From positions 1,426,001 through 1,490,000 of the forward strand of contig NZ_CP033367.1 of NCBI RefSeq assembly GCF_013170845.1: a stretch of 64,000 nucleotides of DNA, written 5' to 3'. The notes below the pieces were generated by a model. The model was not told where the DNA came from and searched no databases. It saw only the letters and a list, made by a program, of their open reading frames with translations. The DNA comes from Mesorhizobium loti R88b (GTDB lineage Bacteria; Pseudomonadota; Alphaproteobacteria; Rhizobiales; Rhizobiaceae). Numbering within the stretch: the first letter of the stretch is position 1; every line of letters starts with the position of its first letter. This document shows, piece by piece, positions 1 through 64,000 of the stretch. The position numbers were made by a program, and so were the translations under genes.

Positions 1-435
1 GTTCTTGTCGTCGAAGGCATTCTTGGTCAGGCCGGCGCGATGGGTCAGCAATTCGTCGATGGTGATGGCGGTGAAACGTGGATCCGTCGGCGCGTCGGCG
101 CCGTTGTTGCGCTTGAAATAGCCTGCCAGCACGCTGCCCAGCGTATCCGCGAACGCCAGGCGCTTGTCATCGACGAGACCGGCGATGCAGACGCCGGTGA
201 GGGCTTTTGACAGGCTGGCGATCGGGTGCCGTTCGGTCGGTTTCCAGCCATGGTCGTAGGAGCCGACCAAGGTCTGGTGCAGCGCGACGGCAACTTCGGC
301 GTTGGCGATGTGATGGTCCTTCATCCATGCGGTGACGACGCTGTCGACGCTTTCGGCGACCGGATTCGGTGTAGCCAGCGCGGGCTGCCATGCCAGCAGC
401 ATCAAACAGAGGCAAAGTCCCGACCAGCCACGCAT
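1..435 (-). CDS. Serine hydrolase (class C beta-lactamase fold), partial
   Basis: N-terminal 145 codons of a minus-strand gene that runs off the left edge. The start is an ATG at 433-435 preceded by a GGGGGAGG-like ribosome site. Residues 1-21 form a signal peptide ending near LALA, so the protein is probably exported. S74-L-S-K77 is the SxxK nucleophile motif of penicillin-binding-protein/beta-lactamase-fold hydrolases, and a later LLTHRAGL segment matches the LLTHxSGL stretch common in this family. The C-terminal motifs are outside the window, so substrate (peptidoglycan peptide, ester or beta-lactam) cannot be judged. It is transcribed divergently from rplU. Confidence 0.8.
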   Translation of the reverse strand, partial: MRGWSGLCLCLMLLAWQPALATPNPVAESVDSVVTAWMKDHHIANAEVAVALHQTLVGSYDHGWKPTERHPIASLSKALTGVCIAGLVDDKRLAFADTLGSVLAGYFKRNNGADAPTDPRFTAITIDELLTHRAGLTKNAFDDKN

Positions 436-522
436 CCTAGCCTCCCCCGACTGCAAACGCTGGAGCATGTTGACACGGCCGGCCCGCGCCGGCCAATAAC
501 AGTCTCGGCAACGGCTGTTTGC

Positions 523-551
523 CTTGACTCGCACCAAACCTTCGGTTAGGG
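523..551 (+). promoter_or_regulatory. Possible promoter of rplU-rpmA
   Basis: CTTGAC at 523-528 matches the alphaproteobacterial -35 consensus. Seventeen bases later comes TTAGGG (546-551), a poor -10. It is the only good -35 in the 242-base gap between the divergent hydrolase gene and rplU. Weak because of the -10. Confidence 0.3.
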
Positions 552-564
552 ACAGCGCGCAATC

Positions 565-598
565 GGCGTGGAGGGTTCTTCCACGCCGCTTGTTTTTT
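565..598 (+). terminator. Terminator-like hairpin in the rplU leader (attenuator candidate)
   Basis: GGCGTGGA (565-572) pairs perfectly with TCCACGCC (580-587) around a 7-base loop and is followed by a T-rich run to 598. No plus-strand gene lies upstream (the neighbour is divergent), so this structure can only act on the rplU-rpmA transcript itself, about 80 bases before the rplU start. That position suggests attenuation or a processed leader; the function is inferred. Confidence 0.55.
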
Positions 599-677
599 GA
601 ACCCGCAGACTGACAAAAAGACGGCCGAACTGCCAGAGGCGGTTCATCAAGGCCGACCGAACAGCGAAAGGCAAAAA

Positions 678-1370
678 ATGTTCGCAGTCATTAAAACGGG
701 CGGTAAGCAGTATCGCGTTGCCGCCAACGATCTCCTGAAGATCGAAAAAGTCGAAGCCAATGTCGGCGATATCGTCGAAATCGGCCACGTGCTCGCGCAT
801 GGCGAGGGCGACAATGTCACGTTCGGCGCGCCGTTCGTCAATGGCGCTCTGGTCACCGCCGAAGTCGTCGAGCAGGGCAAGAACCGCACGGTCATCGCTT
901 TCAAGAAGCGCCGCCGCCAGAATTCGCGCCGCAAGATCGGCCATCGCCAGCTTTTGACCACCGTGCGGATCTCCGAGATCCTGCTGGATGGCGCAAAGCC
1001 GACGAAGACGGCAGCGGTGAAGGCACCGAAGAAGGAAGCCAAGGCCGAAGTGGCCCCCGAGGCTAAGGCCGAGGCCGCGCCGAAGGAAGCCAAGGCCAAG
1101 AAGGAAGCTGCCCCCAAGGCAGAAGTGACGGCCGAGACGGCCGCTGCTCCGCTGTTCAAGGCGCCGAAGGGCGAGCCGGACGACCTGACCGTGATCAAGG
1201 GCATCGGCCCGGTCGCCGCCAAGGATCTCGCCGAGCAGGGCATCATCACTTTCGCGCAGCTCGCCAAGCTCTCCGACAAGGATGTCGCCAAGATCGACGA
1301 GCACATGCCCTTCAGCGCCGACCAGATCAAGGACTGGCGCGAACAGGCCAAGGAACTGGCGAAGAAGTAA
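678..1370 (+). CDS. rplU: 50S ribosomal protein L21 with C-terminal helix-hairpin-helix extension
   Basis: 230 residues, about twice the usual L21 length. Residues 1-105 are canonical L21 ([14 protein letters not shown] start, basic [17 protein letters not shown] segment that contacts 23S rRNA). Residues 106-163 are a low-complexity Ala/Lys/Glu linker, and 168-230 form a helix-hairpin-helix module with the [10 protein letters not shown] signature. I recall such extended L21 proteins as typical of rhizobia. The ATG at 678 is chosen over an upstream TTG because it begins the conserved protein and has a GAAAGG site. rpmA follows 98 bases downstream. The tail resembles the one on LivG at 34857-36341. 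L21 binds 23S rRNA domain structures; the role of the tail is unknown. Confidence 0.97.
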
Positions 1371-1468
1371 TTTTTCCGGCGAAACATCAGCCGGATCGGA
1401 CTTGAAACGGAACGCGAACGCGTTCATAAGGCCTTTTAGGCGCCTTGCGGCGCAACGGAGTTAGTTAG

Positions 1469-1738
1469 ATGGCACACAAGAAAGCTGGCGGCTCGTCGCG
1501 CAACGGTCGCGACTCGCATTCCAAGCGTCTGGGCGTGAAGAAGTTCGGCGGCGAAGCCGTCATCCCGGGCAACATCATCATTCGTCAACGCGGCACGACC
1601 TGGCATCCGGGCGTCAATGTCGGCATCGGCACTGATCATACCCTTTTTGCGCTCGAATCCGGCGCCGTGACCTTCAACAAAAAAGCCAATGGCCGAACCT
1701 ACGTATCGGTCAACCCGATCACCAAAGCCGCGGAGTAG
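1469..1738 (+). CDS. rpmA: 50S ribosomal protein L27
   Basis: 89 residues, standard length. The N-terminus [20 protein letters not shown] is the flexible tail that reaches the peptidyl-transferase centre, and the [17 protein letters not shown] core is diagnostic. There is no N-terminal cleavage extension of the Firmicute type. It lies downstream of rplU in the usual order and is probably co-transcribed. A strong rho-independent terminator follows at 1809-1837. The ribosome site is GGAG about 10 bases before the ATG. Confidence 0.98.
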
Positions 1739-1808
1739 CCGGTTCCGCACTAGAACACCGGCGCCCCATCTCGGGAACCGGTGTCTGGAAAAGCCAGAAA
1801 AAGGATCA

Positions 1809-1837
1809 GGGGAGATGGGTTTCCATCTCCCCTTTTT
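1809..1837 (+). terminator. Rho-independent terminator after rpmA
   Basis: Perfect 10-base stem GGGGAGATGG / CCATCTCCCC with a GTTT loop followed by TTTTT. It ends 20 bases before the next start codon at 1858, so the acetyltransferase must either depend on read-through or have its promoter inside this short gap. Confidence 0.9.
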
Positions 1838-1857
1838 CTTGCGCCTGGAGAACTCAA

Positions 1858-2445
1858 ATGGTTGCCGAAGCTGAAGACACCGACGACGAAAGTTACGCGA
1901 TAGACTGCCCGGTGCTGGTCACCGAGCGCATGGTGATGCGTGCGCCGTGCGAAGCCGATGTCCCCCAGCTGGTCGAGCTTGCCGACAACCGTCATGTCGC
2001 CGAAATGCTGGCGCGCATGCCTCACCCCTATGGCGAGGCCGAGGCGCGTGCCTTTCTCGCCATGACCCGGTCGCGCCGCGCCGGCATCGCCTATGCGCTG
2101 ACGCTGGCCGGCACCGACACCTTTGTCGGCTGCGCCGGCTTGAACACCACCGATCGCGGACTGGAACTCGGCTACTGGATCGGCGAGCCCTACTGGAAGC
2201 GTGGCTATGCGACGGAAGCTGCCCACGCGCTGGTCGACCTTGCTTTCCAGAGCACGACGATCCAGGTGCTGCATGCTTCGACGCGGGTCATCAATCCGGC
2301 CTCGCGCCGGGTGATCCACAAGTGCGGCTTCCAGTATGCCGGCCAGGGCATGCTGAACTCGATCGTCGCCGGCCAGGTGCCGGTCGAGCGTTACCGGCTT
2401 GACCGCAAGACCTGGACAAGCCTCAGGAACTGGGTCCACTTCTAG
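1858..2445 (+). CDS. GNAT family N-acetyltransferase (RimJ/RimL type)
   Basis: 195 residues. The fold is recognisable from VTERMVMRAPCEADVPQLVEL at the N-terminus, ELGYWIGEPYWKRGYATEA (the acetyl-CoA-binding motif A region with the GxGYATEA-like loop) in the middle, and INPASRRVIHKCGFQYAG near the C-terminus. These features put it with ribosomal-protein-type acetyltransferases that transfer acetyl from acetyl-CoA to an amine; the substrate is not predictable. The start has GGAG 9 bases upstream. It sits after the rpmA terminator and is convergent with the next gene across a palindromic repeat. Confidence 0.88.
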   Translation: MVAEAEDTDDESYAIDCPVLVTERMVMRAPCEADVPQLVELADNRHVAEMLARMPHPYGEAEARAFLAMTRSRRAGIAYALTLAGTDTFVGCAGLNTTDRGLELGYWIGEPYWKRGYATEAAHALVDLAFQSTTIQVLHASTRVINPASRRVIHKCGFQYAGQGMLNSIVAGQVPVERYRLDRKTWTSLRNWVHF

Positions 2446-2448
2446 GCA

Positions 2449-2580
2449 TGTCGATATTCAGGTGAGGCCGGCCTGCAAACGCTGGTTTTCTGCGCTTCCG
2501 GTGCTCACGTACTTTAAGTACGCTCCGCTCCGGTTCTCGAAAACCAACGTTTTCGGCTCAGCCTGACCTGAATCTCGACA
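2449..2580. repeat. 132-bp palindromic intergenic element, copy 1
   Basis: The outer arms match over 18 of 20 bases (TGTCGATATTCAGGTGAGGC at 2449 versus the complement ending at 2580). The centre is CGTACTTTAAGTACG. The inner 57 bases (2486-2542) are identical to 16224-16280. It lies between convergent genes and would fold as a long hairpin. It resembles the palindromic mosaic elements of rhizobia and Brucella in style; the family name cannot be assigned by eye. Confidence 0.85.
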
Positions 2581-2626
2581 CGCCATGGCCCTGGATGTCA
2601 AAACAGAGGTCCGGGCGAATTTAGGG

Positions 2627-3496
2627 TCAGCCCAGTTCGACCCAAACCGGCAGATGGTCGGAGCCGGTCGCTTGCCGATCGACCCACAGGCGCTTCAGCG
2701 AGCGGGCAAGCGAGGCGCTGGTGAAGACATAGTCGAGGCGCTTGTATCGGCTGGCGTTGGTGGGGTCTTCGGGGTCGACCCAGCTGACGAGATCGTCGCC
2801 GGTGGCGTTGAGGCGCATGGCGGCATCGACGGCGAAGTCAGCGGTCAGCGGCATGCCGAATTCATGGTCTGGCCGCCCGGCAAGTTCGACATATTCGGGC
2901 GAGCCGGCCAGCATGTTGAAATCACCCATGCCGACAAAGGCCTCGGGATGCGGCAATTCCGGCAGGCCGATCTCGGCGACGCCGGACAGCGCGCCACCTT
3001 CGAGCGCATAGTTCAGCATGCGCTGACGCAGGAACTGGATTTGGCTGGCCCGTTCGACCGGGCTGCGATGATCGAGATGGATGGAATAGAAGCGAATGAA
3101 ACCAAGCGGCGTCTCGATCAGCGCTTCCAGCGCGCCGCGCTGGAAGTTCATCATCTCGAAGCTGCGGCTACGCGGCAAAAGCAGGTTGCGCGACAGATGA
3201 ATGGGTGTCTTCGACAGCATCATGTTGCCGAGCTGGAATGTCGTGGTGATGGCGCGGCCGTTCTCGATACGCGAGCCGATATTGGCCTCGAAATTGCTGC
3301 CATAGACGGCGAAATAGTCGGGCAGCGCCTCGCCGATCTCGGCGACCATGTCGCGGCTGCCGTTCCTCGGATTGTTGCGGGTGACCTCCTGCAGGGCGAT
3401 GACATCCGCGCCGCGCACGGCATCAGCGATGCGCGCGACATCGTACTGCCCATCAAGGCCGATGCCGTACTGGATGTTGTAGGTTACAAGCTTCAT
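2627..3496 (-). CDS. Endonuclease/exonuclease/phosphatase family protein
   Basis: 289 residues. The DNase I-like fold is shown by the N-terminal LVTYNIQYG, IALQEV (metal-binding Glu), the FYSIHLDH block, VGMGDFNM (GDFN motif) and the C-terminal GSDHLPVWVEL (SDH catalytic His). All metal and catalytic positions of Mg-dependent phosphodiesterases are present. The ATG at 3494-3496 is preferred to a TTG 21 bases upstream because it starts at the conserved strand and has GGAGAAG before it. No signal peptide is seen, so it is probably cytoplasmic. The substrate could be nucleic acid, a phosphoinositide-like lipid or a sugar phosphate; sequence does not decide. Confidence 0.88.
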   Translation of the reverse strand: MKLVTYNIQYGIGLDGQYDVARIADAVRGADVIALQEVTRNNPRNGSRDMVAEIGEALPDYFAVYGSNFEANIGSRIENGRAITTTFQLGNMMLSKTPIHLSRNLLLPRSRSFEMMNFQRGALEALIETPLGFIRFYSIHLDHRSPVERASQIQFLRQRMLNYALEGGALSGVAEIGLPELPHPEAFVGMGDFNMLAGSPEYVELAGRPDHEFGMPLTADFAVDAAMRLNATGDDLVSWVDPEDPTNASRYKRLDYVFTSASLARSLKRLWVDRQATGSDHLPVWVELG

Positions 3497-3571
3497 TCCG
3501 ACATCTTCTCCGGCCAACCCACGCGGCCATCGTCACAAAACGGCCTCGCCCTTCGCCGCGCCTTGGTTTAG

Positions 3572-4660
<1,089 letters not shown>

Positions 4661-4663
4661 GCC

Positions 4664-5818
4664 ATGCAGTCGCTGAAGAAATACCGGCGCATCACCGTCA
4701 AGATCGGTTCGGCGTTGCTCGTTGACCGCGCGAGCGGCCTGAAGCGCGACTGGCTCGCCTCGCTTGCCGACGACATCGCCGTGCTCGCGCAGGGCGGCGC
4801 CGAGATCCTCGTCGTGTCGTCGGGTGCCATCGCGCTTGGCCGCACCATCCTTGGGTTGGGCAAGCGGGCGCTGAAGCTCGAGGAAAGCCAGGCGGCGGCG
4901 GCCGTCGGGCAGATTGCGCTGGCCGGCGCCTGGTCGGATGCGCTCGGCAAGGGCAGCCTGAAGTCGGGCCAGATTCTTTTGACCCTTGGCGACACCGAGG
5001 AACGCCGGCGTTACCTCAACGCACGCGCCACGATCTCGACGCTGCTCAAGATGAAGGCGGTGCCGGTCATCAACGAGAATGACACGGTGGCGACCTCCGA
5101 AATCCGCTATGGCGACAATGACCGGCTGGCCGCGCGGGTGGCGACGATGATGGGCGCCGACCTGCTGGTGCTGCTCTCCGATATTGACGGGCTCTACACG
5201 GCGCCGCCGGCGCGCGACCCCGATGCAAAATTCATTCCGGTGGTCGACCGCATCACGCCCGATATCGAGGCGATGGCGGGGGCGGCGGCCTCCGAACTGT
5301 CGCGCGGCGGCATGCGCACCAAGCTCGACGCCGGCAAGATCGCCACCGCCGCCGGTACCGCGATGATCATCACCTCGGGCACGCGGCTGTCGCCGCTGAT
5401 GGCGATCGAGCGCGGCGAGCGTGCCACCTTCTTCAAGCCGAGCGCCAATCCGGTGAAAGGCTACAAGACCTGGATCGCCGGCCAGCTCGAACCGGCCGGC
5501 CGGCTGACCGTCGATGCTGGCGCCGTCGGCGCGCTGACATCGGGCAAATCTCTGCTGCCGGCCGGCGTGAAGCTGGTCAGCGGCAATTTTTCGCGCGGCG
5601 ACACGGTGGCGATCCTGTCGCCCGAAGGCCGCGAGATCGCGCGCGGGCTGGTTGCCTATGATGCCGCCGATGCCGTAAGGATCGCTGGCCTGAAGACGGC
5701 CGAGATCGAAAACGTGCTCGGTTACGAAGCGCGTTCGGCGATGATCCACAGAGATGACCTCGTGGTGAGTCATTCTGATGAACAAGTACGGGCTGGAAGC
5801 GACATAAGCGGAGGATGA
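4664..5818 (+). CDS. proB: Glutamate 5-kinase
   Basis: 384 residues. The amino-acid kinase domain covers about 1-260 ([41 protein letters not shown]) and phosphorylates L-glutamate with ATP, the first step of proline synthesis. The C-terminal PUA domain is at about 278-370 ([20 protein letters not shown]). Feedback inhibition by proline is usual for the family. It sits 3 bases after obgE and 3 bases before proA, the partner that reduces its unstable product, so coupled translation is likely. Confidence 0.97.
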
Positions 5819-5821
5819 GCC

Positions 5822-7108
5822 ATGCTGAAGCTGCATGAAAAATCCGGGGACGACACCGTGGCGCTGATGGCCGATATTGGCCTCCGCGCTCGCGCTGCCG
5901 CCCGACCGTTGGCCGTCGCCACCACCGCCGCCAAGAATACCGCACTCCGTGCCATGGCAGACGCGATCGTCGCCCGGGCACAGGCCATCCTCGACGCCAA
6001 CGCCATAGACGTCTCGAATGGCCAGGAATCAGGCCTGTCCGGATCCTTCATGGACCGGCTGAAGCTCAATCCGGCGCGCATCCGTGCCATGGCTGATGGC
6101 ATCCGCGAAATCGCGGAACTCAAGGATCCGGTCGGCGATGTGATCGCCGCGTGGGAGCGGCCGAACGGCTTGCAGATCGAGCGCGTGCGCACGCCGCTCG
6201 GCGTCATCGGTGTCATCTATGAAAGCCGGCCGAATGTGACGGCGGATGCCGGCGCGCTCTGCCTCAAGGCCGGCAATCCGGTGATCCTGCGCGGCGGCTC
6301 GGATTCGCTCAATTCGTCGTCCGCCATCCATGCCTGCCTGGTCGAAGGCCTGAAGGCCGCCGGTCTGCCGGAAGACGCCATCCAGCTGGTGCCGACCACC
6401 GACCGCGCCGCTGTCGGTGAGATGCTCAAGGGGCTTGGCGGCACGTTGGACGTTATCATTCCGCGCGGCGGCAAAAGCCTTGTCGGCCGGGTGCAGAGCG
6501 AGGCGCGGGTGCCGGTCTTTGCCCATCTCGAAGGCATCTGCCATCTCTATATCGACCGTTCGGCCAATCTCGACATGGCGGTGAAGATCGCCGTCAACGC
6601 CAAGATGCGACGCACCGGCGTCTGCGGTGCGGCCGAGACGCTGCTGGTCGACCGCGCCGTGGCATCCACCCATCTGGTGCCGATCCTCGATGCACTGCGC
6701 GCGGCCGGCTGCGAGATCCATGCCGATCAAGAAGTGCTGAAGCTGTTCTTCGATGCCAAGCCGGCTGATGATGCCGACTGGGTGACGGAATATCTCGACG
6801 CCATCATCGCGGTGAAGCTGGTCGACGGCGTCAGTGGCGCGATCGAGCATATCGAGACCTTCTCCTCGCATCATACCGAGGCGATCATTGCCGAGGACAG
6901 CCAAGCGGTGGAACGGTTCTTCAACGAGATCGATTCGGCGATCCTGCTGCACAATGCCTCGACGCAGTTCGCCGATGGCGGCGAGTTCGGCATGGGCGCC
7001 GAGATCGGCATCGCCACCGGCAAGATGCATGCGCGCGGGCCGGTCGGCGTCGAGCAGCTGACCTCCTTCAAGTACCGCGTGCGCGGGTCGGGACAGGTGA
7101 GGCCTTGA
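5822..7108 (+). CDS. proA: Gamma-glutamyl phosphate reductase
   Basis: 428 residues of the aldehyde-dehydrogenase superfamily. It reduces gamma-glutamyl phosphate with NADPH to glutamate semialdehyde. Diagnostic segments are [40 protein letters not shown] and [15 protein letters not shown], where the Cys is the catalytic nucleophile. The C-terminus [23 protein letters not shown] is standard. The ATG follows a GGATGAGCC sequence, 3 bases after proB. Confidence 0.98.
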
Positions 7109-7135
7109 AGCTTTTCGTCGTTAGAGCCTGAGGCA

Positions 7136-7768
7136 ATGCTGGCATCTTCCGAACCGGCGGTACCCTCCCGTTACCTGAAGATGCCGCATGCGGAAAAAGG
7201 CCTGGCCGTCGGCCTGTTCGGCGGTTCTTTCAATCCACCGCATGCCGGCCATGCGCTGGTCGCCGAGATCGCGCTCAGGCGCCTGGCGCTCGACCAGCTG
7301 TGGTGGATGGTGACGCCGGGCAACCCGCTGAAGAGCACGCGCGAGCTGGCGCCGCTGGCAGAGCGGCTGCAGCTGTCGGAGAAGATCGCCAAGAACCCGA
7401 AGATCAAGGTCACTGCTTTCGAGGCCGCGCACAATGTGCGCTACACCGCCGACACGCTGGCGCTGGTCAAGGCGCGCAATCCCGGCATCGACTTCGTCTG
7501 GATCATGGGTGCGGATAGTCTGCGCGATTTCCACCGCTGGCAGCGCTGGCGCGAGATCGTGCTGACCTTCCCGATCGCGGTCATCGACCGGCCGGGCGCG
7601 ACGCTGTCCTTCCTGTCATCGGTCGTCGCCAAGACCTTCGACTATGCCCGCATCGACGAAGGCGACGCGCCGCTGCTTGCCCGCATGCAGGCGCCGGCCT
7701 GGACCTTCATCCACGGCCCGCGATCATCGCTGTCGTCGAGCGCGATCCGTAGGATGGCGAAATCATGA
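7136..7768 (+). CDS. nadD: Nicotinate-nucleotide adenylyltransferase
   Basis: 210 residues. GLFGGSFNPPHAGH (about 22-35) is the nucleotidyltransferase HxGH motif and HGPRSSLSSSAIR near the C-terminus is the second ATP-binding motif (SxTxxR position). It makes deamido-NAD from nicotinate mononucleotide and ATP. An ATG at 7136 with GAGG just upstream is used; a second ATG at 7181 (MPHAEKGL) is possible and would remove 15 poorly conserved residues. In many rhizobia rsfS and rlmH follow directly, but here three unrelated genes intervene. Confidence 0.95.
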   Translation: MLASSEPAVPSRYLKMPHAEKGLAVGLFGGSFNPPHAGHALVAEIALRRLALDQLWWMVTPGNPLKSTRELAPLAERLQLSEKIAKNPKIKVTAFEAAHNVRYTADTLALVKARNPGIDFVWIMGADSLRDFHRWQRWREIVLTFPIAVIDRPGATLSFLSSVVAKTFDYARIDEGDAPLLARMQAPAWTFIHGPRSSLSSSAIRRMAKS

Positions 7769-7781
7769 GGGGGTCGGCATC

Positions 7782-8552
7782 ATGACCGATCCGGGCCTGC
7801 CGGCAGTCCACGCAATCTGGATCGGCGGGCCGCTCGGGCCGATGCATGTCGCCTGTCTGAAATCCTTCCTCAGGATCGGCCATCGCACGGTGCTGCACGT
7901 CTATGACGATCCGGGCGATGCGCCGCTTGGCGTCGAACTTGCAGATGCCGCCGAGATCCTGCCGCGCGAGCGCATCATCGTGCACAGGAACGGCGGTTAT
8001 GCGCTGTTCGCCGATATTTTCCGCTACAAGCTGCTCGCCACCGGGGCCGAGATCTATATCGACTGCGACATGTTCTGCGTGCGTCCGCTGGAACGCCGGC
8101 CCTACATGTTCGGCTGGGAAAGCCAGACCCGCATCAACAATGCGGTGCTCAGCCTGCCAGTCGGATCGCTGATCCTTTCCGATCTCGTCGAGACGGTCGA
8201 TCACCCCAAGCGTTTTCCCGAATGGTACTCATGGAGCAAGCGGCTGCGCTTCGGTGCCTTGCGGGCGATTGGCAAGCTCAAGGGCTTCGAGGACATGCCG
8301 CATGCCTCGATCGGGCCGCCGCTGCTGACCTATCTGGTGCGCAAGCACCGCCTGCTCGACCAAGCCTCGCCGATGGATGTCTTCTATCCCAACATCGAAG
8401 GCAGGGGCACACTGCTCGATCCGAAAAAGACCATCGCCGATCTGGTTACCGCGCAAACGCGGGCGATCCATCTCTGGCATGGTTCGCTGTGGAAGCTGCC
8501 GCTGGCGGACGTGCCGCCGACATCGCCGCTGGGGGAAATACTGGCGATGTAG
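7782..8552 (+). CDS. Glycosyltransferase with DxD sugar-binding region
   Basis: 256 residues. VHAIWIGGPLGPMHVACLKSFL at the start and FADIFRYKLLATGAEIYIDCDMFC (D94-C-D96 is the DxD nucleotide-sugar/metal motif) match the Gly_transf_sug-type family related to Och1 and capsular polysaccharide transferases. No signal peptide or membrane span, so it probably acts at the cytoplasmic face. The ATG lies 13 bases after nadD's stop; a longer frame overlapping nadD exists but lacks conservation signals. The acceptor is unknown. It may be read from the obgE operon. Confidence 0.75.
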   Translation: MTDPGLPAVHAIWIGGPLGPMHVACLKSFLRIGHRTVLHVYDDPGDAPLGVELADAAEILPRERIIVHRNGGYALFADIFRYKLLATGAEIYIDCDMFCVRPLERRPYMFGWESQTRINNAVLSLPVGSLILSDLVETVDHPKRFPEWYSWSKRLRFGALRAIGKLKGFEDMPHASIGPPLLTYLVRKHRLLDQASPMDVFYPNIEGRGTLLDPKKTIADLVTAQTRAIHLWHGSLWKLPLADVPPTSPLGEILAM

Positions 8553-8663
8553 GGACTGACAAGCCGGTCCGGGGACGGGGCAGGCCGTCCGGGAACCGGG
8601 CGCCGCCCGGTCATGTCGCTTTTATCGCTTCCTTTGCCCATTTCCTGGGCAATCCTGACCAGC

Positions 8664-9962
8664 ATGCCAATCCCTGAGAAAAACCGCACCGAGGTCGACC
8701 GCGAACCGGGCAACACGCCGACGCCGCTGATTGCGATTGCCAGCGTCATCGTGTCGATGGCGCTGATCGCCGTCGGAAATGGGCTGATGTTTGCCTATAT
8801 CCCGGTGAGGCTCGGTGTCGAAGGCTTCGATCCGACCTGGGCCGGGCTCATCATAACCGGCCTTTCGGCTGGCGGCCTCGCAGGCTGTATCCTCACCGGA
8901 CCACTGGTGCGCAGGGTCGGCCACGCCCGTGCCTTCATGGTGCTGTCGGCGCTGATCGCGCTGGCCAATGCAGCCGTCGGTGCTGGACCGCATCCGGTTT
9001 TGTGGATCGCTGCCCGTGCCTTGTACGGCTTTGCCATATGCGGCCTGTTCATCGTTGCGCAGAGTTGGCTCAACGATGCCGTCGCCAATGCCATACGTGG
9101 CCGGGTGATGGCCTTTTTCTACGTCGCCTATGTCGCCGGGCTTGGTGTTGGCTACGCCACGTTGGCGCTGGTCGATATCAAAACCGCGGATGCGCCGTTG
9201 ATCGGCATCGTCTTTACGGCGCTATCGATCCTGCCGGTCGGGTTGACCAGACTTGCCCAGCCGCCGGCGCCACAGGCGGCATCGGTTGCGCTGCGCCGTG
9301 CCTGGCGGATTTCGCCGGTCGGCGTTGCCGGCATGCTGGCGGTCGGTGGCCTGTCGATGTCGATTGCCGGCTTTGCGCCGATCCATGCCACCGCCAAGGG
9401 CTACAGCCAGGCCGATGTGGCGTTGCTGCTTTCGGTGATGCCGCTCGGTACGTTGCTCCTGCAGCTTCCGTTCGGCTGGATTTCCGACCGCACCGACCGC
9501 CGCTATGTGCTGATCGGGGCCTCGGCGCTCGCTGCGGTGGCCGGCATGTTCGCGCTCGGCTTCGATGGCGGCGCGCTGCCGGCGCTGCTGGTGATCTATG
9601 TCCTGTGGGACGGCGCTTCGGAATCGATCTATTCGCTGTCCAGCGCACACGCCGCCGACCGTGCCGGCAAGGACGACATGGTGGCGCTGTCCAGTTCGCT
9701 GCTGTTTGCCTGGTCGCTGGCCGGCTTTGTGGTGCCGGGCATCGTGACGGCGCTGTCGGCTGTCTTCGGCACACAGGCCTTCATTTATGTGTCCATCGTC
9801 ATTGCCTGCGTCTTCTGCCTGTTTGTGTTGTTGCGGGTGTTCACCACGCAAGCCGTCCCGGCTACAGAGACTGGCAGTTTCGCGCCGATGACGGCACAGG
9901 CGCCGCTGCCGGTGGAACTTGCCTATGCGCCGGATGACGAACCCCGGCGCGGGGGCGGTTGA
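8664..9962 (+). CDS. MFS transporter, YcaD-like
   Basis: 432 residues with about 12 hydrophobic segments. GLIITGLSAGGLAGCILTGPLVRRVGHARAF contains a loop 2-3 motif A-like turn, and LPFGWISDRTDRRYVLIGAS repeats it in the second half, as expected for the two-fold MFS. The pattern suits the YcaD/UMF-type single-component permeases; substrate unknown. An upstream ATG at 8613 would add 17 residues without a good ribosome site. Its stop codon directly abuts the stop of the convergent MscS gene (no intergenic bases). Confidence 0.85.
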   Translation: MPIPEKNRTEVDREPGNTPTPLIAIASVIVSMALIAVGNGLMFAYIPVRLGVEGFDPTWAGLIITGLSAGGLAGCILTGPLVRRVGHARAFMVLSALIALANAAVGAGPHPVLWIAARALYGFAICGLFIVAQSWLNDAVANAIRGRVMAFFYVAYVAGLGVGYATLALVDIKTADAPLIGIVFTALSILPVGLTRLAQPPAPQAASVALRRAWRISPVGVAGMLAVGGLSMSIAGFAPIHATAKGYSQADVALLLSVMPLGTLLLQLPFGWISDRTDRRYVLIGASALAAVAGMFALGFDGGALPALLVIYVLWDGASESIYSLSSAHAADRAGKDDMVALSSSLLFAWSLAGFVVPGIVTALSAVFGTQAFIYVSIVIACVFCLFVLLRVFTTQAVPATETGSFAPMTAQAPLPVELAYAPDDEPRRGGG

Positions 9963-10814
9963 TTATTGCCGACGCACTTCCGGTGCCGGTGCTTCCGGCG
10001 GTGGCAGGGGGATCGATATGCCTTCGCTATCGAACTCCTGCTTGGCGCGCTTGGTGAGATCGGTCTGGGTGGCGAAGAAATCGGCTGATGACGTCCAGTA
10101 GCGCAAGGTGATCGACACGGTGCTGTCGCCCAATGTCGCGACGAAGGCGATCGGTGCCGGCTCCCGCTTCACTCGGCGTTCAGCGCCGGCAATGGCAAGC
10201 AATGTCTTCTGGGCGCCATCGATGTCGTTCCACGAGCCGATGCTCAAGCTGATGTCGGCGCGGCGCACGCCGTTGCGCGAGAAATTGCGCACCGGCTGGT
10301 TCCACAGCGTCGAATTGGGCGCCAGGATGTAGATGCCGTCGGCGGCCCTGAGCTTGGTGGCGAACAGGCCGATTTCCTCGATCGAGCCTGATATGGAGCC
10401 AACCTCGACGGATTCGCCGATGCGGAACGGCCGCAGCGCCAGCAGCATGATGCCGGCGGCGATGTTCTGCAGCGTGCCTTGCAGCGCCAGGCCGATGGCG
10501 AGGCCAATGGCGCCGATCGCCGCGATGATCGAGGCCGTCTGCACGCCGAACTGGCCAAGAACCATGATGACGACCAGCACCAGAATGGCGTAGCGGACGA
10601 TCTTGGAGAAGAAATGCCGCAATGTCTGGTCGAAACCGTGGATGTGACCGAGACCGGCGAAGATGGATCGCTCGGCAAGTCCCGCGACGATGTAGCCGGC
10701 GACCAGCAGGATGACGGCACCAATAGCCGAAAAGGAATACGAAACGATCAGCGTGCTGAGCTGGGCGAGGCTGGCCTGGATGGTGAGAAGGGCATTTTGC
10801 GGGTCGATCGGCAT
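9963..10814 (-). CDS. Small-conductance mechanosensitive channel, MscS family
   Basis: 283 residues, close to E. coli MscS length. There are three membrane segments before residue about 125. The pore-lining TM3 GAIGLAIGLALQGTLQNIAAGIMLLALRPF has the alternating Gly/Ala pattern of MscS, followed by the beta domain FRIGESVEVGSISGSIEEIGLFATKLRAADG. Opens on membrane tension to release solutes after hypo-osmotic shock. The only minus-strand gene between nadD and rsfS; it ends against the MFS gene. Confidence 0.93.
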   Translation of the reverse strand: MPIDPQNALLTIQASLAQLSTLIVSYSFSAIGAVILLVAGYIVAGLAERSIFAGLGHIHGFDQTLRHFFSKIVRYAILVLVVIMVLGQFGVQTASIIAAIGAIGLAIGLALQGTLQNIAAGIMLLALRPFRIGESVEVGSISGSIEEIGLFATKLRAADGIYILAPNSTLWNQPVRNFSRNGVRRADISLSIGSWNDIDGAQKTLLAIAGAERRVKREPAPIAFVATLGDSTVSITLRYWTSSADFFATQTDLTKRAKQEFDSEGISIPLPPPEAPAPEVRRQ

Positions 10815-11056
10815 GAAGCAATTCCGGTTGGTCGATGAGCCGATAACCCATGCGGGCGGCCTGAGTTCCGATCTTTTCGGGGTTGCGCCGGAACCACAGG
10901 ACCAACAAGACGTTCGAGCGTCGCGGAGTGCCGTCTTGAAACTGTCAGGGAACTCTGCCTATCTAAGAGGTGTCACCTGCTTTTGGGGGTGATTTGGTTG
11001 TTCTTGCTGCGAAAGGAAATACACTGAGAACAGCACTGCGGAAGAAGGCCGATATC

Positions 11057-11434
11057 ATGCCTTCGCCGGCCAGGATCAGCGTAGACGACGCCGTGTCCCG
11101 TGCCATCAAGACAGTCCTTGCCAGTCTGGAAGACTCCAAGGCCGAAAATATTGTCTCAATCGACATTCAGGGGAAATCGAGCCTCGGCGACTATATGGTT
11201 GTCGCGTCGGGCCGATCGCACCGTCATGTCTCGGCTGTCGCCGACCATCTCCTCAAGGCGCTCAAGGATGCCGGTCTCGGCACGGCGCGCGTCGAGGGGC
11301 TGTCCGGTGCTGACTGGGTCCTGATCGATTCAGGCGATATCATCGTCCATGTCTTCCGCCCCGAAGTCCGCGAATTCTACAATCTCGAAAAGATGTGGCA
11401 GGCGCCGGATCTCGAGGAAGAGACCCTTCACTAA
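11057..11434 (+). CDS. rsfS: Ribosome silencing factor RsfS (YbeB/Iojap)
   Basis: 125 residues. Binds L14 and blocks subunit joining during starvation. Signature: SLGDYMVVASGRSHRHVSAVADHL and DWVLIDSGDIIVHVFRPEVREFYNLEKMW. The ATG at 11057 has AAGAAGG upstream and gives the family length; an in-frame GTG at 10970 would add 29 residues with no family support. Followed by rlmH after a small palindromic repeat. Confidence 0.96.
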   Translation: MPSPARISVDDAVSRAIKTVLASLEDSKAENIVSIDIQGKSSLGDYMVVASGRSHRHVSAVADHLLKALKDAGLGTARVEGLSGADWVLIDSGDIIVHVFRPEVREFYNLEKMWQAPDLEEETLH

Positions 11435-11442
11435 GCTGCTTT

Positions 11443-11485
11443 GTGTCGTTGCCCAAAATCGGATTTCAGCTTTGGGTGACATGCA
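11443..11485. repeat. Palindromic repeat between rsfS and rlmH
   Basis: GTGTCG..CCCAAA (11443-11457) faces TTTGGGTGACATGCAC (11471-11485). The same TGTCG-CCCAAAA / TTTTGGG-CGACATG arm pattern recurs downstream of rlmH at 12083-12128, so rlmH is bracketed by two members of one family. Typical of rhizobial intergenic palindromes. Confidence 0.6.
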
Positions 11486-11506
11486 CGAACGGCTTATAGA
11501 GGCGGG

Positions 11507-11989
11507 ATGAAGATTTCAGTTCATGCCGTGGGCCGGATGAAAGCCGGCCCCGAGCGGGAGTTGGCCGACCGCTATTTCGAGCGCTTCGCCAAGAGCGGGC
11601 CTGCGGTCGGGCTCGAATTCGCCGGAATTACCGAGATCGCCGAGGGCCGGGCGCAGAGCGCCGGTGAGCGCCAGCGTGACGAGAGCTCCAGGCTGCAGGC
11701 GCAGTTGCAGCCCGGCACGGCGCTGATCCTGCTCGATGAGCGCGGCAAGAGCCTTTCCTCGCAGGATTTCGCCAATCGAATCGGGCAGTTGCGCGACGGC
11801 GGCCGCAAGGCCCTGGTGCTTGCCATAGGCGGCGCGGACGGTCATGATCCGTCGCTGCGTGACCAGGCCGAACTGGTGCTGTCGTTCGGCGCGCTGACCT
11901 GGCCGCATCAGCTGGTGCGGGTGATGCTGGGCGAACAACTCTACAGGGTGGCGACGATCCTCTCCGGCCACCCCTATCATCGCGCGTGA
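11507..11989 (+). CDS. rlmH: 23S rRNA (pseudouridine1915-N3)-methyltransferase
   Basis: 160 residues, normal length. SPOUT-class methyltransferase. The SAM-binding trefoil knot is visible in LILLDERGKSLSSQDFA, VLAIGGADGHDPSLRDQAELVLSFGALTWPHQLVRVMLGEQLYRVATILSGHPYHRA. The last segment, including the C-terminal YHR, is essentially invariant in RlmH. Acts on assembled 70S ribosomes. Lies 72 bases after rsfS, the usual pairing. Confidence 0.98.
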   Translation: MKISVHAVGRMKAGPERELADRYFERFAKSGPAVGLEFAGITEIAEGRAQSAGERQRDESSRLQAQLQPGTALILLDERGKSLSSQDFANRIGQLRDGGRKALVLAIGGADGHDPSLRDQAELVLSFGALTWPHQLVRVMLGEQLYRVATILSGHPYHRA

Positions 11990-12082
11990 GCCTGCCGCTA
12001 CAGTTGCCGCCAGCCGTGATTCGTTGCCTGTTGCCCGGATTTCCGCCCCAATGCCGCGCAAGATCGAAATCTCTGGTTTTTG

Positions 12083-12128
12083 TGCATGTCGTTTTCCCAA
12101 AACCGGGGACCATTTTGGGCGACATGCA
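12083..12128. repeat. Palindromic repeat after rlmH
   Basis: TGTGCATGTCG with CCCAAAA (12096-12102) and TTTTGGG (12113-12119) continuing into CGACATGCA to 12128. Related to 11443-11485 in both arm sequences. No T-run, so not a classical terminator. Confidence 0.65.
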
Positions 12129-12195
12129 TTCGGGGCGGGCTCTTCAAACATGGTTGATGGTTCGTTAACGATGCCGCGGATAGAGTCGATGGCGA

Positions 12196-13542
12196 ATGTC
12201 TGAAGGCTGGAAACCGACACCGGGCTCACCAAGTAGCTCCTGGCGCGCGCGCTGCGGCATCGCGGCCGCGGCGATCCTTTTGTCGTTCCATGCAACGCGG
12301 GCCGAGAACACGCTCGACATGGCGCCCGATCCGGACCAGAGCCGCGCCGAATATGAACAGGTCTCCAAGGAAATAACGCTGTCGTCGGAACGGCTGGCTA
12401 AGCTTGCCGCCGATATCGCCGCGGTCAAGAAGGACCATGCCTCGATCACCGCCGCGCTGATCCAGTCGGCAATGACCGAGCAGAAGCTTGGCCAGGACAT
12501 CGAGGACATCGGCGCCAAGCTGGAGGGGCTGAAGGGCCAGCAACAGAAGATTCGCGCCTCGCTTGTGGCGCGCCGCGACGTGCTGGCCGAAGTGCTGGGC
12601 GCGCTGCAGCGCATGGGGCTCAACCCGCCGCCGGCGATCCTGGTCAAGCCGGAGGACGCGCTGTCGTCGGTGCGCAGCGCCATCCTGCTCGGCGCCGTGG
12701 TGCCGGAATTGCGCCAGCAGACCGATAGCCTTCTGGCCGACCTCAAGGAACAGACCCGGGTGACGGCCTCGATCGAGGCCGAACGGGCGCGGCTGACGGA
12801 CGCGGTCGGCGAACAGACAGCGGAAAAGAAGCGGCTCGGCATGCTGCTGGAAGCCAAGCAGAAGCTCGAGGCCGATACGCAGGCGCAAATGGCGGCAGAA
12901 CAGCAGCGTTCCGAGCAGCTGGCGGCCAAGGCCTCCAGCCTGAAGGATCTGATCGCGTCGCTCGAAGCGCAGGCCGACAAGACCCGCAAGGCCGCGGACG
13001 CCGCAAAGGCGGCCTCGGCCGGGGGTGACAAGACGGATGGCGACACAACGGCATCGCTGGCATCCCTGCCGGTCCCCGAAGGCAACCAGCTCACCGCGAC
13101 AGCGCCCTTTTCAGCGCTGCAGGGGCAGATCGCACTGCCGGTCACTGGTCGAATCAAACGCCGGTTTGGCGCCGATGATGGTAACGGCGCGGTGATGCTT
13201 GGAGACATGCTTGCGACACAATCGGGAGCCATCGTCACCGCTCCGGCGGATGGGAATGTGCTTTATGCGGGGCCGTTTCGCTCTTATGGTCAACTCTTGA
13301 TCCTCAACGCTGGCGACGGCTATCATGTCGTTTTGGCGGGGATGAGCAGAATCAGTGTCGTGACCGGCCAGTCGGTGCTCGCAGGAGAGCCGGTCGGCGC
13401 GATGGGAGAGGCCCGGGTGGCTAGCACCTCGGTTTCGAAGAATGGAAATGCCACGCCGGAACTCTATGTCGAGTTCCGCAAGGATGGAAAACCCGTCGAT
13501 CCGGCCCCATGGTGGGCGGACCGTTTTTCTGGAAGGACGTGA
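12196..13542 (+). CDS. EnvC-like murein hydrolase activator (degenerate M23/LytM)
   Basis: 448 residues. An N-terminal signal sequence (AAAAILLSFHATRA, cleavage near 36) is followed by a long coiled coil at about 45-280, rich in Glu/Ala/Leu/Gln, and a LytM domain at about 305-445. The LytM zinc ligands are largely missing: the region GYHVVLAGMSRISVVTGQSVLAGEPVG keeps only one His where active enzymes have HxH. That is as in EnvC/NlpD activators, which switch on amidases at the division site rather than cut murein. One base separates it from ctpA. Confidence 0.9.
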   Translation: MSEGWKPTPGSPSSSWRARCGIAAAAILLSFHATRAENTLDMAPDPDQSRAEYEQVSKEITLSSERLAKLAADIAAVKKDHASITAALIQSAMTEQKLGQDIEDIGAKLEGLKGQQQKIRASLVARRDVLAEVLGALQRMGLNPPPAILVKPEDALSSVRSAILLGAVVPELRQQTDSLLADLKEQTRVTASIEAERARLTDAVGEQTAEKKRLGMLLEAKQKLEADTQAQMAAEQQRSEQLAAKASSLKDLIASLEAQADKTRKAADAAKAASAGGDKTDGDTTASLASLPVPEGNQLTATAPFSALQGQIALPVTGRIKRRFGADDGNGAVMLGDMLATQSGAIVTAPADGNVLYAGPFRSYGQLLILNAGDGYHVVLAGMSRISVVTGQSVLAGEPVGAMGEARVASTSVSKNGNATPELYVEFRKDGKPVDPAPWWADRFSGRT

Positions 13543-13543
13543 A

Positions 13544-14875
13544 ATGATGCGGAAACTGTCGCTTCTGTTTGCCGGTGCGCTGATGGGCGCGTCCGCCATG
13601 AGCCTTGTCTATGGCGCTCCTGGCGCGTCGGCGAACGCTGCGGGGTCGGAGACCTACAAGCAACTGGCGATCTTCGGCGACATCTTCGAGCGGGTGCGGG
13701 CACAGTATGTCACGCCGCCCGACGACAAGTCGCTGGTCGAGAACGCCATCAACGGCATGTTGTCCTCGCTTGACCCGCACTCCTCCTACATGAATGCCGA
13801 ACAGGCGCAGGACATGCGCGTCCAGACCAAGGGTGAGTTCGGCGGCCTCGGCATCGAGGTCACCATGGAGAACGACCTGGTCAAGGTGATCACGCCGATC
13901 GACGACACTCCGGCGGCCAAGGCCGGTGTGCTGGCCGGCGACTATATCGCCAAGATCGACGGTGAAGAGGTTCGCGGCCTGACGCTCAACGACGCGGTCG
14001 AGAAGATGCGCGGCCTGGTCAACACGCCGATCAAGCTCACCATCCTGCGCCAGGGCGCCGACAAGCCGATCGAGCTGACGGTGGTGCGCGACATCATCAA
14101 GGTCAAGGCGGTCAAGTTCCGGGTCGAGAACGACATCGGCTACATGAAGATCACCTCCTTCACCGAAAAGACCTATGACGACCTCGAGAATGCCATCGAC
14201 ACCATCAAGAAGCAGGTGCCGGACGACAAGCTCAAGGGCTATGTGCTCGACCTGCGCCTCAATCCGGGTGGCTTGCTCGACCAGGCGGTGAGCGTATCCG
14301 ACGCCTTCCTCAAGCGCGGCGAGATCGTCTCGACGCGTGGCCGCGATCCGAAGGACGTCACCCGCTTCGACGCCAAGCCGAAGCAGGTCGACGACGTCAA
14401 CGGCAAGCCGATCATCGTGCTCGTCAATGGCGGCTCGGCCAGTGCGTCCGAAATCGTCGCCGGCGCGCTGCAGGATCTGCGCCGCGTCACGGTGGTCGGC
14501 ACGCAGTCCTTCGGCAAGGGTTCGGTGCAGACCATCATTCCGCTCGGCGAGAATGGTGCGCTGCGGCTGACGACGGCGCTCTATTACACGCCGTCGGGCA
14601 AGTCGATCCAGGGCAAGGGCATCACGCCCGACATCAAGGTCGACCAGCCGCTGCCGCCGGAACTGCAGGGCAGGGATTTGACCCGCGGCGAGTCGGACCT
14701 CAAGGGCCACATCAAGGGCGCCGACGAGAGCTCGACCGGCTCCGGCTCGGCAGCCTATGTGCCGCCGGATCCGAAGGACGATCTGCAGCTTATCTTCGCC
14801 GAGCAGCTGCTGCGCGGGCAGAAGACCGATCCGGCCTTCCCGCCCAATCCGGACAAGGCCGTGCTCAACCAGTAA
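13544..14875 (+). CDS. ctpA: Carboxyl-terminal processing protease CtpA (S41)
   Basis: 443 residues. Signal peptide 1-31, N-terminal helical segment, PDZ domain about 95-180 (GEFGGLGIEVTMENDLVKVI), then the S41 protease domain. The catalytic Ser is S300 within NGGSASASEIVAGAL and the Lys is K325 in SFGKGS, 25 residues apart as in Tsp/CtpB. The ATG at 13544 follows the EnvC stop and a GGAAGG site; an earlier in-frame start inside envC is not needed. Periplasmic; in rhizobia and Brucella it is linked to envelope integrity. Confidence 0.96.
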   Translation: MMRKLSLLFAGALMGASAMSLVYGAPGASANAAGSETYKQLAIFGDIFERVRAQYVTPPDDKSLVENAINGMLSSLDPHSSYMNAEQAQDMRVQTKGEFGGLGIEVTMENDLVKVITPIDDTPAAKAGVLAGDYIAKIDGEEVRGLTLNDAVEKMRGLVNTPIKLTILRQGADKPIELTVVRDIIKVKAVKFRVENDIGYMKITSFTEKTYDDLENAIDTIKKQVPDDKLKGYVLDLRLNPGGLLDQAVSVSDAFLKRGEIVSTRGRDPKDVTRFDAKPKQVDDVNGKPIIVLVNGGSASASEIVAGALQDLRRVTVVGTQSFGKGSVQTIIPLGENGALRLTTALYYTPSGKSIQGKGITPDIKVDQPLPPELQGRDLTRGESDLKGHIKGADESSTGSGSAAYVPPDPKDDLQLIFAEQLLRGQKTDPAFPPNPDKAVLNQ

Positions 14876-14966
14876 GGGCCAGTCTGGCCGGCTGAACGAA
14901 GCAATGCGATGCTGCCGGGACCGAAAGGTTCCGGCAGTTTGATTCGGGGGCAGGCGAGGCCCCGAG

Positions 14967-16181
14967 ATGCGGCGCCAGGGTGCGCCCCGGGGACAGGGCT
15001 TGGCTGATATCGGCAAGGACATCGAGCGCCCGCTTGGACAGACCGTCCGGGCGCCGCGTGCTGCCCGTAAGGTGAGCACCGGCGCGATCGCTACGGCCGT
15101 TGTCATTCTGGCCGTGGTCGGCATTTCCGGGGCGATCGCGCTCAGGGAAAAGCCGTTTCGCAAGCCGCAAGAGGTCGCCGTCTCGACGCCGAAAGTGACT
15201 GCGGCGGCCGAGCCCGCTGCCGCGCCATCGGCTTTGGCTCCGGTCGCGGGGCCAAAGGTCGGAACGCCAACCAAGACCGGTGGTCCACAGATCATCCATG
15301 TGCGGAAGGAGGAGGGCGATGGTCCTCCGCAGGCGGCCATCGTCATTCGCGATCCGTCTGCTGTCGGGCAGAACCTGAAGATCGCGCATCTTCCCGACAA
15401 GGCGCTGATCGAAGCCAGCGACACCGGACCTTTGCCGATGCGCTCCGCCGACGGAAGGCGGCCGTTCGATGTCTATGCGCGGCCCTGGTCCGGCGCGCGC
15501 GGCGCGCGCGTAGCGATCGTCATCGGCGGCTTGGCCGTGTCGCAGACCGGTACCCAGGCGGCCATCGCCAGGTTGCCGCCGGAAGTGACGCTGGCCTTCG
15601 CGCCGCAAGGCAACAGCATCGGCCGCTGGATGCAGGCCGCCAGGCAGGGCGGCCATGAGATTGTCATGCAGGTGCCGCTCGAACCGTTCGACTATCCCAA
15701 CGTCAACCCCGGCCGCAACACGCTGACCGTGGCGGCGAGCGCCGACGAGAACATCAAAAACCTGCACTGGGCGCTGTCGCGGACGACAAACTATACCGGT
15801 GTCATGAATTATATGGGCGCGCGCTTTTCCGCCGACACGGCGGCGATGGAGCCGTTCATGGCCGAGCTCGGCAAACGGGGTCTCGCCTATATTGACGACG
15901 GCTCGTCGGCGCGCAGCCTGGCACCCGATCTGGCGCTGAAGGACGGTGTGCCCTTCGTCGCCGGCGACATGGCGATCGACGCGGTGCAGGATCGCGGCGC
16001 CATCCTGAAGAAACTGGACAGTCTCGAAGCCACCGCGCGGGCCAAAGGCTCTGCCGTCGGCATCGGCTCGGCCTTCGACCTGACGGTCGACACCGTGACG
16101 TCGTGGATCGCCGAGGCCAAGAAGCGCGGCATCGAGATCGTGCCGATTTCAGCGGTGGCGATCGATCCGCAAAAAGGCTAA
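14967..16181 (+). CDS. Divergent polysaccharide deacetylase, YibQ family
   Basis: 404 residues. A cytoplasmic basic N-terminus, one membrane segment (about 40-58, AIATAVVILAVVGISGAIAL), a Pro/Ala-rich linker to about 130, then the deacetylase-like barrel (VAIVIGGLAVSQTGTQAAI, LPPEVTLAFAPQGNSIGRWMQAARQGGHEIVMQVPLEPFDYP, GVMNYMGARFSADTAAMEPFMAELGKRGLAYIDDGS). This matches the family next to envC and ctpA in many proteobacteria and supports an envelope function. Some catalytic positions of true NodB-type enzymes are changed, so activity is uncertain. Confidence 0.88.
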   Translation: MRRQGAPRGQGLADIGKDIERPLGQTVRAPRAARKVSTGAIATAVVILAVVGISGAIALREKPFRKPQEVAVSTPKVTAAAEPAAAPSALAPVAGPKVGTPTKTGGPQIIHVRKEEGDGPPQAAIVIRDPSAVGQNLKIAHLPDKALIEASDTGPLPMRSADGRRPFDVYARPWSGARGARVAIVIGGLAVSQTGTQAAIARLPPEVTLAFAPQGNSIGRWMQAARQGGHEIVMQVPLEPFDYPNVNPGRNTLTVAASADENIKNLHWALSRTTNYTGVMNYMGARFSADTAAMEPFMAELGKRGLAYIDDGSSARSLAPDLALKDGVPFVAGDMAIDAVQDRGAILKKLDSLEATARAKGSAVGIGSAFDLTVDTVTSWIAEAKKRGIEIVPISAVAIDPQKG

Positions 16182-16189
16182 CAGCCGTC

Positions 16190-16316
16190 TTGATAATTCT
16201 ACTCCGGCGGGCATCTGGCGACGTTTTCTGCGCTTCCGGTGCTCACGTACTTTAAGTACGCTCCGCTCCGGTTCTCGAAACCGCTCGCCACCTGCCTCAC
16301 CGGAGCGAATTCTCAA
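16190..16316. repeat. Palindromic intergenic element, copy 2
   Basis: Shares the identical 57-base core (16224-16280) with copy 1, but its outer arms are different and still pair with each other (TGATAATTCTACTCCGGCGG with CACCGGAGCGAATTCTCA). That indicates arms conserved as structure rather than sequence. It lies 5' of rppH and supplies an open frame that could be mistaken for an rppH N-terminus. Confidence 0.82.
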
Positions 16317-16337
16317 AACGGCTGGACCCCATCACTC

Positions 16338-16853
16338 ATGGCCAAAAAGATCGATCGTGAAACGCTGCCTTATCGCCCCTGTGTCGGGCTGGTGATCCTC
16401 AACGCCGAGGGCCTGGTCTGGGTCGGGCATCGCATTGCCGAACCCGATAGCGAATTCGCCGGCACGACGCAGCTCTGGCAGATGCCGCAAGGCGGCATCG
16501 ACAAGGGCGAGGAGCCGCTGCAGGCGGCCGAGCGGGAGCTCTACGAGGAGACCGGCATGCGCAGCGTGTCGTTGCTCGCCGAAGCGCCGGACTGGATCAA
16601 CTATGATCTGCCGGACGACCTCGTCGGCATCGCCTTCACGGGCCGATATCGCGGCCAGACGCAGAAATGGTTTGCCTTCCGCTTCCATGGCGATGCCAGT
16701 GAGATCCAGATCAACCCGCCGCCGGGCGGCCACACCGCCGAATTCGACGAATGGTCATGGCGGCCGATGCAAGATCTGCCCGACCTGATCGTGCCATTCA
16801 AGCGCAAGGTCTACGAAGAGGTGGTGGCGGCGTTCAGTTATCTGACCCGATAG
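16338..16853 (+). CDS. rppH: RNA pyrophosphohydrolase (Nudix)
   Basis: 171 residues. The Nudix box is at residues 52-74 ([22 protein letters not shown]), with [22 protein letters not shown] upstream and [29 protein letters not shown] downstream, the RppH/IalA arrangement. It removes pyrophosphate from 5'-triphosphate RNA to start mRNA decay; in Brucella/Bartonella relatives it is called invasion-associated IalA. The ATG at 16338 begins the conserved [14 protein letters not shown]; the frame upstream is repeat DNA and is not included. Confidence 0.96.
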
Positions 16854-16920
16854 AGACCCTGGCCGAGGTTGCCGCGCCGGTGCGCTGGTCGTATTGATGG
16901 CTGGTGCAACGAGGGTCGCC

Positions 16921-18066
16921 ATGAACGACGCCGTCAACCGGACTGCTGCGAACACCGTCACCCGTTGGCCGGTCAGCGATGCGGCGGCCGGGGCGATCCT
17001 GACCATCGATCTCGGCGCGATCCGTGAGAACTACCGGCGGCTGAAGGCAAAGCTGGCGGGCGCGCGCTGCGCCGGTGTGGTCAAGGCCAATGGCTACGGC
17101 CTTGGCGCGGCACAGGTGGCGGCGTTGCTGGCGAGCGAAGGCTGCGACATCTTCTTCGTCGCGCTGCTGGCCGAGGGCATCGATTTGCGCAGGGCGGTCG
17201 GGGCCGGCCCCGAGATTTACGTGCTGAACGGGCTGCCGCCTGGTTCCGAGCCGGAAGCGGTTGCGGCCGGGCTTTGCGTGGTCATCAACAGCGTCGGGCA
17301 ATTGAAGGCCTGGCGCGAGGCGGCCCGCAGCGCCGGCCGCGCATTGCCCGCCGCCATCCAGGCCGATAGCGGCATGTCGCGGCTCGGCATGGCGCCGGCG
17401 GAGGTCGAGGCGCTGGCCGGGGATGCCGGTGCTTTCGACGGCATCGACGTCAGATATGTGATGAGCCACCTTGCCTGCGCCGACGAGCCGCGCCATCCGG
17501 CCAATGAGCAGCAGCGGCTGGCGTTTGGGCGGCTGCGCGCCATGCTGCCCCGGGCGCCTGCCTCACTCGCCAACTCCTCCGGCATCTTTCTTGGCAAACC
17601 CTACCACTACGACCTCGCCCGCCCCGGTGCCGCACTCTATGGCATCAACCCGACGCCCAATGAGCCCAATCCGATGCTGCCCGTCGTGCGGCTGCAGGCC
17701 AAGGTGGCGCAGACGCGCAGCGTCGAAAAAGGCGCCGGCATCGGTTACGGCCATACCTACCATGCGCAGGGTCCGCTCAGCCTGGCGACGATTTCGTTCG
17801 GTTATGCGGATGGCTGGCTGCGCCGCTCCGCTTCGGCGGCCTGGTTCGAAGGTGCGCGTCTGCCTTTCCTCGGGCGCGTGTCGATGGATTCGATCATTCT
17901 CGACATTTCCGCCCTGCCGCCCGGCAGGCTGCGCGAGGGCGATCTGGTCGAGTTGCTGGGCCCTTCGCAGAGCGTCGACGATGCCGCTGGCCATGCCGGC
18001 ACGATCGGCTATGAAATCCTGGCCAGTCTCGGCTCTCGCTTTCACCGGCGCTACGTGAATGAGTAG
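16921..18066 (+). CDS. alr: Alanine racemase
   Basis: 381 residues, fold-type III PLP enzyme. LTIDLGAIRENYRRLK, then GVVKANGYGLGA with the PLP Lys at K55, and the C-terminal-domain Tyr in EKGAGIGYGHTYHAQGP; GRVSMDSIILDIS completes the pattern. Interconverts L- and D-alanine. The ATG at 16921 has GAGGG 5 bases upstream, better than the ATG at 16897. Pairing with a D-amino-acid dehydrogenase 100 bases downstream suggests a catabolic (DadX-like) role, though the murein-supplying role cannot be excluded. Confidence 0.95.
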   Translation: MNDAVNRTAANTVTRWPVSDAAAGAILTIDLGAIRENYRRLKAKLAGARCAGVVKANGYGLGAAQVAALLASEGCDIFFVALLAEGIDLRRAVGAGPEIYVLNGLPPGSEPEAVAAGLCVVINSVGQLKAWREAARSAGRALPAAIQADSGMSRLGMAPAEVEALAGDAGAFDGIDVRYVMSHLACADEPRHPANEQQRLAFGRLRAMLPRAPASLANSSGIFLGKPYHYDLARPGAALYGINPTPNEPNPMLPVVRLQAKVAQTRSVEKGAGIGYGHTYHAQGPLSLATISFGYADGWLRRSASAAWFEGARLPFLGRVSMDSIILDISALPPGRLREGDLVELLGPSQSVDDAAGHAGTIGYEILASLGSRFHRRYVNE

Positions 18067-18167
18067 CCCCTGGGAGTAGCCCTTGGGGCTAGCCCCTTGG
18101 CGGGCGCGGCAAAATCCGGCAGACATGGAACGATGTGGCCGATATCGGCGGCGTGGAGCGTGACGCG

Positions 18168-19424
18168 ATGAAGATCATGGTGCTGGGCGGTGGCGTCATC
18201 GGGGTGACCACGGCCTACTATCTCGCCGAGGCCGGCCACGAGGTGACTGTGCTCGACCGCCAGAAAGGCCCGGCGCTGGAAACCAGCTTCGCCAATGCCG
18301 GCGAGATTTCGCCCGGCTATGCCTCGCCCTGGGCCGGGCCTGGCATTCCGCTGAAGGCGATCAAATGGCTGTTGATGAAACATGGCCCGCTGGTGGTGCG
18401 GCCGGCTTTCGATCCGCATATGTGGACGTGGCTGGTCAAGATGCTGCGCAACTGCACCGCCGAGCGCTATGCGATCAACAAATCGCGCATGGTGCCGCTG
18501 GCCGAGTACAGCCGCGACACGCTGAAGGCGCTGCGCGAGGCGACCGGCATCAGCTATGACGAGCGGACCCAGGGCACGCTGCAGCTGTTTCGCACGCAAA
18601 AGCAGCTCGACGGCACCGGTGGCGACGTCGAGGTGCTGAAGAAATATGGCGTGCCTTACGAGATCCTCGACCAGGATGGCTGCATCGCGGCGGAGCCGGG
18701 GCTGGCCGGGGTGCGCGAGAAGTTCGTCGGGGGTCTGAGACTGCCGCATGACGAGACCGGCGACTGCAAGATGTTCACCGACAAATTGGCCGAACTCTGC
18801 GTGGCACGTGGCGTGAAGTTCGAATACGACACGACGATCTGGCGCATCACCCGCAGTCGTAACCGTGTTGCCAATCTCAGCACCAGCAAGGGTTTCAAGG
18901 CCTCCGAAGCCTATGTGATGGCGCTGGGCAGCTATTCGGCCGGCTTCATGCGCCGGATGAAACGGTCGATTCCGGTCTATCCGGTCAAGGGCTATTCGAT
19001 CACCGTGCCGGTCAAGGATGCCGCCCTGGCGCCGGTGTCGACCGTCATGGACGAAACCTACAAGGTGGCAATCACCCGCCTGGGCGACCGCATCCGCGTC
19101 GGCGGCACGGCCGAGATTTCCGGCTTCGACCTCAGGCTGCACGAATCGCGGCGGCGCACGCTCGAACATTCGGTCGGCGATCTCTTTCCGGGCTCCGGCG
19201 TCATGCGCGAGGCGACCTTCTGGTGCGGGCTGCGGCCGATGACGCCGGACGGGCCGCCGCTGATCGGTCGCACTGAGCTTTCCAACCTCTTCCTCAACAC
19301 AGGCCACGGCACGCTTGGCTGGACCATGGCCTGCGGCTCGGCCAAGGTGCTGGCCGACATCATGTCGAACAAGGTGCCCGATATCGACGCGCGCGCCCTG
19401 GCGCAGGAGCGCTACCTGAAATAA
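18168..19424 (+). CDS. dadA: D-amino acid dehydrogenase DadA
   Basis: 418 residues. The FAD-binding Rossmann start [31 protein letters not shown], then [15 protein letters not shown] segment [19 protein letters not shown] and the C-terminal [20 protein letters not shown], are all hallmark DadA. It oxidises D-alanine to pyruvate with electrons to quinone. The start is the ATG at 18168 with GGAG 9 bases upstream. Forms a D-alanine utilisation pair with alr. The 3' gap holds a palindromic repeat. Confidence 0.94.
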
Positions 19425-19444
19425 GCCGCTTCGTTCTCTTGGGT

Positions 19445-19519
19445 GGATGCGATTCCCAAGGGAAAGCGCTACGCGCTTTTCCCGGGAAAACCGCTTCACA
19501 CTTTTCCTGGAATTGCATC
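19445..19519. repeat. Palindromic repeat between dadA and PLD-like gene
   Basis: Outer arms GATGCGATTCC (19445-19455) and GGAATTGCATC (19509-19519); inner stem GGAAAGCGC / GCGCTTTTCC. The motif GATGCAATTCC..AAAGTGTGAAGCGGTTTTCC is one I know as a very frequent rhizobial intergenic palindrome. Its edge overlaps the stop codon of the minus-strand PLD-like gene by two bases. Confidence 0.75.
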
Positions 19520-21674
19520 AGAACGCCTGCCTGACCCAGGCCTCGTCGAACAGCAGCCGGTAGGCCCACGGGATCGTCACGTTGGTGGAAACCGGGTTCG
19601 AGTGGGCGAGATAGTCGTCATAGACCGGCTTCATCCTGAGGTAGAAAGCGGGATCGAGCACCATCATGCCGTTCTCCGAATCGTGGAAGAAGCTGCGGTT
19701 GTTGAGGTTGACCGAAGAGATGGCGACCAGCCTTTCGTCGATCATCATGATCTTGGAATGCAGCACCACGTCGGGCGCCTTGAACTCGCGGATATTGATG
19801 CGGTCGCCATATTTCTCGACGAACAATTTGTTCAGCGCGGTGAGGAATTTGCCGCCAATATCGCCCTTGAGATCGATGCGGCCGACAATGTCGATCCTGA
19901 CGCCGCGGGCAAGCGCCCGGTCAACGGCCTGGGCGAGGCTGGGCGTCAGATTGAGGTAGGGATTGACGATCTGGATATGGTGCTGGGCCGCATCGACCAG
20001 CTCGGCGAAATAGGCCTCCAGCGCATGGTCGTCCTCATAGGGCACTGAGATGAAATGCCTGGCATTGCCCCGGGGGCGGCCATCGCCGCGAACCGGGATC
20101 GAGAAGGGGCGCGCCAGATTGGTATCGGCGTCGCGAAACCATATCGTCGACAGATGCGCGGCGAGCGTCTCGACCGTGGCGTTGTCGGCGAACTCGATGT
20201 CGAAGTCGCTCCAGTTCGAATAGTAGTTCAGCGAAAGCCCGTCGGTCTTGCCATATTGCTGCAGCTCCGGGTAGCGCGACAGATCGATCGGCTGGTGGAA
20301 CAGGAAGCCGTCATGGATGTTGCGGCCACCGATGATGGCGCGCGAGCGCGCCGGGTCCTGCGCCAGCGTCGCCAGCATCTTGACGTGCAGGACCTTGTGC
20401 AGTTGCGAGATTTGCTCGTCGACCGGCGCGCCATGGTCAGCCCGCCAGCGGTATTCCTGCAATTCGACATTGGGGAATTCAGCCGCCAGCCGGTGCAGCA
20501 TGGCGTCGTCCTTTTCGCGCTCCAGCACGTCGGTGACCATGATGCGCACCTTGGTGCCAAGGGCCGCATGATGGCGGATCAGCCGTTCGATGACGCGGCC
20601 GGAAAAGTCGGCCTTGAATTCGAGCGAGGACAGATAGATCAGCTTCAGCCTTGGCGCCCTGGAGAAATCGAGCGGCAGTTCCGGGTCGCCCTTGTCTATG
20701 GCCGCATCGGACAGCGGCGCGCCCATCAGCGCCTCGACCTTGGCGTTGAAGCCGTCGCGCGATTTGCGCAGCAGCCTGGGCTCGCCGATCGGCAAGGCGC
20801 AGGTCTGCGACAGCCAGCGGCTGGCATAGAAGGCGCGTTCAAGCGGGTCGAGGCCGCCGCTGGGGACCGGGCAGCGCTGGTAGCGGCTGTCGAGGCTCGC
20901 GAGTGAGGGATCAGCGGTCTCTTCGCGCCGGATGGTGAGCGGCGCGCCGGCGGGGGCAAGGCTGGATCGGATCCTTGCCGTGCAGCGGTTCAGGCCGTCG
21001 CCCGGAAACAGGCTGACCGTGTCGTCTTCGCCCGACAGGCGAAAACGGAACGTCGCGCCGGCGCCGATGGTGCGTGAGGCCCCGACGGCCCGGATCGCCA
21101 ACGCGCCATCGCAGCTGCCTTCGATGTCGGCCGGCTGCTTGCCGGCCTGGCGCAGGACGATCTCGGTGCTGCGTGCCTGCAGGCCGGAGAAATCGAACGT
21201 CTTTGGGGCCGTGGGCCGCGCAGCCGCGTCGATGTAGAGCGTCTGCCGCGACACCCGCCAGCGACCATCGAAATGGCCCTCGCCGCTGCCATCACCGGTT
21301 GGCGGCAGATGCGCCTTCGCGACCGGTCCGGCCAGCTGCTGCAGCGTGGAATAGGTCGCCTGGAAGTCGCTATTCTGGACGTCGCGGCGGTTGCGCCCGA
21401 ACGGGCCGGTGCCGTTGGCGCGATCCATGGCGCCGAGCTGGTTGTGGGCAAGCAGCGCCAGGAACCGCCTTTCATAGTCGCTGCTCCCGGCATCGCCGAA
21501 AAACTGCGACGCCGCGACCTGCGGCCCGGGCGTGCTGGCCAAAAGGGAAGGCCGCGCGCAAGCTTCCTGTCCCGGCAGAAGGTCGCAGGCATTGCGGCTT
21601 GTGCCGGCACAACCGGCAAGGACGGCGCTCGCCAACCCGAACAAAGCGAGGATGATGGATGCGCGGCTATTCAC
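19518..21674 (-). CDS. Phospholipase D-like lipoprotein
   Basis: 718 residues. Lipoprotein signal with lipobox LAGC (C22), so membrane-anchored. The first 300 residues are a region I do not recognise, with beta-rich segments. Two HKD motifs follow: H430-V-K432 with Asp three residues further away than canonical (HxK, then D at K+8) and GGRN after it; and H639-S-K-I-M-M-I-D, canonical. Family members include cardiolipin synthases and PLD-type hydrolases. GTG start, overlapping the upstream PLA2-like gene's stop by GTGA, so translation is probably coupled. The reaction on phospholipid is inferred. Confidence 0.83.
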   Translation of the reverse strand: MNSRASIILALFGLASAVLAGCAGTSRNACDLLPGQEACARPSLLASTPGPQVAASQFFGDAGSSDYERRFLALLAHNQLGAMDRANGTGPFGRNRRDVQNSDFQATYSTLQQLAGPVAKAHLPPTGDGSGEGHFDGRWRVSRQTLYIDAAARPTAPKTFDFSGLQARSTEIVLRQAGKQPADIEGSCDGALAIRAVGASRTIGAGATFRFRLSGEDDTVSLFPGDGLNRCTARIRSSLAPAGAPLTIRREETADPSLASLDSRYQRCPVPSGGLDPLERAFYASRWLSQTCALPIGEPRLLRKSRDGFNAKVEALMGAPLSDAAIDKGDPELPLDFSRAPRLKLIYLSSLEFKADFSGRVIERLIRHHAALGTKVRIMVTDVLEREKDDAMLHRLAAEFPNVELQEYRWRADHGAPVDEQISQLHKVLHVKMLATLAQDPARSRAIIGGRNIHDGFLFHQPIDLSRYPELQQYGKTDGLSLNYYSNWSDFDIEFADNATVETLAAHLSTIWFRDADTNLARPFSIPVRGDGRPRGNARHFISVPYEDDHALEAYFAELVDAAQHHIQIVNPYLNLTPSLAQAVDRALARGVRIDIVGRIDLKGDIGGKFLTALNKLFVEKYGDRINIREFKAPDVVLHSKIMMIDERLVAISSVNLNNRSFFHDSENGMMVLDPAFYLRMKPVYDDYLAHSNPVSTNVTIPWAYRLLFDEAWVRQAF

Positions 21675-22114
21675 CCAGTCACTCCGGCCTTCATCGCGCT
21701 CAACTGCGCCGGGTCGCGTGGCGGCATGAAGCCTTGGGGAAAGACCTTGCAGACGGGGATGGCGAAGGTGGCGATCAGCAATTCCGCCTCGTCGCGCATC
21801 TTGAGGGGCGCCGTCTTGTCATCGCGGATCGTCCTGGCCGAGGCGACAAGGGCGCCGTCGCAGTCGCAATGATTGTGGCGGGCGATGTAGCAGGCGTCGT
21901 GGATCTGGCAGACCGCGTCGAGGCGGTCGACCGGCCGGGCCGACAGATCGCCGGTGCGGGTGCCGGGGCCGCAATAATTGCCGATGACGAAGGGCGAGGG
22001 GCGCGCCATGGCGTAACGGATGGGCTTCGGCAATTCGGCTTCAGGCACTTTGGTCCATGGGTTGGCGCAGGCGGAGACGTACAGCAGCGGAAGGATGGCA
22101 AGAACGGCTCGCAT
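21671..22114 (-). CDS. Phospholipase A2-like lipoprotein
   Basis: 147 residues. Lipoprotein signal with VSAC lipobox (C16). Y47-C-G-P-G51 resembles the Ca-binding loop and D66xxC69xxH72D73xC75Y76 is the secretory phospholipase A2 active-site signature, followed by a CDCDGALV segment as in helix 3 of PLA2. The start is the ATG at 22112-22114; a longer upstream frame has no signal peptide. GTGA overlap with the PLD-like gene. Hydrolysis of sn-2 acyl ester is the family reaction; actual activity and substrate here are inferred. Confidence 0.75.
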   Translation of the reverse strand: MRAVLAILPLLYVSACANPWTKVPEAELPKPIRYAMARPSPFVIGNYCGPGTRTGDLSARPVDRLDAVCQIHDACYIARHNHCDCDGALVASARTIRDDKTAPLKMRDEAELLIATFAIPVCKVFPQGFMPPRDPAQLSAMKAGVTG

Positions 22115-22312
22115 TTTTCTCCGCGCCAGCTTTCTGAACGATTTCCCCACCCTGCGATCCGACCCATGGCTCGTGATCGCACACCCTGATGCCACACTGG
22201 CCGGTTTTGTGGCAAGGAAAAGGCGGCGTGCGTGACTACCGCGTTGTTCTAATATTGGCATAGTCTAGCTTAAGGGGCGAACCGCCCGGCATTAGGAGGA
22301 CAAGCACCGGCG

Positions 22313-22880
22313 ATGCGTATCTGTCTTCTCGACTGTTGGATTTCTGTCCTGCGCAGCGGGGGCAAATGCCGCCGACAATACGGTTCATGACCGGGATAAC
22401 TGGGTCTCGTTGACCGTTCCCCAGGAATGGACCAATGAGCCGCCTTCTGGCGAGGCGATGTTGCTGGATATAAAATCCACTGATGAGGCCCTTGAGTGCA
22501 TGGTGTCTGGCTCGCTCTACAACCCCCTCGCACCGGGTTCGCCGTCCGATCCGCGCAAGTTCATCGAGGACTGGTCTATGGACACCTGGACTCGGATGAT
22601 GGGCAAATCGTTCAGCACGGCCGATTTCAGCAATGACAGGCTTGCAAGGTTTCCAGACGGCTACCCAGTGCGCCATGCTGACTTGGATTTCACAGTTAGC
22701 GATGAGAATATCAGCGTGCATGGCCACTCCAGGATTGCGTTTTCAATCCGGGGTGCGCGCTATGGTTATGTCAACTGCTCGTTGATGGCCGGGAGTGCAG
22801 AGGAGGTGGCGCAGAGATGGGCGCCATTGGCGGACGAGGCCGAGCGTGTGGTGAATTCGTTCGTTCTCGACCCGCCTTGA
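22313..22880 (+). CDS. Small secreted protein, start apparently frameshifted
   Basis: I do not recognise the family. The main frame ends at 22880 and reads back without a stop to about 22296, encoding a typical signal peptide (VSVFSTVGFLSCAAGANA) and then a 160-residue mature part, but it has no ATG, GTG or TTG before 22410. A good ribosome site (AGGAGG, 22294-22299) precedes an ATG at 22313 in another frame, which would join the signal peptide frame if the base at 22316 were absent. So either a one-base insertion has hit the start, or an unusual start codon is used. The mature part contains WVSLTVPQEW and three Cys. Composition is visibly more AT-rich than the flanks. Confidence 0.5.
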
Positions 22881-22910
22881 ACGGTGCATTCCGTTTGCCG
22901 GTTTGCGAAG

Positions 22911-23792
22911 TCAGGTAAAGAGGCTCCGCTCCCGCTCAACCGCCTTGGTGATGAAGCTGGCGACGGTCTGGATGCGGCGCAGCGGCCTGACCGATTCGTG
23001 ATAGACCAGCCAATAGGCGCGGCGGATGGGCGCCACCACATCGACGGCCATCAGTTCCGGCATCGAGCGCGCAACGAAGGTGTGCAGGATGCCGATGCCG
23101 GCGCCCGAGCGCACCGCTTCGGCTTGGCCGAGTGCGGAGGAAATGGCAAAGCTGGTGCGCCAGTCCGCACTGAATTCGGCGGCGTAGTCGAGCGAAGGGC
23201 TGACGATGAGGTCCGGCACATATCCGATCAGGGTGTGCTGGCCGAGTTCGGCGGCGGTCTTGGGCAGACCATTGGCATCGGCATAGGCACGCGACGCAAA
23301 CAGGCCGAGCGAATAATCGACCAGCTTTCCCGCCACTAGCCGGCCTTCGGTCGGCCGCTCGACGGTGATGGCGATGTCGGCCTCGCGTCGGGACAGCGAG
23401 AAGGAGCGCGGCACCGGCACAAGCTGGATCGTCAATTCGCGGTGCAGCGCGGTCAGTTCGCCCAGACGTTTGGCCAGGAAGGCGACGCCAAAACCGTCGG
23501 GCGCACCGATGCGCACCGTGCCCGAGATATCGTCGCCTTCGCCCGATATGGTCGAACGCGCGGCGATCATGTCGCCCTCCATGCGCTCGGCAATGTCGAG
23601 GAAGCGCAGCCCGGCCGGCGTCAGCTCGCTGCCGGTGGTCAGCCGGCGAAACAGTTTCGTGCGCAGCGCTTCCTCGAGTGCCGCGATGCGCCGCGAGACC
23701 GTGGCGTGGTTGAGCTCCAGCCGTTTGGCGGCGCCAAGGATCTGGCCAGCTCGGGCGACGGCAAGGAAAATACGAACGTCATCCCAGTTCAT
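22911..23792 (-). CDS. LysR-family regulator next to mmsA
   Basis: 293 residues. Winged HTH at 1-60 (MNWDDVRIFLAVARAGQILGAAKRLELNHATVSRRIAALE), then a substrate-binding-type effector domain. The start at 23792 (MNWDDVR) is the conserved family start; the upstream in-frame Met adds 21 non-conserved residues. It is divergent from mmsA with a 163-base shared gap, the usual arrangement for control of the neighbour. Effector unknown, possibly a valine/inositol catabolite by context. Confidence 0.88.
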   Translation of the reverse strand: MNWDDVRIFLAVARAGQILGAAKRLELNHATVSRRIAALEEALRTKLFRRLTTGSELTPAGLRFLDIAERMEGDMIAARSTISGEGDDISGTVRIGAPDGFGVAFLAKRLGELTALHRELTIQLVPVPRSFSLSRREADIAITVERPTEGRLVAGKLVDYSLGLFASRAYADANGLPKTAAELGQHTLIGYVPDLIVSPSLDYAAEFSADWRTSFAISSALGQAEAVRSGAGIGILHTFVARSMPELMAVDVVAPIRRAYWLVYHESVRPLRRIQTVASFITKAVERERSLFT

Positions 23793-23869
23793 GGGGGATC
23801 CCCAGGAGATATCTTGTGACGCCGCCATTTGCGGGAATTGATGCTCGCTCGTCAATCGATATCTAATTT

Positions 23870-23886
23870 ACGCACAACGGTTGCGT
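23870..23886. promoter_or_regulatory. Possible LysR-type operator upstream of mmsA
   Basis: ACGCA-N7-TGCGT interrupted palindrome in the gap between the divergent LysR and mmsA genes. Arms are only five bases, so this is a weak call. Confidence 0.3.
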
Positions 23887-23955
23887 TCTCCCTCGCGTTG
23901 CCATCCGCCGATCAAAGGCAGACAATGCGGCATCACAAACAAAGGGAGAGAAACC

Positions 23956-25452
23956 ATGATCGAATACGGTCATTTCATCGGCGGCAAGCATGTCGCCGGC
24001 ACCAGCGGCCGCAAGCAGGACGTCATGCAACCGATGGACGGCACGGTGCGCGGTACGGTGGCGCTGGCCTCGCAGGCGGAACTGCGCGCGGCGGTCGAGA
24101 ACGCCAAGGCGGCGCAGCCGAAATGGGCCGCCACCAACCCGCAGCGCCGCGTGCGCGTATTGATGAAATTCCTTGAACTGGTCGCCCGCGACTATGACGA
24201 ACTGGCCGATATCCTGGCGCGCGAGCATGGCAAGACGATCGCCGACGCCAAGGGCGACATCCAGCGCGGCCTCGAAGTGGTCGAAGTCTGCATCGGCGCG
24301 CCGCATATGATGAAGGGCGAATTCACCGATGGCGCCGGTCCTGGCATCGACGTCTATTCGATGCGCCAGCCGCTCGGCGTCGTCGCCGGCATCACACCGT
24401 TCAACTTCCCGGCGATGATCCCGCTGTGGAAGATCGCGCCGGCAATCGCCTGCGGCAATGCTTTTATCCTGAAGCCTTCGGAGCGTGATCCCGGCGTGCC
24501 GCTACGCATCGCCGAACTGTTCCTCGAGGCTGGCCTGCCTGCCGGCATCCTCAACGTCGTCAATGGCGACAAGGATGTGGTCGACGCCATCCTCGACGAT
24601 CCCGACATCAAGGCCATCGGCTTTGTCGGCTCGACGCCGATCGCCCACTACATCTATTCGCGCGGCACGGCGGCCGGCAAGCGCGTGCAGTGCTTCGGTG
24701 GCGCCAAGAACCACATGATCATCATGCCTGACGCCGACATGGACCAGACGGTCGACGCGTTGATCGGCGCCGGCTACGGCTCGGCCGGCGAGCGCTGCAT
24801 GGCGATCTCGGTGGCTGTCCCGGTCGGCAACGACACCGCCAACCGGCTGATGGAAAAACTGATCCCGCGCGTCGAGAGCCTGAAGGTCGGCCCGTCGACG
24901 GATTCGTCGGCCGATTTCGGGCCTGTCGTGACGGCGCAGGCGCTGGAGCGCATCAAGGGTTATGTCGACACCGGCGTCAAGGAAGGCGCCAAGCTGGTCG
25001 TCGACGGCCGCGGCTTCAAGATGCAGGGCTATGAGAACGGCTACTATATGGGCGGCTGCCTGTTCGACAACGTGACGGCCGATATGCGCATCTACAAGGA
25101 AGAGATCTTTGGGCCGGTGCTCTCGGTGGTGCGTGCGCCGACCTATGAGAACGCCATCCAGCTCGCCAACGACCATGAGATGGGCAATGGCGTCGCCATC
25201 TTCACCCGCGACGGCGACGCCGCGCGTGATTTTGCTTCCCGTGTCCAGGTCGGCATGGTGGGCATCAACGTGCCGATCCCGGTTCCGATCGCCTACTACA
25301 CGTTCGGCGGCTGGAAAGCGTCGTCCTTCGGCGACCTCAACCAGCACGGCCCGGATGCGTTCCGCTTCTACACCAAGACCAAGACGGTGACCTCGCGCTG
25401 GCCGTCCGGCATCAAGGACGGTGCGGAGTTTGTCATTCCGACAATGAACTGA
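23956..25452 (+). CDS. mmsA: CoA-acylating methylmalonate-semialdehyde dehydrogenase
   Basis: 498 residues. Aldehyde-dehydrogenase fold: GVVAGITPFNFPAMIPLW, FVGSTPIAHYIYSRG, then GSAGERCMAIS with catalytic C281, all typical of MmsA/IolA. It converts methylmalonate (or malonate) semialdehyde, NAD and CoA to propionyl- (or acetyl-) CoA in valine and inositol breakdown. Strong AGGGAGAG ribosome site before the ATG. Followed by a terminator. Adjacent LysR gene probably regulates it. I do not see other valine or inositol genes here. Confidence 0.95.
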   Translation: MIEYGHFIGGKHVAGTSGRKQDVMQPMDGTVRGTVALASQAELRAAVENAKAAQPKWAATNPQRRVRVLMKFLELVARDYDELADILAREHGKTIADAKGDIQRGLEVVEVCIGAPHMMKGEFTDGAGPGIDVYSMRQPLGVVAGITPFNFPAMIPLWKIAPAIACGNAFILKPSERDPGVPLRIAELFLEAGLPAGILNVVNGDKDVVDAILDDPDIKAIGFVGSTPIAHYIYSRGTAAGKRVQCFGGAKNHMIIMPDADMDQTVDALIGAGYGSAGERCMAISVAVPVGNDTANRLMEKLIPRVESLKVGPSTDSSADFGPVVTAQALERIKGYVDTGVKEGAKLVVDGRGFKMQGYENGYYMGGCLFDNVTADMRIYKEEIFGPVLSVVRAPTYENAIQLANDHEMGNGVAIFTRDGDAARDFASRVQVGMVGINVPIPVPIAYYTFGGWKASSFGDLNQHGPDAFRFYTKTKTVTSRWPSGIKDGAEFVIPTMN

Positions 25453-25478
25453 GGTCTGAGGTTCATCTCACGAGTTGA

Positions 25479-25506
25479 GGGCGCGGCTTTTGTCGCGCCC
25501 TTTTTT
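25479..25506 (+). terminator. Rho-independent terminator after mmsA
   Basis: GGGCGCG (25479-25485), 8-base loop, CGCGCCC (25494-25500), then six T. Confidence 0.9.
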
Positions 25507-25525
25507 GCGTGGCATCGGGATCCTG

Positions 25526-25855
25526 TCATGCGCCAATCTCCAGTCGCGCGATCCGGTTGTCGGCTAGCGTGAAGACGTAGTGGAGCGTCGCCGGGGTGCC
25601 CGGGAAATTCCCCGACACGATGCCGGCGACCCGCCACGCATCGCCATTGACCGTCGCCTCGGCGACTTCGACCGTCACCCGGTATTTGCGTGTGGTTGCT
25701 TCCATCCAGTCGCGGATGGCGGCTGATCCGCGATGCGTCTCGCCTTCGTCCCGGACCTTGGCGTCCGAAGAAAAGGGGGCGAGCATACCGTCTATGTCGT
25801 GGCGGTTCTTGGCGGCAAAATAGTCCGCCAGCGGCTGGGGGAGTTCTGTTGTCAT
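25526..25855 (-). CDS. SnoaL/NTF2-like protein
   Basis: 109 residues. PLADYFAAKNRHDIDGMLAPFSSDAKVRDEGETHRGSAAIRDWM is the helix-rich N-terminal half of the NTF2/SnoaL cone fold and the rest supplies the curved sheet (ATVNGDAWRVAGIVSGNFPGTPATLHYVFTL). Such small proteins act as isomerases, hydrolases or ligand binders; no function can be fixed. Divergent from an HxlR regulator 78 bases away, a common pairing in which the regulator controls the neighbour. Confidence 0.8.
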   Translation of the reverse strand: MTTELPQPLADYFAAKNRHDIDGMLAPFSSDAKVRDEGETHRGSAAIRDWMEATTRKYRVTVEVAEATVNGDAWRVAGIVSGNFPGTPATLHYVFTLADNRIARLEIGA

Positions 25856-25933
25856 GGCCTGTCTCCGGTGTAGGTTGCCGCAGCCATGGAGGCCGGTGGT
25901 TGTCCGGCGTCTAAAATGAGATATGCTGGTGAA

Positions 25934-26326
25934 ATGACAAGAACCGACGAAAAAGTAAGGTACTTACCTGAAAGTAAGGACGAGCCTGAAAAACCCGAGA
26001 CGCTGACGCCGTTGTCGGCGGCGAGCGGTGTGGAGAATGTGCTACGCATCCTCGAAGGGCGCTGGAAGCTGGTGATCCTGTTTCACCTGTTCGGCGGCAA
26101 GGTGCTGCGCTTTTCCGACCTCGAACGGGCGATCCCGGCGATCTCGCAAAAGATGCTCATCCAGCAGCTCAGGCAGATGGAGGCCGACGGCATTGTCCGC
26201 CGCATCGTACACCACCAGGTGCCGCCAAAGGTTGAGTACTGCCTGACCGATTGGGGCCAGGCACTGTGCCCGGCTCTGGACGCCCTGTTGAAATGGGCGG
26301 CGCAAAAGGAACCCACCGAGAGCTGA
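25934..26326 (+). CDS. HxlR-family transcriptional regulator
   Basis: 130 residues from the ATG at 25934 (an ATG at 25886 would add 16). Winged-helix core: VLRILEGRWKLVILFHLFGGKVLRFSDLERAIPAISQKMLIQQLRQMEADGIVRRIVHHQVPPKVEYCLTDWGQAL, the full HxlR signature. Some HxlR proteins sense reactive aldehydes or quinones through a Cys; a Cys is present late in the domain (EYCLTDWG). No clear ribosome site precedes either start; TTGTCC-N16-TATGCT just before 25934 would suit a leaderless message, which is speculative. Confidence 0.85.
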   Translation: MTRTDEKVRYLPESKDEPEKPETLTPLSAASGVENVLRILEGRWKLVILFHLFGGKVLRFSDLERAIPAISQKMLIQQLRQMEADGIVRRIVHHQVPPKVEYCLTDWGQALCPALDALLKWAAQKEPTES

Positions 26327-26333
26327 CGTGGCT

Positions 26334-26984
26334 CTACCGCGTCGCGGCCACCTCGGCATGGCCGCGCAGCAGGGCCATCAGGCGTTTGGCATCCTTGGCG
26401 GCGGCCTCTTCGTCCCCGTCGAGGATCGAGCGGATCAGCGCGACGTGATGTTCGGCTGACTCGGCGAGGCCTGTGTCCGCCTTGTAGCGGAACCAGAAGC
26501 GGCGGCTGTGGGTCTGCAACGGGGCGGCCAGCCTAGCGGCGAACGGATTGTCGGCGGCCATCGACAGCGCTTCGTCGAGCGCCTTGTCGGCCTGGATGAA
26601 GGCAAGCACATTGCCTGATATGACCGCCTTCTGCATGGCAAGGGCGGCTTCGTGGAACAGGTCAGCGGCTTCGCGCGTGACGAAGCGGGCGGCCGAACGG
26701 GCCAGCACCACCTCCACGCCGCGGCGGGCGTCCAGCACGCGCAACCAGTCGCCCGGATGCAGCGGCGCGATCGCGATGCCGGCGCGGGGTCTGACGTCGA
26801 GCAGCCCTTCCCAGGCCAGACGCTGGATCGCCTCGCGCACGGGCGTGCGGCCGAGCGCCAGCTTTTCGATGAGCGCGCCTTCGGTGACAAAGCTCGCCGG
26901 CGCCAGTTCCAGCGTGACGATCATATGCTCGAGCACACGGTAAGCCTTGGCCGCTGCCGGCTCGGATGTCGTGCTTGCTTCCAT
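26334..26984 (-). CDS. GntR/FCD-family regulator of hydroxyproline catabolism (HypR-like)
   Basis: 216 residues from the ATG at 26984 (MEASTTSEPA). N-terminal GntR winged helix at about 13-75 (AKAYRVLEHMIVTLELAPASFVTEGALIEKLALGRTPVREAIQRLAWEGLLDV), then an FCD effector domain with metal-binding His/Asp positions (HSRRFWFRY, EHHVALIRSI). Divergent from the DHDPS-family gene, with TGATATATC-type palindromes in the gap. Likely a repressor responding to an intermediate of hydroxyproline breakdown, by comparison with HypR of Sinorhizobium; inferred. Confidence 0.85.
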   Translation of the reverse strand: MEASTTSEPAAAKAYRVLEHMIVTLELAPASFVTEGALIEKLALGRTPVREAIQRLAWEGLLDVRPRAGIAIAPLHPGDWLRVLDARRGVEVVLARSAARFVTREAADLFHEAALAMQKAVISGNVLAFIQADKALDEALSMAADNPFAARLAAPLQTHSRRFWFRYKADTGLAESAEHHVALIRSILDGDEEAAAKDAKRLMALLRGHAEVAATR

Positions 26985-27004
26985 GGATATCAAAGGCGAT
27001 CTCC

Positions 27005-27025
27005 TGATATATCTAGGGTATATCA
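27005..27025. promoter_or_regulatory. GntR operator candidate 1
   Basis: TGATATA-N7-TATATCA, perfect seven-base arms, immediately upstream of the GntR gene start. Shares the TGATATATC half-site with the second candidate at 27070-27081. Confidence 0.6.
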
Positions 27026-27069
27026 TAACGGAATCCTTATTGACAGGTCATTTCTTAACAGATATACCG

Positions 27070-27081
27070 CTGATATATCAG
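27070..27081. promoter_or_regulatory. GntR operator candidate 2
   Basis: CTGATATATCAG, a perfect 12-base palindrome 14 bases before the DHDPS-family start, where a bound regulator would block the catabolic gene. FadR/GntR-family sites commonly look like this. Confidence 0.65.
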
Positions 27082-27095
27082 ATGGAGCAATGATC

Positions 27096-27989
27096 ATGTG
27101 GACCGGAGTTTTCCCTGCCGTCACGACCAAATTCACCAGCGACGACCATCTCGACCATGCCGAGATGGAACGCTGCTTCACCCTGCAGATGGAAGCCGGC
27201 TGCGACGGCATCATCGTCTGCGGCTCGCTCGGCGAAGGGCCGATGCTGTCGCCTGACGAGAAGATCGAGGTGCTGAAGATCGCGCAGAAAGTCGCGGGCA
27301 AGAAGCCGGTGCTGCTGACGGTCAATGAGGCCGGCACCCGCGAGGCCGCCAGCATCGCCAAGCGCGCCGCCAAGGAGGGCGCCAACGGCCTGATGGTGGT
27401 GCCGAGCCCGATCTACCACACCAATGCGGAAGAGACGGTCGCGGCCCTTCGCGCCGTAGCGCAGGCGGGCGACCTGCCTGTCATGATCTATTCCAACCGG
27501 CTTGCCTACCGCGTCGACGTTACCGTCGACCAGATGGAGGAGCTGGCGTCGGACAAGCGCTTCGTAGCCATCAAGGAATCCTCCGACGACATCAGGCGCT
27601 CGACCGAGATCATCAACCGGCTCGGCGACCGCTACGATCTCTTCACCGGCGTCGACAATCTGGCCTTCGAGGCGCTGTCGGTCGGTGCCATCGGCTGGGT
27701 GGCCGGTCTGGTCACCGCCTTCCCACGCGAGACCGTGGCCATCTACCAGCTGATGAAGCAGGGCCGCCGCGAGGAGGCACTCGCCATCTACCGCTGGTTC
27801 CGGCCGCTGCTCGACCTCGATGTCTCGACCTATCTGGTACAAAACATCAAGCTTGCCGAAGTGTTTGCGATCAACACAAATGACCGCGTGCGCATGCCGC
27901 GCCAGCCGCTATCAGGCGAGCGCCGCAAGGCGGTGGAGAAGATCGTCAAGGATGCGCTGGCAGTGCGGCCGACTTTGCCGCAGTTCTGA
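27096..27989 (+). CDS. DHDPS-family 1-pyrroline-4-hydroxy-2-carboxylate deaminase candidate
   Basis: 297 residues of the (beta/alpha)8 Schiff-base family. Catalytic Lys K160 in FVAIKESSDD and the Tyr in MIYSNRLAYRV are in family positions; CGSLGEGPMLSPDEK replaces the GTTGE motif of DapA, so it is not the lysine-pathway enzyme. With a D-amino-acid oxidase and hydroxyproline epimerase downstream it fits the deaminase that turns 1-pyrroline-4-hydroxy-2-carboxylate into alpha-ketoglutarate semialdehyde (LhpC/HypD). ATG 27096 is preferred to ATG 27090 for ribosome-site spacing (GGAG). Confidence 0.78.
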   Translation: MWTGVFPAVTTKFTSDDHLDHAEMERCFTLQMEAGCDGIIVCGSLGEGPMLSPDEKIEVLKIAQKVAGKKPVLLTVNEAGTREAASIAKRAAKEGANGLMVVPSPIYHTNAEETVAALRAVAQAGDLPVMIYSNRLAYRVDVTVDQMEELASDKRFVAIKESSDDIRRSTEIINRLGDRYDLFTGVDNLAFEALSVGAIGWVAGLVTAFPRETVAIYQLMKQGRREEALAIYRWFRPLLDLDVSTYLVQNIKLAEVFAINTNDRVRMPRQPLSGERRKAVEKIVKDALAVRPTLPQF

Positions 27990-27995
27990 GGGCTC

Positions 27996-28222
27996 TCTTC
28001 TCCTCGTTAACGGGGAGAAGATGGCGGCAGCCAGATGAGGGGCAGCGCCGACGTGACAGGAAATTCCAAGTCGACCGAAGGGGGACGCCGCCCCTCATCC
28101 GCCCTTCGGGCACCGCAGCCCTTCGCTAGCGCTGCGGGCGTTCGTCGTTCAAAAAGCCAAGCAATTGGCTTTTCGTCCGCTTCGCGGACCACTCCTCAAC
28201 CCAGTGAACGGGGAGAAGGGAA
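27996..28222. repeat. Rhizobial intergenic hairpin repeat
   Basis: Starts CTTCTCCTCGTTAACGGGGA and ends GAACGGGGAGAAGGG. GATGAGGGGCAGCG near 28034 pairs with CGCCGCCCCTCATC near 28085. This CCCCTCATCCG..CGGGGAGAAG combination is one I recognise as frequent between Mesorhizobium genes. It sits exactly where the next gene should begin and may have displaced that gene's start. Confidence 0.7.
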
Positions 28223-29453
28223 GGACATCGCTATTGTCGGCGGTGGCATCATAGGCATCTGCGCTGCTGCCTTCCTTGCCGAGGCGGGGCTCAGCGTAAC
28301 AATCTTCGACCGCACCGGCATCTGCGAGGAGACGAGCTCAGGCAATGCCGCCGCCTTTGCCTTCTCCGACGTGCTGCCGCTTGCGCACAAGGGCATGATC
28401 AAGAACCTGCCGAAGTGGCTGGCCGATCCGCTTGGTCCGCTCAGCATTCCGCCCGCTTACCTGCCGAAGCTGCTACCTTGGCTGATCCGCTTCTGGCGGG
28501 CCGGGGCGCCGGCAAAATACGAGGCGAGCCTCGCAGTCCAGGCCGGTATGATGAAGCTTGCCGAAGCCGAGTGGATGGGCCTTCTCGATCGCTCCGGCAC
28601 CCGACCGATGCTGCGCGAGGACGGCTCGCTCGAACTCTACGAAAGCGAAGCCGAATTCCGCGCCGGGCTGGCGGGATGGTCGGCGCGCCAGCGTTTCGGC
28701 ATCGGCTTCCGCCATGTCGAGGGTGAGGAACTGGCACGCTTGCAGCCGGGGCTGTCGCCGCGCTTCGTCAAGGGCACCTTCGTGCCGGGCTGGAAGGCGG
28801 TCGCCGACCCAAAACTGCTCGGCAAGGCTATATGGGCTTACGCCGAGGCCAAGGGCGCCCGCTTCGAAAAAGCCCGGATCGACCGGGTCGCGGCGGATCC
28901 GGATGGCGCGACGCTGATTCTGGCCGACGGCACGACCCGGCGAGCGAGGCAGCTCATTGTTGCCGCCGGCGCCTGGTCGCATCTGCTGGCAAGGCAACTC
29001 GGCGATCGCATCCCGCTGGAGACCGAGCGCGGATACAACACGACGTTGCCGAAGGGCGCCTTCGACGTGCAGCGGCAGCTGATCTTTTCCGGTCATGGCT
29101 TCGTCATCACGCCGCTCGAGGCGGGCCTGCGCGTCGGCGGCGCCGTCGAACTCGGCGGTATCGAGCGGCCGCCCAATTTCAACAGGTCGAAAGCGCTGCT
29201 ACAGAAGGCGCAGAAATTCCTGCCGGGGCTCAATCCCTCAGGCGGGCGCGAATGGATGGGGTTCCGGCCCTCGCTGCCGGATTCGGTGCCTGTCATCGGC
29301 AAGGCGCCGGGAAGCCAATCGGTAGTCTATGCGTTCGGCCACGGCCATCTCGGCCTCACCCAGGCGGCGGCGACCGGACGGTTGATCCGGGAAATCGCCC
29401 TGGGGCAGACTCCGTCTGTTGATCTGACCCCTTTCAACCCACAACGTTTTTGA
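28035..29453 (+). CDS. FAD-dependent D-hydroxyproline/D-amino acid dehydrogenase, N-terminus within a repeat
   Basis: The conserved protein begins at residue 63 (28221): KDIAIVGGGIIGICAAAFLAEAG, a DadA-type FAD fold ending GHGHLGLTQAAATGRLIREI. In the hydroxyproline cluster this would be the oxidase of cis-4-hydroxy-D-proline (HypO/LhpB-like). No ATG, GTG or TTG lies close to the conserved start: the only in-frame starts are ATG 28035 and GTG 28053, both inside the repeat at 27996-28222, giving a 56-62-residue tail of repeat-encoded sequence. Either that tail is made, or the native start has been lost. Confidence 0.8.
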   Translation: MRGSADVTGNSKSTEGGRRPSSALRAPQPFASAAGVRRSKSQAIGFSSASRTTPQPSERGEGKDIAIVGGGIIGICAAAFLAEAGLSVTIFDRTGICEETSSGNAAAFAFSDVLPLAHKGMIKNLPKWLADPLGPLSIPPAYLPKLLPWLIRFWRAGAPAKYEASLAVQAGMMKLAEAEWMGLLDRSGTRPMLREDGSLELYESEAEFRAGLAGWSARQRFGIGFRHVEGEELARLQPGLSPRFVKGTFVPGWKAVADPKLLGKAIWAYAEAKGARFEKARIDRVAADPDGATLILADGTTRRARQLIVAAGAWSHLLARQLGDRIPLETERGYNTTLPKGAFDVQRQLIFSGHGFVITPLEAGLRVGGAVELGGIERPPNFNRSKALLQKAQKFLPGLNPSGGREWMGFRPSLPDSVPVIGKAPGSQSVVYAFGHGHLGLTQAAATGRLIREIALGQTPSVDLTPFNPQRF

Positions 29454-29487
29454 GTTCATCGCGGTTTTGAATCTTTCGAGGAACGAC

Positions 29488-30489
29488 ATGGCCAAGAAAT
29501 CCTTCTTCTGCATCGACGGCCACACTTGCGGCAATCCGGTACGGCTGGTTGCCGGCGGCGGGCCGCTGCTGCGGGGCTCGACGATGATGGAGCGGCGGGC
29601 GCATTTCCTCGCCGAATATGACTGGATCCGCACCGGGCTGATGTTCGAGCCGCGCGGCCACGACGTCATGTCTGGCTCGATCCTCTACCCGCCGACGCGC
29701 GAGGATTGCGACATCGCCATCCTGTTCATCGAAACATCCGGTTGCCTGCCGATGTGCGGCCACGGCACCATAGGCACGGTGACGATGGCCATCGAACACG
29801 GGCTGATCAAGCCGAAGACGCCGGGCGTGCTCAGGCTCGACACGCCGGCCGGCCTGGTCATCGCCGAGTACAAGCAGGTGGGTGACTATGTCGAGGAGGT
29901 GCGCATCACCAACGTACCGTCCTTCCTCTATGCCGAGGGGCTGACGGTCGACTGCCCGCAGCTTGGCGAGATCACCGTCGATGTCGCCTATGGCGGCAAT
30001 TTCTACGCCATTGTCGAACCGCAGGCGAATTTTCGCGACATGGCGGATTATTCCGCCGGCGACCTCATTGCCTGGAGCCCGGTGGTGCGCCAGCGGCTCA
30101 ACGAGAAATATTCCTTCGTGCATCCGGAAAACCCGGACATCAACCGGCTGTCGCACATGCTGTGGACCGGCAAGCCGACAGTGGAGGGAGCCGATGCCCG
30201 CAATGCCGTCTTCTACGGCGACAAGGCGATCGACCGCTCACCGTGCGGCACCGGCACTTCGGCGCGCATGGCGCAGCTTCACGCCAAGGGCAAGCTCAAG
30301 GCCGGCGACGCCTTCGTGCATGAATCGATCATCGGCTCACTGTTCAAGGGCAAGGTCGAAAAGGAGGTCACTGTCGCGGGCAAGCCGGCGATCATTCCCT
30401 CGATCGGCGGCTGGGCGCGGATGACCGGATTGAACACGATCTTCATCGACGACCGCGATCCGTTCGCGCATGGTTTTGTCGTCAAGTGA
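29488..30489 (+). CDS. 4-hydroxyproline 2-epimerase
   Basis: 333 residues, proline racemase superfamily. C90 in PMCGHGTIG and C253 in SPCGTGTSA form the two-Cys acid/base pair required for epimerisation. It converts trans-4-hydroxy-L-proline to cis-4-hydroxy-D-proline, the entry step; the flanking deaminase and oxidase genes favour this over proline racemase or a Cys-to-Thr dehydratase. The ATG at 29488 has a GAGGAACG site. Its last eight bases overlap the end of the convergent LysR gene. Confidence 0.93.
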   Translation: MAKKSFFCIDGHTCGNPVRLVAGGGPLLRGSTMMERRAHFLAEYDWIRTGLMFEPRGHDVMSGSILYPPTREDCDIAILFIETSGCLPMCGHGTIGTVTMAIEHGLIKPKTPGVLRLDTPAGLVIAEYKQVGDYVEEVRITNVPSFLYAEGLTVDCPQLGEITVDVAYGGNFYAIVEPQANFRDMADYSAGDLIAWSPVVRQRLNEKYSFVHPENPDINRLSHMLWTGKPTVEGADARNAVFYGDKAIDRSPCGTGTSARMAQLHAKGKLKAGDAFVHESIIGSLFKGKVEKEVTVAGKPAIIPSIGGWARMTGLNTIFIDDRDPFAHGFVVK

Positions 30490-31387
30490 TAGAGGCACAC
30501 CTCTGATCACCAGTATCGACCGAGACCTCACGGCGAAACCAGTCGGCGAAGGTGAGCGCGGCGGGTGAAGCATCCACCGACATCGTCAGGAAATAGCTCT
30601 TGTCGCGGTTGGTCGAGACATCGGACAGAACCACCAGGTCGCCGCGCTTCAGCTCGTCGCGAAAAACGTCGACCGGACAAAGCGCCACGCCATGGCCGGC
30701 GATGACCGCCGTTGCGAGTATGTTGAAGTCGGCGAAGACGGGACCGTTGCCGACATCGACGTTGGGCACGCCGGCTTCGGAAAACCACTCGCTCCAGCCC
30801 TGCCGGTTCTCGTCATGCAACAGGTCCGCGGCCGCGATCCCCAAAGGGGTTCGCAGATGCTCCTTGCCGGCCAGATAGTGCGGACTGCACACCGGCCGGT
30901 TCAGGCGTGAAAACAGTTTGAGGCTGGTGACGCCCGGCGTCGGATCGGCTCCGAGCGTGATCAGCACATCGTTCTCATCATCTGCGAGCCTGTCCTCGGC
31001 TTTGGCATAGGCTACCCGCATGCCGATATCGGGATGGCCTGATGTAAAGTCCGGCAGGCGGGGCACCAGCCAGCGGCTGGCGATGGACGGTATGCAGCCT
31101 ACCGATAGCGTCATTGATGCCGCATTGCGGCGGATGCGCCGGCACGTGGCGCCGAGTTCTGCAAGAGCACCGCTCGCCGACGCCTGCAGGATCACGCCGG
31201 CATCCGTCAGCCGGACCTTGCGTGCGTCCCGGTGGAACAGAGGCACGCCCAGCCACGCCTCCAGCCGCCTTATCTGGTGACTGATGGCCGGATGTGTGAC
31301 GTGAAGCTCTTCTGCGGCCGCCGAAAAGCTCAAGCGGCGGGCGGCAGCCTCAAAGGCGCGGATAGCATTCAGCGGGGTATAGTCCAT
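30482..31387 (-). CDS. LysR-family regulator (GcvA type)
   Basis: 301 residues. MDYTPLNAIRAFEAAARRLSFSAAAEELHVTHPAISHQIRRLEAWLGVPLF is the GcvA-like N-terminal HTH; the effector domain follows. It ends inside the 3' end of the epimerase gene (8-base overlap) and starts 133 bases from the divergent ectC. So it could control ectC, the hydroxyproline genes, or both. Effector unknown. Confidence 0.9.
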   Translation of the reverse strand: MDYTPLNAIRAFEAAARRLSFSAAAEELHVTHPAISHQIRRLEAWLGVPLFHRDARKVRLTDAGVILQASASGALAELGATCRRIRRNAASMTLSVGCIPSIASRWLVPRLPDFTSGHPDIGMRVAYAKAEDRLADDENDVLITLGADPTPGVTSLKLFSRLNRPVCSPHYLAGKEHLRTPLGIAAADLLHDENRQGWSEWFSEAGVPNVDVGNGPVFADFNILATAVIAGHGVALCPVDVFRDELKRGDLVVLSDVSTNRDKSYFLTMSVDASPAALTFADWFRREVSVDTGDQRCASIT

Positions 31388-31520
31388 CTGTAAAATTTAC
31401 TAACATATCGAGTGAGAAGCAATCATTTGAATGTCCGGCCTCACTGCGGCACTCCTGCATCCATTCCACAGGCCTTGTTGCCATTCTTGGCTAGGGCCAC
31501 GACCTGCAGGGAAGAAAAAC

Positions 31521-31907
31521 ATGTTCACCAGACAATTGGCTGATGTAGAAAAATCTGACTTCTTCGTGAATTGGGGCAATGGCACCAGCCATCGCCTGCT
31601 GACCCAGCAGGACGGGATGGGTTTTACTGTCTGCCACACGGTCGTGCGTGCCGGCAGCGAATCACGCCTCCAGTATCGGCGGCATTTCGAGGCCTGCTAC
31701 TGCATCGCCGGCGCCGGTGAGGTCGAAGACATGTCCGGTGAAGTGCATCGTATCGAGCCGGGCACGATCTATGTGCTCAATGAACATGACGAACACTTTC
31801 TGCGAGCCGACGCTGCGAGCGATATGATCCTGGTCAGTGTCTTCAATCCGCCGCTGCAGGGCACGGAACGGCATGCGCTGAGTGAGAATGGCGGATCAGC
31901 GTACTGA
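31521..31907 (+). CDS. ectC: Orphan ectoine synthase
   Basis: 128 residues, standard EctC length. Cupin fold with [37 protein letters not shown] and [19 protein letters not shown]. The iron ligands of characterised EctC (Glu, Tyr, His) are present at E57, Y84 and H92, and the [11 protein letters not shown] tail is kept. It closes N-gamma-acetyl-diaminobutyrate to ectoine, but no ectA, ectB or ask_ect is in the window, so the substrate may be imported or different. The ATG at 31521 has AGGGAAG upstream. Divergent from a LysR gene. Confidence 0.88.
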
Positions 31908-32354
31908 TCCGGAACAGGGCAATTGTCCCTCGATTGGCAGCCAGACAAGCGCAGCTGCATTGAACACCATCGCCGTCGAGGCCAGCCAGTCGTTCAGACA
32001 CGGCTTTGAGGTCAGGCAGGAGGAATCCTGACCCAACGGAAAGGAGTGTGGCGAAAAAGTGAACCGTGTCAGGAACGCAACGATTCTTCTCATCACCTAA
32101 TTTTGACGGTGGTTTCTTCGAAACGAAGCGCATTATGTGTCTGAATCATCAAAGACATTGCGTTATGCCAATGATAGGGTCCGCGATAGTCCAGGGGTCG
32201 GGTACAAAAAACGGGCGATCGGAAAGGCGTGCTTCGAAAACACGCATGGCGATCAAAAAATCACGTTGCAATCCGGGCTCGAAACTTTACGACTAGGGGA
32301 AATACGAAAAGGAATGCGTCTGCATGGGCGACATTCCAGGGGAGCCATGTACAC
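31908..32354. other. 447-base intergenic region before livH
   Basis: No gene found. GGTCAGG (32010-32016) and CCTGACC (32027-32033) make a perfect seven-base hairpin without a T-run. The rest is AT-richer than its surroundings and probably carries the liv promoter. An open frame opposite the hairpin (31896-32096) shows no codon signal and is not called. Confidence 0.5.
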
Positions 32355-33257
32355 ATGCAGTATTTTGTCCAGCAGCTTATCAACGGGCTGACGCTGGGAT
32401 CGATCTATGGGCTGATCGCGATCGGCTACACGATGGTCTACGGCATCATCGGCATGATCAATTTCGCCCATGGCGATATCTTCATGGTGGGCGCCTTCGC
32501 GGCGCTGATCGTTTTCCTGATCCTCACGTCGCTGTTTTATTCGGTGCCCGTGGTCATCGCGCTGCTGGTCATGATGATCGTGGCGATGCTGCTGACCAGC
32601 CTCTACAACTGGACGATCGAGAAGGTGGCCTACCGGCCGCTGCGCGGTTCGTTCCGGCTGGCGCCGCTGATCACCGCCATCGGCATGTCGATCGCGCTGT
32701 CGAATTTCGTCCAGGTGACGCAGGGCCCGCGCAACAAGCCGATCCCGCCGATGGTATCGCAGGTCTACAACATCGACGGCGTCAGCGTGTCGCTGAAGCA
32801 GATCATCATCGTCATTGTCACCGCGCTGCTGCTGGCGCTGTTCTGGTACCTGGTCAACAAGACCTCGCTTGGCCGCGCCCAGCGCGCCTGCGAACAGGAC
32901 CGTAAGATGGCGGCGCTGCTCGGCATCGATGTCGATCGCACCATCTCGATCACCTTCATCATGGGCGCAGCCCTTGCCGCCGTCGCCGGTACGCTGTTCC
33001 TGATGTATTACGGCGTCGTTGCCTTCTCCGACGGCTTCACACCTGGCGTGAAGGCCTTCACGGCGGCGGTGCTCGGCGGCATCGGCTCACTGCCAGGTGC
33101 CGTGCTCGGCGGGCTGTTGATCGGCTTTATCGAGAGCATGTGGTCGGCGTATTTCTCGATCGATTACAAGGACGTCGCGGCGTTCTCGATCCTGGCAATC
33201 GTGCTGATCTTCCTGCCTTCCGGCATTCTGGGCCGGCCAGAAGTCGAAAAGGTCTGA
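32355..33257 (+). CDS. livH: Branched-chain amino acid ABC transporter permease LivH
   Basis: 300 residues with about eight hydrophobic segments. [41 protein letters not shown] is the LivH hallmark, and [29 protein letters not shown] contains the EAA-like loop for the ATPases. Start ATG 32355 with GGGGAG upstream; a minor ATG 8 bases earlier would give only a 14-residue peptide. First gene of livHMGF. Confidence 0.96.
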
Positions 33258-33261
33258 GACC

Positions 33262-34857
33262 ATGGCCGTCACCGTATCTCCCGAGCGCGACACCGTCGCC
33301 ACCCCTGTCCAACGCGCCCTCAAGGAAGCGTTCTATGCCGGCGCCATCTCGCTTGGCCTGTTCGTGCTGTTCATCGGCCTGAAGACCGGTCAGAACATGC
33401 GCAATGAACTGGTCGTGACGACACGCTGGGGCCTGCTCGCGGCCGTGGTGATTGCCACCGCCGTCGGCCGCTTCCTCTATATCGCCTATGGCCAGCCCTT
33501 CATGGCCAGCCAAAAGATAACCAACGTTGCCACCGGCCTGTTGCCGGCGAGCGTAGCGTCACGGTTCTTCCAGTTGCCGTGGTTCATCGCGGCAGCCGTC
33601 GCCGCGGTGCTGCTGTTCGCGGTCAATAGCTCTCTCGCCGGATGGGTGGGAGCGGAAGCGGCCGGCTACCTGCAGTTCCTGCGCGCGCTGGCGGTCATCT
33701 ATGTGCTGGCCAGCGTGATCTACTATTTCCGCGCTTTCATCCACACCAACTTCACCAAATTGGGCATCACAGCGCTGGTGCTGTACCCCATTCTGGTGGT
33801 CGTGGTGCTGTCGCTGAACGCCTGGTCGATCACTGGCGGGCTGCAGGGTTCGCTGAAATGGGTCGATAATTTCGGCATCCAGATCCTGATCTATGTGATG
33901 CTGGCCTGGGGCCTGAACATCGTCGTTGGCCTCGCCGGCCTGCTCGATCTCGGCTACGTCGCCTTCTATGCACTTGGCGCCTATGCGTATGCGCTTCTCG
34001 CCACGCAGTTCGGCCTGTCGTTCTGGATACTGTTGCCGGCCGCTGGGGCCATGGCTGCGCTGTGGGGCGTGCTGCTCGGTTTCCCCGTGCTGCGCCTGCG
34101 TGGCGACTATCTGGCGATCGTGACGCTGGCTTTCGGCGAGATCATCCGCCTGGTGCTGATCAACTGGCGCGAGGTCACCAACGGGTCGGCCGGCATTTCC
34201 GGCATTCCCAAAGTCAGCTTCTTCGGCCTGATGTCGTTCAACGTGTCGGACCCGAACTACATCGCCAAGGTGCTGCACATCGCCCAGTCAGGCGCCTACT
34301 ACAAGATTTTCCTCTACTATCTGATCCTGGGCCTGTGCCTGCTCACCGCCTTCGTCACCGTCAGGCTGCGCCGTCTGCCGGTCGGCCGCGCATGGGAAGC
34401 ACTGCGCGAGGACGAAATCGCCTGCCGCTCGCTTGGCATCAACACGACGACGACCAAGCTGACGGCCTTTGCCACCGGTGCCATGTTCGGTGGCTTCGCC
34501 GGCTCTTTCTTCGCCGCGCGGCAAGGCTTCGTCAGCCCCGAATCCTTCGTCTTCCTGGAATCCGCCATCATCCTTGCCATCGTCGTTCTCGGCGGCATGG
34601 GCTCCCTGGTCGGCATCGCGGTTGCCGCGATGGTGATGATCGGCGGCACCGAGGCGCTGCGCGAACTCGATTTCCTCAAGCAGATCTTCGGGGACGATTT
34701 CACCCCGGAACTCTACCGCATGCTTCTGTTCGGCATGGCCATGGTGATCGTCATGCTGTGGAAGCCGCGCGGTTTCGTCGGCAGTCGTGAACCAACCGCC
34801 TTCCTCAAGGAGCGAAGGGCTGTCTCCGGTTCCTTCACCAAGGAGGGCCACGGCTGA
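33262..34857 (+). CDS. livM: Branched-chain amino acid ABC transporter permease LivM
   Basis: 531 residues, longer than the roughly 420 of E. coli LivM because of an extra N-terminal membrane region (residues about 1-190 with three to four spans). The core begins at [39 protein letters not shown], followed by [29 protein letters not shown], and ends [22 protein letters not shown]. Partners LivH in the membrane. Its TGA overlaps livG's ATG by one base (TGATG), suggesting coupled translation. Confidence 0.95.
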
Positions 34858-36340
34858 TGAACGCGAGCACACCAATGAACGGCGCTATCCTGCAGGTCGA
34901 TCACCTGTCGATGAAGTTCGGCGGCCTTGTCGCCATCGGCGACCTGTCCTTCACCGCCAAGCGCGGCGAGATCACGGCGCTGATCGGACCCAACGGCGCC
35001 GGCAAGACGACCGTGTTCAACTGCATCACCGGTTTCTACAAGCCGTCAGAAGGCATGATCACGCTCAACCGAGCCGACGGCTCGTCTTACCTGCTCGAAC
35101 GTCTGCCCAATCATGAGATTCCGGCGCGCGCCAAGGTGGCGCGTACCTTCCAGAACATCCGCCTGTTCTCTGGCATGACGCTGCTGGAGAACCTGCTGGT
35201 TGCCCAACACAACAAGCTGATGAAGGCATCGGGCTATACGATCTTGGGCCTGTTCGGCTTCAGCGGCTACCGCAAGGCCTCAGCAGAATCGGTGGAGCTT
35301 GCCAAGCACTGGCTGGAGAAGGCCGATCTCGTAGACCGTGCCGACGACCCGGCCGGCGACCTGCCCTATGGTGCGCAGCGGCGCCTCGAGATCGCGCGTG
35401 CCATGTGCACCGGTCCCGAGCTTCTGTGTCTCGACGAGCCGGCGGCCGGCCTCAATCCGAAGGAATCGGCGGCGCTCAACGAACTGCTGATCGACATCAA
35501 GAACACATCGGGCACCTCGATCCTGCTGATCGAGCATGACATGTCCGTGGTCATGCAGATTTCGGACCATGTCGTGGTGCTGGAATATGGTCGCAAGATT
35601 TCCGACGGCAATCCGCAGTCGGTGCGCACCGATCCGCGCGTCATCGCCGCCTATCTCGGCGTCGACGACGATGAGGTCGAGACCGTTCTGACCGAGGTCG
35701 GCGACGAGGATGTCATCGAACAGCTCGATACGGGTCCTGACTCCGCGCATGGCCCGGGGACATCGTCGTCATATCTTGCCGGGCCGGTGAGCGATACCGT
35801 CGGGCACAGCACCGGCGAGCGTGTGACCGTGTCGAAGGGCGCCTCGAAGGCGGCTCAGGTCGACGCCCGTGCCGCCAGCGTGGCGAGCAAGCCTGTCGTG
35901 CCGCCGACTCCGGCCAAGCCAGCCGCGAAGGCGGGCGCGGCGAAAGCAGCACCAAGGAAAACGGCCGCCAAGACGCCCGTCGCGAAAGCCGAAGGCATTT
36001 CGAACCGCCTCGCTGCCCCGCGGGGCGGCAAGGCCGACAATCTGACCCGCATCAAGGGCATCGGCACGGTCAACGAGAAGAAGCTCAACGAACACGGCAT
36101 CTTCCACTTCGACCAGATCGGCGCCTGGAAGAAGGCCGACGTCGAGGCGGCCGAAGCCTATCTCGCCTTTGACGGACGCATTGCGCGTGAGGAATGGGTC
36201 AAGCAGGCCAAACTGCTCGGCCAGGGCAAGGATACGGAATTCTCGCGCCGCGTCGATGCGGGCAAGGTGGCGACCAGCCATGCTGCCGCAAAGACTGCCG
36301 CTGTCAAACCCGCGGCGGGCAAGCGCGGAGGGAGCAAGTG

Positions 36341-36341
<1 letters not shown>
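34857..36341 (+). CDS. livG: LivG ATPase fused to a C-terminal helix-hairpin-helix module
   Basis: 494 residues against about 255 for ordinary LivG. The ABC domain spans 1-270: Walker A GPNGAGKTT (44-52), a signature that reads LPYGAQRRLEIARAM (LivG-typical, not LSGGQ), Walker B LLCLDEPAAGL, H-loop LLIEHDMSVV. Residues 280-385 form an Ala/Lys/Pro-rich linker. Residues 394-455 carry ADNLTRIKGIGTVNEKKLNEHG then FHFDQIGAW, a helix-hairpin-helix domain similar to the L21 tail at 1170-1370. The ATPase drives uptake of Leu, Ile, Val; the role of the tail is unknown. One-base overlaps with livM and livF argue it is one intact gene. Confidence 0.95.
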
Positions 36342-37069
<728 letters not shown>

Positions 37070-37071
37070 GT

Positions 37072-37106
37072 TTGGAGCGGAATGTGCATCCGGTATTCCG
37101 CTCCAA
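37072..37106. repeat. Perfect 12-base hairpin after livF
   Basis: TTGGAGCGGAAT and ATTCCGCTCCAA with an 11-base loop, starting 3 bases after the livF stop, then a GTTGTTTGTTTG run. May terminate or protect the livHMGF message 3' end; no continuous T tract. Confidence 0.6.
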
Positions 37107-37120
37107 GTTGTTTGTTTGTC

Positions 37121-37163
37121 GCATGACCTTTGTCCGAAAAGTCTGCAACTTTTCGGGATCACG
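37121..37163. repeat. Rhizobial GCATGACC..TTTTCGGGATCACGC palindrome
   Basis: CCGAAAAGT (37134-37142) and ACTTTTCGG (37148-37156) are perfect nine-base arms with a CTGCA loop, framed by GCATGA and GATCACGC. I recognise the outline as a very common rhizobial intergenic palindrome. It ends 17 bases before the next gene. Confidence 0.7.
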
Positions 37164-37179
37164 CTAAGGAGACTTCGCC

Positions 37180-37527
37180 ATGCAAGGCATTCTCTACGAG
37201 GAACCGTCGATCTGGCAGTTCTTCTTCGTCACCTGCCTGCTCGGCGGCTGGGCGGCATGGATGACCGGCAAGGCCAGCGCCCAGACATGGCGCAGCTTTC
37301 CGCAGCTGTTCGTCTATATGCTCGGCCTTGGCATCGGCATCCGCTTCATCCATCACGCGCTGTTCAACGGCACGATGTTTTCGCTGCACTACTATATCGT
37401 CGACACCATCGTGCTGATGATACTGGGCTTCGTCGGCTATCAATACACACGAACCAACCAGATGGTCACACAGTATAATTGGCTCTACGAAAGAGCTTCA
37501 ATCTTGAGCTGGAAACCGAAAGGTTGA
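37180..37527 (+). CDS. Small membrane protein of the liv locus (DUF6867-like)
   Basis: 115 residues with three hydrophobic segments: IWQFFFVTCLLGGWAAWMTG, PQLFVYMLGLGIGIRFIHHAL and YYIVDTIVLMILGFVGYQYTR. It ends QMVTQYNWLYERASILSWKPKG. It matches, from memory, a rhizobial family (DUF6867) found between livF and livJ. The position suggests an accessory to branched-chain amino acid transport, but no biochemical role is known to me. The ATG has AAGGAG upstream. Confidence 0.85.
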   Translation: MQGILYEEPSIWQFFFVTCLLGGWAAWMTGKASAQTWRSFPQLFVYMLGLGIGIRFIHHALFNGTMFSLHYYIVDTIVLMILGFVGYQYTRTNQMVTQYNWLYERASILSWKPKG

Positions 37528-37609
37528 CGTTCATCATTAACGCCGCTTCAGGGATGAATCGGCGTGACAAGTGCCTGAAAATCGGCAAACTATGCCTTCT
37601 GCGATAAGG

Positions 37610-37643
37610 GTGGGCATCGCATGAAAGCTTCATCCACGCCCAC
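37610..37643 (+). promoter_or_regulatory. Leader hairpin upstream of livJ
   Basis: GTGGGC (37610-37615) pairs with GCCCAC (37638-37643), enclosing ATGAA-AGC-TTCAT, itself a small palindrome. It covers the start of a possible 15-residue upstream reading frame. Confidence 0.45.
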
Positions 37644-37668
37644 TCCGTTAATGGGAGCGTTTAAATGA
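37621..37668 (+). CDS. Possible 15-residue upstream ORF overlapping livJ
   Basis: ATG at 37621 to TGA at 37666-37668, encoding [15 protein letters not shown]; its TGA overlaps livJ's ATG as ATGA. AAGGG lies 10 bases upstream. It contains one Leu and no Ile or Val, so it is not a classical attenuation peptide. Could be chance; translation is unproven. Confidence 0.3.
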
Positions 37669-38780
37669 AAAAGTCACTTTTGTCCGCCGTGGCCCTGACC
37701 GCGCTTGTCGCGTTCGGCGGCAACGCGTGGGCTGATGTAATATTCGGCGTTGCCGGTCCGATCACCGGCCCGAACGCGGCCTTCGGCGCACAGCTGCAGA
37801 AGGGCGCCGAGGCTGCCGTGGCCGCGATCAACGCTAAGGGCGGCGTCAATGGCGAGCAGATCAAGCTCGAAGTCGGCGACGACGTCTCCGATCCGAAGCA
37901 GGGCATCTCGGTCGCCAACAAGTTCGTCGGCGACGGTGTCAAGTTCGTGATCGGCCACTTCAACTCGGGCGTGTCGATCCCGGCCTCGGAAGTCTACGCT
38001 GAAAACAACATCGTCGAAATCACGCCGGCCGCAACCAACCCGAAGTTCACCGAGCGTGGCTTGTGGAACGTGTTCCGCACCTGCGGACGCGACGATCAGC
38101 AGGGCAGCATCGCCGGCGCCTATATCGCCGCGAATTTCAAGGATGCCAAGGTCGCCGTCGTGCACGACAAGACCCCTTATGGCCAGGGCCTTGCCGACGA
38201 AACCAAGAAGGCGATGAATGCCGCTGGCGTCACGGAAGTGATGTATGAAGGCATCAATGTCGGCGACAAGGACTTCTCGGCGCTGATCGCCAAGATGAAG
38301 GAAGCCGGCGTCACCCTGATCTACTGGGGTGGCCTGCACACCGAAGCCGGCCTGATCATCCGCCAGTCCGCGGACCAGGGCCTCAAGGCAACGATGATGT
38401 CGGGCGACGGCATCGTGACGGACGAGCTTGCCGCGATCGCGGGCGACGCCGTCGCCGGTACGCTCAACACGTTCGGACCCGATCCGCGCCTGATCCCGGC
38501 CAACAAGGAACTCGTCGAGAAGTTCCGTGCGCAGGGCTTCGAGCCGGAAGCTTACACGCTCTACGCCTATGCCGCCGTGCAGGTGGTCGCCGAGGCGGCC
38601 GCTGCCGCCAAGACGAACGACCCGCAGGCCGTTGCCAAGGCGATGCATGAAAGCGGCCCGTTCCCCACCGTCCTGGGCGATCTTGCCTATGACGCCAAGG
38701 GTGATCCGAAGCTGCCGGGCTACATCATGTACGAGTGGAAGAAGAAGGACGACGGAAAGTATTCCTGGTTCCCGAAATAA
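37665..38780 (+). CDS. livJ: Branched-chain amino acid ABC transporter binding protein
   Basis: 371 residues. Signal peptide 1-23 ([20 protein letters not shown]) then a type-I periplasmic binding fold: [58 protein letters not shown] and [21 protein letters not shown], all LivJ/LivK hallmarks. Delivers Leu/Ile/Val to LivHM. GGGAG ribosome site eight bases upstream. Followed by a strong terminator; separate leader suggests its own promoter and higher expression. Confidence 0.96.
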
Positions 38781-38809
38781 GCTGCTCAGACAGGTCTGAA
38801 ACCAATGAT

Positions 38810-38838
38810 GCCCGGCGCCTTGCGCCGGGCATTTTCTT
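38810..38838 (+). terminator. Rho-independent terminator after livJ
   Basis: GCCCGGCG / CGCCGGGC eight-base perfect stem with a CCTTG loop, then ATTTTCTTT. Confidence 0.88.
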
Positions 38839-38966
38839 TGGCGCGTCCGGCCGCCGATGACCTTTCTGGCGAGATCCTCCTAGCCGGGAAGATCGCTTCC
38901 AGGATCGAAATTGTCGCCCTTGTTGCGTCCGTCCGAACGGAGGCGTGCGAGTGTTGGCCGGATAAT

Positions 38967-38988
38967 TGATTTAAATCGGTTTAAATCA
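38967..38988. promoter_or_regulatory. 22-base palindromic operator candidate upstream of pyc
   Basis: TGATTTAAA-TCGG-TTTAAATCA, perfect nine-base arms around a CG-containing centre, in the 291-base gap before pyc. The size, AT-rich arms and central CG suit LacI/GalR-family operators. PckR, which I recall controlling gluconeogenic genes in Sinorhizobium, would be a candidate; the identity is inferred. Nothing else is visible in this gap apart from the livJ terminator. Confidence 0.55.
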
Positions 38989-39071
38989 GCGTTGATTTTG
39001 TTTGCACTGCAGCATTTTCACGCTAATCATTGCACCGTTTTCCCGTTCCTTCCGCTGCTGGAGCCCAGTCC

Positions 39072-42530
<3,459 letters not shown>

Positions 42531-42692
42531 TCGACACCTTTCCACGGGATGGCTGTCTGCATCATGGCGGCAGCGTTGGTTCGACCGTCGATAACGGCTT
42601 GACCCGATGCCCCCGGTCGGGCATCGAACCGCTGAATTTGCTGCGGCCTGTTTTCCCGAGTCGCGGCGCGGAACCAATTTTTGGAGAAAAAC

Positions 42693-42953
42693 ATGGCCGA
42701 CGATATCACCGATACCAGCCAGACTGTTGCCGCCGGCCAGCTGCGTGCCCTCATCGAGCGCATTGAGCGGCTCGAAGAAGAAAAGAAGACGATCGCCGAC
42801 GACATCAAGGAAGTGTTCGCCGAGGCCAAGGGCACCGGCTTCGACACCAAGGCGATCCGCACCATCATCCGTCTGCGCAAGAAGGACCAGGCCGAGCGCC
42901 AGGAAGAGGACGCCATCCTCGATCTGTATATGGCCGCGCTCGGCATGGTGTGA
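42693..42953 (+). CDS. gapR: GapR-like nucleoid-associated protein (DUF2312)
   Basis: 86 residues. The family core [50 protein letters not shown] is kept; in Caulobacter GapR is a small DNA-binding protein that encircles overtwisted DNA and helps replication. The long amphipathic helix with a basic stretch ([11 protein letters not shown]) fits. The ATG at 42693 gives the usual length; an upstream TTG at 42681 is unlikely. Follows pyc by 162 bases with GGAG before the start. Confidence 0.9.
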
Positions 42954-42983
42954 GGCCAAGCCTCATGACTTCCCGAGGCGGTC

Positions 42984-43424
42984 ATGAGTGAATTCGATTT
43001 CGGTGGCCGCCGGGCCTCGGAATTCCGCCATCGCGGCTTCTGGACGCTGTTCGCCGAGCGGCACCCGGAAGAAAAAGCCCGGTTGGCGCGGCGCGGACCC
43101 TGGTTCTGGCAGCGCGGGCTGCCTGACTTCGCTTTGGTTCTTTCCATGTATGTCGCGCCGGCGCAGAACCATGTCGGCGTCTTCTTCGGCCGCAACGAGA
43201 AGTTCGGCGCCACGCAAAGCTGGGCGCGGTTGAAGCCGTTCCAGCCGGCGATCGAGGACCGGCTGAAGCTCAGGCCGGAACAAAGCTCGCAAGGTCTCGG
43301 CATCAATTCGATGTGGCGGGTCAACTGCTACGCCGAGGACAATTGGCCTGCCATGACCGACTGGCTGGTGACGGAATGCTCACGTGTCGAGCACGCCGTC
43401 ACCGAAGTGCTTGGACAGGAGTAG
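42984..43424 (+). CDS. Hypothetical protein after gapR
   Basis: 146 residues. Family not firmly recognised; it loosely resembles DUF4268. It has a WFW-rich centre (GPWFWQRGLPDFALVLSMYVAP), ends CSRVEHAVTEVL and has no signal peptide or membrane span. Codon use matches its neighbours and it sits 30 bases after gapR, so it is probably a real co-transcribed gene. Confidence 0.7.
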   Translation: MSEFDFGGRRASEFRHRGFWTLFAERHPEEKARLARRGPWFWQRGLPDFALVLSMYVAPAQNHVGVFFGRNEKFGATQSWARLKPFQPAIEDRLKLRPEQSSQGLGINSMWRVNCYAEDNWPAMTDWLVTECSRVEHAVTEVLGQE

Positions 43425-43431
43425 GGCGCCG

Positions 43432-43731
43432 ATGTCCGCGGATTTCTTCCGCTCGCGTTGGCTTGGCCAGGTGCCGCTCGACCGGTTGTTCTGGCGCGAC
43501 ATGCTGCTTGTCGGCACCATGATCAGCATGGCCTCGTCAGCGCTGGCGCTTGTCCTGCTTGGACTGAAAATGCCGCTCGGCCTCGTGCTTGCCGCCCCTT
43601 TCGCGCCTGTGCCCTATACCATCTTCCTGACCATTTCCGTCTGGCGGACGGCAGAGAAATCGGGCGGCGCCAAGGCTTCGCTGATGATGCTGGGCTCGGC
43701 GCTCTGGCTTATCGCCACCGTGGTCGTTTGA
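43432..43731 (+). CDS. Small membrane protein
   Basis: 99 residues with three hydrophobic segments (MLLVGTMISMASSALALVLLGL, LGLVLAAPFAPVPYTIFLTIS, SLMMLGSALWLIATVVV). Starts 7 bases after the previous stop and ends just before a bidirectional terminator. Unknown function; co-transcribed with the preceding gene by spacing. Confidence 0.7.
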   Translation: MSADFFRSRWLGQVPLDRLFWRDMLLVGTMISMASSALALVLLGLKMPLGLVLAAPFAPVPYTIFLTISVWRTAEKSGGAKASLMMLGSALWLIATVVV

Positions 43732-43750
43732 AGCAGCGCGCATACGAAAA

Positions 43751-43771
43751 GGGCGGCCGAAGCCGCCCTTT
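43751..43771. terminator. Bidirectional terminator
   Basis: GGGCGGC (43751-43757), CGAA loop, GCCGCCC (43762-43768), TTT on the right and AAAA on the left. It separates the convergent small membrane gene and msrB. Confidence 0.75.
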
Positions 43772-43794
43772 GCTGAAAGCTTGCAGAATGCCGC

Positions 43795-44199
43795 TCAGGC
43801 CGCCGGCTCGAATTTCAGCGCCACGCCGTTGATGCAGTAGCGCAGGCCGGTCGGCGGCGGGCCGTCCTCGAAGACATGGCCGAGATGGCTGCCGCAGCGG
43901 GCACAATGGCATTCGGTACGGACCATGCCATAGCTGCGGTCGACGGTGTTCTCGACCGAACCGGGCACCGGGTCATTGAAGCTCGGCCAGCCGGTGCCGC
44001 TCTCGAACTTCAGCTTGGATTCAAACAGCGGCTGGTCGCAGCCAGCGCAGGAAAATGTGCCGGCGCGCTTCTCGTAGAGCAAGGCGCAGCTTCCCGGCCG
44101 TTCGGTGCCATGATTGCGCATGACCGCATATTGCTCCGGCGTCAGCCGGGCGCGCCATTCGGCGTCGGTGCGGGTTACGGGGTAGGTGTGGGTGTCCAT
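43795..44199 (-). CDS. msrB: Peptide-methionine (R)-S-oxide reductase
   Basis: 134 residues. Two CxxC zinc pairs (CAGC, CARC), the [12 protein letters not shown] block and the catalytic Cys C122 in [11 protein letters not shown] are all present. Repairs methionine-R-sulfoxide with thioredoxin. No signal peptide, so cytoplasmic. Confidence 0.96.
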
Positions 44200-44302
44200 T
44201 TGATCTCCTCAGCCTTGGCGGCTCGTTGTTGATTGCAACCGGATATTCGCACCAACATAGGCATTTGTTACAGGTTCGCCCAGCGGCGCGCCCTCCGCAA
44301 GA

Positions 44303-45493
44303 TCAATGTTTCCTCGAAAGCTGCCTCGTCGCGCCTTCGAGCCCGGCGAGCGTCAGCGGGAACATGCGACCGCCGAACATGTCGCGGATCATGGCGATCG
44401 AATGGGTGTAGCCCCAGTTCTTTTCTGTTTCAGGGTTCAGCCATACCGCGTTCGGCCATTGCTGCAGAAGGCGGCCGAGCCAGACGGCGCCTGCCTCCGG
44501 ATTCCAGTGCTCGACCGAGCCGCCGGGATGGGCGATCTCGTAGGGGCTCATCGAGGCATCGCCGACGACGATCACCTTGTAGTCCGGGCCGTATTTGTGG
44601 AGGAGGTCGACGGTCGCAATCACCTCGGCATGGCGGCGTCGGTTGTCTTTCCACACGCCCTCGTAGAGGCAGTTGTGGAAATAGAAATATTCGAGCTGGC
44701 GGAATTCGGCGCGCGCGGCCGAGAACAGTTCCTCGACGCTCTTGATGTGATCGTCCATCGAGCCGCCGACATCGAAGAACATCAACAGTTTTACGGCATT
44801 GCGCCGCTCAGGTCGCGTCTGCACGTCGAGGTAGCCATGCTCGGCGGTGGCGTGGATGGTGCCGGGCAGGTCGAATTCTTCCTCCGCGCCCTCGCGGACC
44901 CAACGGCGCAGCCGCTTCAGCGCGATCTTGATGTTGCGGGTGCCAAGCTCGACGGCATCATCGAAATTCCTGAACTCGCGCTTGTCCCAGACTTTCACCG
45001 CGCGGCGGTTGCGGCTTTCGTGCTGGCCAATGCGCACGCCTTCGGGATTGTAGCCATAGGCGCCGAAGGGTGAGGTCCCGCCGGTGCCGATCCATTTCGA
45101 GCCGCCCTGGTGGCGACCCTTCTGCTCCTCGAGCCGCTGCTTCAAGGTCTCCATCAGCTTCTCGAAACCGCCCAGCGCCTCGACCAGTTTCTTCTCCTCC
45201 TCGGTCAGGTGCTTTTCGGCGAGGCGGCGCAGCCATTCTTCCGGAATGTTGGCGACGTCAACCGCATCCGGTCCGCCCAGCGCCTCGATGCCCTTGAAGA
45301 CATGCGCGAAAACCTGGTCGAAGCGGTCGATATGGCGCTCGTCCTTCACCAAAGCGGCGCGGGCGAGATAGTAAAAACCCTCGACATCGTAGTCGACCAG
45401 CCCGGCTTCCAGCCCCTCCAGCAGCGACAAATATTCCCGCAGCGAAACGGGAACACGCGCGGCTTTCAGTTCGAGGAAGAAGGGGATGAACAT
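44303..45493 (-). CDS. VWA domain protein, CoxE type
   Basis: 396 residues. N-terminal helical region, a Glu/Lys-rich stretch at 95-125, and a VWA-like domain from about 233 with MFFDVGGSMDDH (D241-V-G-G-S, a MIDAS-type DxGxS) and HNCLYEGVW. CoxE-type VWA proteins partner MoxR AAA+ ATPases to insert metal cofactors or act as chaperones. A MoxR gene is at 48994-49833, separated by other genes. 7 bases after the GNAT gene. Confidence 0.88.
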   Translation of the reverse strand: MFIPFFLELKAARVPVSLREYLSLLEGLEAGLVDYDVEGFYYLARAALVKDERHIDRFDQVFAHVFKGIEALGGPDAVDVANIPEEWLRRLAEKHLTEEEKKLVEALGGFEKLMETLKQRLEEQKGRHQGGSKWIGTGGTSPFGAYGYNPEGVRIGQHESRNRRAVKVWDKREFRNFDDAVELGTRNIKIALKRLRRWVREGAEEEFDLPGTIHATAEHGYLDVQTRPERRNAVKLLMFFDVGGSMDDHIKSVEELFSAARAEFRQLEYFYFHNCLYEGVWKDNRRRHAEVIATVDLLHKYGPDYKVIVVGDASMSPYEIAHPGGSVEHWNPEAGAVWLGRLLQQWPNAVWLNPETEKNWGYTHSIAMIRDMFGGRMFPLTLAGLEGATRQLSRKH

Positions 45494-45500
45494 TTTCTAT

Positions 45501-45947
45501 CTACAGCAAATCATACTCGATGAAGCCAGTCCTGCGCGCGACATGGTCGTAGAGCTTGCGGGCCGTGGCGTTGGTCTCGTGCGTCATCCAGTAGACGTTC
45601 TTGACGCCGATTTTTTCCGCTTCCTGTTTCACTGCCTTGATCAGGGCTGCGCCAATGCCCTTGCCGCGCACATCCGGGTCGGCGAACAGATCCTGCAGAT
45701 AGCAGTTGTTTTTCTCCGACCAGCCGGAGCGGTGATAGAGGTAGTGGGTGAGGCCGACCGCCTTGCCGTCGAGCGTGGCGATGAAACCCTTGGGCTCGAA
45801 CTCACCCGCCGTAAACAGCCGCTTCCAGGTGACGGCGTAGACCTCTTCCGGAAGCTTGGTCTCGTAGAAAGTGAGGTAGTCGGTCCACAGGCGCTTCCAG
45901 TCCGCGTGGTCGGACTGTGCGAGCGGGCGGACGGCAATCTCGGTCAT
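45501..45947 (-). CDS. GNAT family N-acetyltransferase
   Basis: 148 residues from the ATG at 45947. Motif A reads LFADPDVRGKGIGAALIKAVKQEA (RGKGIG acetyl-CoA loop), with TNATARKLYDHVARRTGFIEY at the C-terminus. Resembles single-domain, diamine-acetyltransferase-like GNATs. Substrate unknown. Confidence 0.88.
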   Translation of the reverse strand: MTEIAVRPLAQSDHADWKRLWTDYLTFYETKLPEEVYAVTWKRLFTAGEFEPKGFIATLDGKAVGLTHYLYHRSGWSEKNNCYLQDLFADPDVRGKGIGAALIKAVKQEAEKIGVKNVYWMTHETNATARKLYDHVARRTGFIEYDLL

Positions 45948-46000
45948 TTCGGTTCCTCCAAAGTCTGATCCGGACGGAATCAGGCCGGACACAGCATCGC

Positions 46001-46864
46001 CTAAACCGCGGCCGAATTGTACTCGCGAAATGCGGTGGCCAGCACATGCAGCACCTCGCGCGCCCGCGGCACCAGTGTGTGCGAATGCAGGACCACTTCG
46101 GACGGGTCAAGCGGCGGCAGGCCAAGCTTGCGGCCAATCTCGACCAGGCCGGGAGGAACGACGCGGTAGGCTAGCGCCGAAACGGCGAAGCCCGCCGAAA
46201 CCGCAATGTTGACGGCCGCGCCGCCGCCACCCACGAACGCCTCCTCCCAGGCGATGCCGGCCTTGTCCAGCGTCTCGACCGCCCGCACACGATCCGGACA
46301 GCTGCATATGGTGCTCAGGAGAGCGAGGCGCAGCGGCGTTCCGCGCTGCCATTCGAAGGAAGGGGTTGCGAACCAGCCATAGTGATTGCGCGACAAGGTT
46401 TTGCCCGGACGGCTGTCGCCCTCGCGGTGCACGATGATCGCATCGAGTTCGCCGCGATCGAATGCTTCCTTCAGGACGGTGCTGGTGTCGATCCTCAGAC
46501 TGAGCGTGAGCGATGGATCGTGCGCGTGGAGCTGGGCGATCAGAACGGAAAGCTCCGCGCCGGCGACATGGTCGACAAAGCCGAGCGCGAGCCGGCAAGG
46601 TGCTTCGGCAAACTCGGCCACGGCGAGCTCATGCGCGGCCAGGAAATCGCGTGCGGAGGGCAGGAAAACGGCGCCCTTCGCCGACAGGCTGACGCGGCGC
46701 GGCGTGCGCTCGATCAGCCGCGCTCCGAGCTTTTCCTCGAGCCGGCGCAGCTTGACGCTAATCGTGGCCTGGGTGCTGCCCAGCGCTGCGGCTGCCCGGG
46801 TGAAACTCTGCAGATCGGCCACCATCACGAAGGTGCGTACGCCGTCGACATCAAGGGTGGTCAT
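46001..46864 (-). CDS. LysR-family regulator divergent from an MFS gene
   Basis: 287 residues from the ATG at 46864 (MTTLDVDGVRTF), which has GGCCTGGA just upstream. HTH QSFTRAAAALGSTQATISVKLRRLEEKLGARLIERTPRRVSLSAKG then an effector domain. Probably controls the divergent DHA2 transporter; the palindrome at 46878-46892 is a likely site. Confidence 0.88.
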   Translation of the reverse strand: MTTLDVDGVRTFVMVADLQSFTRAAAALGSTQATISVKLRRLEEKLGARLIERTPRRVSLSAKGAVFLPSARDFLAAHELAVAEFAEAPCRLALGFVDHVAGAELSVLIAQLHAHDPSLTLSLRIDTSTVLKEAFDRGELDAIIVHREGDSRPGKTLSRNHYGWFATPSFEWQRGTPLRLALLSTICSCPDRVRAVETLDKAGIAWEEAFVGGGGAAVNIAVSAGFAVSALAYRVVPPGLVEIGRKLGLPPLDPSEVVLHSHTLVPRAREVLHVLATAFREYNSAAV

Positions 46865-46877
46865 TCCAGGCCTTCCA

Positions 46878-46892
46878 TTGGCACCATGCCAA
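46878..46892. promoter_or_regulatory. LysR-box candidate between LysR and MFS genes
   Basis: TTGGCA-CCA-TGCCAA, a perfect six-base interrupted palindrome containing T-N11-A, 14 bases from the LysR start in the divergent gap. Confidence 0.55.
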
Positions 46893-47009
46893 TTTGTCAT
46901 TTCTGATATAGCCAACCATAGCCTTTTTTCATGGTCAAGTCTCATCTATGTCAGCCTGACCGCGGTCGAAGAACGCCGCCTCGCACTGCTTCGATGGAAA
47001 GTGACCGAT

Positions 47010-48554
47010 ATGCCGTTTCAGATTGAACGAAACACCGTTGCGCTTGTGGGGGCTTGCCTTGCCTCGCTGCTGTTTGGCCTCGAAATCTCCAGTGTCCCGG
47101 TGATCCTGCCGAAACTGGAGAGCGTGCTTGCCGCCGATTTCAAGGATCTGCAATGGATCATGAACGCCTACACCATTGCCTGCACCACGGTGCTGATGGC
47201 GACGGGAACACTGGCCGACCGTTTCGGCCGCAAACGCGTCATGGTGATCACCACCATCGCCTTCGGTGTGGCCTCGCTGCTGTGCGGCCTCGCGCAGAGC
47301 GCTCCCCTTCTGATCGTCGCGCGCTTTCTGCAAGGGCTGGCGGGGGGCGCGATGTTCACCTGCAGTGTGGCGGTGCTGTCCCACCAGTTCCAGGATGGTG
47401 GCGCCCGCGGCAAGGCCTTTGTCGCCTGGAGCGTCGTCTCCGGCATCGGGCTTGGGTTCGGTCCAGCCATTGGCGGATTGATCGTCGCGTTCTCGAGCTG
47501 GCAATGGGTGTTCCTCATCCATGTTCCACTGGCGATCCTGGCGCTTGCCTTCATCATCGCGGGTGTCACGGAATCACGCGATCACAACGCCCAGAAGCTC
47601 GATCGGGCCGGCATCCTGACGCTTTCGTTGGCGGTGTTCGGCTTCTCCTATCTGATCACACAAGGCGCTGACCTTGGGACCGGCGCCCGCATTGGCGTGA
47701 TTGTGGCGTCGGTTGCGGCTTTCATCGCGTTCCTGGTCGCCGAGAGGGTCAATCCCTATCCGATGTTCGATTTCTCCGTCTTCCGCATCCGCCAGTTTTC
47801 GGGCGCGATCATGGGTGCGGTCGGCATGAATTTCAGTTACTGGCCATTCATCATCTATCTGCCGATCTATTATTCCGGCGTGCTCGGCTACGACAGCACC
47901 ACGACCGGCCTGCTGCTGCTGGTCTACACGCTGCCCTTCATGGTGATGCCGCCGATCGCCGAACGCATTCGTTCGCGCTATCAGGCGCGGATTGCGATCC
48001 CGCTCGGCTTGCTCACTTTGGGGATCGGTTTTATCACCATGTGGATTGGGTCCGGGCTCGAGGCCGCCAGCTGGCTGACCATGCTGCCAGGCACGTTGAT
48101 CGCCGGCATCGGTATCGGGCTCACCAATTCACCGACCACCAACACCACGACCGGTGCGGTGTCGCCGGATCGCGCCGGCATGGCGTCGGGCATCGATATC
48201 AGCGCGCGCCTGATCACGCTCGCCATCAACATCGCGGTGCTCGGCCTATTGCTGACGCAGGGGATTGTTTCTTATCTCCGCAGCGCATTCGGCACGGCTT
48301 TGAGCCCAGGCGCGGTGCGCGCGCTGGCGGAACGGATCGCCACCGGCAATCTCCACGGCCTTGCGCAAGGGACACCCGAGCTCGCTACCCTCGACCCGTC
48401 CGGCGCCATTGTGCACGCCGCCCTGGTCAATGGCTTCGGCTGGGTCATGCTCTATTGCGGGATCGGCGTCCTTGCCCTGTCGGTCATTGGCTTCGTCATC
48501 TTCGGACCGAAGACCGTCGCGCCGCAGGAGAGAGGGTTTGCCGCCGCCGAGTGA
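47010..48554 (+). CDS. MFS transporter, DHA2 (14-TM) family
   Basis: 514 residues with about 14 hydrophobic segments. QWIMNAYTIACTTVLMATGTLADRFGRKRVMV holds motif A and SVVSGIGLGFGPAIGGLIVAFSSWQWVFLIHVPL motif C, the antiporter signature of the DHA2 EmrB/QacA family. Proton-coupled efflux of drugs or metabolites is likely. The start at 47010 follows the conserved MPFQIERN; much longer frames upstream overlap the LysR gene. Divergent from its probable LysR regulator. Confidence 0.92.
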   Translation: MPFQIERNTVALVGACLASLLFGLEISSVPVILPKLESVLAADFKDLQWIMNAYTIACTTVLMATGTLADRFGRKRVMVITTIAFGVASLLCGLAQSAPLLIVARFLQGLAGGAMFTCSVAVLSHQFQDGGARGKAFVAWSVVSGIGLGFGPAIGGLIVAFSSWQWVFLIHVPLAILALAFIIAGVTESRDHNAQKLDRAGILTLSLAVFGFSYLITQGADLGTGARIGVIVASVAAFIAFLVAERVNPYPMFDFSVFRIRQFSGAIMGAVGMNFSYWPFIIYLPIYYSGVLGYDSTTTGLLLLVYTLPFMVMPPIAERIRSRYQARIAIPLGLLTLGIGFITMWIGSGLEAASWLTMLPGTLIAGIGIGLTNSPTTNTTTGAVSPDRAGMASGIDISARLITLAINIAVLGLLLTQGIVSYLRSAFGTALSPGAVRALAERIATGNLHGLAQGTPELATLDPSGAIVHAALVNGFGWVMLYCGIGVLALSVIGFVIFGPKTVAPQERGFAAAE

Positions 48555-48640
48555 GCAGTCGAAAGCCGGTTGTAGAAAGTGAGGCGGTCTTACGTCCGAG
48601 TTGGGTAAAACAAGGGCGGCTTAACGGTTCAACCAAACGT

Positions 48641-48991
48641 TCAACCGCTGTGGTTTGACGGGCTCTTCGGCAGAAGCTGGCTGGCGAAGACTTCGAATCG
48701 ACGAACCTCCTCGAGAGATTCGACAGAATCTCCCTGAAACGTATCGATTTCTGCGATCAATCGACCTTCTTCGTCCTGGCTTCGGGATAGCACCAGGCAA
48801 CGCACGTCACCGGGTCGAGGATAGGCGCTATTTGCATCTAGCCATTCCAACGAAACACGGGCCTGCTTTTCATGGAACTGCCACCGGCGGCCAAACCGAT
48901 CGTTGAATTCGAATTCAACTATTCCGGGCTGCGGGTCATCGTCGATCCAGCGTGTTATAGAAACCTCTATATCCGCATATTCTTTGGACAC
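48641..48991 (-). CDS. Unknown small protein downstream of moxR
   Basis: 116 residues; family not recognised. Acidic, with a beta-rich centre (VEFEFNDRFGRRWQFHEKQARVSLEW) and no membrane span or signal. Only 2 bases separate it from the MoxR stop, so co-transcription is likely. AT-richer than its neighbours, suggesting later arrival. Confidence 0.62.
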   Translation of the reverse strand: MSKEYADIEVSITRWIDDDPQPGIVEFEFNDRFGRRWQFHEKQARVSLEWLDANSAYPRPGDVRCLVLSRSQDEEGRLIAEIDTFQGDSVESLEEVRRFEVFASQLLPKSPSNHSG

Positions 48992-48993
48992 GC

Positions 48994-49833
48994 CTACCCC
49001 TGCCGCCGCGCCATGAACGCCAGCCGCTCGAACAGATGTACGTCCTGTTCGTTCTTCAGCAGCGCGCCGTGCAGCTTCGGCAGAGCGTTCTTCGGATCGG
49101 CGCGCAAATCCTCGGGCGCGATGTCGTCGGCGACCAGCAGGCGGATCCAGTCGAGCGCTTCGGAGGTCGACGGTTTCTTCTTCAAGCCCGGCACGTCGCG
49201 GATCTCGTAGAACTGGGTGAGTGCTGCCCGCACCAGATTCTGCTTGATGCCGGGATAGTGGACGTCGACAATCTTGTGCAGTGTCTCGACATCGGGAAAG
49301 CGGATGTAGTGGAAGAAGCAGCGGCGCAGGAAGGCGTCGGGCAGCTCCTTCTCGTTGTTGGAGGTGATGATGACGATCGGCCTGACAGCAGCGCGGATGG
49401 TCTCGCCGGTCTCGTAGACGAAGAACTCCATGCGATCGAGTTCCTGCAGCAGGTCGTTGGGGAACTCGATGTCGGCCTTGTCGATCTCGTCAATGAGGAG
49501 CACGACCTTCCTGCCGGCCGCGAACGCCTCCCACAGCTTGCCGCGCTTGATGTAGTTCTTGATGTCGTTGAACCTGGCATCGCCGAGCTGGCTGTCGCGC
49601 AGCCGCGAGACGGCGTCATATTCGTAAAGGCCCTGTTGCGCCCGCGTCGTCGACTTTACGTGCCATTCGATGAGGTCGAGGCCAAGGGCTGATGCCACCT
49701 GGCGGGCAAGTTCGGTCTTGCCGGTGCCTGGCTCACCCTTGACCAGCAAGGGCCGCTCCAGCGCAATCGCCGCGTTGACGGCCACCATCAGATCCTTGTC
49801 GGCGACGTAGTCCGCCGTGCCTTCGAAACGCAT
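48994..49833 (-). CDS. MoxR-family AAA+ ATPase
   Basis: 279 residues. Walker A GEPGTGKT (33-40), Walker B VVLLIDEIDKAD, sensor 1 VIITSNNEKELPDAFLRRCFFHYIRFP. The start at 49833 has AAGGAG five bases upstream; in-frame Met codons farther back (49851, 49980) lack this. MoxR ATPases work with VWA proteins such as the CoxE-type at 44303-45493. The two are split by about 3.5 kb here. Confidence 0.92.
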   Translation of the reverse strand: MRFEGTADYVADKDLMVAVNAAIALERPLLVKGEPGTGKTELARQVASALGLDLIEWHVKSTTRAQQGLYEYDAVSRLRDSQLGDARFNDIKNYIKRGKLWEAFAAGRKVVLLIDEIDKADIEFPNDLLQELDRMEFFVYETGETIRAAVRPIVIITSNNEKELPDAFLRRCFFHYIRFPDVETLHKIVDVHYPGIKQNLVRAALTQFYEIRDVPGLKKKPSTSEALDWIRLLVADDIAPEDLRADPKNALPKLHGALLKNEQDVHLFERLAFMARRQG

Positions 49834-49978
49834 TTTTGCTCCTTGGTTCATGCCATGAGCGTAAGGACGCCGGTCAGCCTGTGCAAGGGCGAGCCGGCTG
49901 CGACGAATGGGCTTGAAACCCGACATGGAATTATCCGTTGTTATCGCAAGGCCAGTCAGCGGGCCGAAGGGCGGCGGC

Positions 49979-50404
49979 ATGAACGAATCGACACCAGGCA
50001 GGACGGCACTGCAGACCGTTGTCGCGGTGCTGGCGGCAACGCCGGTTCTGATCGGCCCCGAAGGTATGCTGTCCGGGCCGGCGTTTCTTCACGTAATCGC
50101 TCCATGGCCGGTCGATCTCGACAGCCATTTCCGCTTCCTGTCCGGGTTTTTCCTGGCCATCGGCATTGCCTGGTACAGCTGCATTCCCCGTATCGAGGCA
50201 AAGACCGAGCGGTTCCGGCTGCTTGCCGCCTGCACGTTCACTGGCGGCCTGGCACGGCTTGTCTCGCTGTTTCTGGCCGGCGTGCCATCGCTGGGTCACA
50301 TCGCCGGGCTCTGCGTCGAACTGCTTGCGGTGCCGGCGCTGGTCTGGTGGCAGGGGCGTGTCGCGAATAAAGCCGCCTGGAGTGTCCCTCTCACTGGCGC
50401 TTGA
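49979..50404 (+). CDS. DUF4345 membrane protein
   Basis: 141 residues, four hydrophobic segments. The pattern SHFRFLSGFFLAIGIAWYSCIPRIE...GGLARLVSLFLAG fits DUF4345. No known function. Starts at the ATG after AAGGGCGG. Ends 25 bases before the 6S-like RNA. Confidence 0.85.
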   Translation: MNESTPGRTALQTVVAVLAATPVLIGPEGMLSGPAFLHVIAPWPVDLDSHFRFLSGFFLAIGIAWYSCIPRIEAKTERFRLLAACTFTGGLARLVSLFLAGVPSLGHIAGLCVELLAVPALVWWQGRVANKAAWSVPLTGA

Positions 50405-50429
50405 CCGATGAGCGGCCTATATTGGGAAG

Positions 50430-50580
50430 GACGGTCTGTGCTTCCCGGCAGGAGAACATTTTCCCCGGGGCCTTAACGATCCTTAGGGAGCTGTCCCTGG
50501 GAAGACCCGTGGGTTTTCTCACACGGCGCCCACCTACTTTGTAGGTTCCCGGGATCGCTCTCTCCACCGGTTGTGTGGAT
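50430..50580 (+). ncRNA. ssrS: 6S RNA (alphaproteobacterial type)
   Basis: Long hairpin with an internal bubble: closing stem CCGGCAGGAGA (50445-50455) with TCTCCACCGG (50561-50570), inner pairs CGATCC with GGGATCG (about 50478 and 50550), a local hairpin CCTACTTTGTAGG (50533-50545), and GCGCCCACCTAC...GTTCCCGGGATC which I recognise from rhizobial 6S RNA. It sits directly before the 5-formyltetrahydrofolate cyclo-ligase gene, the conserved 6S locus. 6S RNA mimics an open promoter and binds sigma70 RNA polymerase in stationary phase. Exact ends are approximate. Confidence 0.82.
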
Positions 50581-50680
50581 CGTCACTTATTGCCCGTCTC
50601 CACGCATTCCGGTGGATGATGTGGTAGAAAACGTCGCTCCTGAAATGTCATCCAGATCCGGCCTTTTCTATCGTCCGCGC

Positions 50681-51268
50681 ATGACATCCTCAAAAGACCT
50701 GAAAAAGCAGCTGCGGCTCGAGGCCCTTGGGCGCCGGGATGCGCTCGATGAATTCTGGCGGGTGGAGGCAGCGCTCGAAATGGCCGAGACGGCGCGCGAT
50801 CATCTCGCTATCGAGCCCGGCCAGGTCGTGTCCGGCTTCTGGCCGATGCGTTCGGAAGTCGACGTCAGGCCATTGATGTTTGCCTTGCGTGAAAAGGGGG
50901 CGAGGCTCTGCCTGCCCGCCATTCTCGACAAGACCACGATCGTCTTTCGCGAGCTGGTGCGCGGCGCGCCGATGGTGGACATGGGTTTTGGCACAGTAGG
51001 ACCGCATGCCGAGGCGGAGGTGCTAGATCCAGAGGTGATGCTGGTGCCGCTCGCTGCCTTCGATGCGCGCGGCCACCGCATCGGCTATGGCGCCGGCTAT
51101 TACGACCGCGCCATCGCCAGGCTTGTCGACAAGGGACATGCCCCCCGGCTGATCGGCATCGCCTTCGACTGCCAGGAAGTTCCGCAGGTTCCGGACGAGC
51201 CCCACGACGTCGTCATTCCGGAAATACTCACCGAGAGCGGGTTGCGCCGCTTCGCGCCAAAATTGTAG
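50681..51268 (+). CDS. 5-formyltetrahydrofolate cyclo-ligase
   Basis: 195 residues from the ATG at 50681. The signature GYGAGYYDRAIARL and the N-terminal LKKQLRLEALGRRDAL (nucleotide-binding Lys/Arg) are present. Converts 5-formyl- to 5,10-methenyl-THF with ATP. Directly downstream of 6S RNA, as in many proteobacteria (ygfA), so the two may be co-transcribed. Confidence 0.95.
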   Translation: MTSSKDLKKQLRLEALGRRDALDEFWRVEAALEMAETARDHLAIEPGQVVSGFWPMRSEVDVRPLMFALREKGARLCLPAILDKTTIVFRELVRGAPMVDMGFGTVGPHAEAEVLDPEVMLVPLAAFDARGHRIGYGAGYYDRAIARLVDKGHAPRLIGIAFDCQEVPQVPDEPHDVVIPEILTESGLRRFAPKL

Positions 51269-51345
51269 AATAAGTACAATGGACGCATGATCTTTTCGCG
51301 GATGTCATGCAGCTTTTGCTTCGCTGACATCAGGTGCGGGATCAT

Positions 51346-52170
51346 ATGAGACTTCTCTTCCTCGGTGACATGGTTGGAAAGACAGGCCGCACAGCGGTGT
51401 GGGAACAACTGCCTGGCCTGATCTCCGACTTCAAGCTCGACTTCGTCATCGTCAATGGCGAGAACGCCGCCGGCGGCTTCGGCATCACCGAAGAGATCTT
51501 TCGCGAGACGATCGCGGCCGGCGCCGATGTCGTTACCACCGGCAACCATGTCTGGGACCAGCGCGATGCGCTGGCCTTCGCGCCGCGCGAAGAGCGCTTC
51601 CTGCGTCCCTCAAATTTTCCCAAGGGCACGCCCGGGCGCGGCTCAGGTGTGTACATCTCCCGGGGCGGTGCGCGCGTGCTGGTCGCCAACATCATGGGTC
51701 GGGTGTTCATGCATCCCGAACTCGACGATCCGTTCCAGGCCGGCGAGCGCGAGCTTGCCGCCTGTCCACTCGGCGAGCAGGCGGATGCGGTGGTGATCGA
51801 TTTCCATGCCGAGGCGACGTCGGAAAAGATGTGCTTCGCGCATTTCGTCGACGGCCGCGCCAGTCTCGTCGTCGGCACCCACACCCACCAGCCGACCGCC
51901 GACCACCAGATCCTCAATGGCGGTACCGGCTATCTCTCCGATGCCGGCATGTGCGGCGACTATGATTCCTCGCTCGGCATGGACAAGGAGGAGCCGCTCA
52001 ACCGGTTCCTGTCGAAAGTGCCGAAGGGCCGTTTCGAGGCGGCGACCGGACCTGCAACATTATGTGGCGTCGGCGTCACTATTTCCGATCGCACGGGGCT
52101 GACCGAGAAGATCGCGCCGTTTCGTCGCGGGCCGCGGCTTGAAGAAACCGCTCCATCTTTCTGGTTGTGA
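51346..52170 (+). CDS. YmdB-type metallophosphoesterase
   Basis: 274 residues. LLFLGDMVGKTGR, VIVNGENAAGGFGI, TTGNHVWDQ and VGTHTHQPTADHQIL supply the calcineurin-like metal ligands (Asp, Asn, His). Members of this TIGR00282 family hydrolyse 2',3'-cyclic nucleotides. The ATG at 51346 (MRLLFLGDMVG) is the conserved start. Usually follows the cyclo-ligase in rhizobia, as here. Confidence 0.94.
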   Translation: MRLLFLGDMVGKTGRTAVWEQLPGLISDFKLDFVIVNGENAAGGFGITEEIFRETIAAGADVVTTGNHVWDQRDALAFAPREERFLRPSNFPKGTPGRGSGVYISRGGARVLVANIMGRVFMHPELDDPFQAGERELAACPLGEQADAVVIDFHAEATSEKMCFAHFVDGRASLVVGTHTHQPTADHQILNGGTGYLSDAGMCGDYDSSLGMDKEEPLNRFLSKVPKGRFEAATGPATLCGVGVTISDRTGLTEKIAPFRRGPRLEETAPSFWL

Positions 52171-52238
52171 CATTGATATAGAGGTTTGTAGTACCTAACT
52201 GCCGGCGACACTGCTCTAGATCGTAGGGGACGACCTCC

Positions 52239-53006
52239 ATGCAGGTTATAGAATTCCTGGCGCCGCATTTTCATTTTGTTTCCGACCCAACCGCATGGGT
52301 CGCGTTGTTGACGCTGGTGGTGCTCGAGATTGTGCTCGGCATCGACAATCTGATCTTCATTTCGATCCTGACCAACAAGCTGCCGGAAGCGCAACGGGCC
52401 CGCGCCCGCCGGCTCGGTATTTCGGCGGCGCTGATAATGCGGCTGGTGCTGCTGGCCACCATCTCGATCATCGTCCAGCTGACGACGCCGGTGTTCACCG
52501 CCTTCGGCCACGGCTTCTCCTGGCGCGATCTGATCCTCATCGCCGGCGGCCTGTTCCTGGTCTGGAAAGCGACCAAGGAGATCCATCACACCGTCGATCC
52601 CGACGACCATCAGGACACGATGCTGGGCGGGACGCTGCAGATCAGCCTTGCCGGCGCGATCTTCCAGATCCTGCTGCTCGACCTTGTCTTCTCGATCGAT
52701 TCGATCATTACCGCCGTCGGCATGACCGACGAGATCGCCATCATGTACATCGCCGTGATCGTGGCGGTGAGCGTGATGATGCTGGCGGCAGGGCCGCTTG
52801 CCAACTTCATCGCCAAGAACCCGAGCATCGTCATGCTGGCACTGGGCTTCCTGCTGATGATCGGCATGACCCTGATCGCAGACGGCATGGGCTACCACGT
52901 GCCCAAGGGCTATATCTACGCGGCTATGGGCTTCTCGGCGCTGGTCGAAGGGCTTAACATGCTGGCGCGGCGGCGCAAGAAGGCGAAGCCCGGCGACGGG
53001 CACTGA
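52239..53006 (+). CDS. TerC family membrane protein
   Basis: 255 residues, about seven membrane segments. [25 protein letters not shown] and [27 protein letters not shown] contain the paired GIDN/SIDS acidic residues of TerC, a family now linked to manganese or other metal export during secretion. C-terminal Lys/Arg tail in cytoplasm. Only 68 bases precede it; no riboswitch is apparent there. Confidence 0.9.
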
Positions 53007-53028
53007 GCTGCCGCCAAGGGCCTTCCAA

Positions 53029-53885
53029 TCAGGCTGTCTTGTCGGCGGCGAAGTCAGTGCCGCGGCTCACCGTCTCCCAGTTGTCGGTCTCCTGCCGCAG
53101 CGCGTCGAGCTTGCCGCGGAACTGGTCCAACGCGTCGCCCCCGATCAGGAGGTGGACTGGAGGACGGTTTGCCTCGACGGCGGCGATGATCGCACGGGCG
53201 CCGCGTGCGGGGTCGCCTGCCTGCCGGCGGTGGCCGGCCAATGTCCCGTCACGTGACTTGCCCGCCGTGCGGCATAGTCGTCGATGCGCGTCGCCGACTG
53301 CTTGATCGAGGCAGGACCGCGGAAATCGGTGCGAAAGGCGCCCGGCGCGACCACCGTAACCCCGATGCCCAGCGGTGCCAACTCCTTGGCCAACGTGTCC
53401 GACATCGCCTCGATGCCGAACTTCACCATGTGGTAGTAGCCAACGCCGGGGTAGGTGACGAGGCCGCCGATGGAGCTGACGTTGACGATATGGCCACGCC
53501 GGCGGGCGCGCATCCCCGGCAGCACGGCCTTCACCAGATTGACCGGGCCGAACAGATCGGTCTCGAACAAGGCCCTGACCTCAGCGTCCTCGCCCTCCTC
53601 GATGGCGGCGAGGTAGCCGTAGCCGGCATTGTTGACGAGCACGTCGATGCCACCGAAGCGATTCTGTGCCGCCGCGACCGCGGCTGCGATCTGGTCCGCG
53701 ACGGTGACGTCGAGCTCGACCGCAAGCGCCGCGTCGCCGTGGGCGGTCACAAGGTCGGCGATGTCGGCGGTTTGCCGCGCGGTGACGACGACGCGGTAGC
53801 CGGCGGCGAGCGCCTGTTCCGCCAGCGCCCGCCCAAGGCCCTTGGAGCAGCCCGTGATGAGCCAGACGGCGTCTTTCGTTATCAT
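53029..53885 (-). pseudogene. Short-chain dehydrogenase, frameshifted
   Basis: SDR with GCSKGLGRALAEQAL (TGxxxGxG-type cofactor site), NNAGYG, the SSIGG catalytic Ser, and YYHMVKFGIEAM (YxxxK). The frame runs from 53885 to about 53225, then the expected C-terminal part (AGDPARGARAIIAAVEANRPPVHLL...) continues in another frame to the TGA at 53029. The break lies at a GGCAGGCAGG run near 53215-53230; a third copy of the four-base unit would restore the reading frame. Either a sequencing or genuine frameshift. The catalytic half is intact, so a truncated product is possible. Confidence 0.75.
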
Positions 53886-53982
53886 GATCGATCTCCATCA
53901 TCCGTTGATACCGGCGGATATAGCGATCGGCACAGCGTTCGATTAGGCTGAATTGATTACAAGGGTCGTTGAACAGGATTAC

Positions 53983-54879
53983 ATGATGACGCGCGCCAGC
54001 CTGGACGACCTTGCCGCCTTCGCAACCGTTGCTCGCGCGCAAAGTTTCACGCGCGCCGCCGTGGCGCTGGCGACATCCACGTCAAACCTCAGCCATACGA
54101 TCCGCCGGCTCGAGGCGCGGCTCGGTTACCGTCTGCTCCAGCGCAACAGTCGAAGCGTGTCCATGACCGAAGCGGGCGAGACGCTGCTGGGGACGCTGGG
54201 GCCGGCGCTGGAAAGCATCGACGGGGCATTGGATGCGTTGGAGCTGGGACGAAACAGCGTCTCGGGGACACTGCGCCTCACAACGACGCGGCAGGCCTAT
54301 GAGGCATTGGTCCGGCCGGTGCTGCCGGCCTTCACGGCCGCACACCCGCACGCAACGGTCGAGGTCCTGATCGACTACGCCTACCGCGACATCGTCGCCG
54401 ACCGGTTCGATGCGGGCATCCGCCTGGGCGAAAAGTTGGAGCGGGACATGATCGCGCTCAAGGTCGGGCCCGAACTCAGCATGGCGGTGGTGGCGACGCC
54501 CGATCACCTGGTCCACTCAGCCCCCATCACTCACCCGAGCGATCTGACGCAGCACCGGTGCATAAACTACCGGATGGTCACGGCGGGGACGATCTATGCG
54601 TGGGAATTTGAACGCGACGGGCAGGCTCTGGACGTGCGCGTATCCGGCCCGCTCACATTTGATGAGCCCGAGCTGATGCTCGAAGCCGTTCTGGACGGGT
54701 TAGGCATCGGATATCTCCTCACCCACGAAGTCGCGCCTTACCTGAAGGACGGCCGACTTGTCCGGTTGCTGTCCGAGTGGACGCCAGCCTTTCCAGGCTT
54801 TCACCTCTACTATTCGTCGCGGCGGCAGATGCGTCCGGTGTTGGCGGCGTTCATCCAGGCGGTGCGTGGCCGCTTCTAA
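53983..54879 (+). CDS. LysR-family regulator
   Basis: 298 residues from the ATG at 53983. HTH: SLDDLAAFATVARAQSFTRAAVALATSTSNLSHTIRRLEARLGYRLLQRNSRSV; effector domain follows. Divergent from the SDR gene (97-base gap), so probably its regulator. The last four bases overlap the end of the convergent SRPBCC gene. Confidence 0.88.
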   Translation: MMTRASLDDLAAFATVARAQSFTRAAVALATSTSNLSHTIRRLEARLGYRLLQRNSRSVSMTEAGETLLGTLGPALESIDGALDALELGRNSVSGTLRLTTTRQAYEALVRPVLPAFTAAHPHATVEVLIDYAYRDIVADRFDAGIRLGEKLERDMIALKVGPELSMAVVATPDHLVHSAPITHPSDLTQHRCINYRMVTAGTIYAWEFERDGQALDVRVSGPLTFDEPELMLEAVLDGLGIGYLLTHEVAPYLKDGRLVRLLSEWTPAFPGFHLYYSSRRQMRPVLAAFIQAVRGRF

Positions 54880-55307
54880 CGAGGTGAGATGCCCTTCGGG
54901 TAACGGTCGCCGATCAGCCCCAGCGTTAGACCTTGCTCCAGCCAGACCTTGGCTCCCGCCAGCACCAGCGAAAAACCGTCGGTCGAACCGATGGCTTGCC
55001 TGACCTGCTCGTCGGCCGTGCCGGCAAAGCCGAAGTTCCCGACCTCGAGAAAAGTCGCATCGCCAGGCATTTCGGTGAAGGTCCAGACGATCTCGCTGAC
55101 GGTGGCAGTCGTCGAGACGCCATACATGCGCCACTCCCAGCGAACCGCCTTGCCACAGTCCAGCCGGTCGCTGCCGTGGGTGAACCAGAATTTGGTGGTG
55201 ATGGCCGGATCAAGGATGGCCTCGAACACTTCGGCGACAGGCCGCCGGATCAGCATGCCGGCTTTCACGGACTTCCATGGCGGTCTCCTTTTGGTCTTGG
55301 CGCTCAC
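54876..55307 (-). CDS. SRPBCC (AHSA1-like) domain protein 1
   Basis: 143 residues from a GTG at 55305-55307 that overlaps the glyoxalase-fold gene's TGA (GTGA), implying coupled translation. IRRPVAEVFEAILDPAITTKFWFTHGSDRLDCGKAVRWEW and DGFSLVLAGAKVWLEQGLTLGLIGDRYP mark the hydrophobic-ligand-binding START/SRPBCC fold. Ligand unknown. Third gene of an ArsR-linked cassette. Confidence 0.85.
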   Translation of the reverse strand: MSAKTKRRPPWKSVKAGMLIRRPVAEVFEAILDPAITTKFWFTHGSDRLDCGKAVRWEWRMYGVSTTATVSEIVWTFTEMPGDATFLEVGNFGFAGTADEQVRQAIGSTDGFSLVLAGAKVWLEQGLTLGLIGDRYPKGISPR

Positions 55308-55666
55308 CAGGCGTCGGGTTCGCGCAGCATGTGAATGATGCTGGCCGGATTGGCGATCCAGCCGCCGCGAAAGCCTTCGCCCAGGGGCTCGATGGCGTCG
55401 CAACGCACCACGCCGGTCTTTGCGAAGTGGGCGGCGGCTTTGGAAAAATCGTCGGTGAACAGTTCCAGCCAGACCTCGGCCTGGCTCAACATTGGCGCTT
55501 CATCGATCCACAGGCGATTGGGTCCGAGCACGAAGCCGATCGCCGGCGCCTTGGCGGTGAACGGCTCCAGGCCGACGACATCGCGGTAGAAGGCGATCGT
55601 CGCCTTATACTGGTGCGGCGGTACCTTCATGGCGATGTTGATGCCACCGGTGATGTTCGCGGTCAT
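55304..55666 (-). CDS. Glyoxalase/bleomycin-resistance fold protein
   Basis: 120 residues from the ATG at 55666 (GGAG upstream). YKATIAFYRDVVGLEP is the first beta-alpha-beta unit of the vicinal oxygen chelate fold and GEGFRGGWIANPASIIHMLREPDAW the last. Small dioxygenase, isomerase or binding protein; metal ligands not clear. It lies between the two SRPBCC genes. Confidence 0.8.
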   Translation of the reverse strand: MTANITGGINIAMKVPPHQYKATIAFYRDVVGLEPFTAKAPAIGFVLGPNRLWIDEAPMLSQAEVWLELFTDDFSKAAAHFAKTGVVRCDAIEPLGEGFRGGWIANPASIIHMLREPDAW

Positions 55667-55688
55667 TGCTGGCTCCATTTTCCCACGC

Positions 55689-56171
55689 TCAGATATTGTT
55701 TTCATCGGCGGGTTCGCCTTTCATTTCGCTGCGGTAATAGCCGTCGCGCAAATTGATGCCGTACTCGACATAGGCCTTCATGCAGGCCAGCATCTGCGAC
55801 CAGCCCTCGCAATTGAGGTAGGATTTCTTCAGGCCGACCGCGCCTTCCTGCCAGCCGCTCTCGGCGATGGTGACGAAAGTGCCACCATCGTCCAGCGGTT
55901 CGAAATTCATCTCGATGCGGGTCTTGTAGGCCGGCTTGCCTTCGGCGTCGGTGGCATCCCAGCGCAACACGATGCGGCTGTCCTTGATCACCTCGTCGAC
56001 CTCGACCGGCACCTTGCCCCACCAGACGACACCGGCGCCAGTTTGCAGCGGCGCGCTGGCGCCGCCGATGGTGGTGAAATAGCCGCTCAGCTTTTTCGGA
56101 TTGACGACGGCGTCGAAAACCTCGGCGACCGGTTTGCCGATGCGGCCGGACACCCTGAATCCAAGAGACAT
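55689..56171 (-). CDS. SRPBCC (AHSA1-like) domain protein 2
   Basis: 160 residues from the ATG at 56171 (AAGGAG eight bases upstream). FRVSGRIGKPVAEVFDAVVNPKKLSGYFTTIGGASAPLQTGAGVVWW is the SRPBCC entry and the helix ends SYLNCEGWSQMLACMKAYVEYG. ArsR genes are frequently paired with this family; here the ArsR gene is divergent 51 bases away. Ligand unknown. Confidence 0.87.
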   Translation of the reverse strand: MSLGFRVSGRIGKPVAEVFDAVVNPKKLSGYFTTIGGASAPLQTGAGVVWWGKVPVEVDEVIKDSRIVLRWDATDAEGKPAYKTRIEMNFEPLDDGGTFVTIAESGWQEGAVGLKKSYLNCEGWSQMLACMKAYVEYGINLRDGYYRSEMKGEPADENNI

Positions 56172-56203
56172 ATCCACAGCTCCTTGCTTGATTGGCTCCA
56201 CGA

Positions 56204-56220
56204 TATGTTATAGAAACATA
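56204..56220. promoter_or_regulatory. ArsR operator candidate
   Basis: TATGTT-ATAGA-AACATA, perfect six-base arms, ending 2 bases before the ArsR start codon and in front of the divergent SRPBCC gene, so one bound dimer could repress both. Confidence 0.65.
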
Positions 56221-56222
56221 AC

Positions 56223-56546
56223 ATGTCAAGCCAAACGCAGGACGACAATGTTTTCAAGGCGCTGGCGCATCCGCGCCGGCGCGAAATGCTCGATCAGCTG
56301 AAAGACGAGCCGAAGACCACGGGCATGCTGGTCGATGCCTTTCCCGACATCGACCGCTGCACCGTCATGCTGCACCTGAAGGTGTTGGAGGAGGCGGAGC
56401 TGATCGTCGCGCGTCGTGATGGACGCGAGCGCTGGAACCATCTCAATGCGCTGCCGATCAAGCAGATCCATGACCGCTGGATCAGCCAGTATGCCGGCCA
56501 TGCGCTCAGCATCATCGACCGGCTTAAGTCCGACCTCGAGGCCTAA
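56223..56546 (+). CDS. ArsR-family regulator
   Basis: 107 residues. Winged HTH: NVFKALAHPRRREMLDQLKDEPKTTGMLVDAFPDIDRCTVMLHLKVLEEAELIVARRDGRERWNHLNALPIKQIHDRW. No CxC metal-binding motif in helix 3, so not a classical arsenic sensor. The ATG has no clear ribosome site and may be close to a leaderless start. Controls the SRPBCC/glyoxalase cassette by context. Confidence 0.88.
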   Translation: MSSQTQDDNVFKALAHPRRREMLDQLKDEPKTTGMLVDAFPDIDRCTVMLHLKVLEEAELIVARRDGRERWNHLNALPIKQIHDRWISQYAGHALSIIDRLKSDLEA

Positions 56547-56759
56547 GCGATTGCGGCAGCCTGTCGCGTCGGGTCACGCATGCGGTGCGGCTGGACGAAT
56601 TGAGCCGATTTATCTATAAGCCGGCCATTCCGACAGAGAACGCCGTGCTTCCGCGGGTTGCAGCTCCGACGCTCTGAAATTTTGAATTCGAGCATGCAGA
56701 AGACGAGGTCAGATCACCTCGCTTCGGGATGCTCTAGCCGAGAAGACGACAGGGGTGCC

Positions 56760-57509
56760 ATGGCTGGCCATTCACAGTTCAAGAACATCATGCACCGCAA
56801 GGGCCGTCAGGACGCGGTGCGGTCGAAAATGTTTTCCAAGCTGGCGCGCGAAATCACCGTCGCCGCCAAGAGCGGAACACCCGATCCTTCGATGAATCCG
56901 CGCCTGCGCCTGGCGATCCAGAACGCCAAGGCCGTGTCGATGCCGAAGGACAACATCCAGCGGGCCGTCAACAAGGCCTCGATGGGCGACGCCGAAAATT
57001 ACGAGGCCGTGCGCTACGAGGGCTATGGCCCGGGCGGCGTCGCCGTCATCGTCGAGGCCTTGACCGACAATCGCAACCGCTCGGCGTCGAATGTGCGCGC
57101 GGCCTTCACCAAGGCCGGCGGCGCGATGGGCGAAACCGGCTCGGTCTCCTTCATGTGGGACCGTGTTGGCGAAATCTATTATCCGGCATCGGCCGGCAGC
57201 GCCGACAAGGTGATGGACGCGGCGATCGAAGCCGGCGCCGACGACGTGGAAACCGATGAGGAAGGCCACACGATCTATTGCGCCTTCGAGGCTCTTGGCG
57301 AGGTGTCGAAAGCACTGGAAAGCGCGCTCGGCGAGGCGGATTCGGTGAAGCTGATCTGGCAGCCTCAGAACAATGTTCCAGTCGACGAGGAACGGGCACA
57401 GTCGCTGATGAAGCTTGTCGCCACGCTTGAGGATGACGATGACGTGCAAAGCGTCTACGCCAACTTCGAAGTCGACGAAGAGACCTTGGCCAAGCTCAGC
57501 GCGGCATGA
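56760..57509 (+). CDS. yebC: YebC/PmpR family protein
   Basis: 249 residues. Starts [19 protein letters not shown] and has [15 protein letters not shown] and [22 protein letters not shown] blocks (ATFKAGG region), all hallmark YebC/TACO1. TACO1-type proteins support translation of problem sequences such as polyproline; others act as transcription factors. The usual ruvC-ruvA-ruvB partners do not follow here. Confidence 0.95.
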
Positions 57510-57602
57510 GTTTCTGACCGTCACACGGAAGTGTAGAGGAACACCATAGTCAAGGACTCCCCGCCCAACGTATAGCTCAGTGAGTTGTCGACGGGAGGGG
57601 AG

Positions 57603-58400
57603 ATGACTGGCGACAGGATTGAAGTTGCCACTGCGATGGCCTGGCCTCGCCAGGGTGGTTTATGGCGTCGGTGCTTCGCTTCGGTCATCGACTACCTTGT
57701 CGTGCTGATACCCCTTTATTTTCTGGTGGCTGGCTTGTTCATGCTGACCGACGGTGGGGTGAAAGGCCACTTCGGGCTGTTCTTAACAGTGTGCAGGCCG
57801 GGCAAGGTGCACGGCAGTCTGTCGCCCGAACGTTACGATTGGCAGGTGTGCAGGTCGTCTCTCTTAGGCTTTCCAGTAGCCGATTGGGCAGTCGGCACCG
57901 CGAAGGCAAGCCAATTTGCAAAGCCCGAGACGGTGTCAATCGATCTTAATTCAAAGGGGAATTTTCGAACTGCTGCATTGGATCTGGGTTTCCTCGATTT
58001 ACCCGCCCTGGCGATCTATCTTCTAGTTATGGAGATGACCTTGGGCCAATCAGTCGGCAAGCGGGCTTTGGTGCTCGTCGTGTATGACGAGCATAACTGG
58101 CAAAGAAGAGGCTTGCCCTTGCAAAAGGCGTTTCGTCGACAGCTGATCAAGTTTCTCGGCGCGTTTCCCCTCGTATTGACAGGGACGTGGTCTGCCTTTC
58201 AGACTTGGGGGAGCTTTCCGGGACCTGCGCCGAGCTATCCCTGGTGGGAATTCGTGCCTGCCCTCGCTGCGGCCGGCTTCGCGCTTGGCTTGGCTCTGAT
58301 CTGGCCGCTCTGGATCGGAATATCGATAGCGTTGGGCCATGAGCCGATCCATGATCGGATTGCCGGCACAACCGTTCGCACCCGCGAGACACATGAATGA
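57603..58400 (+). CDS. RDD family membrane protein
   Basis: 265 residues from the ATG at 57603 with a strong GGGAGGGG site. WRRCFASVIDYLVVLIPLYFLVAGLF holds the R..D of RDD, TLGQSVGKRALVLVV and LQKAFRRQLIKFLGAFPLVL the second and third conserved parts; four spans. Visibly less GC-rich than neighbours. RDD proteins include ion antiporters; function unknown. ATGA overlap with the next gene. Confidence 0.78.
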   Translation: MTGDRIEVATAMAWPRQGGLWRRCFASVIDYLVVLIPLYFLVAGLFMLTDGGVKGHFGLFLTVCRPGKVHGSLSPERYDWQVCRSSLLGFPVADWAVGTAKASQFAKPETVSIDLNSKGNFRTAALDLGFLDLPALAIYLLVMEMTLGQSVGKRALVLVVYDEHNWQRRGLPLQKAFRRQLIKFLGAFPLVLTGTWSAFQTWGSFPGPAPSYPWWEFVPALAAAGFALGLALIWPLWIGISIALGHEPIHDRIAGTTVRTRETHE

Positions 58401-58708
58401 CCCACCCGGAGAAACCTCGGATCGTCATCACCTATTGCACGCAGTGCCAATGGCTGCTGCGTGCCGGCTGGATGGCGCAGGAGCTGCTCTCCACCTTCGG
58501 CACCGAACTCGGCGAGGTGACGCTGGTGCCCGGCACCGGCGGCATCTTCACCATCTCCTGCAACGATGTGCTGGTCTGGGACCGCAAGCGCGACGGGGGC
58601 TTTCCGGACGCGGCAAAACTCAAGCAGTTGGTCCGCGATGTCATCGATCCGGATCGTGACCTCGGCCATTCCGATCGGAAAGGCCACACGCACAAAGACC
58701 CCGCCTGA
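58397..58708 (+). CDS. SelW-like (SelT/SelW/SelH) thioredoxin-fold protein
   Basis: 103 residues. IVITYCTQCQWLLRAGWMAQELLSTFG has a CxxC (C14, C17) after the first strand, then LVPGTGGIFTISCNDVLVWDRKRDGGFPDAAKLKQLVRDVIDP, the whole Rdx family pattern with Cys in place of selenocysteine. Redox role assumed. Its ATG overlaps the RDD stop (ATGA), so the two are co-translated. Confidence 0.85.
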   Translation: MTHPEKPRIVITYCTQCQWLLRAGWMAQELLSTFGTELGEVTLVPGTGGIFTISCNDVLVWDRKRDGGFPDAAKLKQLVRDVIDPDRDLGHSDRKGHTHKDPA

Positions 58709-58720
58709 GCGGAGTCCTTT
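58697..58720 (+). terminator. Weak terminator after the SelW-like gene
   Basis: GACCCCGC and GCGGAGTC (one mismatch) around CTGA, then CTTT; overlaps the stop codon of the SelW-like gene. Confidence 0.35.
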
Positions 58721-58749
58721 GCGTTTCGTAAGGCCTCCTGGAGCAATGC

Positions 58750-59226
58750 TTAAAGCAATGCGAAAATGAAGCAGGCCATTGCCACGATGGCGGTGACGGT
58801 ACGGACGTGGTTCCACATCACCCATTGGCTCAGATGGTTTGCCCACAGGGCGGCGCCATTGGTGCTGTCTGGGTCGACGGCGGCGAGCGCATCGTTGAGC
58901 GGCACGTTGAAGACTATGGTTACGATCGGGTTGCCGACGAGATAGATCAGGGCTCCGGCGAGAAGCCAGAACGAACCCGGCTGGCTCCAGCCGATGATGG
59001 CGCCGGCGATGAGCACGAGGCAGACCAGCCCGGTGCCGAAGAGTGCCGTCATGAAGGTCGGCGTGATCACTGTGATGTTGATCGAATTCATCGCCGCGAT
59101 GCCTTGCGGGACAGGCAGTCGGGCAAGTGCGGCCATGACGAAGTTGGAAAAGGCGAAGAACACGCCGCCGACGACCCCGGAGCCGATTGCGGCGATGATG
59201 GTGAGGGTGGGAAGAAGCTTGATCAT
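58750..59226 (-). CDS. DUF1772 (anthrone oxygenase family) membrane protein
   Basis: 158 residues from the ATG at 59226. Four membrane segments; MNSINITVITPTFMTALFGTG and WVMWNHVRTVTAIVAM are typical of DUF1772, which includes anthrone oxygenases. One base separates it from the NmrA gene, so one operon. Catalytic role here not established. Confidence 0.85.
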   Translation of the reverse strand: MIKLLPTLTIIAAIGSGVVGGVFFAFSNFVMAALARLPVPQGIAAMNSINITVITPTFMTALFGTGLVCLVLIAGAIIGWSQPGSFWLLAGALIYLVGNPIVTIVFNVPLNDALAAVDPDSTNGAALWANHLSQWVMWNHVRTVTAIVAMACFIFALL

Positions 59227-59227
59227 T

Positions 59228-60061
59228 TCAGTGACTCCAGATTCGGCTAGCAGCGGTTTCTTTTGCGTAGGCGGAAAAGTCTTTCGGCGCGCGGCCGAGC
59301 ACACGCTGGACGCCGTCGGTGAGCGACTCGTTGCGCCCGTCGAGCACCTGGGTGAACAGCTCGTCGAGCAGCCAGACGATTTCGGCGGGCAGTTCATGCG
59401 ACGCGACGGAGGCCGTGAACTCGTCACGCGAAATTCTGACAAATCGGATGTCGCGTCCTGCCGCCTTGGCAATTTCGGCGACCGCATCAGTGAAGCTCAA
59501 CAGCCGCGGCCCCGTGAGCTCGTAGAGCTGGCCGACATGACCGGGCTGGGTCAGTACCGCTTCGGCGGAGTCGGCGATGTCGTCGACATCGACAAAGGGT
59601 TCGCCGACAGGTCCGACCGGCAGTGCCACCTCGCCCGCCAGCAGCGGCTCTACGAGAAAGCCTTCGCTGAAATTCTGCGAGAACCATGCGCAGCGCAGGA
59701 TCGTCCAGTCGGCCCCGGAAGCCTTCAGCATCTCTTCGGCGCGCTGCGCCTCGTGCTCGCCACGGCCCGACAAAAGCACCAGCCGGAGAACGCCCTGCCG
59801 CATGGCGAGGCGGGCGAAGGCACCGATCACTTCGGCGGCGCCCGGCACGGCGATGTCGGGATAGTAGCTGATGTAGACGGCGCTGACGTCGTCCAGTGCA
59901 GGAGCCCACCTTGCGGGAGCTTCCCAGTCGAAGCGAGGCGCGGCGGAACGGGAACCGATCCGTACCGGAATGCCGCGCGCCGTCAGCCGCTCGGCGAGAC
60001 GGCGGCCGGTCTTGCCGGTGCCGCCAAGGATCAGGACTGGTTTGGTTGTCATGTCGGTCAT
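59228..60061 (-). CDS. NmrA-type NAD(P)-binding protein
   Basis: 277 residues from the ATG at 60061 with AAGGA upstream. LILGGTGKTGRRLAERL (GGTGKTG, 13-19) is the dinucleotide site; FVDVDDIADSAEAVL and YELTGPRLLSFTDAVAEIA are typical of NmrA/QorB atypical SDRs, which often sense redox state or reduce quinones. Lacks the usual YxxxK catalytic pair. First gene of an operon divergent from a TetR gene. Confidence 0.88.
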   Translation of the reverse strand: MTDMTTKPVLILGGTGKTGRRLAERLTARGIPVRIGSRSAAPRFDWEAPARWAPALDDVSAVYISYYPDIAVPGAAEVIGAFARLAMRQGVLRLVLLSGRGEHEAQRAEEMLKASGADWTILRCAWFSQNFSEGFLVEPLLAGEVALPVGPVGEPFVDVDDIADSAEAVLTQPGHVGQLYELTGPRLLSFTDAVAEIAKAAGRDIRFVRISRDEFTASVASHELPAEIVWLLDELFTQVLDGRNESLTDGVQRVLGRAPKDFSAYAKETAASRIWSH

Positions 60062-60086
60062 CTCTGGGTGTCCTTGTTTGAAAACA

Positions 60087-60133
60087 TGAGAAATCCTCAC
60101 ATTTGCAAAACGTGATAAACCCTCGTATTTTGC
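60087..60133. promoter_or_regulatory. TetR operator candidate: 21-base direct repeat
   Basis: TGAGAAATCCTCACATTTGC (60087-60106) and TGATAAACCCTCGTATTTTGC (60113-60133) align over their whole length with few changes, and each contains a TGAG..CTCA-type half palindrome. It lies between the divergent NmrA and TetR genes and probably binds the TetR protein to control both. Confidence 0.6.
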
Positions 60134-60178
60134 GAGTCAAGCCGCTTCCTGGCGATTTTGTTGAGGTTGGAGCTAGAG

Positions 60179-60820
60179 ATGGACGACACCGAAGCCACCG
60201 TTTCCTCGCAGGAGCAGATCGCTTCGCCGCGCCGGGCGCCAAGCCAGCAGCGCAGCCGCGAGCGGGTCGAGCGCATGCTGGCCGCCGCCTCGGCGCTGAT
60301 CGCCGAGCAAGGCAGCGATGCCATGCGCATGGGCGAAGTCGCCGAACGGGCAGGGGTGTCGATCGGCTCGCTCTACCAGTTCTTTCCCGACAAGCGGGCG
60401 ATCATCTGGGCGCTGGCCGAGCGCTACACGGCTGAAAGCCAGGCCTGCATCTCGGCCGAGCTCAAGGATGTCAGCGACGCCGAAGGCCTGCGACGGGCTT
60501 TCTCGGAGTTGGTCGATATCTATTATCGGCTGTTCCTGGCCGAGCCGGTGATGCGCGACATCTGGTCGGGTACGCAGGCTGATAAGGCGCTGCGCCAGCT
60601 CGAACTCGCCGACAGCCGCGCCAATGCCGAATTCCTCGTCGCGGTGCTGAAGCGATTGCGTCCCGGCGCCGACCCCGTCTCCCTGGAGACGACGGCGTTT
60701 CTCGTCTGGCAAATGGGCGAGGCCGCGATGCGGCTGGCGATCTCGGTCGAGCGGCAGGAGGGCGACAGGCTGGTCGCCGCCTACAAACGCATGGCGCTCC
60801 GGGAATTGCTGGCTGAATAG
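60179..60820 (+). CDS. TetR-family regulator
   Basis: 213 residues from the ATG at 60179. HTH: QQRSRERVERMLAAASALIAEQGSDAMRMGEVAERAGVSIGSLYQFFPDKRAIIWALAERY. Effector domain helical with LVDIYYRLFLAEPVMRDIWSG. Probably represses the NmrA-DUF1772 operon and itself. Confidence 0.9.
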   Translation: MDDTEATVSSQEQIASPRRAPSQQRSRERVERMLAAASALIAEQGSDAMRMGEVAERAGVSIGSLYQFFPDKRAIIWALAERYTAESQACISAELKDVSDAEGLRRAFSELVDIYYRLFLAEPVMRDIWSGTQADKALRQLELADSRANAEFLVAVLKRLRPGADPVSLETTAFLVWQMGEAAMRLAISVERQEGDRLVAAYKRMALRELLAE

Positions 60821-60892
60821 GATGCTCTCACCCTCCCAACGAGGGGGAGGTAGGGCCAAGTGCTAGCCCGAGGCGATCTGCATCGGTTGCAA

Positions 60893-60920
60893 CAAAAAAC
60901 CCGCCACAAGGGCGGGTTTT
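60893..60920. terminator. Bidirectional terminator between TetR and rpmE
   Basis: AAAAAA-CCCGCC-ACAAG-GGCGGG-TTTTT. Serves the minus-strand rpmE and the plus-strand TetR gene. Confidence 0.88.
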
Positions 60921-60942
60921 TGATCTGCAAGACTTGTTGGGC

Positions 60943-61164
60943 TTAGAGGCCGAAGCCCTCAAAACGCTTCTTGAACTTCGACAGACGGCCGCCGCGATCG
61001 AGCAGGGTCTGGTGGCCGCCGGTCCAGGCCGGGTGGGTGCTCGGGTCGATATCGAGGTTCATCGTATCGCCTTCCTTGCCCCAGGTCGAACGGGTCGTGT
61101 ATTCGGTGCCGTCGGTCATGACGACCTTGATGGTGTGGTAGTCGGGATGGATAGCGCTCTTCAT
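60943..61164 (-). CDS. rpmE: 50S ribosomal protein L31
   Basis: 73 residues. [29 protein letters not shown] and [25 protein letters not shown] match L31. No cysteine at all, so this is the zinc-free form. Divergent from an ABC exporter gene as in other rhizobia. Confidence 0.97.
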
Positions 61165-61370
61165 GGCTCGGTTCCTGGCTTGCCGGCGCGGCTGACGGGC
61201 ATAAGCCTGCGTCGATGCGCCTCTTTTTAAAACTCGAAGCCGCAGCTATTGAGGAGCCACGGCTTCTAAAACGGTCGGCGAGCCTATACATCAGGCGGAA
61301 TTGAATCACAAGGCCGCGGCAAGCGCATATTGAGGCGCATGAAGCTGAAGCGGCTAGAGGACACACCAAG

Positions 61371-63170
<1,800 letters not shown>

Positions 63171-63185
63171 GCATTTCCAGAGCGA

Positions 63186-64000
63186 TTAATTCGCCTCGGC
63201 TTCGGCATAGCCGAAATTGTAGCTCCAGGAGGCGTTGTCGGTCATCTTCCGGCGTGACCTGAGATAGGAACCGATCTCCTTGGCGGGAACCCGATCGCCG
63301 ATCGTCTTGAGATACCAGTCGACCTGGAACTCGGTCGGCGTGCTCGACCAGCGCGCCTTGAAGGCGACATAGGGCGTGATCACGTCGTCGGACTTCTCGG
63401 GGCCGACAAACGCCGCCTTCAGGTTCCTGACGATGCACTGGTGGCGCCTGAACATCGGACTGCCGAGCCAGACAGGTCCAATCCTGCCAACCATGTCCGG
63501 CTCCGGCAAATTGCCGATGCCGACATCCGCCTTCAGCGGGAAGTTCTTGACGAGATCGTCGGCGTCGAGATCCTCGGCCGGCAGTTCGTAGGATTCGACC
63601 GTCGTGACGACGTTGCGGTCGCGGTCGTCATTCGTCGACAAGGGCGCGAGGCTGGTCATCCCCGGATACTGCCGGTTGTAGTACTGGAGATAGTCGTCGG
63701 CGAGCTTGGTGGCCGATTGCGAAACCAGCCTGTAGCGCATGCCGTCGGCATCGGCGTCCCGATAGGTCGTGCTGACCGTCAGCTTGAGCGCCTCGCCCTT
63801 GAGTTTGGGAAAATCGAAGGCCTCGCTGACGAAGGTGGTCGGCTGGAAGAGTTCCTTGCGCTCCATCCTCTCCATTTGCGCTTTGCCGGCAACAATCGGT
63901 AAGGCAAAGCCATAGTCGGGCGCAACAAGGTTTTCGGCCTTGCCGCCCTGCAGGTAGTTGGTCGCGTCGATCCAGTAGACCTGGCTTTTGATCGTCGCCT
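63186..64000 (-). CDS. DUF3857/transglutaminase-type protein, C-terminal part
   Basis: The stop is at 63186 and the reading frame is open to the right edge with no stop; the codons before the internal ATG at 63875 encode ATIKSQVYWIDATNYLQGGK then ALPIVAG, a C-terminal continuation of a transglutaminase-like domain (the WIDATN block). So the gene is partial here and its 5' end lies beyond the window. Large proteins of this type, with DUF3857 at the front, are periplasmic in many proteobacteria. The catalytic Cys-His-Asp triad is outside the window. Confidence 0.75.
   Translation of the reverse strand, partial: ATIKSQVYWIDATNYLQGGKAENLVAPDYGFALPIVAGKAQMERMERKELFQPTTFVSEAFDFPKLKGEALKLTVSTTYRDADADGMRYRLVSQSATKLADDYLQYYNRQYPGMTSLAPLSTNDDRDRNVVTTVESYELPAEDLDADDLVKNFPLKADVGIGNLPEPDMVGRIGPVWLGSPMFRRHQCIVRNLKAAFVGPEKSDDVITPYVAFKARWSSTPTEFQVDWYLKTIGDRVPAKEIGSYLRSRRKMTDNASWSYNFGYAEAEAN

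Follow-up and report, generated by a model that had tools for sequence, protein, structure and literature searches.

What does a helix-hairpin-helix (HhH) module do on the ATPase of an amino acid importer? The question is raised by a livG-type gene of Mesorhizobium loti R88b (34857..36341, + strand; positions are those of the window, the whole stretch of 64,000 nucleotides that was analysed), whose product is a branched-chain amino acid ABC transporter ATPase of 494 amino acids with such a module fused to it. A preliminary description of this DNA had taken the ordinary length of LivG to be about 255 residues, and the difference is borne out both by the length of the reading frame and by that of the NCBIfam model for LivG (NF008449), which is 255.

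The livG-type gene and its operon

The open reading frame 34857-36341 (+) encodes 494 amino acids without internal stops, and it overlaps its neighbors by one base on each side: base 34857 is common to the livM stop and the livG ATG, and base 36341 to the livG stop and the livF ATG. Upstream lie a livH-type permease (32355..33257, +; PF02653, best NCBIfam match LivH; start inferred within ORF 32229-33257) and a livM-type permease (33262..34857, +; NF008450, 393.9 bits vs. a cut-off of 366), and downstream follow a livF-type ATPase without the module (36341..37069, +), a DUF6867 protein of the liv operon (37180..37527, +; PF21741, E 9.5e-37) and a livK-type substrate-binding protein (37665..38780, +; PF13458, NF011933). 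The earlier view that this is one gene within an operon, and no misassembly, is therefore upheld by the open frame, by the one-base overlaps and by the occurrence of the same fusion in independent genomes, which rules out frameshift or misassembly as its source.

The protein is composed of several parts, all encoded on the + strand. The ABC ATPase domain (residues 29-196, 34941..35444) matches PF00005 (ABC_tran) with an E-value of 1.7e-30 and 106.8 bits, against a Pfam cut-off of 25, and is followed by the LivG-type C-terminal ABC motif (residues 246-271, 35592..35669; PF12399, BCA_ABC_TP_C, 38.5 bits, cut-off 25.5). Next come an acidic segment (residues 271-330, 35667..35846), in which 13 of 60 residues are D or E and a conserved motif of the HGP..SSS...GPVSDT type is found, and the low-complexity linker already described, here an Ala/Lys/Pro-rich stretch defined by its composition (residues 331-387, 35847..36017; 20 A, 8 K and 7 P in 57 residues), the length and sequence of which vary across relatives. 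The folded HhH module of 70 amino acids (residues about 388-457, 36018..36227), delimited by conservation in relatives, model pLDDT and dN/dS, contains the HhH motif LTRIKGIGTVNEKKLNEHG at residues 396-414 (36042..36098), practically where it had been placed before (about 395-415), and a basic tail (residues 458-494, 36228..36338; 9 K/R vs. 3 D/E) ends the protein.

Assignment to the LivG type relies on the Pfam domain cut-offs, which are passed, and on the operon, in which LivH-, LivM-, LivF- and LivK-type genes are present. The NF008449 equivalog model is the best among the NCBIfam models listed (323.7 bits, the next one 177.4) but stays under its curated cut-off of 362, and for this reason the gene is named LivG-type and not an E. 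coli equivalog. With E. coli-type LivG it shares the ABC domain, the LivG-type C-terminal motif and the operon context, whereas it is about 220 residues longer. Among at least 15 LivG-like ATPase matches in the genome (E ≤ 1e-25, this LivG included; 150 of 299 candidates scored), it is the only one located at any of the five positions of the module.

A module family with many carriers

A search of the genome at E ≤ 10 returned these five copies of the module on differing carriers, which rules out an oddity confined to LivG. The carriers are LivG, ribosomal protein bL21, the complex I subunit NuoE, a 231-aa product of the nuo operon and a 272-aa protein anchored in the membrane at its N-terminus. 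The bL21 copy lies in the window, where rplU (678..1370, +; start inferred) encodes bL21 followed by an Ala/Lys linker and a module of the same kind (about 1176-1367). Judged by sequence, the LivG tail belongs to a family of mobile alphaproteobacterial modules that is spread over many carriers.

The family is best seen with whole-protein models. Residues 328-468 of LivG match the C-terminal end of the NCBIfam NuoE model PRK12373 (E 6e-29 for the whole protein), and the isolated module matches the models of NuoE (E 5e-26), bL21 (5e-18), uS2 (3e-15) and the phasin PhaH (1e-11). Each of these four models is also matched by 74 of the 74 modules scanned, an agreement that is a consistency check and no blind test, because the modules had been chosen by their match to a profile built from eight copies. 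Pfam gave no match to the LivG tail, HHH_5 included; this model is matched by 35 of the 74 modules at E ≤ 0.01, and the bL21 copy in the window passes it with 28.2 bits (cut-off 27). No dedicated Pfam or NCBIfam domain model for the module turned up in the scans of the 74 copies.

Structure prediction renders the module as a compact fold (pLDDT 93.1), against which HhH domains rank first among solved structures, with Foldseek E-values that are non-significant (none ≤ 0.001). The conserved residues of the module include Q, W and R. A seemingly similar HhH-type fold is found in the N-terminal domain of RadA/Rad51 and in NusA AR2, at about 10-24% identity, but these domains are native to a recombinase and a transcription factor, whereas the LivG module is a mobile add-on. 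By sequence, the closest solved chains are protein-O of an RC-LH1 complex (8yy9 chain O, E 1e-18) and 9wqv_a, named 41 kd complex I subunit (E 1e-13). The model of the full-length LivG has a mean pLDDT of 33 even across the ABC domain and is not usable as a sign of linker disorder, presumably because its alignment held 21 rows, all but one at least 89% identical to the query.

Several members have been known piecemeal, as NuoE, bL21, uS2, PhaH and protein-O, and they belong to one sequence family with the LivG module on unlike carriers. NuoE with a C-terminal extension (PRK12373), the best profile match of the LivG tail, likewise has an Ala/Lys/Pro-type linker and is part of a membrane-associated complex, but it is a subunit of complex I and not an ABC ATPase; no function of the extension was found in the literature searched. 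The carriers PRK12278 and PRK12311 (bL21 and uS2 with a C-terminal module) are ribosomal. Protein-O of Dinoroseobacter shibae has a C-terminal domain homologous to the LivG module and is encoded between nuoE and nuoF; unlike LivG, it belongs to a photosynthetic complex, as a membrane subunit with two helices. The C-terminal domain is invisible in the cryo-EM map (PMC12079452, section 8), and the authors call the functions of this and similar domains obscure (PMC12079452). At L091/L097 and L199, the gene for NuoE with a module stands immediately before that for a small membrane protein that has one too, at the same gene place as protein-O. PhaH (NCBIfam NF045508, Caulobacter) has a C-terminal HhH module too, but it is a phasin bound to poly-hydroxybutyrate (PHB) granules via its N-terminal part, as opposed to a transporter ATPase. 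As to membership in PhaH as a whole protein, none of the five genome matches exceeds 250 bits, and LivG covers positions 114-231 of the model only.

The carriers with given loci in seven genomes of the same family are LivG, ABC ATPases of the dipeptide and the polar-amino-acid type, NuoE, nuo-operon proteins, bL21 and membrane anchors, the latter with one or two modules each. For one example of each, Pfam and NCBIfam matches bear out the carrier type: a dipeptide-type ATPase (L073), a GlnQ-like ATPase (L066), a PHB depolymerase (L248) and uS2 (L222). The module is C-terminal in the dipeptide-type ATPases (L073, L083, L084, L260) and N-terminal in the polar-amino-acid-type ones (L066 and L089, the latter classed from its sequence), and a LivG-type ATPase of 626 aa (P0120) bears two in tandem. 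The depolymerase, an intracellular PhaZ-type enzyme with a C-terminal module (L248:28-1701), is a second link between the module and PHB granules besides PhaH. Other proteins (P0002, P0003, L065, L067, L223) combine hydrophobic N-terminal segments with two to four modules, between which lie long linkers. One of them, P0002, a membrane protein in which four modules can be made out by eye, bears the source name flap-endonuclease-like 5' nuclease; a nuclease activity of LivG, an idea suggested by this name, is ruled out because no Pfam match of LivG is to a catalytic nuclease domain.

At the level of the order, 60 distinct module frames comprised 19 in which a strongly hydrophobic stretch precedes the module, 16 NuoE, 13 bL21, 4 uS2, 1 PHB depolymerase, 1 dipeptide-type ATPase and 6 others, including one truncated NuoE end. 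This composition is biased: the regions were hand-picked top down, with some skipped, from the listed order-level rows without a locus, and the loci supplied with the search itself (mostly NuoE and membrane anchors) stand outside the count. LivG with a module was not found among these 60 frames, and therefore the LivG fusion is, in this sample, a feature of closer relatives.

Conservation and history of the fusion

With the single LivG module as query, a copy of the module is present in 135 of 151 genomes of the same family (E ≤ 1e-3); with an alignment (A1) as query, it is present in 77 of 81 genomes of the order (E ≤ 1e-4), in 6 of 58 genomes of the class and in 30 of 150 of the phylum at E ≤ 1e-6, 28 of these 30 within the same class and the two outside it being weak matches (E 1.3e-9 and 4.9e-8). 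LivG orthologues at E ≤ 1e-100 were found in 75 of the 151 same-family genomes. Absence of the tail from close relatives, or a frameshift joining two genes, had been named as outcomes that would speak against a genuine fusion, and neither was encountered. A LivG with the module is encoded by 61 of 69 named loci, a figure biased by the use of the LivG copy as query, the carriers including Mesorhizobium, Aminobacter, Pseudaminobacter and Brucella/Ochrobactrum. The top 40 rows of the 151-genome search are all of the LivG type (163 to 92 bits, the next row 82.6); 38 of them are confirmed as a single LivG-module frame (G016 via adjoining coordinates), and two, at a contig start (G077) and on a 233-aa frame (G035), were left unconfirmed.

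Across related LivGs, the tail is present in close relatives and often missing from the more distant ones of the family. In a tree of the ATPase domain (58 rows of 78 loci; those that lacked a fitting frame, or whose core another row already had, were dropped), the module, as labelled with an HMM, is on 37 rows and absent from 21, among them a clade of 13 plain LivGs, and its distribution requires at least eight changes, five of them forced by well-supported branches. It is found on either side of the midpoint root; because both sides have it, the pattern suits an early fusion with repeated loss, and regain may also have played a part. On a tree of the module itself (73 columns, 164 rows, 75 open forks), the sole result used is the clustering of the LivG copies (35 rows, 3 changes vs. 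a shuffled mean of 32.3), which suggests few fusion events.

The LivG fusion is conserved, and the module is under purifying selection. Among 37 Mesorhizobium-like LivGs (at most 666 pairs, mutually non-independent), the median dN/dS is low in the acidic segment (0.061), the ABC domain (0.076) and the module (0.085) and higher in the linker (0.188) and the tail (0.209). In 88 LivGs, anything from 53 to 332 aa separates the end of the ABC domain from the module. A tether would, we infer, call for just such a design, with a folded head that stays constant and a string whose length is free to vary. The acidic segment may have a role of its own, since its dN/dS is low and it is retained in LivGs without the module: the HGP..SSS...GPVSDT-type motif is kept, more or less, in L047, L048, L052, L057 and L060.

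What the module may bind

The preliminary description had proposed a tether to DNA, RNA or ribosomes, or a protein-docking module, an interpretation that overall is partly supported. The reading to which we lean, with a confidence just short of even, is that the LivG module would act as a flexible tether in the cytoplasm, with DNA as its most probable target, and it gains support from the homology of the module to PhaH. According to section 6 of a review (PMC13052382), the C-terminal part of PhaH binds DNA non-specifically via its HhH domain, while the N-terminal part binds PHB granules, thereby placing them along the nucleoid. By analogy, the LivG ATPase would function normally within the LivFGHMK importer. 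The module, carried on a basic linker (mean net charge +6.8 over 60 residues, or +4.7 for a slightly different stretch), would meanwhile touch nucleoid DNA weakly and regardless of sequence, reaching it from the cytoplasmic side of the membrane; such contacts would tether the importer or bias its position, as PhaH does with PHB granules. Against DNA contact count the nearly neutral charge of the module, the net negative charge of the bL21 module, the acidic linkers of many membrane-anchored relatives and a Glu in the second helix of the HhH motif in 62 of 73 copies, which we take to be unusual with respect to the HhH consensus.

Protein docking or self-association is a close rival, somewhat less probable in our estimate, because the fold seems to resemble NusA AR2 equally and the module is almost uncharged: the HhH fold would bind a common partner or its own copies, and in this way bring transporters, complex I, ribosomes and granules together in common zones. 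This would sit less easily with the G-x-G hairpin of nucleic-acid-binding HhH motifs, kept almost without exception (its glycines in 73 of 73 and 72 of 73 copies), and with PhaH, the sole relative with a reported function found, which is said to bind DNA (PMC13052382), while no docking partner is known. Binding of RNA, as by ribosomal HhH proteins, would couple membrane complexes to translation, and bL21 and uS2 among the carriers would fit, as would a weak profile similarity to ribosomal eL32 (E 0.002) and, in a few members, to uS13 models; it is nevertheless improbable, most carriers seen being non-ribosomal, the bL21 module negative and PhaH reported as DNA-binding. A dispensable appendage, i.e. 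a neutral or weakly stabilising tail hitchhiking on LivG, would account for the 21 of 58 tree rows lacking the module, including the 13 plain LivGs, but it is the least credible explanation and very unlikely, given a module dN/dS resembling that of the ATPase, tight conservation next to a fast-changing linker and recurrent attachment to certain carriers.

A wider version of the tether reading, rather doubtful at present, is that one mobile HhH module on long strings ties large assemblies (ABC importers, complex I, light-harvesting complexes, ribosomes, PHB granules, membrane anchors) to the nucleoid or to each other in Rhizobiales-type Alphaproteobacteria, as a general cell-organising tether system. 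No description of such a system as a whole was found in the literature searched, which covers few subscription journals, and neither the fusion to LivG nor the module family in its entirety was the subject of a paper there. As far as that literature goes, what is new here is that the module is fused to LivG and that its carriers are so varied, with several ABC ATPases included. Should the module bind DNA, then nutrient importers, complex I and ribosomes would be physically linked to the chromosome by evolved tethers, which would add to coupled transcription-translation-insertion as chromosome links and would explain the extra domains on NuoE, bL21, uS2 and RC-LH1 protein-O; nucleoid-membrane organisation in Alphaproteobacteria would then become directly testable via one domain.
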